DNA of 64,000 nt from Gammaproteobacteria bacterium (GTDB taxonomy: Bacteria > Pseudomonadota > Gammaproteobacteria > Steroidobacterales > Steroidobacteraceae). Both the position numbers and the translations under genes were made by a program. The notes beneath the pieces are model-generated. The model made no database searches. It worked only from the letters and a program-made list of their open reading frames with translations, and was not told the origin of the DNA. The stretch is from contig JAABQQ010000227.1 in assembly GCA_011391405.1 (NCBI GenBank), forward strand, positions 18,100 through 82,099. Direction: 5' to 3'. Of this stretch, positions 1-64,000 are shown piece by piece; within the stretch, counting starts at the first letter, position 1, and every line of letters begins with the position of its first letter.

Positions 1-712
1 GCGTGTCGAGCGCGTAGAACGGCCGGTCCACGCGCAATGCCTTGGTGTCGCCGTCGTCCGCATCGCTGTAGACGATGCCGAGCCGCGTCCACGTCGAGTG
101 GAAATGGGGGTCGAAGAACTCGAAATTGATCGCTTCACGGTCGACGTCGTTGGACCAGCCGAAGGACAGCTTCTGGCCATTGCCGAGCAGGTTTTTCTCC
201 TCCAACTGGATCGAGCCCGAATTTTCGCCGCCCTGCCGGTTGAAGTTGATGCCGGGATTCAGCGTCCAGGTATCGCGCGTGCGGACCTCGAGGTCGACTT
301 TCCTGCCGTCCCACGCCACGGGACGGATCACCGCGTCGTTGAGGAAGTCGTTGGCGCGAAGGATGCGCTCCGTCTCCTCCACGACACGATGCAGGTAAGG
401 TTCGCCGGACCGGAACAGCAGCTGGTTAAAGACCACCTTGTCGCGGGTGTTGATGTGCAGCCGATTCGCCGTGCGATAGAGCCAGCCGCTTTCGCCGGGG
501 ATCGACGGATCGAAGATGTCGCCCACGACGACCCGGATGTCGCCGATGACGGCGCCGGCCGCCTCGAGCTCCGATCCGGAAGGCAGGCCGGACGGCCAGT
601 CGTGCGCGAGATCCTGGCCGGCACTTGCGGCTGCGCCCGCCGCGTGCACGGTTCCGCCGAGCAGCGACAGCAGCAGCAGGAACAGCGCGATCCAGGAGTG
701 TCGCTTGTGCAC
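1..712 (-). CDS. Outer-membrane protein with POTRA-like N-terminus (BamA/TamA-like), truncated by window edge
   Basis: Reading frame open to the window edge on the minus strand: GTG start, signal peptide (VHKRHSWIALFLLLLSLLGGTVHAAG), then NRLHINTRDKVVFNQLLFRSGEPY..ETERILRANDFLNDAVI, which resembles POTRA domains. Confidence 0.6.
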   Translation of the reverse strand, partial: MHKRHSWIALFLLLLSLLGGTVHAAGAAASAGQDLAHDWPSGLPSGSELEAAGAVIGDIRVVVGDIFDPSIPGESGWLYRTANRLHINTRDKVVFNQLLFRSGEPYLHRVVEETERILRANDFLNDAVIRPVAWDGRKVDLEVRTRDTWTLNPGINFNRQGGENSGSIQLEEKNLLGNGQKLSFGWSNDVDREAINFEFFDPHFHSTWTRLGIVYSDADDGDTKALRVDRPFYALDT

Positions 713-714
713 GC

Positions 715-1689
715 TCAGGGCAGCAGTACCGTCGAGCCGACCGTGCGCCGGTCCTGCAGGTCGCGATGCGCCTGCTGCACGTCGCGGATCGGGTAGGTCT
801 GGCCGATCTCGATGCGCACGATGCCGCGCCCGATAACGTCGAACAGTTCAGCGGCTGATCGCAGCAGGTCCGGGCGCTTCGACACGTACGAGAACAGCAC
901 GGGTCGCGTGAGGAACAGCGAGCCGCGCCTGGCGAGTTCGAGCGGCGCGACCGGCGGCACGGGACCGGATGCATTGCCGTACGTCACCATGAGCCCGAGC
1001 GGGCGCAACGAATCGAGCGACGCGAAGAACGTGTCCTTGCCAACGGAATCGTAGACGACATGCGCGCCCTGCCCGCCCGTGAGTTCCTTGACGCGTGCGG
1101 CCAGATCGTCGCGGCCCTGGATCAACACATCCTTGCAACCCATGGCACGCACCGCCGTTGCCTTGGCGTCGCTGCCGACGACGGCGATCACTTGCGCGCC
1201 GAGGTGCAACGCCCACTGCACGAGGATGCTGCCGACACCGCCCGCAGCAGCGTGCACTACGACGACCGTGCCCTTGCGCACCTTGTACGTCCGGAGCAGC
1301 AGCACCTGTGCCGTCATGCCCTTGAGCAACGCGGCGGCGGCGAGCCGATCGCTGACGCCTTCCGGCACCGGCACCAGATTGCCCACCGGCATCACACGTT
1401 CGTCGGCGTACGCACCCGGCGCAGGCGACGCATAGGCGACTCGATCGCCGGCCCTGATGTCGCGCACGCCAGGCCCGACAGCTTCGACCACACCCGCGGC
1501 CTCCCGGCCGAGCCCGGTCGGAAGCTGGCCGCCATACAGCCCGGTGCGCTCGTAGATGTCGATGAAGTTGAGGCCGACGGCCGTCTGTCTGACCAATGCC
1601 TCGCCGCGCCCCGGGGCGGCGGACGCGACCTCTTCCCAGCGCATCACTTCTGGACCGCCGTGGGCATGGATTCGGATGGCATGTGGCAT
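715..1689 (-). CDS. NAD(P)H:quinone oxidoreductase (zinc-type alcohol dehydrogenase-like)
   Basis: 324-aa ORF; GLNFIDIYERTGLY and VHAAAGGVGSILVQWA motifs typical of Qor. Confidence 0.9.
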   Translation of the reverse strand: MPHAIRIHAHGGPEVMRWEEVASAAPGRGEALVRQTAVGLNFIDIYERTGLYGGQLPTGLGREAAGVVEAVGPGVRDIRAGDRVAYASPAPGAYADERVMPVGNLVPVPEGVSDRLAAAALLKGMTAQVLLLRTYKVRKGTVVVVHAAAGGVGSILVQWALHLGAQVIAVVGSDAKATAVRAMGCKDVLIQGRDDLAARVKELTGGQGAHVVYDSVGKDTFFASLDSLRPLGLMVTYGNASGPVPPVAPLELARRGSLFLTRPVLFSYVSKRPDLLRSAAELFDVIGRGIVRIEIGQTYPIRDVQQAHRDLQDRRTVGSTVLLP

Positions 1690-1821
1690 GGGTACACCGT
1701 GCGGCGCAGGAACAGGCGCCGATGATGACGACCGGCGTGCCGATGAGGAAGTGGCCCTTCCCGCAGACGTGCGGTTCCGGGTGTCAGACGCCGCCCGCAG
1801 CGAGAATCAATCGCGCCTGCG

Positions 1822-2199
1822 TCAAGGCGGCGGCAGCGGGGCCTCCATGATGACGAGGTCGGCGACTGGCCGGCCACCGATCAGGTGTTCCTGGAGGATC
1901 CGTTCCAGGTTCTCGGGCGTGCACTTGCGATACCAGACACCCTCCGGATAGACGACGGCGATCGGGCCGGCGACGCAGACCCGCAGGCAATGCGCCTTGG
2001 TCCGCATCACGCCGCCGTCGACGTCGACCAGGCCCAGCTCGCGGAAACGTCGCTTGAGGTAGTCCCAGCTCTCCTCGGAGCGCGCGACGGGTGCGCATTT
2101 CTCCCCGGCCACGCACAGGAAGATGTGTCGCTGCTGCCGACCGAGGTGCAGCTTGGCGACCGCGCGTTCGAGCGCCTCGGCGGGAGAGAGATCGGTCAA
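1822..2199 (-). CDS. (2Fe-2S) ferredoxin domain-containing protein
   Basis: [15 protein letters not shown]...[22 protein letters not shown] thioredoxin-like ferredoxin pattern; start uncertain (TTG proposed). Confidence 0.75.
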
Positions 2200-2209
2200 C
2201 GCAGGGCCA

Positions 2210-2707
<498 letters not shown>

Positions 2708-2865
2708 TCAATTATCGTGCAGGCACCTCGCACCACCATGGAGCGCCACGGCCATCGACTGCCCATGGCTGGTGCGCAAGGATAGCCACGCGCCCACCCG
2801 GACGCACCCCCGACCCTGTTGCTTTGCGGCATCATAGGTCATCGGCAGGGTCCGTAGAGGTTGGC

Positions 2866-4086
2866 ATGACGGAGCAGACGGTCGTGATTGTCGGTGCGAG
2901 CCACGCGGCGGTGCAGGCGGTCGATACGCTGCGCCGCGAAGGTCACACCGGTCGCATCGTGCTGGTCGGCGACGAGCCGTACCTGCCCTACAACCGGCCG
3001 CCGCTGTCCAAGAAATACCTCGCGGGTGAAATGGAGCGCGAGCGGCTGCTGCTGCGCAGCGCCCAGTTCTACGAACAGCACCTGGTGGACGTGAAGCTCG
3101 GACTGCGGGTCACCGCAATCGACCGGGCGGACCAGCGACTGCGCCTGAGCGACGGCGCGGAACTGCGCTACGACAAGCTGATCCTGTGCCTCGGCAGCCG
3201 CAACCGCCTGCTGGAAGTGCCCGGTTACAACCTCAAGGGCATCCACTACCTGCGCACGATGGCCGACGTCGACGGCATTCGTGCCGACCTCCCCGGGGCG
3301 AAGAAAATCGTCATCGTGGGCGCGGGTTACATCGGGCTGGAGGCGGCCGCGTCCGCCAGGCACCTTGGCCTCGAGGTTACCGTGCTCGAGATGGCCGACC
3401 GACCGCTTCAGCGCGTGACGACACCCGAAATGTCTGCCTTTTACATGCATCGGCACGAGCGCGAAGGCGTGCGCGTGCTGTGCGGCATGTCGGTTTCCTC
3501 GTTCAAGGGGGATGCGGCTGGCCACCACGTGACGGGCGTCGCCTGCGGCGAACGTGAATTCGACGCGGACTTCGTCATCGTCGGCGTGGGCATCCTGCCC
3601 GAGACGACGCTCGCGGCGGCCGCTGGCCTGCGCTGCGAGAACGGCATCTGGGTCGACGAGCAGTGCCAGACGTCGGATCCGAACATCTACGCCGCGGGTG
3701 ACTGCACGTTCCATCAGAGCGTGCGCTATGGACGCCGGCTGCGGCTCGAGTCGGTGGACAACGCCGTCGAGCAAGCGAAGACGGCGGCATCGAACATCTG
3801 TGGCAAGGCGGTCCGCCACGAACACGTGCCCTGGTTCTGGTCGGATCAGTACGACCTGAAGCTGCAGATCGCAGGCTTGGCGCAGGGGTACGACCAGACG
3901 GTAATGCGCGGCAGTCCTGACTCGGGACGTTTCGCGCTGTACTACCTGGCGCAGGGCGAACTGCTGGCAGTGGACGCGATCAACAGCCCGAAGGACTTCA
4001 TGCAGGGCAAGAAGTGGATCGCGGAGCGCAAACACCCGGACCCCGTGCAGCTCGCGGACCTGTCCGTCGACCTGAAGACGCTTTGA
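2866..4086 (+). CDS. FAD-dependent pyridine nucleotide-disulfide oxidoreductase (ferredoxin/rubredoxin reductase-like)
   Basis: VVIVGASHAAVQAVDTLR, KKIVIVGAGYIGLEAAA, IYAAGDC motifs; 406 aa. Confidence 0.92.
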   Translation: MTEQTVVIVGASHAAVQAVDTLRREGHTGRIVLVGDEPYLPYNRPPLSKKYLAGEMERERLLLRSAQFYEQHLVDVKLGLRVTAIDRADQRLRLSDGAELRYDKLILCLGSRNRLLEVPGYNLKGIHYLRTMADVDGIRADLPGAKKIVIVGAGYIGLEAAASARHLGLEVTVLEMADRPLQRVTTPEMSAFYMHRHEREGVRVLCGMSVSSFKGDAAGHHVTGVACGEREFDADFVIVGVGILPETTLAAAAGLRCENGIWVDEQCQTSDPNIYAAGDCTFHQSVRYGRRLRLESVDNAVEQAKTAASNICGKAVRHEHVPWFWSDQYDLKLQIAGLAQGYDQTVMRGSPDSGRFALYYLAQGELLAVDAINSPKDFMQGKKWIAERKHPDPVQLADLSVDLKTL

Positions 4087-4181
4087 GCCCGGCACTCCGT
4101 CCTTGCAGGACGGACGTCCACAAGGTACTTTCGATCAACTTTTTTGCAGTGCGGTAAGGCCGTGCGCCCGGGGAGAATGGC

Positions 4182-5936
4182 ATGAGCGCTGACAAGGGCA
4201 AGGCGGAGAAGTCGCTGATTTCGGACGAGGCATCGCGCGAGTTGCTCGCGGCGCTTGGTCAGCTGACCGGCGGCATGTCACCGCAGGCGTTCGGCGGCGC
4301 CTGGTGGAACGTGCTCTCGCGGCTGGCGCTCGCCCCTGGACGGCAGGCGCAGATCGCACAGACGGCGATCCAGAAGGCGATTGCCCTCGCCCAGTTCACG
4401 GGCGGCGCGCTCAAGCCGCAAGGCGAACCCGTCGCGCCGCAGACTGCAGGCACGACCTACGCCAATCGCTTTGCCGATCCGGCGTGGGCGAAGTTTCCGT
4501 TCAACGTGCTCGCGCAATCGTTCATCACGGCCGCTGAGCTTGCCCGTGAAGCGGTGAACGGCGTGCCTGGAACCGATGTCGCCGCCGAGAACGTCGTCGG
4601 GTTCACCTTGCGCGAAGGCCTCGAGCTCCTGGCACCCGACAACTACCTGCCAACCAATCCGCAGCTGCTCCACCAGACGCGTGCGGAGGGCGGCAAGAAC
4701 CTCGTGCGCGGCGTGAAGTACCTCGCCGAAGACGTGCAGAGGATGCTCAAAGGCCTCGGCCCCGTCGGCGTCGAGAACTACCAGGTCGGCCAGCAGATCG
4801 CGGCGAGCAAGGGCAAGGTCATCCTGCGCAACCCGCTGATGGAGCTGATCCAGTATTCGCCGACGACGCCGAAAGTCCATGCCGAACCGATCCTGGTCGT
4901 GCCGGCGTGGATCATGAAGTACTACATCCTCGACCTGTCGCCGAAGAACTCGCTGGTGAAATACCTCACCGACCAGGGTCACACGGTCTTCATGATTTCG
5001 TGGAAGAACCCGACGGCCGACGACCGCGACGTCACCATGGACGACTACCTGTCGCTCGGCGTGCTCGCGGCGCTCGACGCGATCAACAAGGTGGTACCGA
5101 AGCGCAAGGTGCACGGCGTCGGCTATTGCATCGGTGGCACGCTGCTCGCGGTCGCTGCGGCGGCGATGGCGCAGAAGGATGACGACCGGCTCGCGACGGT
5201 CACGATGTTTGCCGCGCAGACCGACTTCAGCGAACCGGGCGAGCTGTCGGTGTTCATCAGCCCGGCGCAGCTCGCGATGCTCGAAGCGCTGATGTGGAAG
5301 AAGGGCGTGCTCGAGAGCAGCCAGATGGGCGGCGCTTTCCAGATGCTGCGCACGTACGACCTGCTGTGGAGTCCGTCGATCGCGACATACCTGAAAGGCG
5401 AGCGCACCGGCGTCAACGACCTGATGTCGTGGAACGCCGACGGCACGCGCATGGCCTATCGAATGCACACCGATTACCTGCACCAGCTGTATCTCAACAA
5501 CGATCTCGCCGAGGGACGATACGTCGCACTGGGCGAGACGCTCGACCTGGCGGCGGTGGACGCACCCATGTTCGTCGTCGGCACCGAGACGGACCATGTC
5601 GCGCCGTGGAAGTCGGTGTACAAAGTCGGCAAGCTCGTGCGTTCGAAGGACTACACCTTCTGCCTGACGAGCGGCGGCCACAACGCCGGCATCATCAGCG
5701 GGCCGGTGCATCCGAAGCGCCGACATCGTGTGCTCACGATCAAGGCCGGTGCGCGCCTGCCCTCGCCGGCGCAGTACATGAAGACGGTCGAGCCTGCGCA
5801 AGGCTCGTGGTGGCCGACGTTCGCCGCGTGGCTCGTCGAACACTCGACGAAGACGAAAGTGGCGCCGCCGAAAATGGGCGCGGCCGGCTACAAGCCGGTG
5901 TGCGATGCGCCGGGCGAGTACGTGCTGGCTCGGTGA
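4182..5936 (+). CDS. phaC: Class I poly(3-hydroxyalkanoate) synthase
   Basis: 584 aa; VHGVGYCIGGTLLA lipase-like box (G-x-C-x-G), GGHNAGIISGP near C-terminus. Confidence 0.95.
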   Translation: MSADKGKAEKSLISDEASRELLAALGQLTGGMSPQAFGGAWWNVLSRLALAPGRQAQIAQTAIQKAIALAQFTGGALKPQGEPVAPQTAGTTYANRFADPAWAKFPFNVLAQSFITAAELAREAVNGVPGTDVAAENVVGFTLREGLELLAPDNYLPTNPQLLHQTRAEGGKNLVRGVKYLAEDVQRMLKGLGPVGVENYQVGQQIAASKGKVILRNPLMELIQYSPTTPKVHAEPILVVPAWIMKYYILDLSPKNSLVKYLTDQGHTVFMISWKNPTADDRDVTMDDYLSLGVLAALDAINKVVPKRKVHGVGYCIGGTLLAVAAAAMAQKDDDRLATVTMFAAQTDFSEPGELSVFISPAQLAMLEALMWKKGVLESSQMGGAFQMLRTYDLLWSPSIATYLKGERTGVNDLMSWNADGTRMAYRMHTDYLHQLYLNNDLAEGRYVALGETLDLAAVDAPMFVVGTETDHVAPWKSVYKVGKLVRSKDYTFCLTSGGHNAGIISGPVHPKRRHRVLTIKAGARLPSPAQYMKTVEPAQGSWWPTFAAWLVEHSTKTKVAPPKMGAAGYKPVCDAPGEYVLAR

Positions 5937-5966
5937 GCGGTTGGGCTTCAGGGGTTCGCGGTGATG

Positions 5967-6035
5967 GACCGGGATTTGGTTCATTCCCCTGCGCGCCAGG
6001 AAACATGCGCGCGGGAAATGAACCAAATCCCGGTC
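5967..6035. repeat. Long near-perfect palindrome downstream of phaC
   Basis: gaccgggatttggttcatt-ccc..gcgcgc / gcgcgcgggaaatgaaccaaatcccggtc, arms about 29-30 nt, roughly 10-nt loop. Confidence 0.85.
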
Positions 6036-6226
6036 TGACCGACGGCGCCTGAGCTGCCGTGCTCGGCGACCGAGCACGTTCGCACGGCGCATCGACATCG
6101 GGCTTGACCAGCAGAATTTTGGGGTCGCGGCCACAGCCCTGAGTTCGACTGCGTAACGGTGCGACCCGGCGGTTACTGGGCCGGGATGGTCACCAGCGGC
6201 AGCCGGCCGAGCACAGGGACCGTCGG

Positions 6227-6723
6227 TCAGTTCAGGTCGGCATCCTTGTAATACCGGGTGCCCTTGGCGGTGAGCTCCAGTGCCAGGCCGTCATCGGTGA
6301 GCTGGTAAAGCCAGACCCAATGAAGCGATCCAGGTCCGCTTTGTTCTCGAACACCCACACCAGCCGGAATTTCTTTACGCCAAAGCCGAGACCCGCCTGA
6401 ACTTCTGCCATCTTCATGAAGGTCTCTTTCTTCGTCTTGTTGTCGACTACGAGGCCGGTACCGCTGCCGCCGCCCGCCACCAGGACCTTGACACCGAAGT
6501 TGCCGAAGACAGCGTAGCCCGCAGCTTTGCGGATGTGCCTCTCGGCCTCGGGTTGAACTCGATAGAGGTCCTTGAGCGCCTGGTCGCGCGTCTTGTGGAT
6601 CTCGGCGCGCTGCTCATCCGGAGTCTTTTCCTTTGGGAAAATCGAGGCGCCGGCCGTGCCGTGCAGCACCAGGCCGCTGAGCAGCAACGACAATGCTGCA
6701 AGCACCAGGTTGCGTCGGGTCAT
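6227..6723 (-). pseudogene. YSC84/SYLF-family lipid-binding protein with apparent internal deletion and frameshift
   Basis: N-terminal YSC84-like frame (FGNFGVKVLVAGGGSGTGLVV) ends in an unrelated tail; the family C-terminus (VWLYQLTDDGLALELTAKGTRYYKDADLN*) is present in another frame right after DLDRFI. Confidence 0.7.
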
Positions 6724-6732
6724 GCTTCGCCC

Positions 6733-7299
6733 TTACTTGACTGTGTAGCCCTTCGGCTCGAGACAGGCGGCGAAGCCTTTCTTGAAGAGATCGACTTGCT
6801 GCTGATTCGCAGCCTGAGTCTGCTGCGTCGCCTGCTGCTGTTGCTGGGTGGCCTGCTCAGCGGCCGCCTGCTGGTTCTTGCGGCTCTGGCGGCCACCGGC
6901 CACTACGCCCGCGGTGGCGCCGATCGCCGCACCCTTGCCGGCGTCGTCGTCAGCCACCTCGCCAATGACAGCGCCCGCGGCGGCACCGCGCGCTGCACCC
7001 CTCAAGCGAGAGCCGTCGGCGGCAGGAGCCTTCTGCGCAGTAGGCGCCGCTGGTTGGGCCGCTGCGGGGGGCGGCGCCATGGGATCGACGCCGGTCTGGC
7101 CCTTCGACCAGGCGTAGCACTCGCCTTCGTCCTGCGATTGCTTTTGGGGCGTCTGTCCCTTCGCTGGAAACACGACCATGCCGAGCGAAGTGGAAATGGG
7201 CTTCGACGCGGGAGCCGGCGTCGCGGGGGCCTGCGCCCCAGCCTGGACGCCGACGACCAGAAGGGCCGTCAATGCAATGATTCTGCCGACGCCGTTCAT
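6733..7299 (-). CDS. Glycine-zipper (YMGG-like) outer-membrane/periplasmic protein
   Basis: Signal peptide, GAARGAAAGAVIGEVADDDAGKGAAIGATAGVVAGG, Gln-rich tail; 188 aa. Confidence 0.85.
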   Translation of the reverse strand: MNGVGRIIALTALLVVGVQAGAQAPATPAPASKPISTSLGMVVFPAKGQTPQKQSQDEGECYAWSKGQTGVDPMAPPPAAAQPAAPTAQKAPAADGSRLRGAARGAAAGAVIGEVADDDAGKGAAIGATAGVVAGGRQSRKNQQAAAEQATQQQQQATQQTQAANQQQVDLFKKGFAACLEPKGYTVK

Positions 7300-9656
7300 T
7301 TCGACACCTCCACCGTGACCTTTGGAATATGGCCGCTGAACTTCGACTTGGCCTCCGAGCCGATTGCCTCGACCACGGGCGTTCCAAGGTCGATGCCGAC
7401 GTCCGCGGTCTCGTCGGCGGAGAACATGCCAGCCTGCGTATTTTCGATCCGTCCCTCGCCAACTTTTTCGCCGTTGATGAAAAGGGTACCCAGGCCGCCT
7501 TTGCCGGGGCCACCGCCGTCGTACGCGAACACGAACTTCAGTGTCGACTGGCCCGGTGCAAGCGGCTTGGTGGCGACGATGTTCGACTGTTGCAACCCGA
7601 GGAAGTTGTAGCCGTAGGCCGGCACGCCGTCCTTGACGTACAGCGACCAGCCGCCGAAGCGCCCGCCCTGCGCAATAACCGTGCCGTTGACCACGCCCTG
7701 CGGCACGTCGAGTTCCGCCGTGATGGTCTTGGAGCGGTTCTTCACGTTGACGAACACGCCTTCCATCATTCCCGTCATGCCTTCGGCCAGCGTCAGCGAG
7801 GTACGACCGGCCATGAGGTCGGGACGACCGACCGCGGCGCCATCCATGCGCTCGAAGACACGATCGTCCATCGGCAGCACGTGATGCTTCTCGGCCTCCT
7901 GCAGGAATACCGCCTGGAGCTCCGCGAGCTTTTGCGGGTTCTTCGACGCGAGGTCGCTGGCCAGGCTGAAATCGGCTCGCGTGTCGTACAACTGCCACGC
8001 AGTGTTGTCATCCAGCGTTCGACGCGGCTTGGCTTCCCACGGCGCCCTGTGGATCGTGCGGGCGAACCAGCCGTCGTGATAGATGGCACGGTTGCCGGCG
8101 ATCTCGAAGTACTGCGTCGTGTGGCGCTCCTTCGCCCTGGAATCATCGAACGTGTACACGAGGCTCGTCCCTTCCATCGGAATCTGCGGTGTGCTGTTGA
8201 CCACCTTCGGCTCTGGCAGGCCGATGGCCTCGAGGATGGTCGGCGCCACGTCGATCACGTGACCGAACTGCGTGCGGATCCCGTTCTTCGCCTTGATGCC
8301 CCTGGGCCAGGACATGACCATGCCGTTGCGCGTGCCGCCGAAGTCTGAAGGCACCTGCTTCATCCAGCCGAAGGGCGAGTTCAATCCAACCGCCCAGCCG
8401 GACGCCATGTGCGGATAGGTTTCGGGACCGCCCCACTGGTCGATCTTCGGCAGCATGTCCGCAACGGCCTCCTGCACGCCATTGAAATAGGTGTACTCGT
8501 TGAACATGCCGTTCGCGCCACCTTCACCGCTGGTGCCGTTGTCGCCAGCGATATAGACGACCAGCGTGTTGTCGGCCTGGCCGACGTCGTCGAACGCCTT
8601 GAGCATGCGGCCGATTTCGTGATCGGTGTATTCGGCGAACGCGGCGAACACTTCGGCCTGGCGCGTGAACAGGCTTTTCTCGTCGGCCGAAAGCGCATCC
8701 CAGTCGCGGATCGCAGGCGGCTTCGGTGCAAGCTTGGTGCCCGACGGGACGATGCCCAACTTGATCTGACGCGCCAGGGTTTCCTCGCGCATCTTGTCCC
8801 AGCCCTGGTCGAACTTGCCCTTCCAGCGCGCGATCCATTCCTTCGGCACGTGATGGGGCGCGTGCGTCGCGCCCGGAGCGAAGTAGATGAAGGACGGCTT
8901 CTGGGGGGTCAGTGCCTTCTGGTACTTGATCCAGGCCACGGCCTTGTCCGTCATGTCGGTCATGAAGTGGTAGTTCGGGTCGTGCGGCAGTTCGACGACG
9001 GCGGTGCCGTCGTAAAGGAACGGTGCCCACTGGTTCGTCTCGCCACCCAGGAAGCCGTAGAACTTGTCGAATCCCTGACGCGTGGGCCAGCGATCGAACG
9101 GCCCGGCAACGCTCGCTTCCCAAGCCGCGGTTTCGTGCCACTTGCCGAACGCCGCTGTGGCGTAGCCATTGAGCCGCAACGTCTCGGCCAACGGCGCCGT
9201 GGCGTTTGGAATCTGTCCGGTGGCGCCCGGCAGTCCGGTGGCCATCTCGGTGATGAAAGCCATGTTCACCGTGTGGTGATTGCGTCCGGACTTGAGTGCC
9301 GCGCGGGTCGGCGAACACAGCGCCGTAGTGTGGAAGTTGTTGTAGCGCAGGCCTTGCTGTGCCAGCCCATCCAACGTCGGCATCGATACCGGGCCGCCGA
9401 ACGCCGTGGGCACGCCGAAGCCCAGGTCGTCGATCAACACGATCACGACGTTGGGCGCGCCGTCGGGTGCCTTGACCTCAAAGCGCTGCGGCATCGCCAC
9501 CTTGCGCGCGTCGATTTCCTCGTAGAGCGGGCGCGCCGGCTCCTGCAGCGGCAGTATTGTCCGATCCAGCTGCCCCGGCTCTGCCGCGAACGCTTGCGAA
9601 GCAAGCAACCCCACGGCGCAGCAACCGACGGCCCTACCAGGAAGTGATCTGGACAT
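7296..9656 (-). CDS. Arylsulfatase (sulfatase family, formylglycine type)
   Basis: NVVIVLIDDLGFGVPTAFGG and ALCSPTRAALKSGRNHH (C-x-P-x-R FGly motif); 786 aa; overlaps next start by 4 nt. Confidence 0.95.
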   Translation of the reverse strand: MSRSLPGRAVGCCAVGLLASQAFAAEPGQLDRTILPLQEPARPLYEEIDARKVAMPQRFEVKAPDGAPNVVIVLIDDLGFGVPTAFGGPVSMPTLDGLAQQGLRYNNFHTTALCSPTRAALKSGRNHHTVNMAFITEMATGLPGATGQIPNATAPLAETLRLNGYATAAFGKWHETAAWEASVAGPFDRWPTRQGFDKFYGFLGGETNQWAPFLYDGTAVVELPHDPNYHFMTDMTDKAVAWIKYQKALTPQKPSFIYFAPGATHAPHHVPKEWIARWKGKFDQGWDKMREETLARQIKLGIVPSGTKLAPKPPAIRDWDALSADEKSLFTRQAEVFAAFAEYTDHEIGRMLKAFDDVGQADNTLVVYIAGDNGTSGEGGANGMFNEYTYFNGVQEAVADMLPKIDQWGGPETYPHMASGWAVGLNSPFGWMKQVPSDFGGTRNGMVMSWPRGIKAKNGIRTQFGHVIDVAPTILEAIGLPEPKVVNSTPQIPMEGTSLVYTFDDSRAKERHTTQYFEIAGNRAIYHDGWFARTIHRAPWEAKPRRTLDDNTAWQLYDTRADFSLASDLASKNPQKLAELQAVFLQEAEKHHVLPMDDRVFERMDGAAVGRPDLMAGRTSLTLAEGMTGMMEGVFVNVKNRSKTITAELDVPQGVVNGTVIAQGGRFGGWSLYVKDGVPAYGYNFLGLQQSNIVATKPLAPGQSTLKFVFAYDGGGPGKGGLGTLFINGEKVGEGRIENTQAGMFSADETADVGIDLGTPVVEAIGSEAKSKFSGHIPKVTVEVSK

Positions 9657-9747
9657 CTCTAGTCTCCCACCCGTTTAACTCGCCTACGCTACTCGCTCCA
9701 GCGAAACCAAACTTCACATTTCCGGCGGTTCCCGCTAGTTTGGCCAA

Positions 9748-10869
9748 ATGACCTCGCCAAAAGCCGCCCGCACGTCCACGCGAGCATCCGCGCGCAGCGT
9801 GCTGCATGCGACCGCGGACATGTCGGTTGCGCCGCTGCAAGCCATCCCCTCCTTGCTGCGTGAGTTCGGAGTGGAGCCCTCGCCGGTGCTCGAGCGCGCA
9901 GGAGTCGACCAGGGTGTGCTGGCGGACGCCGCCAATCGCCTGCCCTTTGGTCTTGTGGGTCGACTCCTCGACGAATGCGTGGCCGCCAGTGCGTGCCCCC
10001 ACTTCGGCTTGCTCCTTGGCATTCGATCCGGCCCCGCCGCCGCCGGCATCGCTGGCCATCTCTTCAGGCATGCGGAGTCGGTACATGCAGCACTGCGCCT
10101 GTTCATCGCGCACCTGCACCTGCACGACCGTGGCGGTGTCGTCGCACTCAACCCGCACGGCGCCGAAAACGTCGAACTTTCGTACTTGATCCATCACCCG
10201 AATACGCCCGGCACAGCGCAGATCCTCGATGCGAGCATCGCCATCGCTTGTTCCGTCATGAGGTGCCTGTGCGGCGCCCGATGGACCCCATCCGAGGTCA
10301 CGTTGTCCCGCGAGCGGCCGCGAATGGTGGGACCGTACCGCTCTTTTTTTCATGCGCCGATCAGGTTCGACGCCCCTCACTCAGCGTTGATCTTTCCGGC
10401 ACGCTGTCTCGATCAGGCGGTCGCGGGCGCCGACGCGGCCGCCAGAACCCGCTTGCTGGCGCTCGCGGTTGAACTCGATGCTGCTCGGCCCGCCACCGTT
10501 ACCGAGCTGACGATCCGCGCCCTGACTCGCATGGTCATCGCAATGCCGCCTTCGACCGACCGGGTCGCACAGGTCCTGGGCGTCAAGCCACGCAGGCTGC
10601 GAGAGCGACTCGAGGCCGAAGGCAGCAGCGTCAAGGGACTGCTCGAAGATCTGCGCTGCGAGCTGGCGCGGCAACTGCTGGAGGATTCGCGCATGCCGAT
10701 CGCGGAAATCGCGGCAACGCTGCACTACTCCAGGCCTGGCGCGTTCTCCCGTGCCTTCAAGGGCTGGACCGGCCAGACTCCACGACAATGGCGAACGGCT
10801 GTCGGCAGGCGCGCACGAACTACCCGAGCCCGCCACCGACCGCAAACGCGGATCCAGGCGTGCGCTTGA
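9748..10869 (+). CDS. AraC-family transcriptional regulator
   Basis: C-terminal AraC HTH (MPIAEIAATLHYSRPGAFSRAFKGWTGQTPRQWR); 373 aa; stop codon lies in the adjacent palindrome. Confidence 0.9.
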   Translation: MTSPKAARTSTRASARSVLHATADMSVAPLQAIPSLLREFGVEPSPVLERAGVDQGVLADAANRLPFGLVGRLLDECVAASACPHFGLLLGIRSGPAAAGIAGHLFRHAESVHAALRLFIAHLHLHDRGGVVALNPHGAENVELSYLIHHPNTPGTAQILDASIAIACSVMRCLCGARWTPSEVTLSRERPRMVGPYRSFFHAPIRFDAPHSALIFPARCLDQAVAGADAAARTRLLALAVELDAARPATVTELTIRALTRMVIAMPPSTDRVAQVLGVKPRRLRERLEAEGSSVKGLLEDLRCELARQLLEDSRMPIAEIAATLHYSRPGAFSRAFKGWTGQTPRQWRTAVGRRARTTRARHRPQTRIQACA

Positions 10870-10986
10870 TCCGGCGCTTGTCCCCGAGCGCGTGTCTGCC
10901 TTTCCAAGCTCGGGGACAAGCGCCGGATCAAGTGCACGCTAGTGTCGCGTCTCTGTCATACCAAGCTCGGGGACAAGCGCCGGATC
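10861..10986. repeat. Palindrome plus additional loop and right-arm copy (family A)
   Basis: cttgatccggcgcttgtccccgagc / gctcggggacaagcgccggatcaag around loop gcgtgtctgcctttccaa; another copy gcgtctctgtcataccaagctcggggacaagcgccggatc 57 bp downstream. Confidence 0.9.
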
Positions 10987-11055
10987 GACCGCACCGAGGT
11001 GCCGCATCCCTGCCTTGTCGCGCGCCAGAGGTAATGGAAGGGCGCAAGGCGCAGG

Positions 11056-12147
11056 TCAGTCGAGCCGCTTGTGGAACCTGAGCGTCGCGATCGCAAGCGC
11101 GATGACCAGGAACGCCCCCAGCTTCATCGCCGGCACCTGCATCGCCGCAAGCGGGGCGCCACGCAGCAGGATGGCGCGGATCATTTCCACGAAATGCGTG
11201 AGCGGCAGCGCCTGCGCGATCATGCGTGCCAGCGGCGGCATGCCGTCGAAGGGAAACATGAAGCCGGAAAGCAGGATCGACGGCAGCAGCGTCAGGAACG
11301 ACAGCTGGAATGCCTGGAACTGCGTGCGAGCGAACGTGGAGATGACGAGGCCGAGCGTCAGCGTGGCCGCGATGAACAACGCCGCCGCGAGGTAGAGATC
11401 GAGCAGGCTGCCGTTGATCGGGACGTCGAAGATCCGTGCGCCGACCGTCAGGATCAGCGTCGTCTGTATGAGCCCGATCAGCACGTAGGGAATCAGCTTG
11501 CCGGCCATGAGCTCCCAGGAACGGATCGGCGTCGCGATCAGCAGCTCGAGGTTACCGCGCTCGCGTTCACGCACGATCGCTGCAGCCGTGAAGATCACCA
11601 TGGTCATGTTGAGGATCACGCCGATCAAGGCCGGCACGATCTGCACCGCGGTGCGTCGTTCCGGATTGTATTCCGTGCGCACCTCGAAGACGGGCGTGCG
11701 CGACTTGTAGTCCCCCGCCCGCACGGGCAACGGCACCGACGCCAGCCCGCGTGCGACTGCGTCGATCATCGGTTCCGAGCCGTTGACCAGGATCTGGGCG
11801 ACGGCACGGTCATTGCCCAGCCGCCGACGCTCGAAGTCGTGGGGAATCACGATGCCGACGCTGATCTCACCGCTCTCCATGCGCCGGCGAAGGTCCGGCA
11901 GGCCGGGACTCGGCGGGCGCAGCACGATCACGCCGGTTGCCTGCAGATCTGCGATGAGCGCACGCGAGTGACTCGTCCTCGCTTCGTCGACGACGGCCGC
12001 ATCCAGATCACGGACGTCGAAATTGATCGCATAACCGAACAGCAGTATCTGCATCAGCGGAATGCCGACGATCATGCCGAACGTGAGCCGGTCGCGGGCC
12101 AGTTGCCGCACTTCCTTGCACGTGATCGCAAAGAGCCGGAGCAGCAT
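11056..12147 (-). CDS. ABC-2 type transporter permease
   Basis: 363 aa; RERERGNLELLIATPIRSWELMAGKLIPY motif. Confidence 0.92.
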   Translation of the reverse strand: MLLRLFAITCKEVRQLARDRLTFGMIVGIPLMQILLFGYAINFDVRDLDAAVVDEARTSHSRALIADLQATGVIVLRPPSPGLPDLRRRMESGEISVGIVIPHDFERRRLGNDRAVAQILVNGSEPMIDAVARGLASVPLPVRAGDYKSRTPVFEVRTEYNPERRTAVQIVPALIGVILNMTMVIFTAAAIVRERERGNLELLIATPIRSWELMAGKLIPYVLIGLIQTTLILTVGARIFDVPINGSLLDLYLAAALFIAATLTLGLVISTFARTQFQAFQLSFLTLLPSILLSGFMFPFDGMPPLARMIAQALPLTHFVEMIRAILLRGAPLAAMQVPAMKLGAFLVIALAIATLRFHKRLD

Positions 12148-12155
12148 GACGGACC

Positions 12156-13142
12156 TCAGTCCTGCGGCCTGGCGCCGGCTGCGCGGCCGAACCCGGTGGC
12201 GGCGACGAAGACGTCTTCGAGACTGGCTCGCACCAGCGTCGACTGCGCTGCGACCGACGCAGCGCGCAGACGCTGCAGGACACGATTTTCGGGTTCGGGT
12301 GTTGCCGGGTCGATCAGTACGTGCAGTCGCGTCCCGAGTTGCGCAACGCTGAGGACGCTCTCGTCCTGGACGAGCGCGCGCCGGGCGGCAACAGTATCCG
12401 CCGCCTCGACCTCGACCACTGCCGCTGGAATTTCCGACATCAGTTGCTGCGGCGGGCCCTGCGCGACGATCCGGCCGCTCGCGAGGATCGCGAGTTCGTG
12501 ACAGCGCTCGGCTTCGTCCATGTAGTGCGTCGACACGAGGATCGTCACGCCACGCGCGACCAGGTCGAAGAGGCTCTCCCAGAAGTCACGGCGACTCTGT
12601 GGATCCACCGCGCTGGTGGGCTCGTCGAGCAACAGCAGTTCGGGCTCGTGCAGCGTCGCTGCCGCGAGTGCGAGGCGCTGGCGCTGGCCGCCGCTCAGCG
12701 TACCGGCGCGCTGCTTGAACAGGGACGCCAGGTCGAATTCCTGGACCACGACGGCAACCCGTGCCCGCCGGCGTTGCGCAGGCAGTCCGAATACCTGCCC
12801 CATGAACTGGAGGTTCTCGCTCACGGTGAGGTCGTCCCAGAGCGAGAACTTCTGCGTCATGTAGCCGAGCCGTGTTCGCAGCTGCTCGGCATCGCGGGGC
12901 ATCTCGTGACCGAGCACGTCGACTGTGCCGGCGCTCGGTTGCAGCAGGCCACACAGCATGCGAATCGTGGTCGACTTGCCCGACCCGTTGGGACCGAGGA
13001 AGCCGTAGATGCGCGCCCGCGGAATGTCGAGATCGATTCCATCCACCGCAGTGACGTGCCCGAAGCGCCGCGTCAGGCCGCGCGCGCGGATGGCGTGCGC
13101 CACTTCGCCTGGGGGTGCGATCTGCTGCGGCACGGCGTTCAT
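12156..13142 (-). CDS. ABC transporter ATP-binding protein
   Basis: Walker A GPNGSGKST, LSGGQRQRL signature, LLLDEPTSAVD Walker B. Confidence 0.96.
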   Translation of the reverse strand: MNAVPQQIAPPGEVAHAIRARGLTRRFGHVTAVDGIDLDIPRARIYGFLGPNGSGKSTTIRMLCGLLQPSAGTVDVLGHEMPRDAEQLRTRLGYMTQKFSLWDDLTVSENLQFMGQVFGLPAQRRRARVAVVVQEFDLASLFKQRAGTLSGGQRQRLALAAATLHEPELLLLDEPTSAVDPQSRRDFWESLFDLVARGVTILVSTHYMDEAERCHELAILASGRIVAQGPPQQLMSEIPAAVVEVEAADTVAARRALVQDESVLSVAQLGTRLHVLIDPATPEPENRVLQRLRAASVAAQSTLVRASLEDVFVAATGFGRAAGARPQD

Positions 13143-14101
13143 GGGCGCTCGGCCGGGACGAGCACCTGGATGGGCTGGCCGGCGGGCAGTGCCTGCCCGG
13201 CCGGATCGTCGAGCGTGATCTCGGCGAGGTAGGCGAGACGCGAGCGATCCTTCTGCGTGAGAGCGTAATACGGCGTGAACGCTGCCTCCGCCGAGACGTA
13301 GCGCACCGTACCCTGGATGCGCTCCGCGCTGCCATCGACTTTCGCTTCGACGCGAACGCCGGCCGTGAACTTGGTGCGCAGAGGCTCGGGCACGTAGACG
13401 CGGGCGTAGGGAACGCCGTCCGCGAGCAGAATCGCGACGGGTCGGCCGGCGGTGGGCCGCTCACCGAGTTTGTACGGCAAGGCCTCGACGAGGGCGGCGC
13501 GTGGCGCGGTCACCGTGTGGCGCGAGGCAACCGTTTCGACTTCGACCAGCGCTGCGGTCGCGCGCTGGACGGCCGCGCGGGCGGCAGCCACCTGTTCGGT
13601 CCGCGTCCCCTGCTGCAGCAGTTCGTAACGTGCGCGGGCCGCATCACGCGCTGCTCGCGCGGAGTCTCGCTTGGCGCGCGCCTGGTCGAGGTTGGACTGG
13701 CTCAGCAACTTGCGCTGCACCAGAGTCTGCACGCGCACATAGTCGCTCTGCGCCGTCTGTAACTCGCTCTCGGCGCCGCCGAGCGTGGCGCGGGCTTCAA
13801 CGATTTCGCGCTGGCGCGGACCCTGCTCCAGGTCCGCGAGACGTCGCTGTGCCTCCAGCACCGCGGCTCGTGACTGGTCGATGCGCGACTGCGCGATGCC
13901 GGCCTCCTGCCGCACGAGCACGGTGCCGGCCTGCACGTGGTCGCCTTCGTGCACGACAATTTCGACGATGCGCTCGTTCGACTCCGCGATGATTTCCAGC
14001 CGATCGCGTTCGACGGTGCCGTGCACTTCGACCGGTTGCTCCCTGGCGCATCCGGCTGCGAGCAGCAGCGTGGACAGTGCAAGCCAGGCGAATCTGATCA
14101 T
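13139..14101 (-). CDS. HlyD-family periplasmic adaptor / membrane-fusion lipoprotein
   Basis: Lipobox LLAAGCAR; coiled-coil hairpin; 320 aa, 4-nt overlaps with neighbours. Confidence 0.92.
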   Translation of the reverse strand: MIRFAWLALSTLLLAAGCAREQPVEVHGTVERDRLEIIAESNERIVEIVVHEGDHVQAGTVLVRQEAGIAQSRIDQSRAAVLEAQRRLADLEQGPRQREIVEARATLGGAESELQTAQSDYVRVQTLVQRKLLSQSNLDQARAKRDSARAARDAARARYELLQQGTRTEQVAAARAAVQRATAALVEVETVASRHTVTAPRAALVEALPYKLGERPTAGRPVAILLADGVPYARVYVPEPLRTKFTAGVRVEAKVDGSAERIQGTVRYVSAEAAFTPYYALTQKDRSRLAYLAEITLDDPAGQALPAGQPIQVLVPAERP

Positions 14102-14775
14102 GTCCGGTCTCCGTGTGCCGCGACACCCTCGCGGAACAATTGCACCGTGTGGCTGATGAAGCGGTCGAGTTCGGCGCCTTCCGGGCGGAAGCCGAGCACC
14201 GGGCCTGTGATCGGCAATGACACGAACGGGAAGACGCAGAGGCTCAGCAGCGAAACCGCGGCAAACCGTGGATCAAGGTCGACGCGCAGTCTCCCCTGTT
14301 CGCGTTCGCGCCGCAGCACCGCGACCAGCGCCGGCGCCGTTCTCCCGGCGAATCGCTCGATGAAATCGCCCCGCATCCGCCCGTTCTGGTCCAGCACTTC
14401 CCGGATGAGCAGCGCGGGAAACCATGGGTTGGCGGCGACCATCCGCATGTACGCTCGCAGCACGGCCTCGAGGCCCGGCGTCTCATCGCCAGCGGCCTGC
14501 TCCAGGCGCCGGACACTGTCGATCAATGGCTGCACGGCACTCTCGACCATCGCCCGGTACAGGCCGAGCTTGTCGCCGAAGTAGTAGTGGATCATCGCGG
14601 GGGTGGTGCCCGCTGCCGCCGCAATCCTGCGGGTGCTGACGTTGCCGAAGCCGTGCTGCAGCAACAATTCGCGACCGTGCTCGAGCAGGGACTCGCGGAC
14701 GGCCGCGTCCCCGCCGGTGGGCCGGCCCGGACGACGGGACGATGCCTGAGGAGTCTGCTGACCTGAGGTACTCAT
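14098..14775 (-). CDS. TetR/AcrR-family transcriptional regulator
   Basis: N-terminal HTH (GFGNVSTRRIAAAAGTTPAMIHYYFGDKLGLYRAM). Confidence 0.94.
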   Translation of the reverse strand: MSTSGQQTPQASSRRPGRPTGGDAAVRESLLEHGRELLLQHGFGNVSTRRIAAAAGTTPAMIHYYFGDKLGLYRAMVESAVQPLIDSVRRLEQAAGDETPGLEAVLRAYMRMVAANPWFPALLIREVLDQNGRMRGDFIERFAGRTAPALVAVLRREREQGRLRVDLDPRFAAVSLLSLCVFPFVSLPITGPVLGFRPEGAELDRFISHTVQLFREGVAAHGDRT

Positions 14776-14812
14776 TCAACTAATATTAATCAAACAATTA
14801 ATTAATACAATA

Positions 14813-14838
14813 GCCAAAAAAACGGCCGCCCCGCGGCC
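14813..14838 (-). terminator. Rho-independent terminator for the GGDEF/EAL gene
   Basis: Minus strand GAGGCCGC-GGG-GCGGCCGTTTTTTTGGC: GC stem followed by a T tract. Confidence 0.75.
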
Positions 14839-14901
14839 TCTTGCTTTAACCCCTTCCTGTCCTTCCTGTCCTTCCTCCCCTTCCTCCCCTTCCTTCTCGA
14901 G

Positions 14902-16995
14902 CTACGCCAGCAAATCCGCCACGCTCACCGACCCGATCTCCTCGAGCGCCCTGGGCGCACCGATCACAAATCCCTGCGCGTAGTCGACGCCGATCTCGCG
15001 CAGGTTCTGCAGCGCCGACTCGCTTTCGACCGACTCGGCGACGACCACCTTTCCCATCACGTGCCCGATCTCCTTGATCGAGCGCACCATGGCGTAGTCG
15101 ACGCGGTCCTGCGACATGTTGCCGATGAACATGCCGTCGATCTTGAGGTAATCGACGCCCAGCGCCTTGAGGTAGGCAAACGAAGACACGCCGCTGCCGA
15201 AATCGTCCAGCGCGAACGAACACCCGATGCGCCGCAGCGCCATGATCAGCGCATTGGCCTTGCCCAGGTTGCCGATCGCGATGTTCTCGGCGGTCTCGAA
15301 GCCGACGCTCCGCGGATCCACCCCGCTCGCCGCGAGGCTCTGGCGGATGAACTCGCCCGTTTCGGGATCGGCGACGCTGTCGCGCGAGAGATTGATGAAG
15401 ATGCGCGAGATGCGCTTGAAGACTTCGGCGTGCGTCCGCGCCCATTCGATCGCCGTCGCGATCACCCAGCGGTCGTAGCGGACCGAGAGGTTGTAGCGTT
15501 CCACGGCCGGCAGGAAAGCGCCGGGAGGTACGACGCGGCCGGTCTCGTCGCGCATGCGCAGCAGCATTTCGTAATGGGGCAGGCGTGGCGTGGCGTCGGG
15601 AGGCTGGGTCAGCGGGCGGATTTCCTGCGCTTCGAGAAACAGCCGGTTCTCGACCAGCGCGCGTTTTGCGCGCGCCACCCAATCCATTTCACCGTGGCGC
15701 CGCTCGAGCAGCAGCGCGTCTTCCTTGTACACGGCCACCCGGTGCCGACCCGAGTCCTTGGCCGAGTAGCAGGCGGAGTCGGCCGCATTCATCACCTGCG
15801 TCAGGCGCTTGAAGTGCGAATCGATCGCGACCAGGCCGATGCTGACGCCGAGCGCGAACTTGTTCGTGCCCCAGACGAACTCGAATTCGTCGACGGTCTG
15901 CAGCAGGTTGTTGGCGACCTGCTGTGCGTCCTCGGGCTTGCAGTTGTGCAGCAGCACGCCGAACTCGTCGCCGCCGAGGCGCGCCACGACGTCGTTCGTG
16001 CGAACCCGCTGCTGCAGCACTTCGCCGAGCTGTCGCAACAACTCGTCGCCGGCGACGTGGCCGCTGGTGTCGTTCACCGTCTTGAAGCGGTCGAGGTCGA
16101 GGTAGAGCATTGCGTGCTCCGCCCCCGTCGCCTGCGACATCTCGAGCGCGCGCTGCAGCCGCAGCTCGAATTCACGGCGGTTCGACAGGCCCGTCAGGGC
16201 GTCGTGACTCGCTTCGTACGACAGCTGCTGTGAAAGCTCGTGGGCAGCCGTGATGTCGGTCAGGGTGCCTTCGTAGAACAGCGTGCGGCCGTCCGCATCG
16301 CTCACTGCACGGGAATTCTCCAGGACGACGATCTTGGTGCCGTCCTTGCGCTTCAACACGAGTTCGGCGTTGCGGACTTCCCCGGTCTCCTGCATCGCCC
16401 GGGTCCAGTTGCCGCGATGCTCCGGATCCATGTAGATGTCGTGGGCGACGTCGACCTCGAGCAGTTCGTCCTCGGAATCGTAGCCGAGCATGCGCACGAG
16501 CGCCGGATTCGCCGCCATGAATTTGCCGTCCGCGGTCGTCTGGAACACGCCAGCCGTCACGTTCTGGAACAGTTCGCGATAACGCTGCTCCGACGCCTTC
16601 AGGGCCAGCATCGTGTGCGTGCGCTCGGTCGCGTACCGCAGCACGCGCTCGACCAGCGTCGCGCTGAGATGGTCGCGCTGCATGGCATCGAGCGCTCCGC
16701 GCGCAATGGCTTCCGCGCCGATTTCGTCCTCGCCCGCGCCGACGAGGACCACGATCGGCACGTGTGTCGCCTTCGGCTGGAGGCGGAGGAAGGTCGTGAG
16801 GCCGTCGCTGTCGGGCAGCGTCAGTTCCAGCAGGATCGCGTCGATGCGGCCGTGCTTGATGCGGCTGAGCGCTTCTGCGAGCGACGACACCACCTCGAGC
16901 CGGTACGGCTGCCCGCGGATCGCGGCCAGCGCCTCGGCAAGGTACACCTTGTCGGCAGGCAGGGCGCTGATGAGCAGGACCGTGGCAGTAGACAT
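14902..16995 (-). CDS. Response regulator/PAS/GGDEF/EAL domain protein (c-di-GMP signalling)
   Basis: Receiver-like N-terminus, PAS, LGGDEFGVLL, ALDDFGSGVSSFAYLKALGVDYLKIDG; 697 aa. Confidence 0.94.
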   Translation of the reverse strand: MSTATVLLISALPADKVYLAEALAAIRGQPYRLEVVSSLAEALSRIKHGRIDAILLELTLPDSDGLTTFLRLQPKATHVPIVVLVGAGEDEIGAEAIARGALDAMQRDHLSATLVERVLRYATERTHTMLALKASEQRYRELFQNVTAGVFQTTADGKFMAANPALVRMLGYDSEDELLEVDVAHDIYMDPEHRGNWTRAMQETGEVRNAELVLKRKDGTKIVVLENSRAVSDADGRTLFYEGTLTDITAAHELSQQLSYEASHDALTGLSNRREFELRLQRALEMSQATGAEHAMLYLDLDRFKTVNDTSGHVAGDELLRQLGEVLQQRVRTNDVVARLGGDEFGVLLHNCKPEDAQQVANNLLQTVDEFEFVWGTNKFALGVSIGLVAIDSHFKRLTQVMNAADSACYSAKDSGRHRVAVYKEDALLLERRHGEMDWVARAKRALVENRLFLEAQEIRPLTQPPDATPRLPHYEMLLRMRDETGRVVPPGAFLPAVERYNLSVRYDRWVIATAIEWARTHAEVFKRISRIFINLSRDSVADPETGEFIRQSLAASGVDPRSVGFETAENIAIGNLGKANALIMALRRIGCSFALDDFGSGVSSFAYLKALGVDYLKIDGMFIGNMSQDRVDYAMVRSIKEIGHVMGKVVVAESVESESALQNLREIGVDYAQGFVIGAPRALEEIGSVSVADLLA

Positions 16996-17087
16996 AAGGT
17001 GCCGAGTATACGGCCGCCGCGGGAGCCAGAACTGTGATGTCCGGCCGCGTTACAGCCGCCGCGGGTGCCCCGAATTGCGAACCGGCG

Positions 17088-18038
17088 CTAGAAAGGGAGC
17101 TTCTCGCGGTAGTCCGCCGAGCGGATGACGAGCACGTCGCACGGCAGCCGGTCCAGCACGCGCTCGGCCGTGCTGCCGATGAACACCTCGCGCAGCCGGC
17201 TGCGCGACACGGCACCCATCACGACGAGATCGACGTGGTCTTCGGTCGCGACGCGCGGCAGCACTTCGGCGGCCGACCCCTGCAGCACACGCACGGATTT
17301 CTCCCCCAGGCCATGCGCCTGGGTAATCTCCCGCGTCGCCGCAGCAACACGCGTGCGTTCGGACTCGAGCAGGTCCGCGACGCTCAGTTCCTGGGCGAGC
17401 GGCACGCCCGCGAATCCGGTGGTTGCAGCGAGCAGCGCGGCAGGGAAAAAGGCATGGACAGCTTCGACCGTCCCGTCGAGCTGTCGGGCCAGGAATTGCG
17501 CGGCGTCCAGGATGTCGTGATCGAGCGCGGCCGGTTTGTCGCCGTGATGGCCCGGATCAAGCGCCGCGAGAATGCGCGGCTGCGCGGACCAGTCCGCTGT
17601 CCGGCTCAACAGCAACGGCACCGGGCAGCGCCGGACCAGGTTCCAGTCCGTGTTGGTGAAGAGTGCGCGACGGAGGAAGGAATGGTAGTGGGTGTCCTTG
17701 ACCATCAGGTCGGGCTCGAATTCGGCGACGCGGCGCAGGATGCCCTCGTGCAGCGGGTTATCCCAGTGCACGTGGGTTGTGACATCGAGCCCACCGGCAC
17801 GTAATTCGTCGGCCAGGTCTTCGAGATATGCCGCCCGCTCGGCAATGAATTCCTCGCGCAGCCGGCGTAGCTCGTCGGTGTCGAAGAACGGCTGCCCCGT
17901 CAGCGCGGGATCGAAGTCGCAGGCGAACAATTCGAGCGCGGCGCCGCTCAACCGGGCCAGTCGCGCCGCCTTCGCGGCACCGACCTGCACGTCCACGGTG
18001 GGATCGATTACGGCCAGGATTCGATCGAGGCGTTGCAT
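17088..18038 (-). CDS. Universal stress protein (tandem UspA domains, UspE-like)
   Basis: 316 aa; LVVMGAVSRSRLREVFIGSTAERVLDRLPCDVLVI. Confidence 0.92.
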   Translation of the reverse strand: MQRLDRILAVIDPTVDVQVGAAKAARLARLSGAALELFACDFDPALTGQPFFDTDELRRLREEFIAERAAYLEDLADELRAGGLDVTTHVHWDNPLHEGILRRVAEFEPDLMVKDTHYHSFLRRALFTNTDWNLVRRCPVPLLLSRTADWSAQPRILAALDPGHHGDKPAALDHDILDAAQFLARQLDGTVEAVHAFFPAALLAATTGFAGVPLAQELSVADLLESERTRVAAATREITQAHGLGEKSVRVLQGSAAEVLPRVATEDHVDLVVMGAVSRSRLREVFIGSTAERVLDRLPCDVLVIRSADYREKLPF

Positions 18039-18255
18039 GAGGTGCCTCCCTTTGGCACGCGTTGCCGCACAATTAATGTGCGACGACGCGATTCGACCCG
18101 CAATGCGGGGAAGTCACTTCGGAAAGTACGTAGGGGGTCTGATTCCTGTCCCTACTGCCGCTGAGCGTGTGTGATCTTTAGCATTCGCGTGACGTTCTGC
18201 GCCCCCGGGGCGGAACGGCACCTGTTCTCTTTTCCCTCCGAGGCGACCGAAGAAA

Positions 18256-19671
18256 ATGACGGCCACTCACTACAACGACAAGGTGGTCCGGCAGTTCGCG
18301 ATCATGACCGTGGTCTGGGGAATCGTCGGCATGCTCGTCGGCGTCCTGATCGCGGCGCAACTGCTGTGGCCCGACCTGCTGCCCCCGTACTCGTTCCTGT
18401 CCTTCGCGCGGCTGCGCCCGCTGCACACCAATGCGGTGATCTTCGCGTTCGGCGGCTCGGCGCTGTTCGCGACGTCGTACTACATCGTGCAGCGCACCTG
18501 CCACACGCGGCTGTTCCTGGACAAGCTCGCGGCGTTCACGTTCTGGGGCTGGCAAGTGGTCATCCTGCTGGCGGCGATCACGCTGCCGCTCGGCATGACC
18601 ACCTCGAAAGAGTACGCGGAACTCGAGTGGCCGATCGACATCCTGATAGCGATCGTCTGGGTCGCCTACGCCGTCGTCTTCTTCGGGACGATCGCGCTGC
18701 GCAAGGTGAAGCACATCTACGTCGCGAACTGGTTCTTCGCGGCCTACATCATCACCATCGCCGTGCTGCACATCGTCAACAGCCTCGCCATCCCGGTGAC
18801 GCTGACCAAGTCGTACAGTGTCTATCCCGGCGTGGTGGATGCGATGGTGCAGTGGTGGTACGGTCACAACGCGGTCGGCTTCTTCCTGACCGCGGCCTTC
18901 CTCGGCATGATGTACTACTTCGTGCCGAAGCAGGCGGGCCGCCCGGTCTATTCCTACCGGCTCTCCGTCGTGCACTTCTGGGCCCTGATCTCCACCTACA
19001 TGTGGGCCGGCCCGCACCACCTGCACTACACGACGCTGCCCGACTGGGCGCAGTCGCTCGGCATGGTGTTCTCGCTGATCCTGCTCGCGCCGTCGTGGGG
19101 CGGCATGATCAACGGCATGATGACCCTCTCCGGCGCCTGGCATAAGTTGCGCACCGACCCGATCCTGAAGTTCATGATCGTGTCGCTCTCGTTCTACGGC
19201 ATGTCGACCTTCGAAGGTCCGATGATGTCGATCAAGACCGTCAACTCGCTTTCGCACTACACCGACTGGACGATCGGCCACGTGCACTCCGGCGCGCTCG
19301 GCTGGGTGGCGATGATCTCGATCGGCACGATGTACGCGCTGATCCCGAAGCTCTACGGACGCGAGCAGATGTACAGCGTCAAGCTCATCGACGTGCACTT
19401 CTGGACGACGACCGTCGGCGTGGTGCTCTACATCACCTCGATGTGGATCGCCGGCGTGATGCAGGGCCTGATGTGGCGCGCGACGAACGCCGACGGCACG
19501 CTCACCTACGCGTTCATCGAATCGATCAAGTCGACCTACCCGTACTACGCGGTTCGCCTCGCCGGCGGCACCATGGTGTTCGCGGGCATGTTGCTCATGG
19601 CCTGGAACGTCTGGAAGACGGTTGCGGGCCGGACGACGACTGCGGATTCGCCCGTCGTGCAGCCCGCCTGA
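18256..19671 (+). CDS. ccoN: cbb3-type cytochrome c oxidase subunit I
   Basis: [55 protein letters not shown]; followed by ccoO/Q/P. Confidence 0.98.
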
Positions 19672-19683
19672 AGGTAATCACGC

Positions 19684-20292
19684 ATGAACCACGATGCAGT
19701 AGAAAAGAAAGTCGGCCTGCTCGGCGTGCTGATCGCGCTGGTGATCAGCGTCGGCGGCCTGGTCGAAATCGTCCCGCTGTTCTTCCAGGCGTCGGTCACC
19801 CAGCCGGCCCCGGGAATCAAGCCGTACGAGGCGCTGCGGCTCGAGGGCCGCGACATTTATGTCCGAGAGGGTTGCTATCTCTGCCACTCGCAGATGATCC
19901 GGCCGTTCCGCTCGGAGACCGAGCGCTACGGGCCGTACTCGCTGCCGGGCGAGTCGGTGTACGACCGCCCGTTCCAGTTCGGCTCGAAGCGCACGGGGCC
20001 GGACCTCGCCCGCGTCGGCGGCCGGTACTCGGACGACTGGCATCGCGTGCACCTGCTCAACCCGCGTGACGTCGTGCCGGAATCGAACATGCCGCGCTTC
20101 CCGTGGCTCGCCGACGGCAAGGTCGACGGCGCGCTCACGACGAAGAAGATGAAAGCCCTGCGCAAGCTCGGCGAGCCGTATACCGACGCGGACATTGCCG
20201 GAGCCGCTGCAGCAGTCGAGGGCAAGTCGGAACTCGACGCGCTCATCGCCTACCTGCAGGGCCTCGGCACGAACCTCAAGGCGGGAACCTGA
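19684..20292 (+). CDS. ccoO: cbb3-type cytochrome c oxidase subunit II
   Basis: [22 protein letters not shown] haem c motif; [16 protein letters not shown]. Confidence 0.98.
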
Positions 20293-20295
20293 GGC

Positions 20296-20466
20296 ATGGA
20301 CATCGGCACGGTACGCGGATTGATCACGGCTGCGCTGTTCATCGCGTTTCTCGCGCTGGTGTTCTGGGCCTACAGCAAGCGTCGCAAGGCGGACTTCGAC
20401 GAGCTGGCACGCATGCCGCTCGAAGACGACCCGCCCGTAAAAGAGCAAGGGAGCAAGACCCCATGA
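20296..20466 (+). CDS. ccoQ: cbb3-type oxidase CcoQ/FixQ subunit
   Basis: 56-aa ORF MDIGTVRGLITAALFIAFLALVFWAYSKRRKADFDELARMPLEDDPPVKEQGSKTP, not in the supplied ORF track; single TM, between ccoO and ccoP, ATGA overlap. Confidence 0.93.
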   Translation: MDIGTVRGLITAALFIAFLALVFWAYSKRRKADFDELARMPLEDDPPVKEQGSKTP

Positions 20467-21362
20467 CTACTGGTTGGAGCCTGTTCGTCATCATCCTGAC
20501 GATCGCAAACATCCTGGCCTGCTTCTGGCTGCTGCGCTGGACTTCGAAGCCGCGCACGGCCAGCGAAAAGATCGGCGGCGGCGCCGACACCGGGCACGTC
20601 TGGGACAAGGACCTGCGCGAATACAACAACCCGCTGCCGAAGTGGTGGCTGTGGCTGTTCTACATCACCATCGCGTTCGGGCTTCTGTACCTGGCGTTCT
20701 ATCCGGGCCTCGGCAATTTCGCCGGCCTCGGCGGCTGGACCCAGGCGGGTCAGTACGAGCAGGAAAGGGCCGCGGTGGAAGCGCGTGCCGCCGCGCTGCT
20801 GGCCCCGCTTGCCGGGCTGCCGGTCGCCGAACTCGTGAACAACGAGCAGGCAATGTCGACGGCGCACAACCTGTTCCAGCAGAACTGCGCACAGTGCCAC
20901 GGCTCGGACGGCGGCGGCGCCGCGGGCTTCCCGAACCTGCGCGACGCCGACTGGCAGTGGGGTAGCGACGCGGACTCCGTCGTCGCGACCATCGTAGCCG
21001 GTCGTGTTGCAGCGATGCCGCCCTGGGCCGCCGTGATCGGCGAGCCTGGCGTGGAAGAAGCCGTCGCGTACGTGCAGACGCTGAGCGGCCAGCAGGCTGA
21101 TGCCACGAAAGCGGCGGCGGGCCAGGTGCACTTCCAGACACTCTGCGCCGCGTGCCATGGCGTGGACGGCAAGGGCAATCCGCTGCTCGGCGCGCCCGAC
21201 CTGACAGACGAGACCTGGCTGTACGGCGGGGATGCCGGGACGCTCAAACAGACTCTCATGAACGGCCGCAACGGCCAGATGCCGGCGTGGGGCGACAAGC
21301 TCGGCGAGCAGCGCATCAAGCTGCTGGCCGCCTACGTCACGAAGCTGGCGGCGGGCAAGTAA
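20463..21362 (+). CDS. ccoP: cbb3-type cytochrome c oxidase subunit III (dihaem)
   Basis: Two CxxCH motifs (CAQCHGSDGGG, CAACHGVDGKG); N-terminal TM. Confidence 0.97.
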   Translation: MTTGWSLFVIILTIANILACFWLLRWTSKPRTASEKIGGGADTGHVWDKDLREYNNPLPKWWLWLFYITIAFGLLYLAFYPGLGNFAGLGGWTQAGQYEQERAAVEARAAALLAPLAGLPVAELVNNEQAMSTAHNLFQQNCAQCHGSDGGGAAGFPNLRDADWQWGSDADSVVATIVAGRVAAMPPWAAVIGEPGVEEAVAYVQTLSGQQADATKAAAGQVHFQTLCAACHGVDGKGNPLLGAPDLTDETWLYGGDAGTLKQTLMNGRNGQMPAWGDKLGEQRIKLLAAYVTKLAAGK

Positions 21363-21365
21363 AGA

Positions 21366-21701
21366 GTGCGCAAGGCATCGGGCGAGTACACGGGCAGACT
21401 GCGGTGGCCGCGTCTCGGACAGGACCTGGCCATCGTGGCCTGGCCGTCGTTTCTCGTCGCCAGCGTGGCGACGATGGTGTGCTTCGGGTTCATCGACCCG
21501 GTGCTGGTCGGCAACGACGATTACCCGCCACCGGCTTTCCAGACGCGCATGACGGGCTACGCGGTCGGCTTCTTCTTTTTCTGGCTGATCGCAGCACTGT
21601 CGAGCCTGATGACGCTGTACCTGGTGCGAACGGCGAATCCCGAACCGCCAGACGAACGGACTGACGAGGGGACTGCCGAAGGGACGCGGAGTCCCGAATG
21701 A
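21366..21701 (+). CDS. Hypothetical two-TM protein in the cco cluster
   Basis: 111 aa; two hydrophobic segments; tight spacing with ccoP and ccoG. Confidence 0.75.
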   Translation: MRKASGEYTGRLRWPRLGQDLAIVAWPSFLVASVATMVCFGFIDPVLVGNDDYPPPAFQTRMTGYAVGFFFFWLIAALSSLMTLYLVRTANPEPPDERTDEGTAEGTRSPE

Positions 21702-23080
21702 ACGAAGCCGAGGCCCCCGTCGACGGTGCGCTGTACGCAGCCCGCCAGAAGATCTATCCCCGTGACATCAAGGGCCGCTTCCAGCGGCTGCGCGTCTACG
21801 CGGTCTTCGCGCTGCTCGGCCTCTACTACGTGCTGCCGTGGATTCGCTGGGGCGAACGCCAGGCCGTGCTGTTCGACCTGCCCGCACGCAAGTTCCACAT
21901 TTTCGGCCTGACGCTCTGGCCGCAGGATTTCTACTTCCTGACCTGGCTGCTGATCATCGCGGCCCTGGCGCTGTTCTTCTTCACTGCACTCGCCGGTCGG
22001 CTGTTCTGCGGCTACGCGTGTCCGCAGACGGTCTGGACCGAAACCTTCGTCTGGATCGAACGCTGGGTCGAAGGCAGTCGCACGCAGCAGATGAAGCTGG
22101 CCAGGGCGCCCCTGAGCGGCGCAAAGCTCCTGCGCAAGGGCACGAAATACTTCCTCTGGCTCGCCTTCGCGCTGTGGACCGGCTTCACGTTCGTCGGCTA
22201 CTTCACGCCGATCACCGAGCTCGCCGGCAACGTCGTGACCTTCTCGACCGGCCCATGGGAAACCTTCTGGGTGCTGTTCTACGGCGGCGCCACCTACGTC
22301 AACGCGGGCTTCATGCGCGAGCAGGTCTGCAAGTACATGTGTCCGTACGCGCGCTTCCAGAGCGCCATGTTCGACCAGGACACGCTGATCATCACGTACG
22401 ACGAGAAGCGGGGCGAACCGCGTGGCGCGCGCAAGAAGGGCTCGGACCCCAAGGCGGCTGGCCTCGGCGACTGCGTCGACTGCACGGTCTGCGTGCAGGT
22501 CTGCCCGACCGGAATCGACATCCGCAAGGGCCTGCAGTACGAGTGCATCGCGTGCGCAGCCTGCATCGACGCGTGCGACGAGGTCATGGCAAAGGTCGGT
22601 TACCCCAAGGGCCTGATCCGCTACGACACGCAGAGCGGCCTCGAGGGCAAGGCGAAGCATGTGCTGCGGCCACGTACGATCATCTACGGGTCCCTGATCG
22701 CCTTGTTGATCGCCGGCTTCGCCTACACGATCACGCATCGCAACCTCGTCGCCGTCGACGTCATTCGCGACCGCAACGCGCTGTTCCGCGAGCTGCCGGG
22801 CGGCCTGATCGAGAACGTGTACAGCGTGAAGATCCTGAACAAGGACGCCGCCGGGCACGGGTTCTCGATCACCGCGGACGGCCTCCCTGGCCTGCAGGTC
22901 GATTACGGTACGGACGTAGTCGAGGTCGGCGCCGGCGACGTGCAGAGCGTCGCGGTCCGGTTGCGCGTGCCGCGCGGCGAACTCAAAGGCGGCTCGGACA
23001 TCCTTTTCACGATCCGCACGCAGGACGAGCGCGCGCTCGAAGCGACGGGCAAGGCCCGTTTCCTCGTCCCCACGAACTGA
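21698..23080 (+). CDS. ccoG: Cytochrome c oxidase accessory protein CcoG (polyferredoxin)
   Basis: 460 aa; GRLFCGYACPQTVWTE, CVDCTVCVQVCPTGIDIRKGLQYECIACAACIDACDEVM. Confidence 0.97.
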   Translation: MNEAEAPVDGALYAARQKIYPRDIKGRFQRLRVYAVFALLGLYYVLPWIRWGERQAVLFDLPARKFHIFGLTLWPQDFYFLTWLLIIAALALFFFTALAGRLFCGYACPQTVWTETFVWIERWVEGSRTQQMKLARAPLSGAKLLRKGTKYFLWLAFALWTGFTFVGYFTPITELAGNVVTFSTGPWETFWVLFYGGATYVNAGFMREQVCKYMCPYARFQSAMFDQDTLIITYDEKRGEPRGARKKGSDPKAAGLGDCVDCTVCVQVCPTGIDIRKGLQYECIACAACIDACDEVMAKVGYPKGLIRYDTQSGLEGKAKHVLRPRTIIYGSLIALLIAGFAYTITHRNLVAVDVIRDRNALFRELPGGLIENVYSVKILNKDAAGHGFSITADGLPGLQVDYGTDVVEVGAGDVQSVAVRLRVPRGELKGGSDILFTIRTQDERALEATGKARFLVPTN

Positions 23081-23093
23081 TAGGCTTGAAGCC

Positions 23094-23291
23094 ATGAGCA
23101 ACCAGACCGAGCGGCCCTGGTACCGTCAGTTCTATCCCTGGATGCTGATCGCGCTGCCCGCATCCGCCGTGATCGGCGGGTTCGTCACGCTGTACATCGC
23201 GATCACCCATCCCGACACGCTGGTCCGCAAGGACTGCGTGCGCGACGGCGTCACGATCGTTTGCGGCAAGGACGCCCCGCGGAGCCCATGA
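23094..23291 (+). CDS. fixH: Short FixH-family protein (TM segment only)
   Basis: 65 aa WYRQFYPWMLIALPASAVIGGFVTLYIAITHPDTLV; position between ccoG and ccoI. Confidence 0.75.
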   Translation: MSNQTERPWYRQFYPWMLIALPASAVIGGFVTLYIAITHPDTLVRKDCVRDGVTIVCGKDAPRSP

Positions 23292-25762
23292 CGGCGGGGC
23301 CGGGCTCTGCTTGCTTTCATTGCGGCGAGCCCATCCCGGCCGGCGTGCGCATTCACGCACGGATCGACTCGCGTGAGGAACCCGTCTGCTGCCATGGCTG
23401 CAAGGCCGTCGCAGAATTCATCACGGGGGCCGGACTCGACGACTACTACAAGTACCGCGACCGCGCAGGGGCGCGTGCAGACGAGTCGCCGCGTCCCGAC
23501 CGCTGGTCCGCCTACGACCGACCCGAACTCGTCGAGCGCCTGACCCGCGCCGAGGCCAACGGCGCACGCTCGATCACCGTGCTGCTGGAAGGCCTGCGCT
23601 GCTCGGCCTGCAGCTGGCTCGCCGACAAGGCGCTGCACCTGCAGAGCGGCGTGCTCGACGTCAGCGTCAATCCGGCCACGGCTCGCGCACGGCTGGTGTG
23701 GGAGCCGTCGAAGGTGAGGCTTGGCGACTTGCTGCGCGTGCTCGAGCACGTCGGGCTGCGGCCACATCCGCTCGCCGGCGAGCCTGCCGAGCAGATCGCG
23801 CTGCTCGAACGACGCAGCGCGCTGAAGCGGCTCGCGGTCGCGGGCTTCGGCATGATGCAGGTGATGATGTTTGCGCTGCCACTCTACGTGGCGCACACGT
23901 CGGGCATGGAGCCCGGCATGCGCGAGTTCTTCCGTCTCGTCAGTATGCTGGTGTCCATTCCGGTCGCCTTCTATGCGGGCTGGCCGTTCTACCAGGGCGC
24001 CTGGCACGCACTGCGGGCCCGCAGCGTGAGCATGGACGTGCCCGTCACGCTCGGCATCGTCATCGCCTTCGTGGCAAGCGTGTGGAACGCGCTGTCCGGC
24101 CACGGCGAGGTCTATTTCGATTCCGTCACGATGTTCGTGTTCTTCCTCTCGCTCGGCCGCTACGTCGAGATGGTGGCGCGCCATCGCGCCGGCAGCGTCG
24201 CCGATGCGCTCGCTCGACTCGCTCCCGTCACCGCGCGGCGCGTGCGCGACGATCAGGTCGAGGACGTGCAGGCGAGCGAACTCCAGCCAGGCGACGAGAT
24301 GCTGGTGCGCACGGGTGAAGTATTTGCTGCCGACGGTGTCGTGGCCGAAGGGACTGAAGGCCGCGTCGACGAATCGATGCTCACGGGTGAATCGACGGCG
24401 ATCCCGAAGCACCGGGGCTCGGCGGTACATGCCGGCACGCAGAATCTGGGCGCGCCACTGCGCGTGCGCGTGGCGGCCGTCGCCGGCAATACCGTACTGG
24501 CCGGCATCGTCGCGCTGCTCGAGCGGGCACAGGCCGAGCGGCCCCGGCTCGCTAAAGCCGCCGACCGCGCAGCCGCGTGGTTCCTGAGCCGCATCCTGGT
24601 CGGCTCGGCGCTGGTCTTCATCGTGTGGTGGTTCGTCGATCCGTCGCAGGCCGTTCCCGCGACGCTTGCCGTGCTGGTAGTAACCTGTCCTTGCGCGCTG
24701 TCGCTCGCCACGCCTGCTGTGCTCGCGGCGGCCACCGCGGATCTCGCCCGGCGGGGCGTGCTGGTGGCACGCTCCGATGCGTTCGAATCGCTGGCGAAGG
24801 CCACGCACGTGCTGTGGGACAAGACAGGCACGCTCACGCACGGACTCGTGCGCGTCGAGGAAGTCCGGCCGTTGCGCGACGAAAGCGCAGAACGCAGCCT
24901 CGCGCTGGCGGCGGCGTTGGAGCGTATGTCCGAGCACCCGATCGCCAGGGCATTCCTGGCTTCCGGAGCCACGACGTCCACGGCAACGGACGTGGTCGTG
25001 ACTGCGGGTGCTGGCCTCGAGGGCCGCGTCGATGGCCGGCGGTTGCGTATCGGCACGCTGGACTTCGCAAGCGGCTTGTTGGCGCACGCGGAGGACGCGG
25101 CGGCGACGGAACCTGCTGCTGCGGCAAGCTGGGTCTACCTCGGTGATGACTCCGGGCTGCTGGCCGGTTTCCGCCTTGCGGACCCGCTGCGTGCGGAAAC
25201 GGCGAGCTGCGTGCAGCAACTCGCGCAGCTCGGCCTCGCTTCGGAGATCGTCAGCGGCGACGCCGCAGCGGCCGTCGCCTGCATTGCAGCGCGCAGCGGC
25301 ATCGAGCGTTTCGCGGCGCGGCTGACGCCACCAGCGAAAGTCGCACGGCTCAAGTCGCTGCAGGACACGGGCGCGGTCGTCGTCGCCGTCGGTGACGGCA
25401 TCAACGATGCGCCGTTGCTGCAGGCGGCGAACGTTGCTGTCGCCATGGGCCGGGGCTCCGCCCTCGCGCAGACGAGCGCTGACCTGATCCTGGTGCGCGA
25501 TTCGCTCGACCAGTTGCCGGAAATCGTGCGGATCGCGCGGCAGGCCCAGCGCATCGTCAAGCAGAACCTTGCCTGGTCGATAGCCTACAACCTGGCTGCG
25601 CTGCCGCTCGCCGCACTTGGCCTCGTGCCGGCGTGGCTCGCGGCGATCGGCATGTCGCTGAGTTCGGTGTTCGTGGTGCTGAATGCGACACGTGTCACGC
25701 GTCGCACGACGACGATGACAACCCCGCGCTGGACCGATGCACGACCGGCAGGAGTCGCATAG
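23288..25762 (+). CDS. ccoI: Copper-translocating P-type ATPase CcoI/FixI
   Basis: N-terminal metal-binding region, TCPCALSLATPAV (CPC), DKTGTLTHG, GDGINDAPLL. Confidence 0.97.
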   Translation: MTAGPGSACFHCGEPIPAGVRIHARIDSREEPVCCHGCKAVAEFITGAGLDDYYKYRDRAGARADESPRPDRWSAYDRPELVERLTRAEANGARSITVLLEGLRCSACSWLADKALHLQSGVLDVSVNPATARARLVWEPSKVRLGDLLRVLEHVGLRPHPLAGEPAEQIALLERRSALKRLAVAGFGMMQVMMFALPLYVAHTSGMEPGMREFFRLVSMLVSIPVAFYAGWPFYQGAWHALRARSVSMDVPVTLGIVIAFVASVWNALSGHGEVYFDSVTMFVFFLSLGRYVEMVARHRAGSVADALARLAPVTARRVRDDQVEDVQASELQPGDEMLVRTGEVFAADGVVAEGTEGRVDESMLTGESTAIPKHRGSAVHAGTQNLGAPLRVRVAAVAGNTVLAGIVALLERAQAERPRLAKAADRAAAWFLSRILVGSALVFIVWWFVDPSQAVPATLAVLVVTCPCALSLATPAVLAAATADLARRGVLVARSDAFESLAKATHVLWDKTGTLTHGLVRVEEVRPLRDESAERSLALAAALERMSEHPIARAFLASGATTSTATDVVVTAGAGLEGRVDGRRLRIGTLDFASGLLAHAEDAAATEPAAAASWVYLGDDSGLLAGFRLADPLRAETASCVQQLAQLGLASEIVSGDAAAAVACIAARSGIERFAARLTPPAKVARLKSLQDTGAVVVAVGDGINDAPLLQAANVAVAMGRGSALAQTSADLILVRDSLDQLPEIVRIARQAQRIVKQNLAWSIAYNLAALPLAALGLVPAWLAAIGMSLSSVFVVLNATRVTRRTTTMTTPRWTDARPAGVA

Positions 25763-25975
25763 ATGGAGATCCTTTACCTGATGGTGCCACTCGGCCTGGT
25801 ACTGGTCGGAATCGGCCTGTGGGCCTTCTTCTGGGCCGTGGGCAGCGGCCAGTTCGACGATCTCGACAGTCCGGGCTGGTCGGTGCTCGAGGATGAACGC
25901 AAGCGCAGGACCTCGAGTGACGGCTCTGGCGACGACTCCTCCAGGCCTGCGACGCAGGAACCACCCAGACCATGA
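25763..25975 (+). CDS. ccoS: cbb3-type oxidase assembly protein CcoS
   Basis: 70 aa; MEILYLMVPLGLVLVGIGLWAFFWAVGSGQFDDLDSPGWSVLED. Confidence 0.97.
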   Translation: MEILYLMVPLGLVLVGIGLWAFFWAVGSGQFDDLDSPGWSVLEDERKRRTSSDGSGDDSSRPATQEPPRP

Positions 25976-26757
25976 ATGCCCTGGACGCCGGTTCGCTGAG
26001 CCTCGGTGCCGCGTTGCTCGCCGGGCTCGCGGGCAGCGGCCATTGCCTGACCATGTGCGGGGGCATCGCGGGTGCCCTGGCGATGCGCAACAGCGCGTCG
26101 GAGCGTGCGGGTTCGCGCCTGGCGCTGGCCATCGCCTACAACGTCGCTCGCGTGGCCAGCTACACGCTCGCAGGCGCGGTCGCCGGTCTCCTTGGCCGGA
26201 CGCTGCTGCGCGCGGTCGACGTCGCGCCACTCTCGATCGCCTTCCGCGTGCTGGCCGGCGCCATCATGGTGGCGGCCGCGGGTCGCTTGCTGTTCGGCTG
26301 GCGCTTGCTCGACCCGCTCGAGGCCGCGGGCGCCGGTCTGTGGCGCCGGGTTCTGCCGGCAAAAGGGCGTATTGCACAGCGACAGGGCCTGTCCGGTGCG
26401 ATCGGGCTGGGCCTGGCGTGGGGCTGGCTGCCTTGCGGGCTCACCTATTCGATGCTGCTGCTGGCCGCCACCACGGCCAGCGCCGCCAACGGTGCGCTCG
26501 TGATGGCTGCGTTCGGTGTCGGCACGTTGCCGGCGATGGTGTCGGCAACGGTTGCTTTCGAACGCGCGGCAAAGCTACTGGCCAGCCGAGCTACGCTGCG
26601 CAACGTAGCGGGTTCGCTGCTGCTCGCGTTCGGCGCGTGGACCGCAGGCTCGGCTTTGTACCATCTGGTTGCCCATCGAACCCACGGTGTCAGCCCGGAT
26701 CACGACATGAGTTCGATGGGTGACCCTGCCGATCCACCACCGCGGCACGGCCCATGA
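25972..26757 (+). CDS. Sulfite exporter TauE/SafE family protein (urease accessory UreH-like TM)
   Basis: GLAGSGHCLTMCGGIAGALAM, GLAWGWLPCGLTYSMLLLA; last cco-cluster gene. Confidence 0.94.
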   Translation: MNALDAGSLSLGAALLAGLAGSGHCLTMCGGIAGALAMRNSASERAGSRLALAIAYNVARVASYTLAGAVAGLLGRTLLRAVDVAPLSIAFRVLAGAIMVAAAGRLLFGWRLLDPLEAAGAGLWRRVLPAKGRIAQRQGLSGAIGLGLAWGWLPCGLTYSMLLLAATTASAANGALVMAAFGVGTLPAMVSATVAFERAAKLLASRATLRNVAGSLLLAFGAWTAGSALYHLVAHRTHGVSPDHDMSSMGDPADPPPRHGP

Positions 26758-26780
26758 GCCTGCGCGAGCTGGAAGGGGGC

Positions 26781-26813
26781 CGCCAGGCGGCCCGTGTCCA
26801 AGCCGCCTGGCCG
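26781..26813. terminator. Inverted repeat between convergent genes, possible bidirectional terminator
   Basis: CCAGGCGGC - CCGTGTCCAA - GCCGCCTGG between the stops at 26757 and 26818; no clear U tract. Confidence 0.4.
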
Positions 26814-26817
26814 TCGA

Positions 26818-27258
26818 TCACTGGATCGTGATCGCCAGCGGAAGCGGCTTCTGCACCGCGACCCGCGGCAGGCTGACCGTCAGCACGCCATCCCTGGATT
26901 CGGCGTGGATTCCCTTCGGATCCACATCATCGGGCAGCGCAAAGCCGCGCTCGAACGCGCCGTAGAAGCGCTCGGTGCGATGCACGGTCTCGCCCTTCGT
27001 CTCCTTTTCCACCTTGCGCTCACCCTTGATCGTGAGCACGCCTGCGTCGAACAGGACCTTCACGTCCTCCTTGCGTACGTCCGGCAAGTCGACCTTGATC
27101 AGGTACTCCTTTTCCCGCTCGATCACGTCGGCCAGCGGCATGAATTCATAGCCGCCATCGGCCGGCCGGGCCAGGGTCGGCATCCGGCCAAACATCGGGC
27201 TGAACCCTTTCAGCAGGTCGTCCATCTCGCGGAACGGCTCAAATCTCATCAGTCTCAT
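26818..27258 (-). CDS. Hsp20/alpha-crystallin small heat shock protein
   Basis: 146 aa; YLIKVDLPDVRKEDVKVLFDAGVLTIKGERK..SRDGVLTVSLPR. Confidence 0.95.
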   Translation of the reverse strand: MRLMRFEPFREMDDLLKGFSPMFGRMPTLARPADGGYEFMPLADVIEREKEYLIKVDLPDVRKEDVKVLFDAGVLTIKGERKVEKETKGETVHRTERFYGAFERGFALPDDVDPKGIHAESRDGVLTVSLPRVAVQKPLPLAITIQ

Positions 27259-27448
27259 GGCGCCCTCCTTGGGTGTCCCCTTGCCAACAAAACCTGGGGA
27301 CCGGCTCGCATCCGGCCTCGTGTACATTGTCGCGGTTCGGCTGCGTTCCTGCGATTCGCAGCGTTGCCTAGCCGGGATTCCAGCAATACCTAGTGCCGCG
27401 CCCCGCGTTCTTTTAGGATTCGCACTTTCGCCGCTGCAGCTGCAAATT

Positions 27449-29029
27449 TTGCACGAAGAACGCCAACCCACCGCCGCCCAGCATGCCACGCCCGGCACCG
27501 CGCCCCGACGCTCGCACCAGGCCGAGTTCGAGTTCAGGTCGCTGCTGGACGCGGCGGTCGACGCGATCATCGTCATCGATCATCGCGGCTGCATCGAACA
27601 GTTCAGCCTGTCCGCGGAGCGGATCTTCGGTTACACCGCGGCCGAGGTGACTGGTCAGAACGTCGACGTGCTGATGCCCGAGCCCTACCGCTCCGACCAC
27701 GACGCGTACATGCGCAGTTACGAGCAGACCGGCGAAGCCAGGATCATCGGCGTTGGCCGCGAAGTGCAGGCGCGACGCAAGGACGGCTGGGTCTTCCCGT
27801 GCGAGCTCGCGGTCGGCAAGGTGCAGGGCGTCGAGCCCCCGCGGTTCATCGGCTTCATCCACGACATCACGCCGCGCAAACTCACCGACGAGCGCCTGCG
27901 ACGCAGCGAATCCGAACTGCGGCTGGCGCAGGAACTCGCGAATCTCGGCAACTACGTCGTCCACCTCGACCAGTCCGAGCCCGATTACTACTCGCCACAA
28001 CTCTGCCGCATTCTCGGCATCGGCGCTGCCGAAATGGCGCAGCCGCTCACGGCATTGCTCGAACGCTGGGTGCACCCGGGCGATCGCGAAAAATTCGACC
28101 AGGCGTGCCACGAACTGCAATCGCCGACTAACGCGTTCGACTGCGAGTATGGCATCGTGCTCGAAGACGGCACGACACGGTACCTGCACCACATCGCGCA
28201 GGTCACGCGCGACGCGCAGGGCAACCCGCTCAAGCACATCGGCACCATCCACGACGTGTCCGATCGTCGCGCGACCGAAGACGAGGCCCGGCAGCTGCAG
28301 GAACGACTCACGCATTTCAGCCGCCTGTCGACGATGGGCGAAATGGCCGCGGGCCTCGCCCATGAGATCAACCAGCCGCTGACCGCGATCGCGACGTATG
28401 CGCAGGCGTGCCAGCGCTTCATGCGTGCGCCGAACCGTGACGACGCCGACGTGCTCGAGGCGCTCGCGCAGATCAATGCGCAGGCACTGCGGGCGGGCGA
28501 GGTCATCCGGCGCCTGCGCAATTTCGTGAAGAACCGTGAGGTGAAGCGCGAGCCCGTCGACTGCAATCGCCTGCTCGAGGACCTGCGCACGCTCGCCGAG
28601 ACCGACGCGCGGCTGCACAACGTCCGGTTGCGGATCGACGCCGAGCCGTCGCTGCCGACGGTCTACGCCGATCCGATCCAGCTGCAGCAGGTCGTGCTGA
28701 ACCTCGTCCGCAACGCGATCGATGCGATGTCGGACGCGCCCGAGACGCGCCGCGAGGTCCTGCTCAGCTCGCGCCAGTCAGCGGAAGGCGAGATTGAAAT
28801 CATCGTGGCGGATCATGGCAGCGGCCTGGCGCCGGAAGCCGCCGAGCACCTGTTCAACCCGTTTTTTACGACGAAAGCGGGCGGCACGGGCCTCGGCCTC
28901 GCCATCAGCCGCTCGATCGTGCGCGCCCACGGCGGACGCCTGTGGCACACTCCCAACGAGGGAGCCGGCGCGCGATTTCATTTCACGCTGCCGGCATCGC
29001 CGGTGACGCTGGCATCCACAGGGGAGTAG
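27449..29029 (+). CDS. fixL: FixL-like PAS-PAS sensor histidine kinase
   Basis: LLDAAVDAIIVIDHRGCIEQFSLSAERIFGYTAAEVTGQNVDVLMPEPYRSDHDAYMRSY..RIIGVGREV, HisKA box GLAHEINQPLTAI; start uncertain (TTG proposed). Confidence 0.88.
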   Translation: MHEERQPTAAQHATPGTAPRRSHQAEFEFRSLLDAAVDAIIVIDHRGCIEQFSLSAERIFGYTAAEVTGQNVDVLMPEPYRSDHDAYMRSYEQTGEARIIGVGREVQARRKDGWVFPCELAVGKVQGVEPPRFIGFIHDITPRKLTDERLRRSESELRLAQELANLGNYVVHLDQSEPDYYSPQLCRILGIGAAEMAQPLTALLERWVHPGDREKFDQACHELQSPTNAFDCEYGIVLEDGTTRYLHHIAQVTRDAQGNPLKHIGTIHDVSDRRATEDEARQLQERLTHFSRLSTMGEMAAGLAHEINQPLTAIATYAQACQRFMRAPNRDDADVLEALAQINAQALRAGEVIRRLRNFVKNREVKREPVDCNRLLEDLRTLAETDARLHNVRLRIDAEPSLPTVYADPIQLQQVVLNLVRNAIDAMSDAPETRREVLLSSRQSAEGEIEIIVADHGSGLAPEAAEHLFNPFFTTKAGGTGLGLAISRSIVRAHGGRLWHTPNEGAGARFHFTLPASPVTLASTGE

Positions 29030-29035
29030 TTCCGA

Positions 29036-29659
29036 GTGATCAAGGAAATCAAGCCCACGGTGTTCGTGGTCGACGACGATACAGCGGTCCGCGACTCGCT
29101 ACGGATGTTGCTCAAGTCGGTCGGCCTGCCGGTCGAAGTGTTCGAATCCGGGCAGGAATTCCTCGACGCCGACCGAGACGACCGTCCGGGCTGCCTGGTG
29201 CTCGACATCCGCATGCCTGGCATGAGCGGGCTCGAACTGCAGGTGAAACTCAACGAGCGCCACTCGATCCTGCCGATCATCTTCATCACCGGCCACGGCG
29301 ACGTGCCGATGGCGGTCGAAGCGATGCAGGCCGGCGCGGTCGATTTCATCCAGAAGCCGTTCCGCGACCAGGACCTGCTCGACCGCATCAACCAGGCGCT
29401 GGAAAAGGATGCCGGCAGCCGCCGCATGCTGGCCGAGCGCAACATGATTCGAAAGCGGCTGGAATCGCTGACGCCGCGCGAGAAAGAAGTGCTTGATCTC
29501 GTGGTCGCCGGCAAGGCCAACAAGGTGATCGCGGGCGACCTCAACCTGAGCCAGCGCACCGTGGAAATTCACCGTGCGCGCGTGATGGAAAAAATGGAGG
29601 CGCATTCGCTGGCCCACCTCGTCCGCATGGTGCTCGAGGTCGAACGGGCGGAGGAGTAA
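29036..29659 (+). CDS. fixJ: FixJ-like LuxR-type response regulator
   Basis: VFVVDDDTAVRDSLRMLL..VLDIRMPGMSGLELQ..SLTPREKEVLDLVVAGKANKVIAGDLNLSQRTVEIHRARVMEKM; GTG start. Confidence 0.95.
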   Translation: MIKEIKPTVFVVDDDTAVRDSLRMLLKSVGLPVEVFESGQEFLDADRDDRPGCLVLDIRMPGMSGLELQVKLNERHSILPIIFITGHGDVPMAVEAMQAGAVDFIQKPFRDQDLLDRINQALEKDAGSRRMLAERNMIRKRLESLTPREKEVLDLVVAGKANKVIAGDLNLSQRTVEIHRARVMEKMEAHSLAHLVRMVLEVERAEE

Positions 29660-29846
29660 AGCGCTGTTGCAGTGCAATAGGCGTTGCGAACCGCTCGTAT
29701 TTACGTATAAACCCGCAATTGCCGTGGACCGGGCGGCCATGAAAACTGCGCTGCATGCGACCCGGTTACGCAGCGCATTCCGCCCCGCCCGTTCGTCCCC
29801 GCGGCTCCACGTGAGCTGCGCGGGCTCATTGGTCGCGCACTTCCCC

Positions 29847-30263
29847 ATGTCACCCGCCATCTCTGCCGCGCAGGAGGCGCCACCGGTCGTCGGCATCATC
29901 GATTCCGACCCGCTTGCACGCGCTGCATTGAAAACGCTGCTGCAGCCTGTCGGCGTCGACGTCGCGAGCTTCGACACCGCAGAGTCGTACCTGCTTTCGG
30001 GCTCGTCGCGGAGTCTCGCGTGCCTCATCGTCGACCTGCTGCTGCCCGGCATGTCCGGCCTGGAACTGCTGCGACGGTTGCGCAGCAACGGCAACGACGT
30101 GCCCGTGATCCTGCTCGCCGACGAATCGGACGTTCCCACCGCGGTCGCGGCGATGCGTGAAGGCGCCACGGATTTCATCGAAAAACCGTACGTAAACGTC
30201 GCCATCCTGAAGCAGGTGCAGAAGCTGATCCGCGGGCAGAGCGGCGGCGTGATGCCCGCTTGA
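29847..30263 (+). CDS. Stand-alone FixJ-like receiver domain protein (FixT-like candidate)
   Basis: 138 aa; LIVDLLLPGMSGLELLRRLR..VILLADESDVPTAVAAMREGATDFIEKPY; no output domain. Confidence 0.85.
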   Translation: MSPAISAAQEAPPVVGIIDSDPLARAALKTLLQPVGVDVASFDTAESYLLSGSSRSLACLIVDLLLPGMSGLELLRRLRSNGNDVPVILLADESDVPTAVAAMREGATDFIEKPYVNVAILKQVQKLIRGQSGGVMPA

Positions 30264-30282
30264 GCTTGCGGGCGCCCCGCCC

Positions 30283-31314
30283 ATGAGTTCCCTCGACAGC
30301 TGGCACGAAGAAAAGCAGTCCGCGTGGCTCTATCGCGCGCTGGCTTTGTGTGAGCCCGACGCGAAGATCGCAGAGCTGTTCCGCGCACTCGCCGCCGCAG
30401 CCGACTTCCAGGCCGACAAGTGGCTCGCCAGCGCAGCGCAGTCTGCGCCACCCGCATTTGCGCCGTCCGCGCGCGCACGCATCACCGCGGGGCTCGCGCG
30501 CGCGTTCGGCCCGCGGCGGGTGCGTCACATGCTCGCCGCGATGAAAGTGCGCGGCCTCTCGGTCTACGATTCGCAGCGCTCGCTCGCGGGTCACCTGATG
30601 CCCACCTCCGTGTCGGAGGTGGGCGCGCGGCACAAAGGCTACGGCGGCGGCAACCTCCGCGCCGCGGTGTTCGGCGTCAACGACGGTCTCGTCTCCAACA
30701 CCAGCCTGATCATGGGCGTTGCGGGAGCGGCGGTGGGCGCCGACTTCGTACTGACCAGCGGCGTGGCGGGATTGCTCGCAGGCGCTCTCTCCATGGCCGC
30801 GGGCGAATACGTGTCGATGCGTTCGCAGCGCGAGATGTTCGAGTACCAGATCGGGCTCGAGCGCGACGAACTGCAGGAATACCCGGAAGAAGAAGCCGAG
30901 GAACTCGCCTTGATCTACCAGGCGCGCGGCATGCAGCTCGAGGAGGCGCGCCGCGTGACCCGCGAGCTGGTGAAGAACGAGGCAAACGCGCTCGACGCGC
31001 TCGCGCGTGAAGAGCTGGGCCTCAATCCGGACGATCTCGGCTCACCGTGGGGCGCCGCGATCTACTCTTTCCTCGCCTTCTCGCTCGGCGCGATCATTCC
31101 GCTGGTGCCGTTCCTGTTCGGATTGCCGCTGCAGCGGTCGGTCATGATCGCCGCGATCACCGCGGGCATTGCGTTGTTCGGGGTCGGCGCCGCGTTGAGC
31201 CTGTTCACGGGCCGCAGCGCGCTCGCGGGCGGGCTGCGCATGGTGCTGATCGGCGGCGGCGCGGGCAGCGCGACGTGGCTCATTGGCTCGCTGCTGGGAG
31301 CAGCGATCCACTAG
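30283..31314 (+). CDS. VIT1/CCC1 family protein with N-terminal ferritin-like region
   Basis: NLRAAVFGVNDGLVSNTSLIMGVAGA..LSMAAGEYVSMRSQREMFE; 343 aa. Confidence 0.93.
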   Translation: MSSLDSWHEEKQSAWLYRALALCEPDAKIAELFRALAAAADFQADKWLASAAQSAPPAFAPSARARITAGLARAFGPRRVRHMLAAMKVRGLSVYDSQRSLAGHLMPTSVSEVGARHKGYGGGNLRAAVFGVNDGLVSNTSLIMGVAGAAVGADFVLTSGVAGLLAGALSMAAGEYVSMRSQREMFEYQIGLERDELQEYPEEEAEELALIYQARGMQLEEARRVTRELVKNEANALDALAREELGLNPDDLGSPWGAAIYSFLAFSLGAIIPLVPFLFGLPLQRSVMIAAITAGIALFGVGAALSLFTGRSALAGGLRMVLIGGGAGSATWLIGSLLGAAIH

Positions 31315-31316
31315 GG

Positions 31317-31460
31317 GATAGGGGAAATTGGGGACGCTCACCTATTACTGAAATTGGGGACGCTCACCTATTACTGACAGTGGGGTGAGTTATGGGTGAG
31401 GAGTAATAGGTGAGCGTCCCCAATTTCAGTAATAGGTGAGCGTCCCCAATTTCCCCTATC
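31317..31460. repeat. Perfect inverted repeat with tandem units in each arm
   Basis: 59-nt arms 31317-31375 and 31402-31460 exactly reverse complementary, 26-nt loop; each arm has two copies of aaattggggacgctcacctattact. Confidence 0.97.
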
Positions 31461-31776
31461 ACCTGCTGCGCAGCTGCGACAGCAGCCGGCGACGTTCTTC
31501 AACGAGATCGAGAATGATCGCGGCGCCGGTAAGATTCACGCCGAGATCCGTCACGAGCCGCGTCAGCGCCAGCACGCGCGGCAGCTGCCGCCGCGGAAAC
31601 GCCCAGCCCGAGGGTTCGAGTCCACCGCGCGGATCAAGCGCACCGATTTCCACCATGTCGACGATCCACTGCTGCTCGACGCAAAGTCGGCTGCAGATTT
31701 CCTCGATTTGCAGGCAGTCGTCATCGTCGAAGAATTGCGCACGCAGCACATCGTCATCGTCATTGCGGCTGCTCAT
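31459..31776 (-). CDS. cbpM: Chaperone modulator CbpM (MerR-like)
   Basis: 105 aa; ICSRLCVEQQWIVDMVEIGALDPRG; overlaps cbpA start. Confidence 0.88.
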   Translation of the reverse strand: MSSRNDDDDVLRAQFFDDDDCLQIEEICSRLCVEQQWIVDMVEIGALDPRGGLEPSGWAFPRRQLPRVLALTRLVTDLGVNLTGAAIILDLVEERRRLLSQLRSR

Positions 31777-32783
31777 GTGGACGCCCTCGCGCTGGCAGTG
31801 AGTCCGGCCCGCGGGTCGAAGGCCAGCTCCTGCTTCATGCGTGCGAAGAAATCACGCGCCTGCGGGCTGTCGGGCGGCAGCATGATCGCCAGCGTGACGT
31901 ACTGGTCACCCGGCGTCGGGCCGGGCAAGCCGCGGCCGCGCAATCGCAGCCGCTGTCCTGCACGCGCGCCGGCCGGCAGTTTCATTTCGACGGGGCCACC
32001 GAGCGTGGGCACCGAGACCGATTCGCCCAATGCGGCCTCCCACGGCGCGACCGGCAATTGCACCGTCACGTCGCGGCCCTCGAGCGTGAACAGCGGGTGC
32101 GGTCGTAAATTCACCTCGAGGTACAGGTCGCCGGCCGGACCACCGCCCATGCCCGCGCTGCCCTGCCCCGCAAGCCGGATCTGCTGGCCCTCGACGACAC
32201 CCGCGGGGATCGATACGCGCAAGGTGCGCGGCTTCGACGTGACGTGGCCGTCGGGGGTGATCTCGGGCGTGCGCAGTTCAAGCGTGCGCGTTCCACCGCG
32301 GTACGCGTCCTCGAGGTCGATCTCGACGCGTGCGACGTGGTCCTGGCCAGCGGCCGCAAAGCCACGCCCTGCGCCGCCGCGGCCGGCGGCCTCGAAACCG
32401 TGTGCGCCACCGAACGGGCTCCGCGCTCCGAACAGCTCGGAAAAGAAGTCACTGAAGTCCGCCCCAGCGCCGGGACCGGCCGCGCGACCCCCGCGTTCGC
32501 CGCGCCCCGGCGTGAACTCGAAGCCTTTGCCCCAGTCGGGCGGCGGACGGAATTCCTGCCCCTGCCGCCAGTCGGCTCCGAGCTGGTCGTAGGCCGCGCG
32601 TTTTTCCGCGTCCTTGAGGACTTCGTTCGCCTCCTGCAGCTCCTTGAACCGCTCCTCGGCGTCCTTCTCCTTGCTGACGTCCGGATGGAATTTGCGCGCG
32701 AGCTTGCGGTAGGCGCGCTTGATCTCATCCTGGGTCGCGCCCCGCGGCACACCCATGACAGCGTAGTAATCCTTGAATCGCAT
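31773..32783 (-). CDS. cbpA: DnaJ-like co-chaperone CbpA
   Basis: MRFKDYYAVMGVPRGATQDEIKRAYRKLARKFHPDVSKE J-domain with HPD; DnaJ C-terminal domain. Confidence 0.95.
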   Translation of the reverse strand: MRFKDYYAVMGVPRGATQDEIKRAYRKLARKFHPDVSKEKDAEERFKELQEANEVLKDAEKRAAYDQLGADWRQGQEFRPPPDWGKGFEFTPGRGERGGRAAGPGAGADFSDFFSELFGARSPFGGAHGFEAAGRGGAGRGFAAAGQDHVARVEIDLEDAYRGGTRTLELRTPEITPDGHVTSKPRTLRVSIPAGVVEGQQIRLAGQGSAGMGGGPAGDLYLEVNLRPHPLFTLEGRDVTVQLPVAPWEAALGESVSVPTLGGPVEMKLPAGARAGQRLRLRGRGLPGPTPGDQYVTLAIMLPPDSPQARDFFARMKQELAFDPRAGLTASARAST

Positions 32784-32928
32784 GGACGGCGTTGCCTCCG
32801 GCGGTCGTGGCCCAGGTGATGTGGAGGCGAGGACACCCCGATGCAAGGCCCGCCGACAGCGAGTTGCGCTTGCTTCCCTGCCGCCCGGCCCCATAGAACC
32901 GGTCAAAGCCACCGGAGAAGGGATCGAC

Positions 32929-33411
32929 ATGACCACTGCCAGAGCCGCCCCTGCGACCACCCAGGTCGTCTGCCAGCGTTGCGATGGGATCGTCCGCATC
33001 CCGACCGACCGGATGCGGGATCAGCCGAAGTGCCCACGCTGTCACGAAGCGCTGTTCCAGGGGCATCCCGTCACACTGACGGCCGGCAATTTTGATCGCC
33101 ACGTCGCCCAATCCGGTGTCCCGGTGGTCGTCGACTTCTGGGCGCCGTGGTGCGGCCCGTGCCGGTCGATGGCGCCGGTCTTCGAGCGGGTCGCTGCCGA
33201 GACCGAACCCGCGGCCCGGTTCGCCAAGCTCAACACGGACGAGGCCCAGGACATCGGTGCGCGCTACGGCATTCGCAGCATTCCGACCCTGATGGTGTTC
33301 AGGGACGGCAAGGAAGTGGCGCGGCAAGCCGGCGCGATGGATGCCGCGACGTTGCGGCGCTGGCTGGGGGCTAACGCTGGCGTCAGCCTTTCTTCGTCGA
33401 ACAGGTACTGA
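32929..33411 (+). CDS. trxC: Thioredoxin 2 (zinc-finger thioredoxin TrxC)
   Basis: VCQRCDGIVRIP..CPRCHEALF zinc site and WAPWCGPCRSM active site. Confidence 0.95.
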   Translation: MTTARAAPATTQVVCQRCDGIVRIPTDRMRDQPKCPRCHEALFQGHPVTLTAGNFDRHVAQSGVPVVVDFWAPWCGPCRSMAPVFERVAAETEPAARFAKLNTDEAQDIGARYGIRSIPTLMVFRDGKEVARQAGAMDAATLRRWLGANAGVSLSSSNRY

Positions 33412-33583
33412 TGCCGAAAGGCAGGTACGCCGGGCACCAGCGGAACGTGCCCGTCAGGATCGGCACGATGCCGATCAGGCCCCAGTAGCGCGCGTTGCCT
33501 TCCAGCAGGAAGAACAGCGACAGCAAGGCCAGGCCCGCGACGATGCGCAGTGTCCGGTCCATTCCCCCGACGTTCGGTGTCAT
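33383..33583 (-). CDS. DUF2892 (YgaP-like transmembrane) protein
   Basis: 66 aa MTPNVGGMDRTLRIVAGLALL..YWGLIGIVPILTGTFRWCPAYLPFGIST; 3' end overlaps trxC. Confidence 0.88.
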   Translation of the reverse strand: MTPNVGGMDRTLRIVAGLALLSLFFLLEGNARYWGLIGIVPILTGTFRWCPAYLPFGISTCSTKKG

Positions 33584-33664
33584 GAGTCTTCTCCTCTTCG
33601 CGACCATTGACCTCGGCCCAGTATCGGCCCGTTGCGGCATTCAGTCACGCACTCGCCGTGAGCA

Positions 33665-36600
33665 TCAGGTTGCCGCGGGCTCCAGGACCAGCAACAGGTC
33701 CTTGGCATCCACCTGCTGGCCCGGGCGCGCGATGATTTCGGCGATCACGCCGTCGCGCTCCGCACGCACGCTCGTTTCCATCTTCATCGCTTCGATCGTC
33801 ACGAGCACGTCGCCGCGTGCCACGGCGTGACCATTCAGCACGTTGACCGTGGCGATCGTGCCCGGCATCGGCGCGCCGACTTCGTCCGGGTGATCGAGCT
33901 CGGCCTTGCGGCGCGGCGGACGCTTCGCGACCTGGCTCCGATCCTGCACCTTGACCGAGCGCGGTTGTCCGTTCAGTTCGAAGAACACGGTGCGCGTGCC
34001 GTCGTCGTGCACGTCACTGGTCGCGACGTACCGGATGATCAGGTGTTTGCCCTTCTCGAGATCGATCGTGATCTCTTCGCCCGTTTCCAGGCCGTAGAAG
34101 AAAGCGCGTGTCGGCAGCACGCTCACGTCACCGAAATGCGTGCGGTCCGCCATGTAGCTGGAGAACACTTTCGGATACATCAGCCACGACGCGAACTCGT
34201 GGTCCGTAATCGCGCGCGGCATCTTCTCCTGGACCTGTGCGCGCGCCTGCACGAGATCGACCGGCGCCAGGTGCTCGCCCGGGCGTGAGGTCGAGGGCTG
34301 CACGCTGCCGAGGATTTTTTTCTGCAGTTCGCGCGGGAAGCCGCCGAACGGCTGCCCGATGTCGCCACGGAAGAGCGCGACGACGGACTCCGGAAATGCC
34401 ACATCGGTCTCCGGGTCGGCGACATCCGCGGCGGTGAGTCCACTGGTCACCATCATGATCGCCATGTCGCCCACGACCTTCGACGACGGCGTGACCTTGA
34501 CGATGTCGCCGAACATCTCGCTGACCTGCGCGTAGGCGCGCGCCACCTCGTGCCAGCGGGTGTCGTCGATCCCGAGCGAGCGAGCCTGTTCGCGCAGGTT
34601 CGTGTACTGGCCGCCGGGCATGCCGTGCACGTACACCTCGGAAGCGCCGGAACGCATGTCGCTCTCGAAGGCCGCGTAGCCGTGACGCACCTGCTCCCAG
34701 TAGTTGGAGAGCACACGCAGGTTATCGGGGTCGAGCCCGGAATCCCGCGGCCCGTGGCGCAACGCTTCGACGATCGAACCCAGGTTCGGCTGCGACGTCA
34801 GTCCACTCATGGCGTCGAGCGCGCCGTCCACCGCATCGCAACCGGCGTCGATCGCCGCGAGCACGCTGGCGGCTGCAATGCCGCTGGTGTCGTGCGTGTG
34901 GAAGTGCACCGGAATCCCGATCTCGTCCTTGAGCGCCTTGACCAGGGTGTGCGCAGCTCGCGGCTGGCACAGGCCCGCCATGTCCTTGATGCCGAGGATG
35001 TGCGCGCCGGCCTGCTCCAGCTGCTTCGCCATCGCAACGTAGTACTTGAGGTCGTACTTGGTCTGGCGCGGATCGCTGAGGTTGCCCGTGTAGCAGATGG
35101 CGGCCTCGCAGAGCTTGCCGGACTCGCCAACCGCATCCATCGCGACGCGCATGTTGTCGACCCAGTTCAGCGAATCGAAGACGCGGAACAGGTCGACGCC
35201 GTTCGTCGCGGCCTGCTGCACGAAGTAACGCACGACGTTGTCCGGATAGTTCGTGTACCCGACCGCATTGGCGGAACGCAGCAACATCTGCAGCAGCAGG
35301 TTCGGCATCGCCTCGCGGAACGCGATCAGGCGATCCCACGGGCACTCGCGCAGGAAGCGCATCGCGACGTCAAAAGTCGCACCGCCCCAGCACTCGACCG
35401 AGAACAGGTCGGGTGCGAGCCGCGCGTAGGCCGGCGCGATGGCGACCAGGTCGCGGGTGCGAAAGCGCGTCGCCAGCAGCGACTGATGGGCATCACGGAA
35501 CGTCGTGTCGGTGAACAGCACCTGCGGCTGCTCGAGCATCCACCGCGAGAACTTCCCCGCGCCCAGCTCGTCGAGCCGCTGCTTCGTGCCGGGCGGTGGC
35601 GTACCGACGGGCAACTTCGGCGGACGAGCATCCACGATGCGGCCCGGACGGGCGCGGCCAATGACCTCGGGATTGCCGTTCACGATCACGTCCGCGACGA
35701 AGCGCAGCAATCGCGTCGCACGGTCGCGCTTGCGCGGATAGCGGAACAGCTCCGGCGTCTGGTCGATGAACCGGGTGGTGTACGAACCGTCACGGAAGTG
35801 CTCGTGCGTGATCAACTGCTCGAGGAAGCGCAGGTTCGTGCTGACGCCGCGTACCCGGAACTCTTTCAGCGCGCGGTCCATGCGCGCGATCGTCTCGTCG
35901 GACGACGGCGCCCAGGCGGTCACCTTCACCAGCAGCGAGTCGTACGAACGGGTGATGAACGCGCCCGAGTACGCCGTGCCTGCATCGAGCCGGATGCCGA
36001 AACCCGCCGGACTGCGGTAGGCCGTGATGCGGCCGTAGTCCGGGATGAAATTGTTCTCGGGGTCTTCGGTCGTGACGCGGCACTGCATCGCGTGGCCGGT
36101 GCTGCGGATATCCGCCTGCGCCGGCACGCCACTCGCGGGCGTCCCGATTGCGGCGCCTTCCGCGATCCGGATCTGCGCCTTGACGATGTCGATGCCGGTG
36201 ACCACTTCGGTCACCGTGTGCTCGACCTGGATGCGCGGATTGACCTCGATGAAATAGAACTGGCCCGTGTCTGCGTCCTGCAGGAACTCGACCGTGCCCG
36301 CATTGAGGTACCCGACCGCGCGCCCGATGCGTAGCCCCAACTCGCACAGCTCGAGTCGCTGCGTGTCGTCCAGGAAGACGGACGGTGCGCGCTCGACGAC
36401 CTTCTGGTTGCGACGCTGCACGGTGCAGTCGCGCTCGTAGAGGTGCACCAGGTTGCCGTGCGAGTCGCCGAGGATCTGCACTTCGACGTGACGCGCGCGG
36501 CGCACCAGTTTTTCGAGGTAGACCTCGTCGTTGCCGAATGCGGCCTTGGCCTCGCGCCGTGCGGTGGCGACCAGCTCGATCAGTTGTGACGCGTCGTCGA

Positions 36601-37129
36601 TAGCGCGCATGCCGCGGCCGCCACCGCCCCAGCTGGCTTTGAGCATCACCGGATAGCCGACCTGCGCGGCCAGATCGAGCACCTTCGCATCGTCCAACGG
36701 CAACGGTGGCGTTGCCGGCATCACGGGAACGCCCGCCGAAGTCGCGAGGTCGCGCGCGGTCACCTTGTTACCGAGGCGACGCATGATTTCGGGCGTCGGT
36801 CCGATGAACAGCAGGCCTGCGTTCGCGCAGGCCTCGGCGAACGTGGGGTTTTCGGACAGGAACCCGTAGCCCGGGTGGATCGCGTCGGCGCCGCATTCAA
36901 GCGCCACGCGCACGATGTCGTCGATGCCGAGGTAGGCCTCGACCGGCCCCTTGCCCTCGCCCACCAGGTAGGCCTCGTCTGCCTTCATGCGGTGAAGCGA
37001 AAAGCGGTCCTCCTGCGAGTAGATCGAGACGGTCTTGATCCCGAGTTCGTGCGCGGCACGCATCACCCGGATGGAGATTTCGCCGCGGTTGGCGACGAGC
37101 AGGGTCTTGATCTTGCGGTGGTGGCGCAT
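33665..37129 (-). CDS. pyc: Pyruvate carboxylase
   Basis: 1154 aa; biotin carboxylase, carboxyltransferase (TFRDAHQSLLATRFRTRDL) and biotinyl (TIEAMKMETSVRAE) domains. Confidence 0.97.
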   Translation of the reverse strand: MRHHRKIKTLLVANRGEISIRVMRAAHELGIKTVSIYSQEDRFSLHRMKADEAYLVGEGKGPVEAYLGIDDIVRVALECGADAIHPGYGFLSENPTFAEACANAGLLFIGPTPEIMRRLGNKVTARDLATSAGVPVMPATPPLPLDDAKVLDLAAQVGYPVMLKASWGGGGRGMRAIDDASQLIELVATARREAKAAFGNDEVYLEKLVRRARHVEVQILGDSHGNLVHLYERDCTVQRRNQKVVERAPSVFLDDTQRLELCELGLRIGRAVGYLNAGTVEFLQDADTGQFYFIEVNPRIQVEHTVTEVVTGIDIVKAQIRIAEGAAIGTPASGVPAQADIRSTGHAMQCRVTTEDPENNFIPDYGRITAYRSPAGFGIRLDAGTAYSGAFITRSYDSLLVKVTAWAPSSDETIARMDRALKEFRVRGVSTNLRFLEQLITHEHFRDGSYTTRFIDQTPELFRYPRKRDRATRLLRFVADVIVNGNPEVIGRARPGRIVDARPPKLPVGTPPPGTKQRLDELGAGKFSRWMLEQPQVLFTDTTFRDAHQSLLATRFRTRDLVAIAPAYARLAPDLFSVECWGGATFDVAMRFLRECPWDRLIAFREAMPNLLLQMLLRSANAVGYTNYPDNVVRYFVQQAATNGVDLFRVFDSLNWVDNMRVAMDAVGESGKLCEAAICYTGNLSDPRQTKYDLKYYVAMAKQLEQAGAHILGIKDMAGLCQPRAAHTLVKALKDEIGIPVHFHTHDTSGIAAASVLAAIDAGCDAVDGALDAMSGLTSQPNLGSIVEALRHGPRDSGLDPDNLRVLSNYWEQVRHGYAAFESDMRSGASEVYVHGMPGGQYTNLREQARSLGIDDTRWHEVARAYAQVSEMFGDIVKVTPSSKVVGDMAIMMVTSGLTAADVADPETDVAFPESVVALFRGDIGQPFGGFPRELQKKILGSVQPSTSRPGEHLAPVDLVQARAQVQEKMPRAITDHEFASWLMYPKVFSSYMADRTHFGDVSVLPTRAFFYGLETGEEITIDLEKGKHLIIRYVATSDVHDDGTRTVFFELNGQPRSVKVQDRSQVAKRPPRRKAELDHPDEVGAPMPGTIATVNVLNGHAVARGDVLVTIEAMKMETSVRAERDGVIAEIIARPGQQVDAKDLLLVLEPAAT

Positions 37130-37204
37130 CGGACCAAATCATACGTGGCGCGGCGCTCTGGTATGGTTCGTTTCCTTCGAACGACCTGCCGCGAAGTCAT
37201 AGTC

Positions 37205-38110
37205 ATGCCAGCGATTGCCGTCCACGGAGGCGCGGGAGACATCCCGCCCGCCGAACTCACGCCCGAACGGGAAGCCGCCTACCGCGCCGGATTGGAGCAG
37301 GCGCTGCGCGCCGGGCAACGAATCCTGGACGCAGGCGGCCCGAGCCTCGATGCCGTCGTCGCGGCGGTGCAGGTACTCGAGGAAAACCCGCTCTTCAATG
37401 CCGGCCGCGGTGCCGTGATCGCCGCCAACGGCATCTGCGAACTGGACGCGTCGCTGATGGATGGACGCGACCTGCGCGCAGGCGCGGTGACCGGCCTGCG
37501 TCACGTGAAAAGCCCGATCGGCCTCGCCCGCCTGGTGATGGACAAGTCGCCGCACGTGATGTTGTCGGGCCAGGGCGCCGAGGAATTCGCCCTCGAACAG
37601 GGGCTCGAACCCGTGGCGAACCGCTATTTCGTCACGGAGCGGCGGCAGCGCGAGCTGGCGGCCGCACTCGATGCCAGCGCAGGCAGTTTCCGCGAATCCC
37701 TGATGGGAACGGTCGGCGCCGTGGCGCTCGACGCCGCGGGCGACCTGGCCGCGGCGACGTCCACCGGCGGCATGACCGCCAAGCGTTGGGGCCGGGTCGG
37801 CGATTCACCCGTGATCGGCGCAGGTACCTACGCCGCCAACGACTGCTGCGCCGTTTCGGCGACGGGGCACGGCGAATACTTCATCCGCGCGACGGTCGCG
37901 CACGAAATCGCGTCGCTGATCCGCTACGCGGGCAGGAGCGTGCGTGAAGCAGCCGACATCGTGGTCCACGAGCAGCTGCAGCGGATGGGAGGTGAAGGCG
38001 GCGTGATCGTCGTCGGACGCGACGGCACGATTGCGCTGCCATTCAACTCTCGTGGAATGCTGCGCGGCTCGATCGACGCGCAGCGTCGGATGACGACCGG
38101 GATTCTCTGA
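37205..38110 (+). CDS. Isoaspartyl peptidase / L-asparaginase (Ntn hydrolase)
   Basis: IAVHGGAGDIPP; GTVGAVALDAAGDLAAATSTGGMTAKRWGRVGDSPVIGAGTYA. Confidence 0.95.
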   Translation: MPAIAVHGGAGDIPPAELTPEREAAYRAGLEQALRAGQRILDAGGPSLDAVVAAVQVLEENPLFNAGRGAVIAANGICELDASLMDGRDLRAGAVTGLRHVKSPIGLARLVMDKSPHVMLSGQGAEEFALEQGLEPVANRYFVTERRQRELAAALDASAGSFRESLMGTVGAVALDAAGDLAAATSTGGMTAKRWGRVGDSPVIGAGTYAANDCCAVSATGHGEYFIRATVAHEIASLIRYAGRSVREAADIVVHEQLQRMGGEGGVIVVGRDGTIALPFNSRGMLRGSIDAQRRMTTGIL

Positions 38111-38121
38111 CTACCCGCTGT

Positions 38122-39720
38122 TCACGCCGAGAAATAGCGGGCGAGATATTCGTCGAAAGAAAGCGTGTCCGACGCTTCGATACGCCCCTGCTGGTCGATC
38201 GACTCGGCCGCCTCGGCGGTAAACTCTTCCTGCCTGGACGAGTTCGGGGAGAGCAGGTCCTTGAAGTAGGACTGGTGGACTTTCGACATGCGCAGCGCAA
38301 AATTGAAGAACGATTCCTCGTTCGTGCGCATTTCGTGCAACGAGCGTGCCGCCGGAGTCCGCGAGACATCGTGGATTTTTTCCTCCTGCAACTCGAGCGC
38401 AGTGAGGTACGGACGTTGCGCATCGCCTTCGTCCAGCAGTTCGCAGAGGCCACGCATGGAATCGATGATTTCCGCGGCCCAGTCACTCAACCTGACCTCG
38501 CGACCAGCGCGCCGGAGCATCAAACCGGGCCGGCGGCCTTCGCGCGCGACGATGGCGTGGTTGCCGTCGAGCTCGTCCTGCTCCGAGTTCTCGATCGGGC
38601 GACTGTCGCGCAGCACACAAAAGGCCGCGAACGCCTCGAGGAACCGCAGCTTGTTCTGGTTGACGCCCACCGGGTCGAAGATGCTGGCATCGAGCGAGCG
38701 CATTTCGACGTACTGCACGCCAGCGCGCTGCAGCGCCCTGGTCGGACGCTCCCCGCTCTGGGTCACGCGCTTCGGACGGATGAAGCTGTAGTACTCGTTC
38801 TCGATCTGCAGGATGTTGGCGTTGAGTTGGGCGTATTCGCCATCGACCTGCACGCCGATCTTCTCGTACTCGGGATTTGGCGTGCTGATCGCGGCCGTCA
38901 GGTCACGCACGTAGTGATCGAGGCTGTTGACCGAGACGTTGAGTCCCGCCTGGCTCTTGTTGCGGTAGCCGAGGTCGCTCATGCGCAGCGAGGTCGCATA
39001 CGGAGCGTACAGGCTGGCCGGTTCCAGCGGCTCGAGACCGTCGACCTTGCGTCCCTGCAGGAATGACGGGCACAGCGCCGGGGAATTCCCGAACAGGTAC
39101 AGCACGATCCAGCCGTGTCGGCGGTAATTGCGCAACAGCGAGAAGTAGGACTCGGAGCGGAACGCCTGCCCGGAGTCCCTGGGGTGCAGCACGTCCGCCA
39201 GCACCGGCCAGAAGTGATCCGGGAACGAGTAGTTGAAGTGCACGCCCGCGATGGCCTGCATCACGCGGCCGTAGCGGTGGCCGAGACCCTGGCGGTACAC
39301 GGTCTTCATGCGCCCGACGTTCGAGGAGCCGAACTGCGCGATCGGGATGCTGGTCTCGCCCTTGATGGCGCACGGCATGCTCGTGGCCCAGAGCAGCTCG
39401 TCGTCAGGCAGGTTCGTGTAGACGAAGTGATGCAGATCGGCGAGGTACTGCACCAGTTCCCAGGTGTGGGCGAACGGCGGCGTCACCAGTTCGATCAGGG
39501 CCTCAGAGTAATCCGTCGTGACGTGCTCGTTGGTGAGCGCCGAGCCCAGAGCCCGCGGATGCGGCGTTTTCGAGATCTGCCCCGTCGGCGTCACGCGCAG
39601 GGATTCCCGCTCCACGCCCTTGAGCCCGCCCTGCAGCACGCCACGCGCGCGGGCGTTGATGACGCCGGCGAGGCGTTTTTCGAAGGCTCGATCGAGAGAC
39701 ATCGTGGGCTCAACCGCCAT
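38122..39720 (-). CDS. gshA: Glutamate--cysteine ligase
   Basis: RGVERESLRVTPTGQISKTPHPRALGSALTNEHVTTDYSEALIELVTPP; YVEMRSLDASIFDPVGVN. Confidence 0.95.
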   Translation of the reverse strand: MAVEPTMSLDRAFEKRLAGVINARARGVLQGGLKGVERESLRVTPTGQISKTPHPRALGSALTNEHVTTDYSEALIELVTPPFAHTWELVQYLADLHHFVYTNLPDDELLWATSMPCAIKGETSIPIAQFGSSNVGRMKTVYRQGLGHRYGRVMQAIAGVHFNYSFPDHFWPVLADVLHPRDSGQAFRSESYFSLLRNYRRHGWIVLYLFGNSPALCPSFLQGRKVDGLEPLEPASLYAPYATSLRMSDLGYRNKSQAGLNVSVNSLDHYVRDLTAAISTPNPEYEKIGVQVDGEYAQLNANILQIENEYYSFIRPKRVTQSGERPTRALQRAGVQYVEMRSLDASIFDPVGVNQNKLRFLEAFAAFCVLRDSRPIENSEQDELDGNHAIVAREGRRPGLMLRRAGREVRLSDWAAEIIDSMRGLCELLDEGDAQRPYLTALELQEEKIHDVSRTPAARSLHEMRTNEESFFNFALRMSKVHQSYFKDLLSPNSSRQEEFTAEAAESIDQQGRIEASDTLSFDEYLARYFSA

Positions 39721-39953
39721 TACGAGGCCCGGTAGGTTAGCAGAACCGCCCGTGGGTCCCGGCCCCGCCCTGGGCATGATGATAGACGTCGATCGCTGGT
39801 CGGCGCGAATCGCGACCGCCCGGTCGACGACCCGGCAGCGGTCCTGGGAAATGCATCCTGAATTGTCATTTTTCTTAATAAATTCAATATTTTATGTGAT
39901 TTCAGCTGACTCGACCGGGAGCGGCGCCCGCGGCCAGCGGCTATGCTTGCGAA

Positions 39954-40316
39954 GTGAGCTACCTGAGAGTCCTCGTCGTTGCGGCCGTGGTCGTTGGCAC
40001 GCTGGGAGCTGAACCCGCGCGCGCCGAGGACTCCATGCGCTGCGGCAGCAAGCTCGTCACCGTCAGTGACGGCAAGGACAAGGTTCGCGCTTTGTGCGGC
40101 GAACCGTCGAGTGTCAGTTTCCAGGGCTTGATCCGACGCGCGCCCCGCTACGAGTACGGTTACGGTTACAACCGGTACGACTACTACGGCCCGGGTGTCA
40201 TCGAGATGCCAGTGGAAGTCTGGACGTACAACTTCGGCTCGAGCAAGTTGCTGCGCAAGCTGCGCTTCGTGGGCGACGAGCTCGACGACATCCGCACCGA
40301 CGGCTACGGCTACTGA
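39954..40316 (+). CDS. DUF2845 domain-containing secreted protein
   Basis: 120 aa, signal peptide, MRCGSKLVTVSDGKDKVRALCGEPSS. Confidence 0.82.
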   Translation: MSYLRVLVVAAVVVGTLGAEPARAEDSMRCGSKLVTVSDGKDKVRALCGEPSSVSFQGLIRRAPRYEYGYGYNRYDYYGPGVIEMPVEVWTYNFGSSKLLRKLRFVGDELDDIRTDGYGY

Positions 40317-40334
40317 TGCGACGCCACGCGCGGC

Positions 40335-42170
40335 TCAACGGCGCGCATCGATCCAGCGATTGATCCTGGTCTCGAGCACGGACAAAGGCAGTATTCCGCT
40401 GCCGATGACCTGTTCGTGGAATTCGCGCAGGTCGAAGCGTTCACCGAGCCGCAGCTCGGCGCGACGGCGCAGCTCGAGAATCTTCAGTTGCCCGATCTTG
40501 TCGGCGAGCGCCTGGCCGGGACAGGCGACGTAGCGATCGACTTCGGCAGCAATGTCCGCCTCGCCAAGCGCCGTGTTCTCGCGCAGGTAATCGACCGCAC
40601 GCTGGCGGCTCCAGCCCTGCGCATGCAGGCCCGTGTCGACGACGAGGGCCGCCGCACGCCACAGTTCCACGTTCAGTGCGCCGAACTGGCTGTACGGATC
40701 CGTATACAGCCCCAGTTCGGTTCCGAGCGATTGCGCGTACAGGGCCCACCCCGCGACAAAAGCCGCGTCGTCGCCGAAGCGGCGGAACCGCGGCAGGTTC
40801 AGCGACTCCTGCGCGATCGCCGCCAGGTAGAAGCGACCGGGCACGGCCTCGCCCAGGTACAGCGCGTCCAGCGCATAGGACGGGCGCGATGCGAGTTCAC
40901 TGGCATTCACATACAGGACGCCGGCCTGTCCGCCAGCGACACTCTGCGGTGAGTACGACGCCGCTGTAGCAGAGGCCGCGCGAAAACCTTCGACCGGCCG
41001 GACTGCGAAAGTCGCTTGCGGCCGGCGCTGGAACAGCGCGGGCAAGCGCGCATCGACGCGATCGTGCAGTGCTGCATAACCCGCGAGCATCGACTGGGCA
41101 TCGCCGAACTGGAACCGCGGGTCCGCACGCAGCGCATCGAACACGGTCCGCGGCTCACCCGCGATGCCAAGCGCTCCCTGCAGGCCCACGAGACTTGCCC
41201 GCAACCGCGCCACCTCGCGCAGGCCGAGCTCATGCACGTCCGCCGGAGTCATGTCCGTCGAGGTGTAGTACCGCACGAGGTGCGCATACCAGAGGTCCCC
41301 GCTAGGCAAGTCCGACCACGACACCGTGTCGCGCGCCTTCGGCAGGTATTCCTGGGCCAGGTAATCGTGCAGGCGCCGATAGGCGGGCAGGACCTTCGTG
41401 CGCAGTTTTTCGTCGTAGGCCTGCAGCAGGCGACGGCGGTCGTCCACGCTCGGCGCGGCCGGGAAGTTCAGCAGTGGCTGCCAGAACACGGTCTGCCGCG
41501 GGTCCTCGAGCCGGCCGAACGCCTCGAGCTGCGGCAGCGTGCGCTCGACCACGTCCTGCGGCAGCACCACGCCCTTGGTGACGCCGGCGCGCAGGTTGTT
41601 GATGGTCTGGTCCACCCAGACGACGAAGCCGTCCATGCGCGCGAGGAAGTTGTCGTAATCGCGCGTCGTCCTGAACGGATGCGCGCCCTTGCCGGAACCG
41701 AGCTGTGCGAAGACCCCCGGCCAGTTCGCGAACGAGTTGATCGCCAGCAGTTCGCTCGGATAGCGGTAGCCGCCGATACCCAGCTCACGCTGGCGCTTGA
41801 AGGCCGCATAGGTGACCAGGTCCTCGCCTGCGAGCCGCTGCGGATCGATTGCCGCCAGCTTTTCGAGCGATTCCTGTTCGATACCGAGCGAATCCGCCAT
41901 CCAGCTCATGCTGACGTAGTCGCCGAAGCGATCGTCGAACCGGTGGTCGCCGAACTCGCTGGCACGAATGGGATTCAGCGCGAGGTACTGGTCGAAATAC
42001 GTTTCGACGACGCGATACAGCTCGGCCGCATCCGCGTTGGACGCGCGCAGTGGCGCTGACAATTCCGAAGGTTTTTCCTCGGCTCGCGTCGTCGGCTCCG
42101 GCGCGAAATCGCACGCCGTCAATGCCAGCGTGGCGACCAGCAAGGGCAGCAGGAAATGGTCGCGCAGCAT
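40335..42170 (-). CDS. DUF885-family lipoprotein with degenerate active-site motif
   Basis: 611 aa; lipobox LALTACDF; paralog of the adjacent gene but GEAVPGRF in place of HEAAPGHH. Confidence 0.9.
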   Translation of the reverse strand: MLRDHFLLPLLVATLALTACDFAPEPTTRAEEKPSELSAPLRASNADAAELYRVVETYFDQYLALNPIRASEFGDHRFDDRFGDYVSMSWMADSLGIEQESLEKLAAIDPQRLAGEDLVTYAAFKRQRELGIGGYRYPSELLAINSFANWPGVFAQLGSGKGAHPFRTTRDYDNFLARMDGFVVWVDQTINNLRAGVTKGVVLPQDVVERTLPQLEAFGRLEDPRQTVFWQPLLNFPAAPSVDDRRRLLQAYDEKLRTKVLPAYRRLHDYLAQEYLPKARDTVSWSDLPSGDLWYAHLVRYYTSTDMTPADVHELGLREVARLRASLVGLQGALGIAGEPRTVFDALRADPRFQFGDAQSMLAGYAALHDRVDARLPALFQRRPQATFAVRPVEGFRAASATAASYSPQSVAGGQAGVLYVNASELASRPSYALDALYLGEAVPGRFYLAAIAQESLNLPRFRRFGDDAAFVAGWALYAQSLGTELGLYTDPYSQFGALNVELWRAAALVVDTGLHAQGWSRQRAVDYLRENTALGEADIAAEVDRYVACPGQALADKIGQLKILELRRRAELRLGERFDLREFHEQVIGSGILPLSVLETRINRWIDARR

Positions 42171-42181
42171 TCGCAGAAGCT

Positions 42182-44011
42182 TCAGCGGCGAGCCGCGATC
42201 CAGCGCTCGACTTTCGCTTCGAGCACGTCCATCGGCACGGCACCGTCGCTCAGGACTTCACGGTGAAAGTCGCGGAGGTCGAACTTCGGCCCGAGCGCCT
42301 GCTCCGCCTGGTGGCGCAAGCCCTGGATCCGCAGGTCCCCCACCTTGTAGCCGAGCGCCTGACCGGGCCAGGCGATGTAGCGCTCGACTTCGGAGACGAC
42401 GTCCGACTCAGCCATCGTCGAGTTCTCAAGCATGAACTTGATCGCCTGTTCCCGCGTCCAGCCTTTGGCATGCAGCCCGGTGTCGACGACGAGGCGCATT
42501 GCACGCAACTGCTCGTCGTTCAGGCGGCCGTACCACTGGTAAGGGTCGGTGAAAAGGCCGAGTTCCTTGCCGAGCGACTCCGCGTAGAGCGCCCAGCCTT
42601 CGACGTAGGCCGTGTAATCACCGCCAAAGCGGCGGAAACGCGGCACGCCCTCGAGCTCCTGCTGGATCGACACCTGGAAGTGGTGTCCCGGCGCCGCTTC
42701 GTGCAGCGACAGCGTTTCCATGCCGAACTTCGGCTGCGCCTTCAGGTTATACGTGTTGACGTAGAACACGCCGGGACGCGAGCCGTCCGCCGAGGGCTGC
42801 TGGTAATACGCACCCGCCGCGGACTGCGCGCGGAACGCCTCGACCTCGCGCACTTCGTAGTCCGCCCGCGGCAACACCGAGAACAACTTTGGCAACGCAG
42901 CGTCGATCTGTGTCTTGAGCGCGCGGTACCCGGTGAGCAGGTCCGTGCCTACGGTAAAATAGAACTGCGGATCGGTTTCGAGGAACGTGAAAAACGCCTC
43001 GAGGTCGCCCTTGAATCCGACCTGCTGCCGGACCTCGTCCATTTGACCCAGGATGCGCTTCACCTCGCTGTTACCCAGCGCGTGAATCACGTCGGGGGTC
43101 AGTGTCGTCGTCGTGTGCTCCTGCACGTAGTAGGCGTACCACGCCTGCCCGTCGGGTAATGCCGTCCACGCCACGCTGCTGCGCGATTGCGCCAGGTAGT
43201 CGTCGCGCACGAAATCACGCAGGCGCTTGTAGGCGGGCAACAGCTTGCCGTCGAGCATCCTGGTGTACTCGGCAGTCAGTCGCTCACGGTCGGCCGCGGA
43301 GAAACTCGCCGGAAACCGCTGGATCGGCGCGTAGTACTGGCTGTCCTGCGCCTGCGGCACCACCATCGCGTCAAGCTGACCGAGCACCTTTTCCATGACC
43401 GCACGCGGTTGCACGACACCCTTGGTCGCGCCTTCCCGCATGTTGACTACCGCCTGGTCCATCCAGACGACCAGCCCGTCCAACCGCTGCAACCAGCGTT
43501 CGTAGTCCTCGACCGTCGCGAACGGCTGCGCGTTGGTGCCCGAACCCAGCGCAGGCATCACGGTGAGCAGACCGCCGGCCTGGTTGATCGGCAGCAGGTG
43601 AAACGGAAACCGTTCGCCCCGCGCTTCCCGTTCCCGCTCGTACAGGAAGATGTCGTACGAGATGCGGTCCGCTGGCGAGAGCAAATCCGGGTCGAGCGCG
43701 CGGATCGCCGCGAGGTACTTCTGGTTCAGCGCGTGCGCGGCGGCCAGGTACTGCGGGCCGATCGAATTCGGCAACTGGTCGTCGTAGCGATGGTCGCCGA
43801 TGTACGTCGCGAGCACGGGGTTGGCGCGCAGGTTGTCCTCGAAATAGCTCTCGAAGAGCGCATCGAGCTGCTGCCTGGTGTCGGTCGCCGTCGCCGGCAA
43901 CTGCGTATCCGGCGCCTTTGTGCCGGTCGGGGACGGGGGCGCCGAGACACAACCCTGCAAGGCCAGGGTCACGGCGAGCACGAGGATCGAAGCGTGGGTG
44001 CGGAAAGACAT
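42182..44011 (-). CDS. DUF885-family lipoprotein (putative metallo-hydrolase)
   Basis: 609 aa; lipobox LALQGCVS; SLHEAAPGHHFQ and YVEGWALYAE motifs. Confidence 0.93.
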   Translation of the reverse strand: MSFRTHASILVLAVTLALQGCVSAPPSPTGTKAPDTQLPATATDTRQQLDALFESYFEDNLRANPVLATYIGDHRYDDQLPNSIGPQYLAAAHALNQKYLAAIRALDPDLLSPADRISYDIFLYEREREARGERFPFHLLPINQAGGLLTVMPALGSGTNAQPFATVEDYERWLQRLDGLVVWMDQAVVNMREGATKGVVQPRAVMEKVLGQLDAMVVPQAQDSQYYAPIQRFPASFSAADRERLTAEYTRMLDGKLLPAYKRLRDFVRDDYLAQSRSSVAWTALPDGQAWYAYYVQEHTTTTLTPDVIHALGNSEVKRILGQMDEVRQQVGFKGDLEAFFTFLETDPQFYFTVGTDLLTGYRALKTQIDAALPKLFSVLPRADYEVREVEAFRAQSAAGAYYQQPSADGSRPGVFYVNTYNLKAQPKFGMETLSLHEAAPGHHFQVSIQQELEGVPRFRRFGGDYTAYVEGWALYAESLGKELGLFTDPYQWYGRLNDEQLRAMRLVVDTGLHAKGWTREQAIKFMLENSTMAESDVVSEVERYIAWPGQALGYKVGDLRIQGLRHQAEQALGPKFDLRDFHREVLSDGAVPMDVLEAKVERWIAARR

Positions 44012-44055
44012 CAGTGCGGATCCATGCCGGCGACAGGTCGGCGATTATAGGGTCT

Positions 44056-45339
44056 TCAGCGTTCGACGATCGCGGTGACGCCCATGCCACCGGCCGTGCA
44101 GATCGAGATGAGCCCACGGCCGCCGCCGCGCTGATCGATCAATTTGGCGAGCGTCGCGACGATGCGTGCCCCCGTCGCTGCAAACGGGTGGCCCACGGCG
44201 AGGCTGCTGCCATTCACGTTGAGCTTCGCACGATCGATCGAACCGAGCGGTCGCTCGCGGCCCAGCCGGTCGCGGCAGAACTCCACCGACTCCCACGCCG
44301 CCAGCGTGCACAGCACCTGCGCTGCGAACGCTTCGTGAATCTCGTAGAAATCGAAGTCCTGCAGCATGATGCCGGCGTCGTCCAGCATGCGCGGCACGGC
44401 ATAGGCCGGCGCCATCAGCAGCCCTTCGTCCTGCAGGAAGTCGACAGCCGCCACCTTGCCGAAGGTCAGGTAGGCCTGCACCGGCAGTCCCCTGGCACGG
44501 GCCCAGTCTTCACTCGCCAGCAGCACCGCAGCGGCGCCGTCCGTCATCGGCGTCGAATTGCCCGCAGTCAGCGTGGCGCTGCCATCGACCGGGAACGCGG
44601 GCTTCAGCCGGGCCAGCCTTGCCAGCGAGGTGTCGCGCCGCAGGTTGTCGTCGCGCTTCACGCCCTTGAATTCGAACACGAGGTCGTCGAAGAAACCGGC
44701 ATCGTAGGCGGCGGCGGCACGTTGATGGCTGGCGAGCGCGAGTTCATCCTGCGCCTCGCGCCGGATGCCCCAGCGTCGCGCCATCAGCTCGCAACTCTGT
44801 CCCATGTTGAGCCCCGTGCGCGGCTCGGCAACCGCGGGAAAGCTCGGTTTCCAATGGCCCGGCCGCAACGACGCCCACGGCGCGAGCCGCTGGCCCAGCG
44901 ACCGGCCCCGCGCGCTGCGCAACAGGATGCGGCGCAGGTTCTCGTTGATGCCGATCGGGGCGTCGCTCGCCGTGTCGACGCCTGCCGCAATCGCGCTGTC
45001 GATCTGGCCTGCCGCGATTTTCAAGCCGAGCAGGATCGCCGTTTCGAGGCTCGTGCCACAGGCACGTTGCAGGTCGAAAGCCGGTGTGTGCGCGTCGAGC
45101 GTCGTGCCGAGGACCGATTCACGCGTCAGGTTGAAATCGCGCGGGCTCTTCAGCACCGCCCCGGCACCGACGTCGCCCAGACGCTCGCCAGCGAGACGGC
45201 ACTTGTCCGTCAGCGCTTGCAGTGCTGCGGTCAGCATCTGCTGGTTGCTGCATTCCGCATAGACGCCCATCGAGCGCACGAACGGGATCCGGGCGCCGCC
45301 GACGATGGCGACACGGCGCGTGGTGTTTCCGACGAGCAT
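44056..45339 (-). CDS. Acetyl-CoA C-acyltransferase (thiolase, FadI-like)
   Basis: RVAIVGGARIPFVRS, LQRACGTSLETAI, NVNGSSLAVGHPFAATGAR, CTAGGMGVTAIVE. Confidence 0.94.
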   Translation of the reverse strand: MLVGNTTRRVAIVGGARIPFVRSMGVYAECSNQQMLTAALQALTDKCRLAGERLGDVGAGAVLKSPRDFNLTRESVLGTTLDAHTPAFDLQRACGTSLETAILLGLKIAAGQIDSAIAAGVDTASDAPIGINENLRRILLRSARGRSLGQRLAPWASLRPGHWKPSFPAVAEPRTGLNMGQSCELMARRWGIRREAQDELALASHQRAAAAYDAGFFDDLVFEFKGVKRDDNLRRDTSLARLARLKPAFPVDGSATLTAGNSTPMTDGAAAVLLASEDWARARGLPVQAYLTFGKVAAVDFLQDEGLLMAPAYAVPRMLDDAGIMLQDFDFYEIHEAFAAQVLCTLAAWESVEFCRDRLGRERPLGSIDRAKLNVNGSSLAVGHPFAATGARIVATLAKLIDQRGGGRGLISICTAGGMGVTAIVER

Positions 45340-45483
45340 GGAGCGTCCCCGACATTTCCTTGAGGACGCCAAGGGTACCCCCGCACGGGCTGATCCTCAC
45401 CGCGGGTAGCGCCTCCCTGATATCCTTGAACCCCTTCCCTCAGTCAAAAAACCTGCCTTTCGAGGCGCGGGTAGAGAAGACTC

Positions 45484-46947
45484 ATGACGCTCAATCTCAA
45501 GGATTCCACCCTGCTGCGGCAGCAGTGCTACATCGACGGCCAGTGGCTGGACGCGCGCGCAGGCGGCAGCAAGCCGGTCACGAACCCGGCGAATGGTGCA
45601 GTGCTCGGTACGGTGCCATTCATGGGTGCCGACGAAACGCGCGCCGCGATCGAGGCAGCCGCAGCCGCCTTCCCTGCCTGGGCTGCACGCACGGCCAAGG
45701 ACCGCTCCACGGTGCTGCGCCGCTGGCACGACCTGATGCTGGCCAACGCCGACGATCTCGCCACGCTGATGACTGCCGAGCAGGGCAAGCCGCTCGCCGA
45801 GGCCAGGGGCGAGATCACCTACGCGGCCTCGTTCATCGAGTGGTTCGCAGAAGAAGCCAAGCGCGTCTACGGCGACGTGATCCCGGGCCATCAGCCCGAC
45901 AAGCGCATCTTCGTGTTGCGCCAGCCTGTGGGTGTCGTCGCAGCAATCACGCCGTGGAATTTCCCGGCGGCGATGATCACGCGCAAGGCGGGCCCGGCAC
46001 TTGCCGCAGGCTGCACCTTCGTGTGCAAGCCGGCGATGCAGACGCCCTACTCCGCGCTCGCAATGGCCGAACTTGCGCATCGTGCCGGCATTCCGCCGGG
46101 CGTATTCAACGTCCTCACCGGGTCGGCGACCGCCATCGGCGGCGAGATGACGTCGAACCCGATCGTCCGCAAGGTCACCTTCACGGGCTCGACGGAGATC
46201 GGCAAGAAGCTGATGGTGCAGTGTGCCGGCACCCTCAAGAAGCTCTCGCTCGAGCTCGGCGGCAACGCGCCGTTCATCGTCTTCGACGACGCCGACCTCG
46301 ACCTGGCCGTGCAGGGCGCGATCGCGAGCAAGTACCGCAACACCGGACAGACCTGCGTCTGCGCCAACCGCCTGCTGGTGCAGGAAGGCGTCTACGACGC
46401 ATTCGTCGCGAAGCTGGTCGAGGCCGTGCGCCAGCTGCGGGTCGGCAACGGCCTGCAGGGCGCAACGGAACAGGGTCCGCTGATCGACGCCAACGCCGTG
46501 GCGAAGGTGGAAGAGCACGTTGCGGATGCGCTGGCCAAGGGCGGCAAGATCGTCCTCGGCGGCAAGCGTCACGCGCTGGGCGGCACGTTCTTCGAGCCGA
46601 CGATCATCACGGGCGTGAAGCCGACGATGATGGTCGCGCGCGAGGAAACGTTTGGCCCGGTCGCGCCCATCTTCTCGTTCAAGGACGAGAAGGAAGCCGT
46701 CCGCATGGCCAACGACACCGAGTTCGGCCTGGCCTCCTATTTCTACACGCGTGACCTGGCGCGCTCGCTGCGTGTCGCCGAAGCGCTCGAGTACGGCATC
46801 GTGGGCCTCAACACGGGCATTATCTCGACCGAGGTCGCGCCGTTCGGCGGCGTCAAGGAATCGGGCTTCGGCCGCGAGGGCTCGAAGTACGGCATCCTCG
46901 ACTACACCGAGCTCAAGTATCTCTGCATCGGCGGCATCGAGGGTTGA
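45484..46947 (+). CDS. gabD: NAD(P)-dependent succinate-semialdehyde dehydrogenase
   Basis: 487 aa; AITPWNFPAAMITRKAGPALAAGC, LELGGNAPFIVFDDADLD, NTGQTCVCANR. Confidence 0.95.
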   Translation: MTLNLKDSTLLRQQCYIDGQWLDARAGGSKPVTNPANGAVLGTVPFMGADETRAAIEAAAAAFPAWAARTAKDRSTVLRRWHDLMLANADDLATLMTAEQGKPLAEARGEITYAASFIEWFAEEAKRVYGDVIPGHQPDKRIFVLRQPVGVVAAITPWNFPAAMITRKAGPALAAGCTFVCKPAMQTPYSALAMAELAHRAGIPPGVFNVLTGSATAIGGEMTSNPIVRKVTFTGSTEIGKKLMVQCAGTLKKLSLELGGNAPFIVFDDADLDLAVQGAIASKYRNTGQTCVCANRLLVQEGVYDAFVAKLVEAVRQLRVGNGLQGATEQGPLIDANAVAKVEEHVADALAKGGKIVLGGKRHALGGTFFEPTIITGVKPTMMVAREETFGPVAPIFSFKDEKEAVRMANDTEFGLASYFYTRDLARSLRVAEALEYGIVGLNTGIISTEVAPFGGVKESGFGREGSKYGILDYTELKYLCIGGIEG

Positions 46948-48128
46948 ACCAGCGGTCGCTGATCTACCTGCTGGCGTTCATCGTCACGATCGGGTCGGTC
47001 GCCACCAACATCTACATTCCGGCGTTGCCGGTCGTCCGCGAGTACTTCGACGCGACCGTAGCGCAGGCCCAGGCCACGTTCTCGATCGCGCTGCTGACGT
47101 TCGCGATCGGCATGCTGTTCTGGGGTCCGTTCGCGGACCGCTACGGGCGGCGCCTGGCGATCCTCGCCGGCGTCGGCCTGATGGCGGCGGGCTCGGTCGT
47201 CTGCCTGTTCGCACCGAGCCTGACCTGGCTGATCGCCGGCCGCGGCGTGCTCGCGTTCGGCACGGCCACGGGCATCGCCGTCTCGCGCACGATCGTGAGC
47301 GATCTTTACCCGGACAGCATGGCGCGCATGCTCGCGCAGCTCGCGATTTTCGCGGTGGTGTCGAGTGCATCGGCCCCCGTCATCGGCGGCTTCCTGACCT
47401 CGTGGTTCGGCTGGCGCTCGGTCTTCGCGGCCCAGGTCGTCATGGCTGCCGCCGTGGCCTGGCTCACCTGGAAGCACCTGCCCGAGACCCGCCCGGCGAC
47501 GAAGCAGCCTCCGGCCGTGCGCGAGATGGCTCGCGTGGCGCGTTCGCTGCTGGTCAAACCCGGTTACCTGAGCTGCGTATTGCAGTCGTCGGCCGCCTAC
47601 TCGATGTTCGTGGTGTTCATATCGCTCGCGCCGTACGTGATGGTGACGGCGATGGGACGCCCGGCGACTGAATACGGCCTGTATTACCCGCTCATCTCGT
47701 TCGGTTACGTCGCCGGCAACTGGGCCCTCGGCCGCTTCTCGGCCCGCGGGCAGCACTGGATGATCGCCTTCGGCGTCAGCCTGCAGCTGGCGGCCGCGCT
47801 CTGCGCGCTCATCTTCGCCACGGCTGGTTTCCAGCACCCGTTGTGGATCTTCCTGCCCATGGCCGTGCTTTATTTCGGCCAGGGCCTGTTCATGCCCCAC
47901 CTGACCGCGATCGCCGTGAGCCTGGCCCCGACTCATGCGACCGGCGTGGGTTCGAGCACGCTCGGCTTCCTGAACCAGTTCGTTTCGGCGGTCTGCGTGC
48001 AGGCCATGGGCCTGGTGGGAGCCGCGACCGCGATGCCGATGCTCCTGTTCTGCGCCGGGGCGGCCTTGTTCCAGCTGGTCGTACTGCGGCTGTCGCCCCG
48101 CATGGAAGCCCAGGCCCGGGTCACCTGA
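46944..48128 (+). CDS. Bcr/CflA-family multidrug efflux MFS transporter
   Basis: 394 aa; TNIYIPALPVVREYF, FADRYGRRLAIL; TTG start overlapping gabD stop. Confidence 0.92.
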   Translation: MNQRSLIYLLAFIVTIGSVATNIYIPALPVVREYFDATVAQAQATFSIALLTFAIGMLFWGPFADRYGRRLAILAGVGLMAAGSVVCLFAPSLTWLIAGRGVLAFGTATGIAVSRTIVSDLYPDSMARMLAQLAIFAVVSSASAPVIGGFLTSWFGWRSVFAAQVVMAAAVAWLTWKHLPETRPATKQPPAVREMARVARSLLVKPGYLSCVLQSSAAYSMFVVFISLAPYVMVTAMGRPATEYGLYYPLISFGYVAGNWALGRFSARGQHWMIAFGVSLQLAAALCALIFATAGFQHPLWIFLPMAVLYFGQGLFMPHLTAIAVSLAPTHATGVGSSTLGFLNQFVSAVCVQAMGLVGAATAMPMLLFCAGAALFQLVVLRLSPRMEAQARVT

Positions 48129-48222
48129 ACGGACCCTGGTAGCGGAAGCCATTGCTTCCGCGCGGTCGCAATCGGTCGCCGTGATATCGTTTGCCGTCCG
48201 GCCCGTCTCGCGATTTCCTTAA

Positions 48223-49320
48223 ATGACTCTTCTCGGTACCCCCGATTTCGTCCACGGTTCGCGCTCACGCGTCGGCGTCATACTCGTGAACCTGGGCACG
48301 CCCGCGGACCCTTCGCCCCGCTCAGTGCGGAAGTACCTGGCTGAATTCCTCTCGGACCCGCGCGTCATCGAGGCGCCGCGCCTGCTTTGGTGGCTGGTCC
48401 TGCACGGCGTCATCCTGCGCACGCGCCCGCAGCGCAGTGCCCATGCCTACCAGAAGATCTGGACACAGGAAGGTTCGCCGCTCCTGGTCGAATCGCGCAA
48501 GCTGACCGCGGGCCTCGCTGCCCGGTTGCAGCAACGCTTCGGCGACGACGTCATGGTCGATCTCGCGATGACGTACGGCCAGCCGTCGATTCCGTCGGTG
48601 CTCGAACGATTCCGCGAGCAGAACGTGCAGCGACTGCTGGTACTGCCGCTCTACCCGCAGTATTCCTCGACGACGACCGGCAGCATCTTCGAGTACGTCA
48701 CGCGCGAGCTGTCGCAGTGGCGCTGGATGCCGGAGCTGCGTTTCGTCAACCAGTACTGGGAACGCGAGTCGTACCTGCGCGGCGTGGCGGACAGCGTCAC
48801 GAAGCACTGGGAAACGCACGGTCGCAAGCACCTGCTGTTCTCCTTCCACTCCATCCCGAAGCGCTATTTCCTCGCCGGTGATCCCTACCACTGCTTCTGC
48901 CTCGGCACCGCCCGCGGCGTCGCGCAGCGGCTCGGCCTGGCCGAGGACGAATGGTCACTGGGATTCCAGTCGCGGTTCGGCCGCGAAGAATGGCTGAAGC
49001 CGTACGTGGACATGATGCTGCAGGACTACGCGAAGTCGGGGCCGAAGCGCGTCACGGTGGTCTGTCCTGGATTCGCGACGGATTGCCTCGAGACGCTCGA
49101 GGAAATCAGCATGCAGAACCGCGACCTGTTCCTGGCGCAGGGCGGTGAGGCATTCGACTACGTGCCGTGCCTGAACTCGAGCCCGGCGCACGTCGACGTG
49201 ATGGAGGACGTGGTGCTGCAGCACGCGGGCAGCTGGCCCGAACTCAGCGCCGAGCGCCTCGACGACGCGGCCCTCGCCGCACAGCGCGAACGCGCACTGG
49301 CCCGCGGCGCGCAGCGCTGA
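48223..49320 (+). CDS. hemH: Ferrochelatase
   Basis: GVILVNLGTPADPSPRSVRKYLAEFLSDPRVIEAPR; LLFSFHSIPKRYF; CPGFATDCLETLEEI. Confidence 0.97.
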   Translation: MTLLGTPDFVHGSRSRVGVILVNLGTPADPSPRSVRKYLAEFLSDPRVIEAPRLLWWLVLHGVILRTRPQRSAHAYQKIWTQEGSPLLVESRKLTAGLAARLQQRFGDDVMVDLAMTYGQPSIPSVLERFREQNVQRLLVLPLYPQYSSTTTGSIFEYVTRELSQWRWMPELRFVNQYWERESYLRGVADSVTKHWETHGRKHLLFSFHSIPKRYFLAGDPYHCFCLGTARGVAQRLGLAEDEWSLGFQSRFGREEWLKPYVDMMLQDYAKSGPKRVTVVCPGFATDCLETLEEISMQNRDLFLAQGGEAFDYVPCLNSSPAHVDVMEDVVLQHAGSWPELSAERLDDAALAAQRERALARGAQR

Positions 49321-49343
49321 CGGCGCACTCCGTTCGGCCATTC

Positions 49344-50069
49344 ATGCCGCTCGGGCGTTTTCTCGAAATCAGCCTCGCGGCGACCAACGTCGCAGAGTCG
49401 CTCGCGTTCTACGAATCGCTCGGTTTCGTGCAGACATCGGTCGGCGAAGCGTGGCCGCATTCGTATGCCGTCGTGACGGATGGCCGGCTCTGCCTGGGAT
49501 TGCATGGACTGGACTTCGAGAGTCCGCTGCCGACCTGGGTGGCGCCCTCGCTGCGTGAGCAGCTCGATGCACTCGCCACCCTCGGCGTGACCATCGAGGA
49601 AGCACGACTCGACGATCTTTCGCTGCACCAGGCGCTGTTGCGCGACCCCTCGGGCCAGCCGTTGCGACTGCTCGAGGCGCGCACGTTCTCGCCGCCGGCG
49701 CTGTCGCCCGCGCATTCGAGCAGCCTCGGCTATTTCGAGGAATTCGCGATCGCGACGCGCGACCTCGGTGTCGCCAGCGCGTTCTGGGAAAGCATGGGGT
49801 TCGTCGCGTTCGAGCCCGTCGTGGAGCCGCTGCCGAAGGTGGTCGCCGCGAGCAGCGACCTCAATGTCGGGCTCTATGCGATCGACCTGCCGGCGCCGGT
49901 GCTGGTGTTCACCGACGCGGCGATGCCGGAACGAATCGCAAGCCTGCGCGACCAGGGCCATCGCTTCGCGCAGCGCCTGCCGCGTGAACTGATGGCGATC
50001 GGGGCCGCGATGCTCGAGGCCCCGGAAGGGACGCAGCTGCTGTTGCTCACGGAACCGCCGGCAGATTGA
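49344..50069 (+). CDS. VOC (glyoxalase) superfamily protein
   Basis: LAATNVAESLAFYESLGFVQ repeated as IATRDLGVASAFWESMGFVAFE. Confidence 0.87.
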   Translation: MPLGRFLEISLAATNVAESLAFYESLGFVQTSVGEAWPHSYAVVTDGRLCLGLHGLDFESPLPTWVAPSLREQLDALATLGVTIEEARLDDLSLHQALLRDPSGQPLRLLEARTFSPPALSPAHSSSLGYFEEFAIATRDLGVASAFWESMGFVAFEPVVEPLPKVVAASSDLNVGLYAIDLPAPVLVFTDAAMPERIASLRDQGHRFAQRLPRELMAIGAAMLEAPEGTQLLLLTEPPAD

Positions 50070-50811
50070 TCGCGCCGGCCGTCGTGGCCGTAATCTCAAA
50101 GCGGATCTCGAGCGTGTCTGCGACCTGGATCGCGCCGCCCGCGACCGAGAACGGCGTCATGCCGAAATCGGTCTGGTTCAACCGCAACTCGCCACGCGCG
50201 ATCACGCCGGTCGCAGTGCGCTCGACGATGACCGGAATCTCCTGCTCTCGCTCGACCCCCTTCAGTGTCACCGCGACCCGCACGATGGGTTGCGGCCAGA
50301 CACCGGACGTCGCCGAGGATCGCAGCGTGATGGTGGGAAAATGTTCCCCGTCGAGTACCTCGGCGCGCAGCATGTTGTGACGCGTGCCGATCCGCGCGCC
50401 ATCCGGAACCGGCGCAGCGAACTCGAGGCCCGCCGCGGCACGCGCTGCAGGCAAATCCACGTCGAAGCGTTCGACCGGCAGGATCAGCTCGAAGGACGAG
50501 TCCGCCGGCGCGTTCCCGAGCCAGACCGAGCCCGCTTCGTCCGCCGAAGTGATCACGTGGTCATGGCCCAGCCTGGCGAGCGGACCTGCCCGACGGACGA
50601 GGACAGTGACGGCGGTCCGTTCCGGGTCGACCTGAAACCTGCGCGTGCCCACAGGTATCGTCGTAGCGGCAGAATCCATGGACTGCGACTGCGAGGCATT
50701 CGTAGCTGGCGGCGGTGCCGTGGTCGAACGGCAACCGGCCAGGATTACGAGCGCCACAAGAACGGCGCAGCGGCTTGCGCGTGCTGCGTCTTCCCGCGCG
50801 TTTGCTAACAT
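50047..50811 (-). CDS. YceI-family lipoprotein
   Basis: Lipobox VILAGCRS; HDHVITSADEAGSV, GTRHNMLRAEVLDGEHFPTITL; overlaps upstream VOC gene by 23 nt. Confidence 0.88.
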   Translation of the reverse strand: MLANAREDAARASRCAVLVALVILAGCRSTTAPPPATNASQSQSMDSAATTIPVGTRRFQVDPERTAVTVLVRRAGPLARLGHDHVITSADEAGSVWLGNAPADSSFELILPVERFDVDLPAARAAAGLEFAAPVPDGARIGTRHNMLRAEVLDGEHFPTITLRSSATSGVWPQPIVRVAVTLKGVEREQEIPVIVERTATGVIARGELRLNQTDFGMTPFSVAGGAIQVADTLEIRFEITATTAGAINLPAVP

Positions 50812-50840
50812 GGAAGGATCATCCCACAGGAAGTCGCTCC

Positions 50841-51389
50841 ATGCCCCTGCGCAATACCGCGGAAGCTTACGGCAGTCTCGCCAAGTTCCTGCACTGGGCC
50901 ATCGTGCTGTTGATCGTGCCACAGTACTTCATCGCGGAAGCTGCAGAAGAATTGCCCAAAGGTCTCGAACGGCTCCAGCTCATGGACTGGCACAAGTCGT
51001 TCGGCATGCTGGTCCTGCTGCTGACCCTGGCGCGCATCGGCTGGAAAATCATGAACCGCGGCCTGCCGGGCCCCATCGGCAACCCGTGGCAGCGCAAGGC
51101 CGCGGCGGCCGGCCACGGCCTGCTCTACCTGCTGGTCCTCGCCCAGCCGATTTCCGGTTGGGCCATGTCCTCGGCCGCGAACTATCCGGTGACCCTCTTC
51201 GGCTGGCTCCAGTTCCCCGCGCTGGTCGCCGAAAACCATGACCTGCACGAAACGCTGGAAGAAGTGCACGAGGTGCTTTTCTACTCGCTCGTCACGGTGG
51301 CGATCGTGCACATCCTCGCGGCGCTCTACCACCACTTCCTGCTGAAAGACAGCGTGCTCCGGCGCATGTCGCCGTTCTCCCGTCCATAG
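50841..51389 (+). CDS. Cytochrome b561
   Basis: AKFLHWAIVLLIVPQYF, WHKSFGMLVLLLTLARIGWK; His pairs in 4 TM segments. Confidence 0.95.
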   Translation: MPLRNTAEAYGSLAKFLHWAIVLLIVPQYFIAEAAEELPKGLERLQLMDWHKSFGMLVLLLTLARIGWKIMNRGLPGPIGNPWQRKAAAAGHGLLYLLVLAQPISGWAMSSAANYPVTLFGWLQFPALVAENHDLHETLEEVHEVLFYSLVTVAIVHILAALYHHFLLKDSVLRRMSPFSRP

Positions 51390-51391
51390 GC

Positions 51392-51985
51392 GTGAACACG
51401 CGCCGCCGCACAGGCGTCATGGCGCTGCTGACGGCCCTCTCCCTGGGGCCAGCAGCACAGGACGCGGCAGCGGTGGCGATGACCTGGACGGTCGATCCGG
51501 CGCACAGCCAGCTGACGTTTCATCCCCGGCTCGCGGGCGGTGAATTCGCAGGCCGCTTCGAACGCTTCGACGCGACGTTCCGGTTCGACCCTGCCGATCT
51601 CGCCCATTCCAGCCTGCTGGTCGTCGTCGACCTGCTCGGTGCCCGTACTGGCGATACTGATCGCGATGCCGCGTTGCAGGGCAGCGACTTCTTCCAGACC
51701 GTGCGCTGGCCGAAGGGAACGTTTGCCAGCACCGGGATCAAATCGCTGGGCAACGGCCGCTTCGAGGCCACGGGCAAACTGACGCTGCGCGACGTCACGC
51801 GAGACGTTCGCGTCCAGTTCCGCTTCGATTCGACCGCACCCTCAGGGGGCGCAGCACGCCTGGTGGGCTCGGCGAACGTCCGTCGCCTCGAGTTCGGCGT
51901 GGGCCAGGGCGACTGGCGCAGCACCGAGTGGCTCGACGACGGGGTGCGGGTCGAATTCGACCTTGCACTGCGCGCCGCACGCTGA
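51392..51985 (+). CDS. YceI-family protein
   Basis: WTVDPAHSQLTFHPRLAGGEFAGRFERFDATFRFDP; LTLRDVTRDVRVQFRF. Confidence 0.92.
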   Translation: MNTRRRTGVMALLTALSLGPAAQDAAAVAMTWTVDPAHSQLTFHPRLAGGEFAGRFERFDATFRFDPADLAHSSLLVVVDLLGARTGDTDRDAALQGSDFFQTVRWPKGTFASTGIKSLGNGRFEATGKLTLRDVTRDVRVQFRFDSTAPSGGAARLVGSANVRRLEFGVGQGDWRSTEWLDDGVRVEFDLALRAAR

Positions 51986-52093
51986 CGCGGTACGCGCCAC
52001 TTGGCAGGCGGCGCAGGGGAAACGGGCATAGAATTCCTGCTCGCTGCGGGAGCTGGCAGCGCCTTCATCACCAAACGAGACGGGGGGTCCCAT

Positions 52094-53293
52094 ATGCCAT
52101 TGCGTTCCACTGCGGTTGATGTGCGCCTGGTGCTGGCCCTCGCCGCCGGGCTCGCGCTCGCCGGATGTCAGAAGAAAGAGGAACAGGCTGCCACGGATGC
52201 TGCCGCTCCGGCGGCAACGACGGCAGCGGAAGCCCTCGAAGGCCAGGTCGACATCGTCGCCTGGCCCGGCTATATCGAGCGCGGCGAGACCGACAAGAAC
52301 TACGACTGGGTGACCCCGTTCGAGCAGGACACCGGTTGCAAGGTCAACATCAAGACGGCCGGCACGTCGGACGAAATGGTTTCGCTGATGACGCAGGGCG
52401 GCTACGACCTCGTGACGGCTTCCGGCGATGCCTCGATGCGCCTGATCCGCGGCGGCACAGTGCAGCCGATCGACGTCGCGCGCGTCCCGAGCTTCGTCAA
52501 TGTGGACGAGCGCCTCAAGCAGGGCGCGTGGCATTTCGTCGACGGCAAGAATTACGGCACGCCCTACCAGTGGGGCCCGAACGTCCTGATGTACAACACG
52601 AAGGCGTTTCCCACTGCGCCGAAGTCGTGGTCGGTCGTGTTCGAGGAGCAGAAACTCGGCGACGGCAAGAGCAACAAGGGCCGCGTGCAGGCCTACGACG
52701 GCCCCATCTACATTGCGGACGCCGCGCTGTACCTGATGGCGAAGAAGCCGGAACTCGGCATCAAGGATCCGTACGAACTCAACGAGGCACAGTACGCGGC
52801 CGCGCTCGAACTGCTGCGCCAGCAGCATCCGCTGGTGCACCGCTACTGGCACGACGCGAACGTCGCCGTGCAGGATTTCACGAATGAGGGCGTGGTGGCT
52901 TCGGGCTCATGGCCGTTCCAGGTCAACACGCTGGTCGCGAACCAGCAGCCGATCGCCAGCGTCGTTCCGGACGAAGGCGCGACGGGCTGGGCCGACACGA
53001 CCATGCTCGCCGCGAATGCAAAGCACCCCAACTGCGCGTACAAGTGGATGGAGTGGTCGCTGAACGCGAAGGTACAGGGCGACGTCGCCGCCTGGTTCGG
53101 TTCGGTGCCAGCGGTGCCGGCCGCATGCAAGGGCAATGCGCTGCTGACCGACACGGGTTGCGCCACCAACGGCTTCGACAACTTCGACAAGATCCACTTC
53201 TGGCGCACGCCGGAAGCCGCGTGCAGCACGGGCACGTGCGTGCCTTACAGCCGCTGGGCGACGGATTACGTCGCGGTGATGGGCGGCCGCTGA
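52094..53293 (+). CDS. Polyamine ABC transporter substrate-binding lipoprotein (YdcS/PotF-like)
   Basis: Lipobox ALAGCQK; VDIVAWPGYIERGETDKNYDWVTPFEQDTGCKVN; operon context. Confidence 0.92.
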   Translation: MPLRSTAVDVRLVLALAAGLALAGCQKKEEQAATDAAAPAATTAAEALEGQVDIVAWPGYIERGETDKNYDWVTPFEQDTGCKVNIKTAGTSDEMVSLMTQGGYDLVTASGDASMRLIRGGTVQPIDVARVPSFVNVDERLKQGAWHFVDGKNYGTPYQWGPNVLMYNTKAFPTAPKSWSVVFEEQKLGDGKSNKGRVQAYDGPIYIADAALYLMAKKPELGIKDPYELNEAQYAAALELLRQQHPLVHRYWHDANVAVQDFTNEGVVASGSWPFQVNTLVANQQPIASVVPDEGATGWADTTMLAANAKHPNCAYKWMEWSLNAKVQGDVAAWFGSVPAVPAACKGNALLTDTGCATNGFDNFDKIHFWRTPEAACSTGTCVPYSRWATDYVAVMGGR

Positions 53294-53360
53294 CCGGAGG
53301 TACAGGTCGCGAGCGCGCGGCACTCCATGGGGGATGCTGCGCGCCGGACCCACAGTCGAC

Positions 53361-54383
53361 ATGACTCCCGCGATCGAACTGCGCGCAACACACCGCGCCT
53401 TCGGCTCCGTCGTTGCGCTTGATTCCGTCTCGCTGACGATCGCACCCGGCGAATTCTTCGCCCTGCTCGGCCCCTCGGGTTCGGGCAAGACCACGTGCCT
53501 GCGCCTGATCGCAGGCTTCGACCAGCCGGACAGCGGCACCATCCTGCTCGACGGCGAGGATGTGACGAATACGCCGCCGTTCGCACGCAACGTCAACACC
53601 GTGTTCCAGGATTACGCGCTGTTTCCGCACATGACCGTCGCGGAGAACGTCGCGTACGGACTGCGGGTGCGCGGCATTGCCCGCGCCGAGCGCGCGCGAC
53701 AGGCCGGGGACATGCTCGACCTCGTGCGACTCGGCGAGTTCGGCGCGCGTCGGCCGCACCAACTCTCCGGTGGCCAGCGTCAGCGCGTGGCGCTGGCCCG
53801 CGCCCTGATCAACCGCCCGCAGGTGTTGCTGCTCGATGAGCCGCTCGGCGCGCTCGACCTGAAGCTGCGCGAGGAAATGCAGGTGGAACTCAAGGGGCTG
53901 CAGCAGCGCCTGGGCATCACGTTCGTGTTCGTCACGCACGACCAGGGCGAGGCATTGAGCATGGCGGATCGCGTCGCCGTGTTCAGCCAGGGCCGCATCG
54001 AGCAGCTCGACACGCCGCGCGTACTCTACAACCGGCCGCAAACCGCATTCGTCGCGAGTTTCGTCGGCAGCGCCAACGTGGTCGGGCGCGAAGCCGCGCA
54101 GATCCTGACCGGCCGTGACCGCGCCTTTGCGATCCGGCCCGAACTGATCGACCTGCTCGCGGCGGGTGAGCCGGCTGCGGACGGGTACGTCCAGTGCGCC
54201 GGCGAGATCGTCGACGTTCTCTATCACGGCGCGAGCAGCCGGTTGCGCGTGAAAGTGGACGAGCGCACGACGCTGGCCGTGGCGCGGTCAGAGTCCGCTG
54301 GCGGCGGTGTGCAGGGCCTCACGACGGGCGCACATGTGCGTCTTGCCTGGCGGCCCGACCACGCCGTCCCGTTGCAGGACTGA
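53361..54383 (+). CDS. Polyamine ABC transporter ATP-binding protein (YdcT/PotA-like)
   Basis: LLGPSGSGKTTCLRLIAGFDQPDSG, LSGGQRQRVALARAL, TOBE-like C-terminus. Confidence 0.95.
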   Translation: MTPAIELRATHRAFGSVVALDSVSLTIAPGEFFALLGPSGSGKTTCLRLIAGFDQPDSGTILLDGEDVTNTPPFARNVNTVFQDYALFPHMTVAENVAYGLRVRGIARAERARQAGDMLDLVRLGEFGARRPHQLSGGQRQRVALARALINRPQVLLLDEPLGALDLKLREEMQVELKGLQQRLGITFVFVTHDQGEALSMADRVAVFSQGRIEQLDTPRVLYNRPQTAFVASFVGSANVVGREAAQILTGRDRAFAIRPELIDLLAAGEPAADGYVQCAGEIVDVLYHGASSRLRVKVDERTTLAVARSESAGGGVQGLTTGAHVRLAWRPDHAVPLQD

Positions 54384-54385
54384 CC

Positions 54386-55294
54386 ATGGCCGGTCGTGCG
54401 GAGTTTTCGCTGCAGGGTCGCCAGGCGTTCTACTTCGCGCTACTGCTCGCCCCGCCGCTGCTCTGGCTCGGCATCGTCTACCTCGGGTCGCTGTTGACGC
54501 TGCTGCTGCAGAGCTTTTATGCGATCGACGAGTTCACAGCCCGCATCGTGCCGGAGTTCACGCTCGCGACGTATCGGCAGCTGCTCACGCAACCCGCGCA
54601 CATCGACATCATCGTGCGCACGCTGCTGATGGCGGTCGCCGTCACCCTGACTGCGGCGGTCATTGCATTTCCGGTGGCGCTGTACATGGCGCGCTACGCG
54701 GGGCCGCGGACCAAGGCGCTCTTCTACGTGGGTGTGATGCTGCCGATGTGGACCAGCTACCTCGTCAAAGTCTATGCATGGCGCTTGATCCTCGCCAAGC
54801 AGGGCATCGCGAGCTGGGGCTTCGAGCACCTCGGCCTCATGGCTGCACTGGACCAGGCGCTGGCGGTGCCGGTCGTCGGCGGACCGTCGCTGGCCTCGTC
54901 GTACATCGGCATGTTCATCGTGTTCGTCTACATGTGGTTGCCGTTCATGATCCTGCCGCTCGCGGCGGCCCTCGAGCGGGTGCCCGCGTCGCTGCTGCAG
55001 GCCTCGGCCGATCTCGGCGCCAGGCCGGCCCAGACGTTCCGCAACGTCGTGCTGCCGCTTGCACTGCCTGGTCTCGCTGCGGGCTCGATCTTCACGTTCT
55101 CGCTCACGCTCGGCGACTACATCATTCCGAGCGTGGTCGGCGCGCCCGGTTACTTCATCGGCATGATGGTGTACCAGCAGCAGGGCACCGCCGGAAACCT
55201 GCCGCTCGCCGCCGCGTTCTCGGTGGTGCCGATCGTGCTGATCGGCCTGTACCTGATGCTGGCCAGGCGGCTGGGGGCGTTCGATGCGCTCTGA
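54386..55294 (+). CDS. ABC transporter permease (YdcU/PotB-like)
   Basis: EAA-like loop [24 protein letters not shown]. Confidence 0.94.
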
Positions 55295-56108
55295 GCAACC
55301 GCGCCGCCCGTCGTGGGAACGCCCTTCGCTGTTCACCAGGGTGATGGCGGCAGTCGGCCTGGTGTTCCTGCACGCACCCGTCTGGGTGATCGCGCTGTAT
55401 GCGTTCACGACGGAGGACCGCACGTACCAGTTCCCTCCGCCCGGGTTGACGCTGCACTGGTTCGACGTGGCCTTCGCCCGTGACGACATCTGGGAGTCGA
55501 TGCGGCTCTCACTGCTCGTCGCCTCGGCGGCCACGCTGCTTGCGATCATCCTCGGCACGCTGGCAGCATTCGCGCTTGCCCGTCGCACGTTCACCGGCAA
55601 GGAGTCGATCACGCTGCTGTTCGTGCTGCCCATCGCGCTGCCTGGAATCCTCACCGGCCTTGCCTTGCTCGCGGGCATGCGGACGATCGGACTCGAGCCC
55701 GGCTTCTGGACCATCGTCGCGGGTCACGCGACGTTCTGCCTCGTCATCGTCTACAACAACGTCGTCGCGCGCCTGCGTCGCATCCCGCCGAGCTGGGTCG
55801 AGGCCTCGATGGACCTCGGCGCGCGCGGCCACCAGACTTTCCGTTACGTGCTGTTGCCGCAGATCGCCACGGCGCTGCTCGCGGGCGGCATGCTGGCCTT
55901 CGCGCTGTCGTTCGACGAGATCATCGTCACGCTGTTCACGGCCGGGCACGAACGCACCCTGCCGATCTGGTTCTACAGCGAATTGTTCCGGCCGCGCGAG
56001 CGGCCCGTCACCAACGTCGTCGCGGTCGTCGTGATCCTCGTCACGCTCGTTCCGATCCTGCTCGCGTACTACCTGACGCGGCCGGACGAGCAGTCGCAGG
56101 GCACCTGA
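55284..56108 (+). CDS. ABC transporter permease (YdcV/PotC-like)
   Basis: EAA loop [28 protein letters not shown]; overlaps preceding permease. Confidence 0.94.
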
Positions 56109-56148
56109 CGCGCCGCGCTTTCCTGCAACACTCCCGAGAGGCGGATCC

Positions 56149-57573
56149 ATGCAAACCAAGCTCCTGATCAACGGCAGGCTCGTCGCAGGCGAAGGCAAGG
56201 TCGAGGACGTGCTGAACCCGGCGACTGGCAAGGTGCTGGCCCGCGTTCCTGAGGCCTCGCGCGCCCAGATCGACGCGGCCGTCAAGGCGGCCGATGCTGC
56301 GTTCGAAGGCTGGGCTCGCACCGCGCCGAAAGACCGCGCGTATCTCCTGCTGAAGCTCGCGGACCGCATCGAGGCCGACGGCGCCGCGTTCGCGAAGGTG
56401 GAATCGCAGAACTGCGGCAAGCCGCTGGCGGCCGCGCTCAACGACGAGATCCCCGCGATCGCCGACGTGTTCCGTTTCTTCGCCGGCGCCTGCCGGACGA
56501 TGACCGGTGCCGTCGCAGGCGAATACCTCACCGGGTTCACCAGCATGATTCGCCGCGACCCGATCGGTGTCGTGGCGTCGATCGCGCCGTGGAATTATCC
56601 GCTGATGATGGCGGCCTGGAAGCTCGGCCCGGCGCTCGCGGCAGGCAACACGGTCGTGCTGAAGCCTTCCGAGCAGACGCCGCTCACCGCGCTGAAGCTC
56701 GGCGAACTGCTCGCGGAAATTTTCCCGGCTGGCGTCGTGAACATCGTCTGCGGCCGCGGCCGCAGCGTCGGCGCGCCACTCACGCGGCATCCGAAGGTAA
56801 GGATGATTTCGCTGACCGGCGACGTCGCGACGGGCGGCAGAATCCTCATGCAGGCCGCGGACGGCATCAAGCGGACGCACCTCGAGCTCGGCGGCAAAGC
56901 GCCGGTGATCGTGTTCGATGACGCGGACGTCCAGAGCGTCGTGGAGGGCGTGCGCACGTTCGGCTACTACAACGCGGGCCAGGACTGCACGGCCGCCTGC
57001 CGCATCTATGCGGGAGCGAAAGTGTACGACAGGCTCGTCGCCGATCTCTCGAGCGCGGTGAGCACGATCAAGACCGGGCTGCAGACGGCGCAGGGCGTCG
57101 AGATGGGCCCGTTGATCAGCGCCGAGCAGCGCGATCGCGTCGCAGGTTTCGTCAAGCGCGCGCGTCGGCAGAAACACATCGAGATCACCGCGGGCGGCAA
57201 TGCCGGCACAGGCGGCGGCTTCTTCTTCGAGCCGACGGTGATCGCCAACGCGAGGCAGAGCGACGAGATCGTGCAGCGCGAAGTGTTCGGTCCCGTCGTC
57301 TCGGTCACGCGTTTCAAGGACGCGGACGATGCCGTGAAGTGGGCCAACGATTCGGAGTACGGCCTGGCGTCGTCGGTGTGGACACAGGACGTCGGCAAGG
57401 CGATGACCGTCGCGTCACGCCTGCAGTACGGCTGCACGTGGATCAACACGCACTTCATGCTGGTGAGCGAGATGCCGCACGGCGGGCTGAAGCGCTCCGG
57501 CTACGGCAAGGACCTCTCGGCGTATGCGCTAGAGGATTACTCGGTGGTGCGGCACGTCATGGCAAAGCTTTAG
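56149..57573 (+). CDS. patD: Gamma-aminobutyraldehyde dehydrogenase (PatD-like)
   Basis: 474 aa; [53 protein letters not shown]; YdcSTUV-PatD operon order. Confidence 0.93.
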
Positions 57574-57794
57574 TCCCTGCCGCCAGAGGGTTACGCGACG
57601 AAGCTCGCAGGAGCGGCATGAGCTGCAATCTGAAAGCCACGAATCTGTCACAGCACCGAACTAAGTGGAGGCGCAGGATCCCTGCGTCGGGCCAGCCGCT
57701 CCCCCAGGGTGAGCCCGACACAGGCCGAGAGGCAGCATCAGCCGATATCAGGCAGCAGGGACGGATGCATTAAGTCCTCGACGCCGACCGTACA

Positions 57795-57830
57795 CCGGAG
57801 CAGGAATCCCCCTCCTGCTCCGGTTTTTTT
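57795..57830 (+). terminator. Rho-independent terminator
   Basis: ccggagcagga-atccccc-tcctgctccgg followed by ttttttt. Confidence 0.92.
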
Positions 57831-58136
57831 GCTCGAGCCCCGGATCATGCTGGTCTGCTGCGGGAACTGGGGTAAGAAAAGCAGGCTTTCCCGCACTTCC
57901 GAGTTCAGCCACGAGCCAACCTTCAGCAGCGGTGCCAAGTTAAGGGTCCTGCACCGCCGCTTGTGCGGTACCGCAGACTACGCGAGCATCTCCAGATAAA
58001 GAATTGCACGGACATCGCCGGAAACCAGATGGGCACGGGCCGGTCATATACCGACACTGGGTCTGTGGACCGACATGCATGTCGTTGAATTGAAAGTCAG
58101 GCGTGACAGTCGCGTTCCGTACGTTGCGAGGTAGCG

Positions 58137-58574
58137 ATGAAAGAAATCGAAGCCACAAACATCGCGGTCGTCCGCAAGTATTTTGACGGTTGCAACACCG
58201 GCAATCTCGAGGATCTGCTAAGCACGCTCGCGCCAGACGTTTGTCACTACTTCTTGCCCCCATCGTTTCCGCCGATCACTGGCGCGGAGCACCTCGCCCG
58301 ATATTGGCGAAAATACAAACACGCACTGGACCCACTCTGGTCAATCGATCGGATCATTGCCAGCGGCGACGAAGTCGTCAACGAGTGGAGTTGTCTGTGG
58401 ACCCCGCCGGGAAGCAAGCTCCGGCTTATGGCGCGAGGCACCGAGTGGTACGTCATGCGAGACAGCCGTATCGTCGAGGTCCGGGCGTACTTCATCGCGG
58501 ATTCAGCCGCCAACGCCGAGTTGGCCACGTTCCCGTACGCGCAAAGAGGCTACCTGCTCAGCGACGGTGCATGA
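58137..58574 (+). CDS. NTF2-like/SnoaL-like protein
   Basis: 145 aa; NIAVVRKYFDGCNTGNLEDLLSTLAPDVCHYFLPP..ITGAEHLARYWRKY.. Confidence 0.85.
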   Translation: MKEIEATNIAVVRKYFDGCNTGNLEDLLSTLAPDVCHYFLPPSFPPITGAEHLARYWRKYKHALDPLWSIDRIIASGDEVVNEWSCLWTPPGSKLRLMARGTEWYVMRDSRIVEVRAYFIADSAANAELATFPYAQRGYLLSDGA

Positions 58575-58602
58575 CGCCCTTGGGCGGCCCCACCGCGGCG
58601 AC

Positions 58603-58680
58603 GCCTAACCCTTCGCTCCTGCCGACTGTCTCCGGCTGCCTTTGCCAGTCTCCGCCAGCGGGTGAGTTCAATTGTTGAGA
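58603..58680. other. attC-like recombination site (degenerate candidate)
   Basis: GCCTAACccTTCGcTCctGCCGACtG...GACTG/CAGTC inner pairing...GTTGAGA, 28 nt after the NTF2-like stop codon. Confidence 0.4.
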
Positions 58681-58776
58681 TTCCGCTTTTCGACGCGGCC
58701 GATGACCGCTTCGGGTCGTCATTCACCGTTGACGGACTGCTATTCGGTTTCACGCAAGTTCGAATGCGTATCCGAC

Positions 58777-59076
58777 TTATCGCTGAGACGCGAGTGCGCG
58801 CTCGAGTAGTTGGCAGATGAAGCGCTGGTACGGTACGCCGCTTTCGGCGGCCGCGTCCTTGACGGCCATCAGCAAGTCTTCGGGCAGATGCGGTCGATCA
58901 GGCGTTCGTTCCTGGTCTTCCCCGGGCGAGCGTGTCTGCCTTTCCGCTCGCCCGGGGAAGACCAGGAACGAACGCACTCGCCGACCGTCAGCCCTGGCTC
59001 GTTCTTTCCAGTCGCGTGTCTGCTTGCAGCGTAAGTCACCCTTTGCCCGAAGCACACCCGCACGACCTGGTGACAT
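58777..59076 (-). pseudogene. Ribbon-helix-helix (BrnA/CopG-like antitoxin) ORF containing a palindromic insertion
   Basis: C-terminal RPHLPEDLLMAVKDAAAESGVPYQRFICQLLERALASQR resembles RHH antitoxins; preceding residues are encoded by the palindrome 58903-58974. Confidence 0.5.
58903..58974. repeat. Perfect palindrome (family A)
   Basis: cgttcgttcctggtcttccccgggcgagc / gctcgcccggggaagaccaggaacgaacg, 29-nt arms, loop gtgtctgcctttcc. Confidence 0.95.
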
Positions 59077-59085
59077 AGCCTTTGC

Positions 59086-59985
59086 TCAAACACCCAGTTC
59101 GGCGAGCAGCTTGTCGATCATCCCTGCCGCCTGCCGGCCGTAGCCGCCACCGAAGAGATTGAAGTGATTCAGCACGTGATACAGGTTGTACAGCGTGCGG
59201 CGCGTGCCAGCCGCCTGGTCGAGCGGCCATGCCGACTGGTAGGCAGCGTAGAAGCGCGGCCCGAAGCCGCCGAAGAGCCGGGTCATCGCCAGGTCCGTCT
59301 CGCGATCGCCGTAGTACACCGCGGGATCGAAGATCGCTGGTTGCCGCGAACCTGACACCACGCCCCAGTTGCCACCCCACAAATCGCCGTGCAGCAGCGA
59401 CGGCACCAGGTGATAGCTGGAAAAGAACGCCCCACAGCGCTCACCCAGGTCATGCCCACGTTCGACGACGCGCGATTCCAGTCCGTTGGCTGCCGCAAGA
59501 TCGAGCTGAAACCCCAGCCGTCGTTCGCGAAAGAACCGGACCCAATCGTCGTCCCATTCGTTCAGCTGCGGTGTCACGCCGATGGCGTTGCCGCGATGCC
59601 AGCCGCAGCGCGGCGCCGTGATCCGGTGCTGCATTGCGAGCCGCTCGCCGAGCTGCGCCTGCACTTTGCCGTCGCTTGCGGCCGCTGGCTCGAGATCCAG
59701 CCATTCGAGCGCGAGCAGCGCGTGGCCTCCAGCCTCTCCCACTGCAAGCACCGCTGGCACGCGCAGCGCGCCGGCCTCCGCCAATGCCTGTAGTCCTGCT
59801 GCCTCGGCCTCGAACGCGGTCAACCTGTCCGCCGCTGCGAGCTTGACGAAGGCATCGCCGCCCGCACCGTGCCAGCGCGTGCAACGATGAATGCTGCCGC
59901 CGGTGACCTCGGTTGCAGACGTCGTGACAAATGTTCGCCCCATGTTGCGGGACAGCCAGTTGGAGATCGCAACGTCGGCGGTCAT
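59086..59985 (-). CDS. Fructosamine kinase family protein
   Basis: PSLLHGDLWGGNWGVVSGSRQPAIFDPAVYYGDRETDLAMTRLFGGF. Confidence 0.95.
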   Translation of the reverse strand: MTADVAISNWLSRNMGRTFVTTSATEVTGGSIHRCTRWHGAGGDAFVKLAAADRLTAFEAEAAGLQALAEAGALRVPAVLAVGEAGGHALLALEWLDLEPAAASDGKVQAQLGERLAMQHRITAPRCGWHRGNAIGVTPQLNEWDDDWVRFFRERRLGFQLDLAAANGLESRVVERGHDLGERCGAFFSSYHLVPSLLHGDLWGGNWGVVSGSRQPAIFDPAVYYGDRETDLAMTRLFGGFGPRFYAAYQSAWPLDQAAGTRRTLYNLYHVLNHFNLFGGGYGRQAAGMIDKLLAELGV

Positions 59986-60013
59986 CGGCAGCCTCGCGCC
60001 AAAGGGCGTCGAC

Positions 60014-60907
60014 TCAGCCCGCGTGCCGTGAATGTAATCGCCGCGCCTGGTCGCGCAACAACCGGCCGAAATTCTGCGTCTCGCAGAAGGTGTCGAGCGT
60101 GGCGAGGTCCGGCGGCAGGAGCCGCAACTCGCTCATGCGGCTGATCGGCAGCGGCATGTCGCACGCAATTGCCGTCAGTCGCCGCGACAACAGCGCGGTC
60201 TCGCGGTGTTCGCGCAGGCTCTCCGCGACGAACGTGGCATTGCGGAATTTGAGCTTGCCGACCTGGTCGATGCTGTCGAGCACGCCCTCGAGCGTGTGGA
60301 AGTGCTTGAGCAGCGTCTGCGCCGTCTTGCGGCCCACGCCCGGCACGCCCGGGATGTTGTCCACCGCGTCACCCATGAGCGCGAGGAAGTCGGCCATGCG
60401 CTCCGGCACCACGCCGAATCGCTCGGCAATGTCGTCGTAACCATAACGAACGTCGGCCACCGCGTCCCAGTACACATCGACGGATGAGAGAAGTTGCGTC
60501 AGGTCCTTGTCACGGCTGACGATCGTGACGGGCAGGCCAGCCGCACGCGCGCGCGTCGCCAGGGTCCCGATGATGTCGTCGGCCTCGTAGCGGGAGCTGC
60601 TGTACCGCGCCACGCCGAGCGCGGCGCAGATTTCCTGGCACAGCGTGAACTGCCGCTTCAGTTCGAGCGGTGCGGGTTCGCGGTTGGCCTTGTAGGCCGG
60701 ATAGATTTCGTTGCGATACCCCTGCTCAAGGCTTTCGTCGAACGCGACGGCGATGTGCCGTGGGGACTCCTTTTCGAGCAGTTCGGCGAGGAAGCGCGCG
60801 AAGCCGAGCACGGCGTTGACGGGATTGCCATCGCGATCAGCGACGTCGACAGGCACGGAAAACCAGGCGCGGAAAATAAAGACGCTGGCGTCGACGAGAT
60901 AGAGCAT
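60014..60907 (-). CDS. 5'-3' exonuclease / flap endonuclease (Xni-like)
   Basis: HIAVAFDESLEQGYRNEIYPAYKANREP, ALMGDAVDNIPGVPGVGRKTAQTLL. Confidence 0.94.
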   Translation of the reverse strand: MLYLVDASVFIFRAWFSVPVDVADRDGNPVNAVLGFARFLAELLEKESPRHIAVAFDESLEQGYRNEIYPAYKANREPAPLELKRQFTLCQEICAALGVARYSSSRYEADDIIGTLATRARAAGLPVTIVSRDKDLTQLLSSVDVYWDAVADVRYGYDDIAERFGVVPERMADFLALMGDAVDNIPGVPGVGRKTAQTLLKHFHTLEGVLDSIDQVGKLKFRNATFVAESLREHRETALLSRRLTAIACDMPLPISRMSELRLLPPDLATLDTFCETQNFGRLLRDQARRLHSRHAG

Positions 60908-60920
60908 CAGGCGGCGCGAC

Positions 60921-62018
60921 CTAGACGATCCACTCGGACTTCTGGCCCGGGAAGGCGTCGATGCCTTCGAGCAGCGTCGCCACCCAGCGATTCTCGTCCT
61001 CGGTCAGCTCGGGCCGCGCGATGTCGAACTGCAGGACGACCCGGGCCTGGTCACCGTCGTTCCAGGCCTCGTGGTCCATCGAGTCGTCGAACACCCAGGC
61101 ACGGCCTGCCTGCCACTCGCGCACGTCGTTACCGACACGCAGGCGGCACTTGCCCGGCGCGACCAGCGGCAGGTGAACCTGCAGGCGCGTGTTGGTCGGC
61201 CCGTTCCGTGGCGCGATATGCGTGCCCGGCGGCATGTGCGAGAACAGCACCGACGGCGAGTGGCCAGGGATTCGCGCAAGTGGCGTGTTGGCAAGTGCAG
61301 TCATGGTCTTCGGGCAACGCGCGGCGTTGGCCTCGTTCAGTTCGCCGTTCTGCCAGAGGTAGACGGCGTCGCCCGGCCCGACGGCCAGCCATTCCGCACG
61401 GATGTCGTCCGTCGCCGCCTCGACCGCATCGAGCCACGGGAAGTCCGCTCGATCGTAGAACTGCTTCTGCGGCAGCTGCGGGAAATAAAAATACCGCGGC
61501 TCCTGCAGGTAGACGCGCTTGCGCCCTACAAGGATGTCGACTGACTGGCCAAAGCGACTATTGGCCTGCGATTCGTCGAAGCCTCGCTCCCCGAGCCACG
61601 AACGCAAGTGATCTTCGTAGCGCTTCGCGAACTTCTCGCTGGCCTGCTGGACGCGGCGCAGCTCCTGCAGCAGGTCGGGCGACACCCTGTCGGGCGGCGG
61701 GGCTGACCGCAGTGCTGCGCGGTAATAGGCCGCCGCTGCCCGGGGGTCTCCCGCCTGCTCGAGACTGTCGCCTTTCATCACCAGCGCGCGCAGGTTGCGC
61801 GGGTCGAGCACGAGCACGCGGTCGACTGAGGCGCTCATCCCAGCCCAGTCCTGCAACGAGCGGCATGAGTACGCGAGCCCCAGCATGACGGCGACGTCGG
61901 CCTGCCCGGCCTGTGCCGCCTGCAGGAAAAGATCGCGTGCAGCACGGGCATCGCCGCGGCGGAGAGCATCTGCGGCAGCGCGCGCAAGCGCGGGGCCGTC
62001 GTTGAGGGGTGCATTCAT
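60921..62018 (-). CDS. Aspartyl/asparaginyl beta-hydroxylase with N-terminal TPR region
   Basis: TRLQVHLPLVAPGKCRLRVGNDVREWQAGRAWVFDDSMDHEAWNDGDQARVVLQFDI. Confidence 0.93.
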   Translation of the reverse strand: MNAPLNDGPALARAAADALRRGDARAARDLFLQAAQAGQADVAVMLGLAYSCRSLQDWAGMSASVDRVLVLDPRNLRALVMKGDSLEQAGDPRAAAAYYRAALRSAPPPDRVSPDLLQELRRVQQASEKFAKRYEDHLRSWLGERGFDESQANSRFGQSVDILVGRKRVYLQEPRYFYFPQLPQKQFYDRADFPWLDAVEAATDDIRAEWLAVGPGDAVYLWQNGELNEANAARCPKTMTALANTPLARIPGHSPSVLFSHMPPGTHIAPRNGPTNTRLQVHLPLVAPGKCRLRVGNDVREWQAGRAWVFDDSMDHEAWNDGDQARVVLQFDIARPELTEDENRWVATLLEGIDAFPGQKSEWIV

Positions 62019-62104
62019 GGTGTGCAAAGGATAAGAGATCGGGCGACCCGTTGGCAGGTTACTGCCCGACGACGCTGCGGGGCGACCCGTGCGAGGATTC
62101 GCTC

Positions 62105-62641
62105 ATGAGCAGCGCGTCCTGGCCCACGGCAGCCCATTTGTCGCCGGCAAACCTCGAAATCGTGCCGATCGGCCGGGCGCACCTCGCCGGCTTTCACGCA
62201 GCCGTCGACAGCGTCGCGAAGGAGCGACGCTACCTCGCCATGCTCGAGGCGCCGTCGTTCACACGCACGCGCCGGTTGGTACTCGACAGCCTGAAGGCGG
62301 GCGCGGTGCACGTGGTCGCGGTGGCCGCCGGCGAGGTGATTGGCTGGTGCGACCTGCGACCGAAAACCGCGCCCACCCTGCGGCACAGCGCGGTGCTGGG
62401 CATGGGGATCGTCGCGGCTTACCGCGGCCAGGGCATCGGGAGCCGCATGCTTGCAGCCACGCTCGAGTTGGCCTGGGCACGCGGCATCCGCAGGGCCGAA
62501 CTGAACGTGCGCTCGGACAACGCCCCGGCCATCGCGCTCTATCGACGGTTCGGCTTCGTCGACGAAGGCACCTGCCGTAACTACATCTGTATCGACGGCG
62601 TCGATTACGACGCGCTGCTGATGGCGCGGCTGGCACCGTGA
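62105..62641 (+). CDS. GNAT-family N-acetyltransferase
   Basis: LGMGIVAAYRGQGIGSRMLAATLELAWARGIRRAELNVRSDNAPAIALYRRFGF. Confidence 0.95.
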   Translation: MSSASWPTAAHLSPANLEIVPIGRAHLAGFHAAVDSVAKERRYLAMLEAPSFTRTRRLVLDSLKAGAVHVVAVAAGEVIGWCDLRPKTAPTLRHSAVLGMGIVAAYRGQGIGSRMLAATLELAWARGIRRAELNVRSDNAPAIALYRRFGFVDEGTCRNYICIDGVDYDALLMARLAP

Positions 62642-62827
62642 CCGCAACAGTGCACGGTTCGGTGCAGGTCACCTGGCCACGAGCGCTATAATCGTGCGTC
62701 CGGGGTTTGGCGCGAACGGGACCAAGCTCGTCTGCACCCCGTATCCCTCTGTTTATATTAGCTTTCAGTTGTGTCGTTACGACTGGCACGCAAGTTGCTC
62801 GTCGCTGGCGGAACGAATGGAACGGAC

Positions 62828-63739
62828 ATGGTTGCCCAGATCAGGACGCCGTCTTTACGGCTGCTGCGAACTTTTTGCGTGGCGGCTCGCCACTCGAGTT
62901 TCAAGGATGCGGCAGACCGCCTGTCGCTGACGCCCTCGGCCGTCAGCCACCAGGTCAGGGAACTCGAAGAACAACTCGGCGTCGCGCTGTTCCAGCGGCG
63001 AACGCGATCCGTCGTGCTGACACCCGTTGGCCGGCAACTGCTGGATGACCTCGAGCCGGCATTGGGTGCCCTGAGCACGGCCATCGAGCGAACGCGCAAC
63101 ACGTCCGGCGCCAGGCGCCAGCTGACGGTCGTGATGCCGCCGTTCTTCGCCAGTGAACTGTTCGCGCCACGCCTGCCCGACTTCCACGTCCACCATCCTG
63201 GCATCGACATCCAGGTCGACACGCGTGACCCGCGCCCCGGCCAGCACTCGGGTTTCTCGGATGTCTCGATCGTCCTGGCGGGTACCCTGCCCGACGACGT
63301 GGATGTCGAGTCCGTGCGTCTGATGCCCTTGCGGCTGGTGGCGGCGGCATCGCCGAAAGTCGCCCGTTCCATGGCCGGCAAGCTGGACGCCCGCTCGTTC
63401 GACGGCCAGACCCTGATCATGCATCGCAACTTCCGCAACGACGTCTGGGATCTGTGGCTCAACCAGGTCGGACTCGATCTGCGCCGGCTCGGCAGCGTGA
63501 TCGAATTCGACAACATGGTTGCCGTCACCCGCGCCGCGGAGCGGGATGGCGGGATCGCGCTGGTGCCCGCGATCGTCTGCCAGCCCTGGTTCGAACGTGG
63601 CGCGCTGGTGCACATCGCGGGCTTCGACCTGCAGGGGGATGAGGCGTATTACCTGGTGGTCCGGCGCGGTGATTTCGAACGCTCGGAAGTCCGCGCGCTG
63701 GTCGAATGGTCGATCGAACAATTCCAGGTTCCCGCCTAA
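62828..63739 (+). CDS. LysR-family transcriptional regulator
   Basis: LRTFCVAARHSSFKDAADRLSLTPSAVSHQVRELEEQLGVALFQRRTR. Confidence 0.95.
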   Translation: MVAQIRTPSLRLLRTFCVAARHSSFKDAADRLSLTPSAVSHQVRELEEQLGVALFQRRTRSVVLTPVGRQLLDDLEPALGALSTAIERTRNTSGARRQLTVVMPPFFASELFAPRLPDFHVHHPGIDIQVDTRDPRPGQHSGFSDVSIVLAGTLPDDVDVESVRLMPLRLVAAASPKVARSMAGKLDARSFDGQTLIMHRNFRNDVWDLWLNQVGLDLRRLGSVIEFDNMVAVTRAAERDGGIALVPAIVCQPWFERGALVHIAGFDLQGDEAYYLVVRRGDFERSEVRALVEWSIEQFQVPA

Positions 63740-63871
63740 CGGGGACGGCGGACGGTGACGTAAGGCCTGCGTCCATTGAGGGTGAAAAAAGGTCATTCAT
63801 CAGACGATGAAACTTCGTTTGTCGCACCGCAGCATCAGACGTAGTCTCAAACCCGTCCAGCGGCTTCACCA

Positions 63872-63983
63872 ATGTGGCCCTGGGGTGCACTCCCCCTGCT
63901 ACCCCCGCCACATGAACCCGCCGGAACTTGCCGGGTGGCCTGGGACGCACTCCCCCTGCTCCCCCAGGCCATCTCGGCAAGTT
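63872..63983. repeat. Two hairpin-forming repeats with conserved loop gcactccccctgct (family B)
   Basis: Cores at 63887-63900 and 63947-63960 (60-bp period) with different flanking inverted arms. Confidence 0.85.
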
Positions 63984-64000
63984 ATTTCTTCCGCGGACGG

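Follow-up and report, generated by a model that had tools for sequence, protein, structure and literature searches.

The window analyzed here is the whole stretch of 64,000 nucleotides, and near its 58.9-kb position a long hairpin, which we call H2, lies between a SnoaL-like gene on the left (58137..58574, + strand; PF12680, E 5e-16) and a fructosamine kinase gene on the right (59086..59985, − strand; PF03881, E 2e-93) whose 3′ end points toward the hairpin. Of a CopG antitoxin-type gene only a C-terminal piece remains (58798..58887, − strand); it stops at the element start and matches positions 49-78 of 79 of the PF12441 profile with 27.4 bits, just below the 28-bit Pfam cut-off. SnoaL-like gene, CopG remnant and hairpin make up a lineage-specific block of 1.27 kb (57830..59098) that is missing in two congeners, G004 and G005, where the gene for aldehyde dehydrogenase directly adjoins that for fructosamine kinase at the orthologous junction, with no counterpart of the block between them. 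In G005, the SnoaL-like gene sits at another place, with a similar hairpin.

The two H2 arms (58902..58932 and 58945..58975, + strand) are 31 nt each, slightly more than the 29 nt given in the preliminary description, and are 100% complementary with 12 unpaired nucleotides between them (58933-58944), confirming a perfect palindrome. Folded as single-stranded DNA, the hairpin reaches −46.2 kcal/mol, whereas shuffled sequences average −16.7 (z = −12.2). The conserved 15-mer CGTGTCTGCCTTTCC (58931..58945, + strand) spans this unpaired loop, and the window contains two exact copies of it where 0.15 are expected, the second at 10891-10905, so that the loop is the same at both sites, as had been described. 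The stem, in contrast, had been called completely different, and this is wrong: both window stems fit one family pattern, and the 58.9-kb stem belongs to a stem subfamily in which the 5′ arm of a G005 locus (L167) is identical to it at 28/30 positions. BLAST of the region (query 991-1106) matched G004 and G005 at 84-92% identity, and the 3′ flank that begins with ACTCGCCGACCGTCAGCCCTGG (58976..59003, + strand) is common to other members of this subfamily.

Two further elements of the kind lie in the window. The sister H2 hairpin (10858..10939, + strand; arms 10858-10889 and 10908-10939) carries the AA-loop subtype, compared to the flush-loop subtype at 58.9 kb, and is followed by a tandem remnant unit (10942..10994, + strand) made of a degenerate loop and a second 3′-arm copy 57 nt after the first 3′ arm. 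A third element (5959..6097, − strand), a composite of H2 and the second hairpin, H1, described below, has a loop of the ATGTTTCC type and lies between a convergent PhaC-type gene and an open reading frame with no Pfam match. A 59-nt perfect inverted repeat with tandem GAAATTGGGGACGCTCACCTATTACT units, also between convergent genes (31317-31460), is a separate repeat family and not of this kind. No known RNA family could be assigned as the identity of the element, as Rfam gave no match at gathering score in the window and only sub-threshold matches, mostly to miRNA-type hairpin models, at six loci.

In the genome, whose 293 contigs add up to 3.54 Mb at an estimated completeness of 78%, CGTGTCTGCCTTTCC has 76 exact copies and a further 12 that differ by one mismatch, compared to none for the reversed control, and almost all first-position loop copies lie inside the loops of hairpins of about 30 bp. 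Over all fetched genomes the H2 loops divide into an AA subtype (n = 99 sequences) and a flush subtype (n = 43), with AA-type stems following the pattern GCGNNYGATCCGG...CCGAGC. The 5′ arms differ strongly, with a median pairwise identity of 43%, and the two arms of a copy change together: among 46 AA-type copies 97.0% of cells are paired compared to 73.8% after shuffling, two-sided changes occur in 29/30 stem pairs (287 such cells versus 58 shuffled), none of 500 shuffles attains such pairing and covariation, and pairing falls to 44-46% once the partner is shifted by a single column. Because the stems share a pattern and covary, the description as one loop on a varying stem is right and that of an unrelated stem is not. 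A fixed loop on a varying stem is the opposite of what REP elements show, and copies throughout the genome and the genus have this arrangement; to the question whether further copies share a single stem, the answer is intermediate, as there are many copies and these fall into several stem subfamilies with strong covariation.

A second hairpin, H1, lies directly 5′ of most H2 copies. It has a conserved base, GCGCCGTGCGA...TCGCTCAGGCGC, and a tip that varies in sequence and length, while in H2 the stem, about 30 bp long, varies with pairing kept and the loop is nearly fixed. RNAalifold recovered both hairpins from 25 composites, with two-sided change in 33/41 pairs. At the 58.9-kb copy no intact H1 was recognized by eye; the covariance model nevertheless matches there at 58837-58983. 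Two H1 tips in other congeners (L194, 1515-1581, in G001 and L200, 1597-1667, in G008) are themselves perfect or near-perfect hairpins of 32-33 bp with unrelated sequences. The family pattern has no T-run after H2, and an intrinsic terminator, which needs a G+C-rich hairpin followed by a T-run, was rejected for that reason.

The element is restricted to one genus, with dozens of copies per genome. The H1+H2 model gave matches in all nine genus genomes and in 0/109 others, its counts being lower bounds, since the filters were stricter and scoring was limited to 27 candidates in each genome. Three congeneric genomes (G000, G004 and G005) contain the 14-nt loop, which among 98 genomes is seen elsewhere just once, outside any hairpin; a longer loop pattern, run against 85,000 species, matched only two other MAGs, whose contigs agree with G004 and G005 in both length and position. 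Congeners carry the loop ATGTCTTCYTC or one near it, shorter but related, on different 30-bp stems. We found no match of the 58.9-kb copy to plasmids, of another element copy to phages, or of the loop pattern to viral contigs.

We then located the copies relative to genes called by a purpose-written codon-usage gene finder rather than taken from curated annotation. Convergent intergenic sites account for 46 of the 79 clusters with both flanks assigned; by comparison, 8/59 of the window's gene pairs are convergent (p = 7e-8), as are 28/156 in longer loci. By hand count, the outermost H2 on each side faces a gene 3′ end 91 times and a 5′ end 21 times, mostly at convergent sites where both flanking genes show their 3′ ends; where the flanking genes are codirectional and the copies single or in tandem, the ratio is 13 to 4 (p = 0.049). 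Close element pairs are divergent in 42 cases and convergent in none, and on a simple reading each of two convergent genes can own a separate element.

The types of stem mismatch differ between the strands. On the loop-forward strand, which carries GTGTCTGCCTTTCC, G-T mismatches outnumber A-C by 83 to 25 and purine-purine mismatches outnumber pyrimidine-pyrimidine by 47 to 14. Since related copies inflate the raw p-value, it was replaced by one count per stem cluster, which left ratios of about 2:1 and 2-3:1, respectively (p = 0.0001-0.02 depending on the clustering threshold); for single-copy mismatches under the loosest clustering the bias is weaker (p = 0.2-0.3). H1 shows an excess of purine-purine mismatches (34 to 6) and none of G-T (18 versus 18). 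The mismatch types, taken by themselves, suggest that the strand with GTGTCTGCCTTTCC is the folded one, as RNA or single-stranded DNA.

In 25 comparisons of orthologous H2 sites between G000 and G004 or G005, change had affected 162 of 700 stem pairs. In 111 of these both arms differed and still paired, where arms changing independently would give about 9. Stems diverged at 20% of sites and outer flanks at 11%, compared to 33% for the inner alignment of adjacent non-coding DNA and 5% for loops, the last figure being rough because loops were partly chosen by sequence and one ortholog (L107) has nine loop differences. The stem was closer to a paralog than to its ortholog in 16/26 comparisons, as at L073/L128 (18/30 identity to the ortholog versus 29/30 to a paralog), and changed stems often match a family copy elsewhere in the genome at 29/30 or 30/30 positions. 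Some of the two-sided stem change is block replacement, and elements are exchanged between copies. The arms had been proposed to be inverted duplications of local sequence, which does not agree with stems that share a family pattern and match distant copies at this level. H1 was closer to a paralog in 11/25 comparisons (H1 versus H2 difference, McNemar p = 0.27), and since H1 is exchanged as well, the exchange is not proved to be specific to H2.

Within arrays, hairpin and remnants follow one constant order. Among 142 arrays, 94 hold a single hairpin, 37 a hairpin with one remnant, 3 a hairpin with two remnants, and 8 no scoring hairpin; none is remnant-first, the intact hairpin is proximal to H1 with loop+3′-arm remnants behind it in 40/40 cases, and tandem units are mostly spaced by 57 nt. 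These remnants are older loop+3′-arm units. At one orthologous pair (L016 in G000 versus L111 in G005) a new hairpin in G005 occupies the position of the G000 5′ arm, and behind it the old 3′ arm is kept at 32/32 positions. A second candidate for direct replacement, L018/L037, was set aside because its remnant arm comes from a common subfamily and the alignment does not single out the pair. Four non-pairing first-position units with a good loop show indels or a lost arm and not mosaic arms. The mobile loop of the preliminary description survives, altered, as replacement of a whole hairpin next to H1, leaving loop+3′-arm remnants. An 11-mer suggested as the seed of such an event is indeed present at about 59.016 kb; it lies about 85 nt off the loop, which is not the 57-nt tandem period.

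The loop of L177 (G004), and that of L085 compared to L123/L167, is inverted relative to H1 or to the copy or ortholog compared, as if flipped between the arms. In the orthologous pair L096 and L114 (G004), G004 is without most of one H2 and the start of its 5′ arm remains. Comparison with empty orthologous sites, which had been recommended, did yield sites with no element, but only as larger block differences or as DNA that does not align: the 58.9-kb difference is the whole 1.27-kb block, and at 10.89 kb the intergenic DNA gives no alignment with G004. Of the two marks of a miniature transposon (MITE), neither a target-site duplication nor a clean insertion limited to the element was identified at element sites.

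We searched for an enzyme that might move or use the element and found none among the Y1 transposase, IS91-type Y2 and reverse transcriptase families, an absence that is weak evidence because the MAGs are 78-91% complete. Y1 transposases (PF01797) are absent from G000 and G004, and the Y1 loci in congeners have no flanking H1 or H2; a RAYT was rejected as partner, as it neither follows the carriers nor is flanked by these hairpins. IS91-type Y2 enzymes (PF04986), absent from G004 and present in the non-carrier G006, were rejected on distribution. Reverse transcriptases, absent from G005, do not track carriers either, and the two such open reading frames that we read resemble group II intron maturases by eye. 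A transposase between widely spaced copies was likewise rejected, only host-type open reading frames being found there.

Several known systems share part of this design. Rolling-circle origins and other hairpins of HUH enzymes have a conserved loop on stems of variable sequence and act as one folded strand, and our element resembles them in its conserved loop, its variable stem and, judging from mismatch types only, its preference for one strand. It perhaps works like such loop-recognized hairpins, an analogy that stops at resemblance, as no HUH gene (PF01797, PF04986) shares the element's distribution, nor does the element come with a replicon or transposon. Integron attC sites carry GTTRRRY and RYYYAAC boxes at their base; H1 is like them in its conserved base and tip of variable length, but its bases GCGCCGTGCGA and TCGCTCAGGCGC, compared by eye, do not fit these boxes. 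In mitochondria of Nematomorpha, perfect inverted repeats lie inside protein-coding genes and their arms evolve in concert (PMC6649704). The arms of our element likewise change together and remain complementary, whereas for the Nematomorpha repeats neither a conserved loop nor a dispersed multi-copy family is reported (PMC6649704). A search of the open-license literature for elements with a conserved loop and a variable stem gave nothing matching.

REP families of the GTAG and CGTC types have stems of 5-13 bp with an unpaired GTAG or CGTC at the palindrome end, often together with a RAYT (PMC3733652; PMC8266576). Our elements share with REP and BIME elements the short palindromic form, the high copy number, the intergenic position, usually downstream of genes, and the restriction to a lineage (PMC3733652; PMC8266576), as well as frequent opposite-facing pairs and G-T pairs in their stems. 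They differ in the variable stem of about 30 bp, the conserved loop, the coupled H1, the lack of a tag and of a flanking RAYT, and the one-sided remnant arrays. The element is best called REP-like, differing from REP in tag, stem length and RAYT association. That it is a standard REP/BIME family moved by a REP-associated tyrosine transposase is very improbable and already contradicted: the high copy number, intergenic sites downstream of genes and inverted pairs agree with it, but the consensus beside H1 (...TGCNT|GCGCC...GGCGC|...) and beside H2 (...TCAAGCG...CGCCNGC...) contains neither GTAG nor CGTC, the stem is far from 5-13 bp and varies around a conserved loop, and Y1 genes are missing from two of the carriers and have no H1 or H2 flanks in congeners. 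Fold-back synthesis that duplicates local sequence around a mobile loop, the model of the preliminary description, is scarcely credible, since H2 stems share a family pattern and in most copies examined match distant family copies and not flanking DNA; the conserved loop on variable stems and the long, mutually unrelated H1 tips of some G001 and G008 copies are what it would lead one to expect.

Our tentative reading, to which we give somewhat less than an even chance, is a non-autonomous, REP-like two-hairpin repeat, restricted to the genus and spread via a folded single strand by a putative trans-acting enzyme. This enzyme, acting on single-stranded DNA, would recognize the folded H2 via its loop and the H1 base, tolerate the H2 stem mainly as a 30-bp spacer of free sequence, and cut or join where the loop begins on its 5′ side; the resident 5′ arm would in this way be displaced by an incoming hairpin with its spacer, and gene 3′ ends would be the sites preferred. 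Possible, but on the doubtful side, is that homologous recombination (gene conversion) among dispersed copies moves blocks and that one arm is copied onto the other when replication switches template at a quasi-palindrome, producing perfect stems with no dedicated enzyme and largely without selection. Both are general processes, copies have loop and H1 sequence in common, H1 is exchanged as well as H2, and the inverted loops of L177 and of L085 versus L123/L167 fit exchange between arms; the Nematomorpha repeats provide a case of concerted arm evolution for which template switching is discussed as a possible cause (PMC6649704). Crossovers in the loop, however, should often yield mosaic arms, and the four non-pairing first-position units show indels or a lost arm instead; the remnants are one-sided in 40/40 arrays, and a mismatch bias toward one strand is unexpected. 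Exchange of H1 and the concerted arm evolution known elsewhere favor recombination plus template switching, whereas one-sided remnants and the few mosaic hairpins among first-position copies favor a dedicated process over plain recombination.

Fixed placement and maintenance of the fold leave room for a function at gene 3′ ends, as RNA or DNA, for example as a barrier to antisense transcripts entering the gene, with the fold under selection and mobility secondary. The orientation toward gene 3′ ends with an excess in convergent intergenic regions, the two-sided changes at orthologous sites, the loop divergence of 5% versus 33% in adjacent non-coding DNA (for loops partly selected by sequence), and the tolerance of G-T on the strand carried by transcripts heading toward the gene's 3′ end all agree with this. 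We consider it unlikely, as H2 has no following T-run in the family pattern, REP elements show a similar placement (PMC3733652), presence varies among congeners, and the strand that preferentially folds is antisense to the neighboring gene, so it is not the 3′ UTR of that gene. The order in which we rank an enzyme, recombination and 3′-end function, from the most to the least probable, reflects the balance of these three sets of facts.

Bacterial palindromic repeats are usually defined by a conserved stem and an end tag. In this element it is the loop that stays constant, and the 30-bp stem can take on any change that preserves pairing. With ordered remnants and orthologous sites in three species, the spread of the element and the upkeep of its fold become directly testable, and an enzyme, recombination, template switching and selection are the candidate causes to separate. 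A more specific form of the enzyme reading, which we think rather unlikely, is a hairpin cassette system in which the enzyme would recognize the loop and the neighboring hairpin base and add new hairpins proximal to H1, the loop+3′-arm remnants staying in order and the stem serving as a sequence-free ruler. If this were true, gene 3′ ends would hold a polar record of past hairpins.
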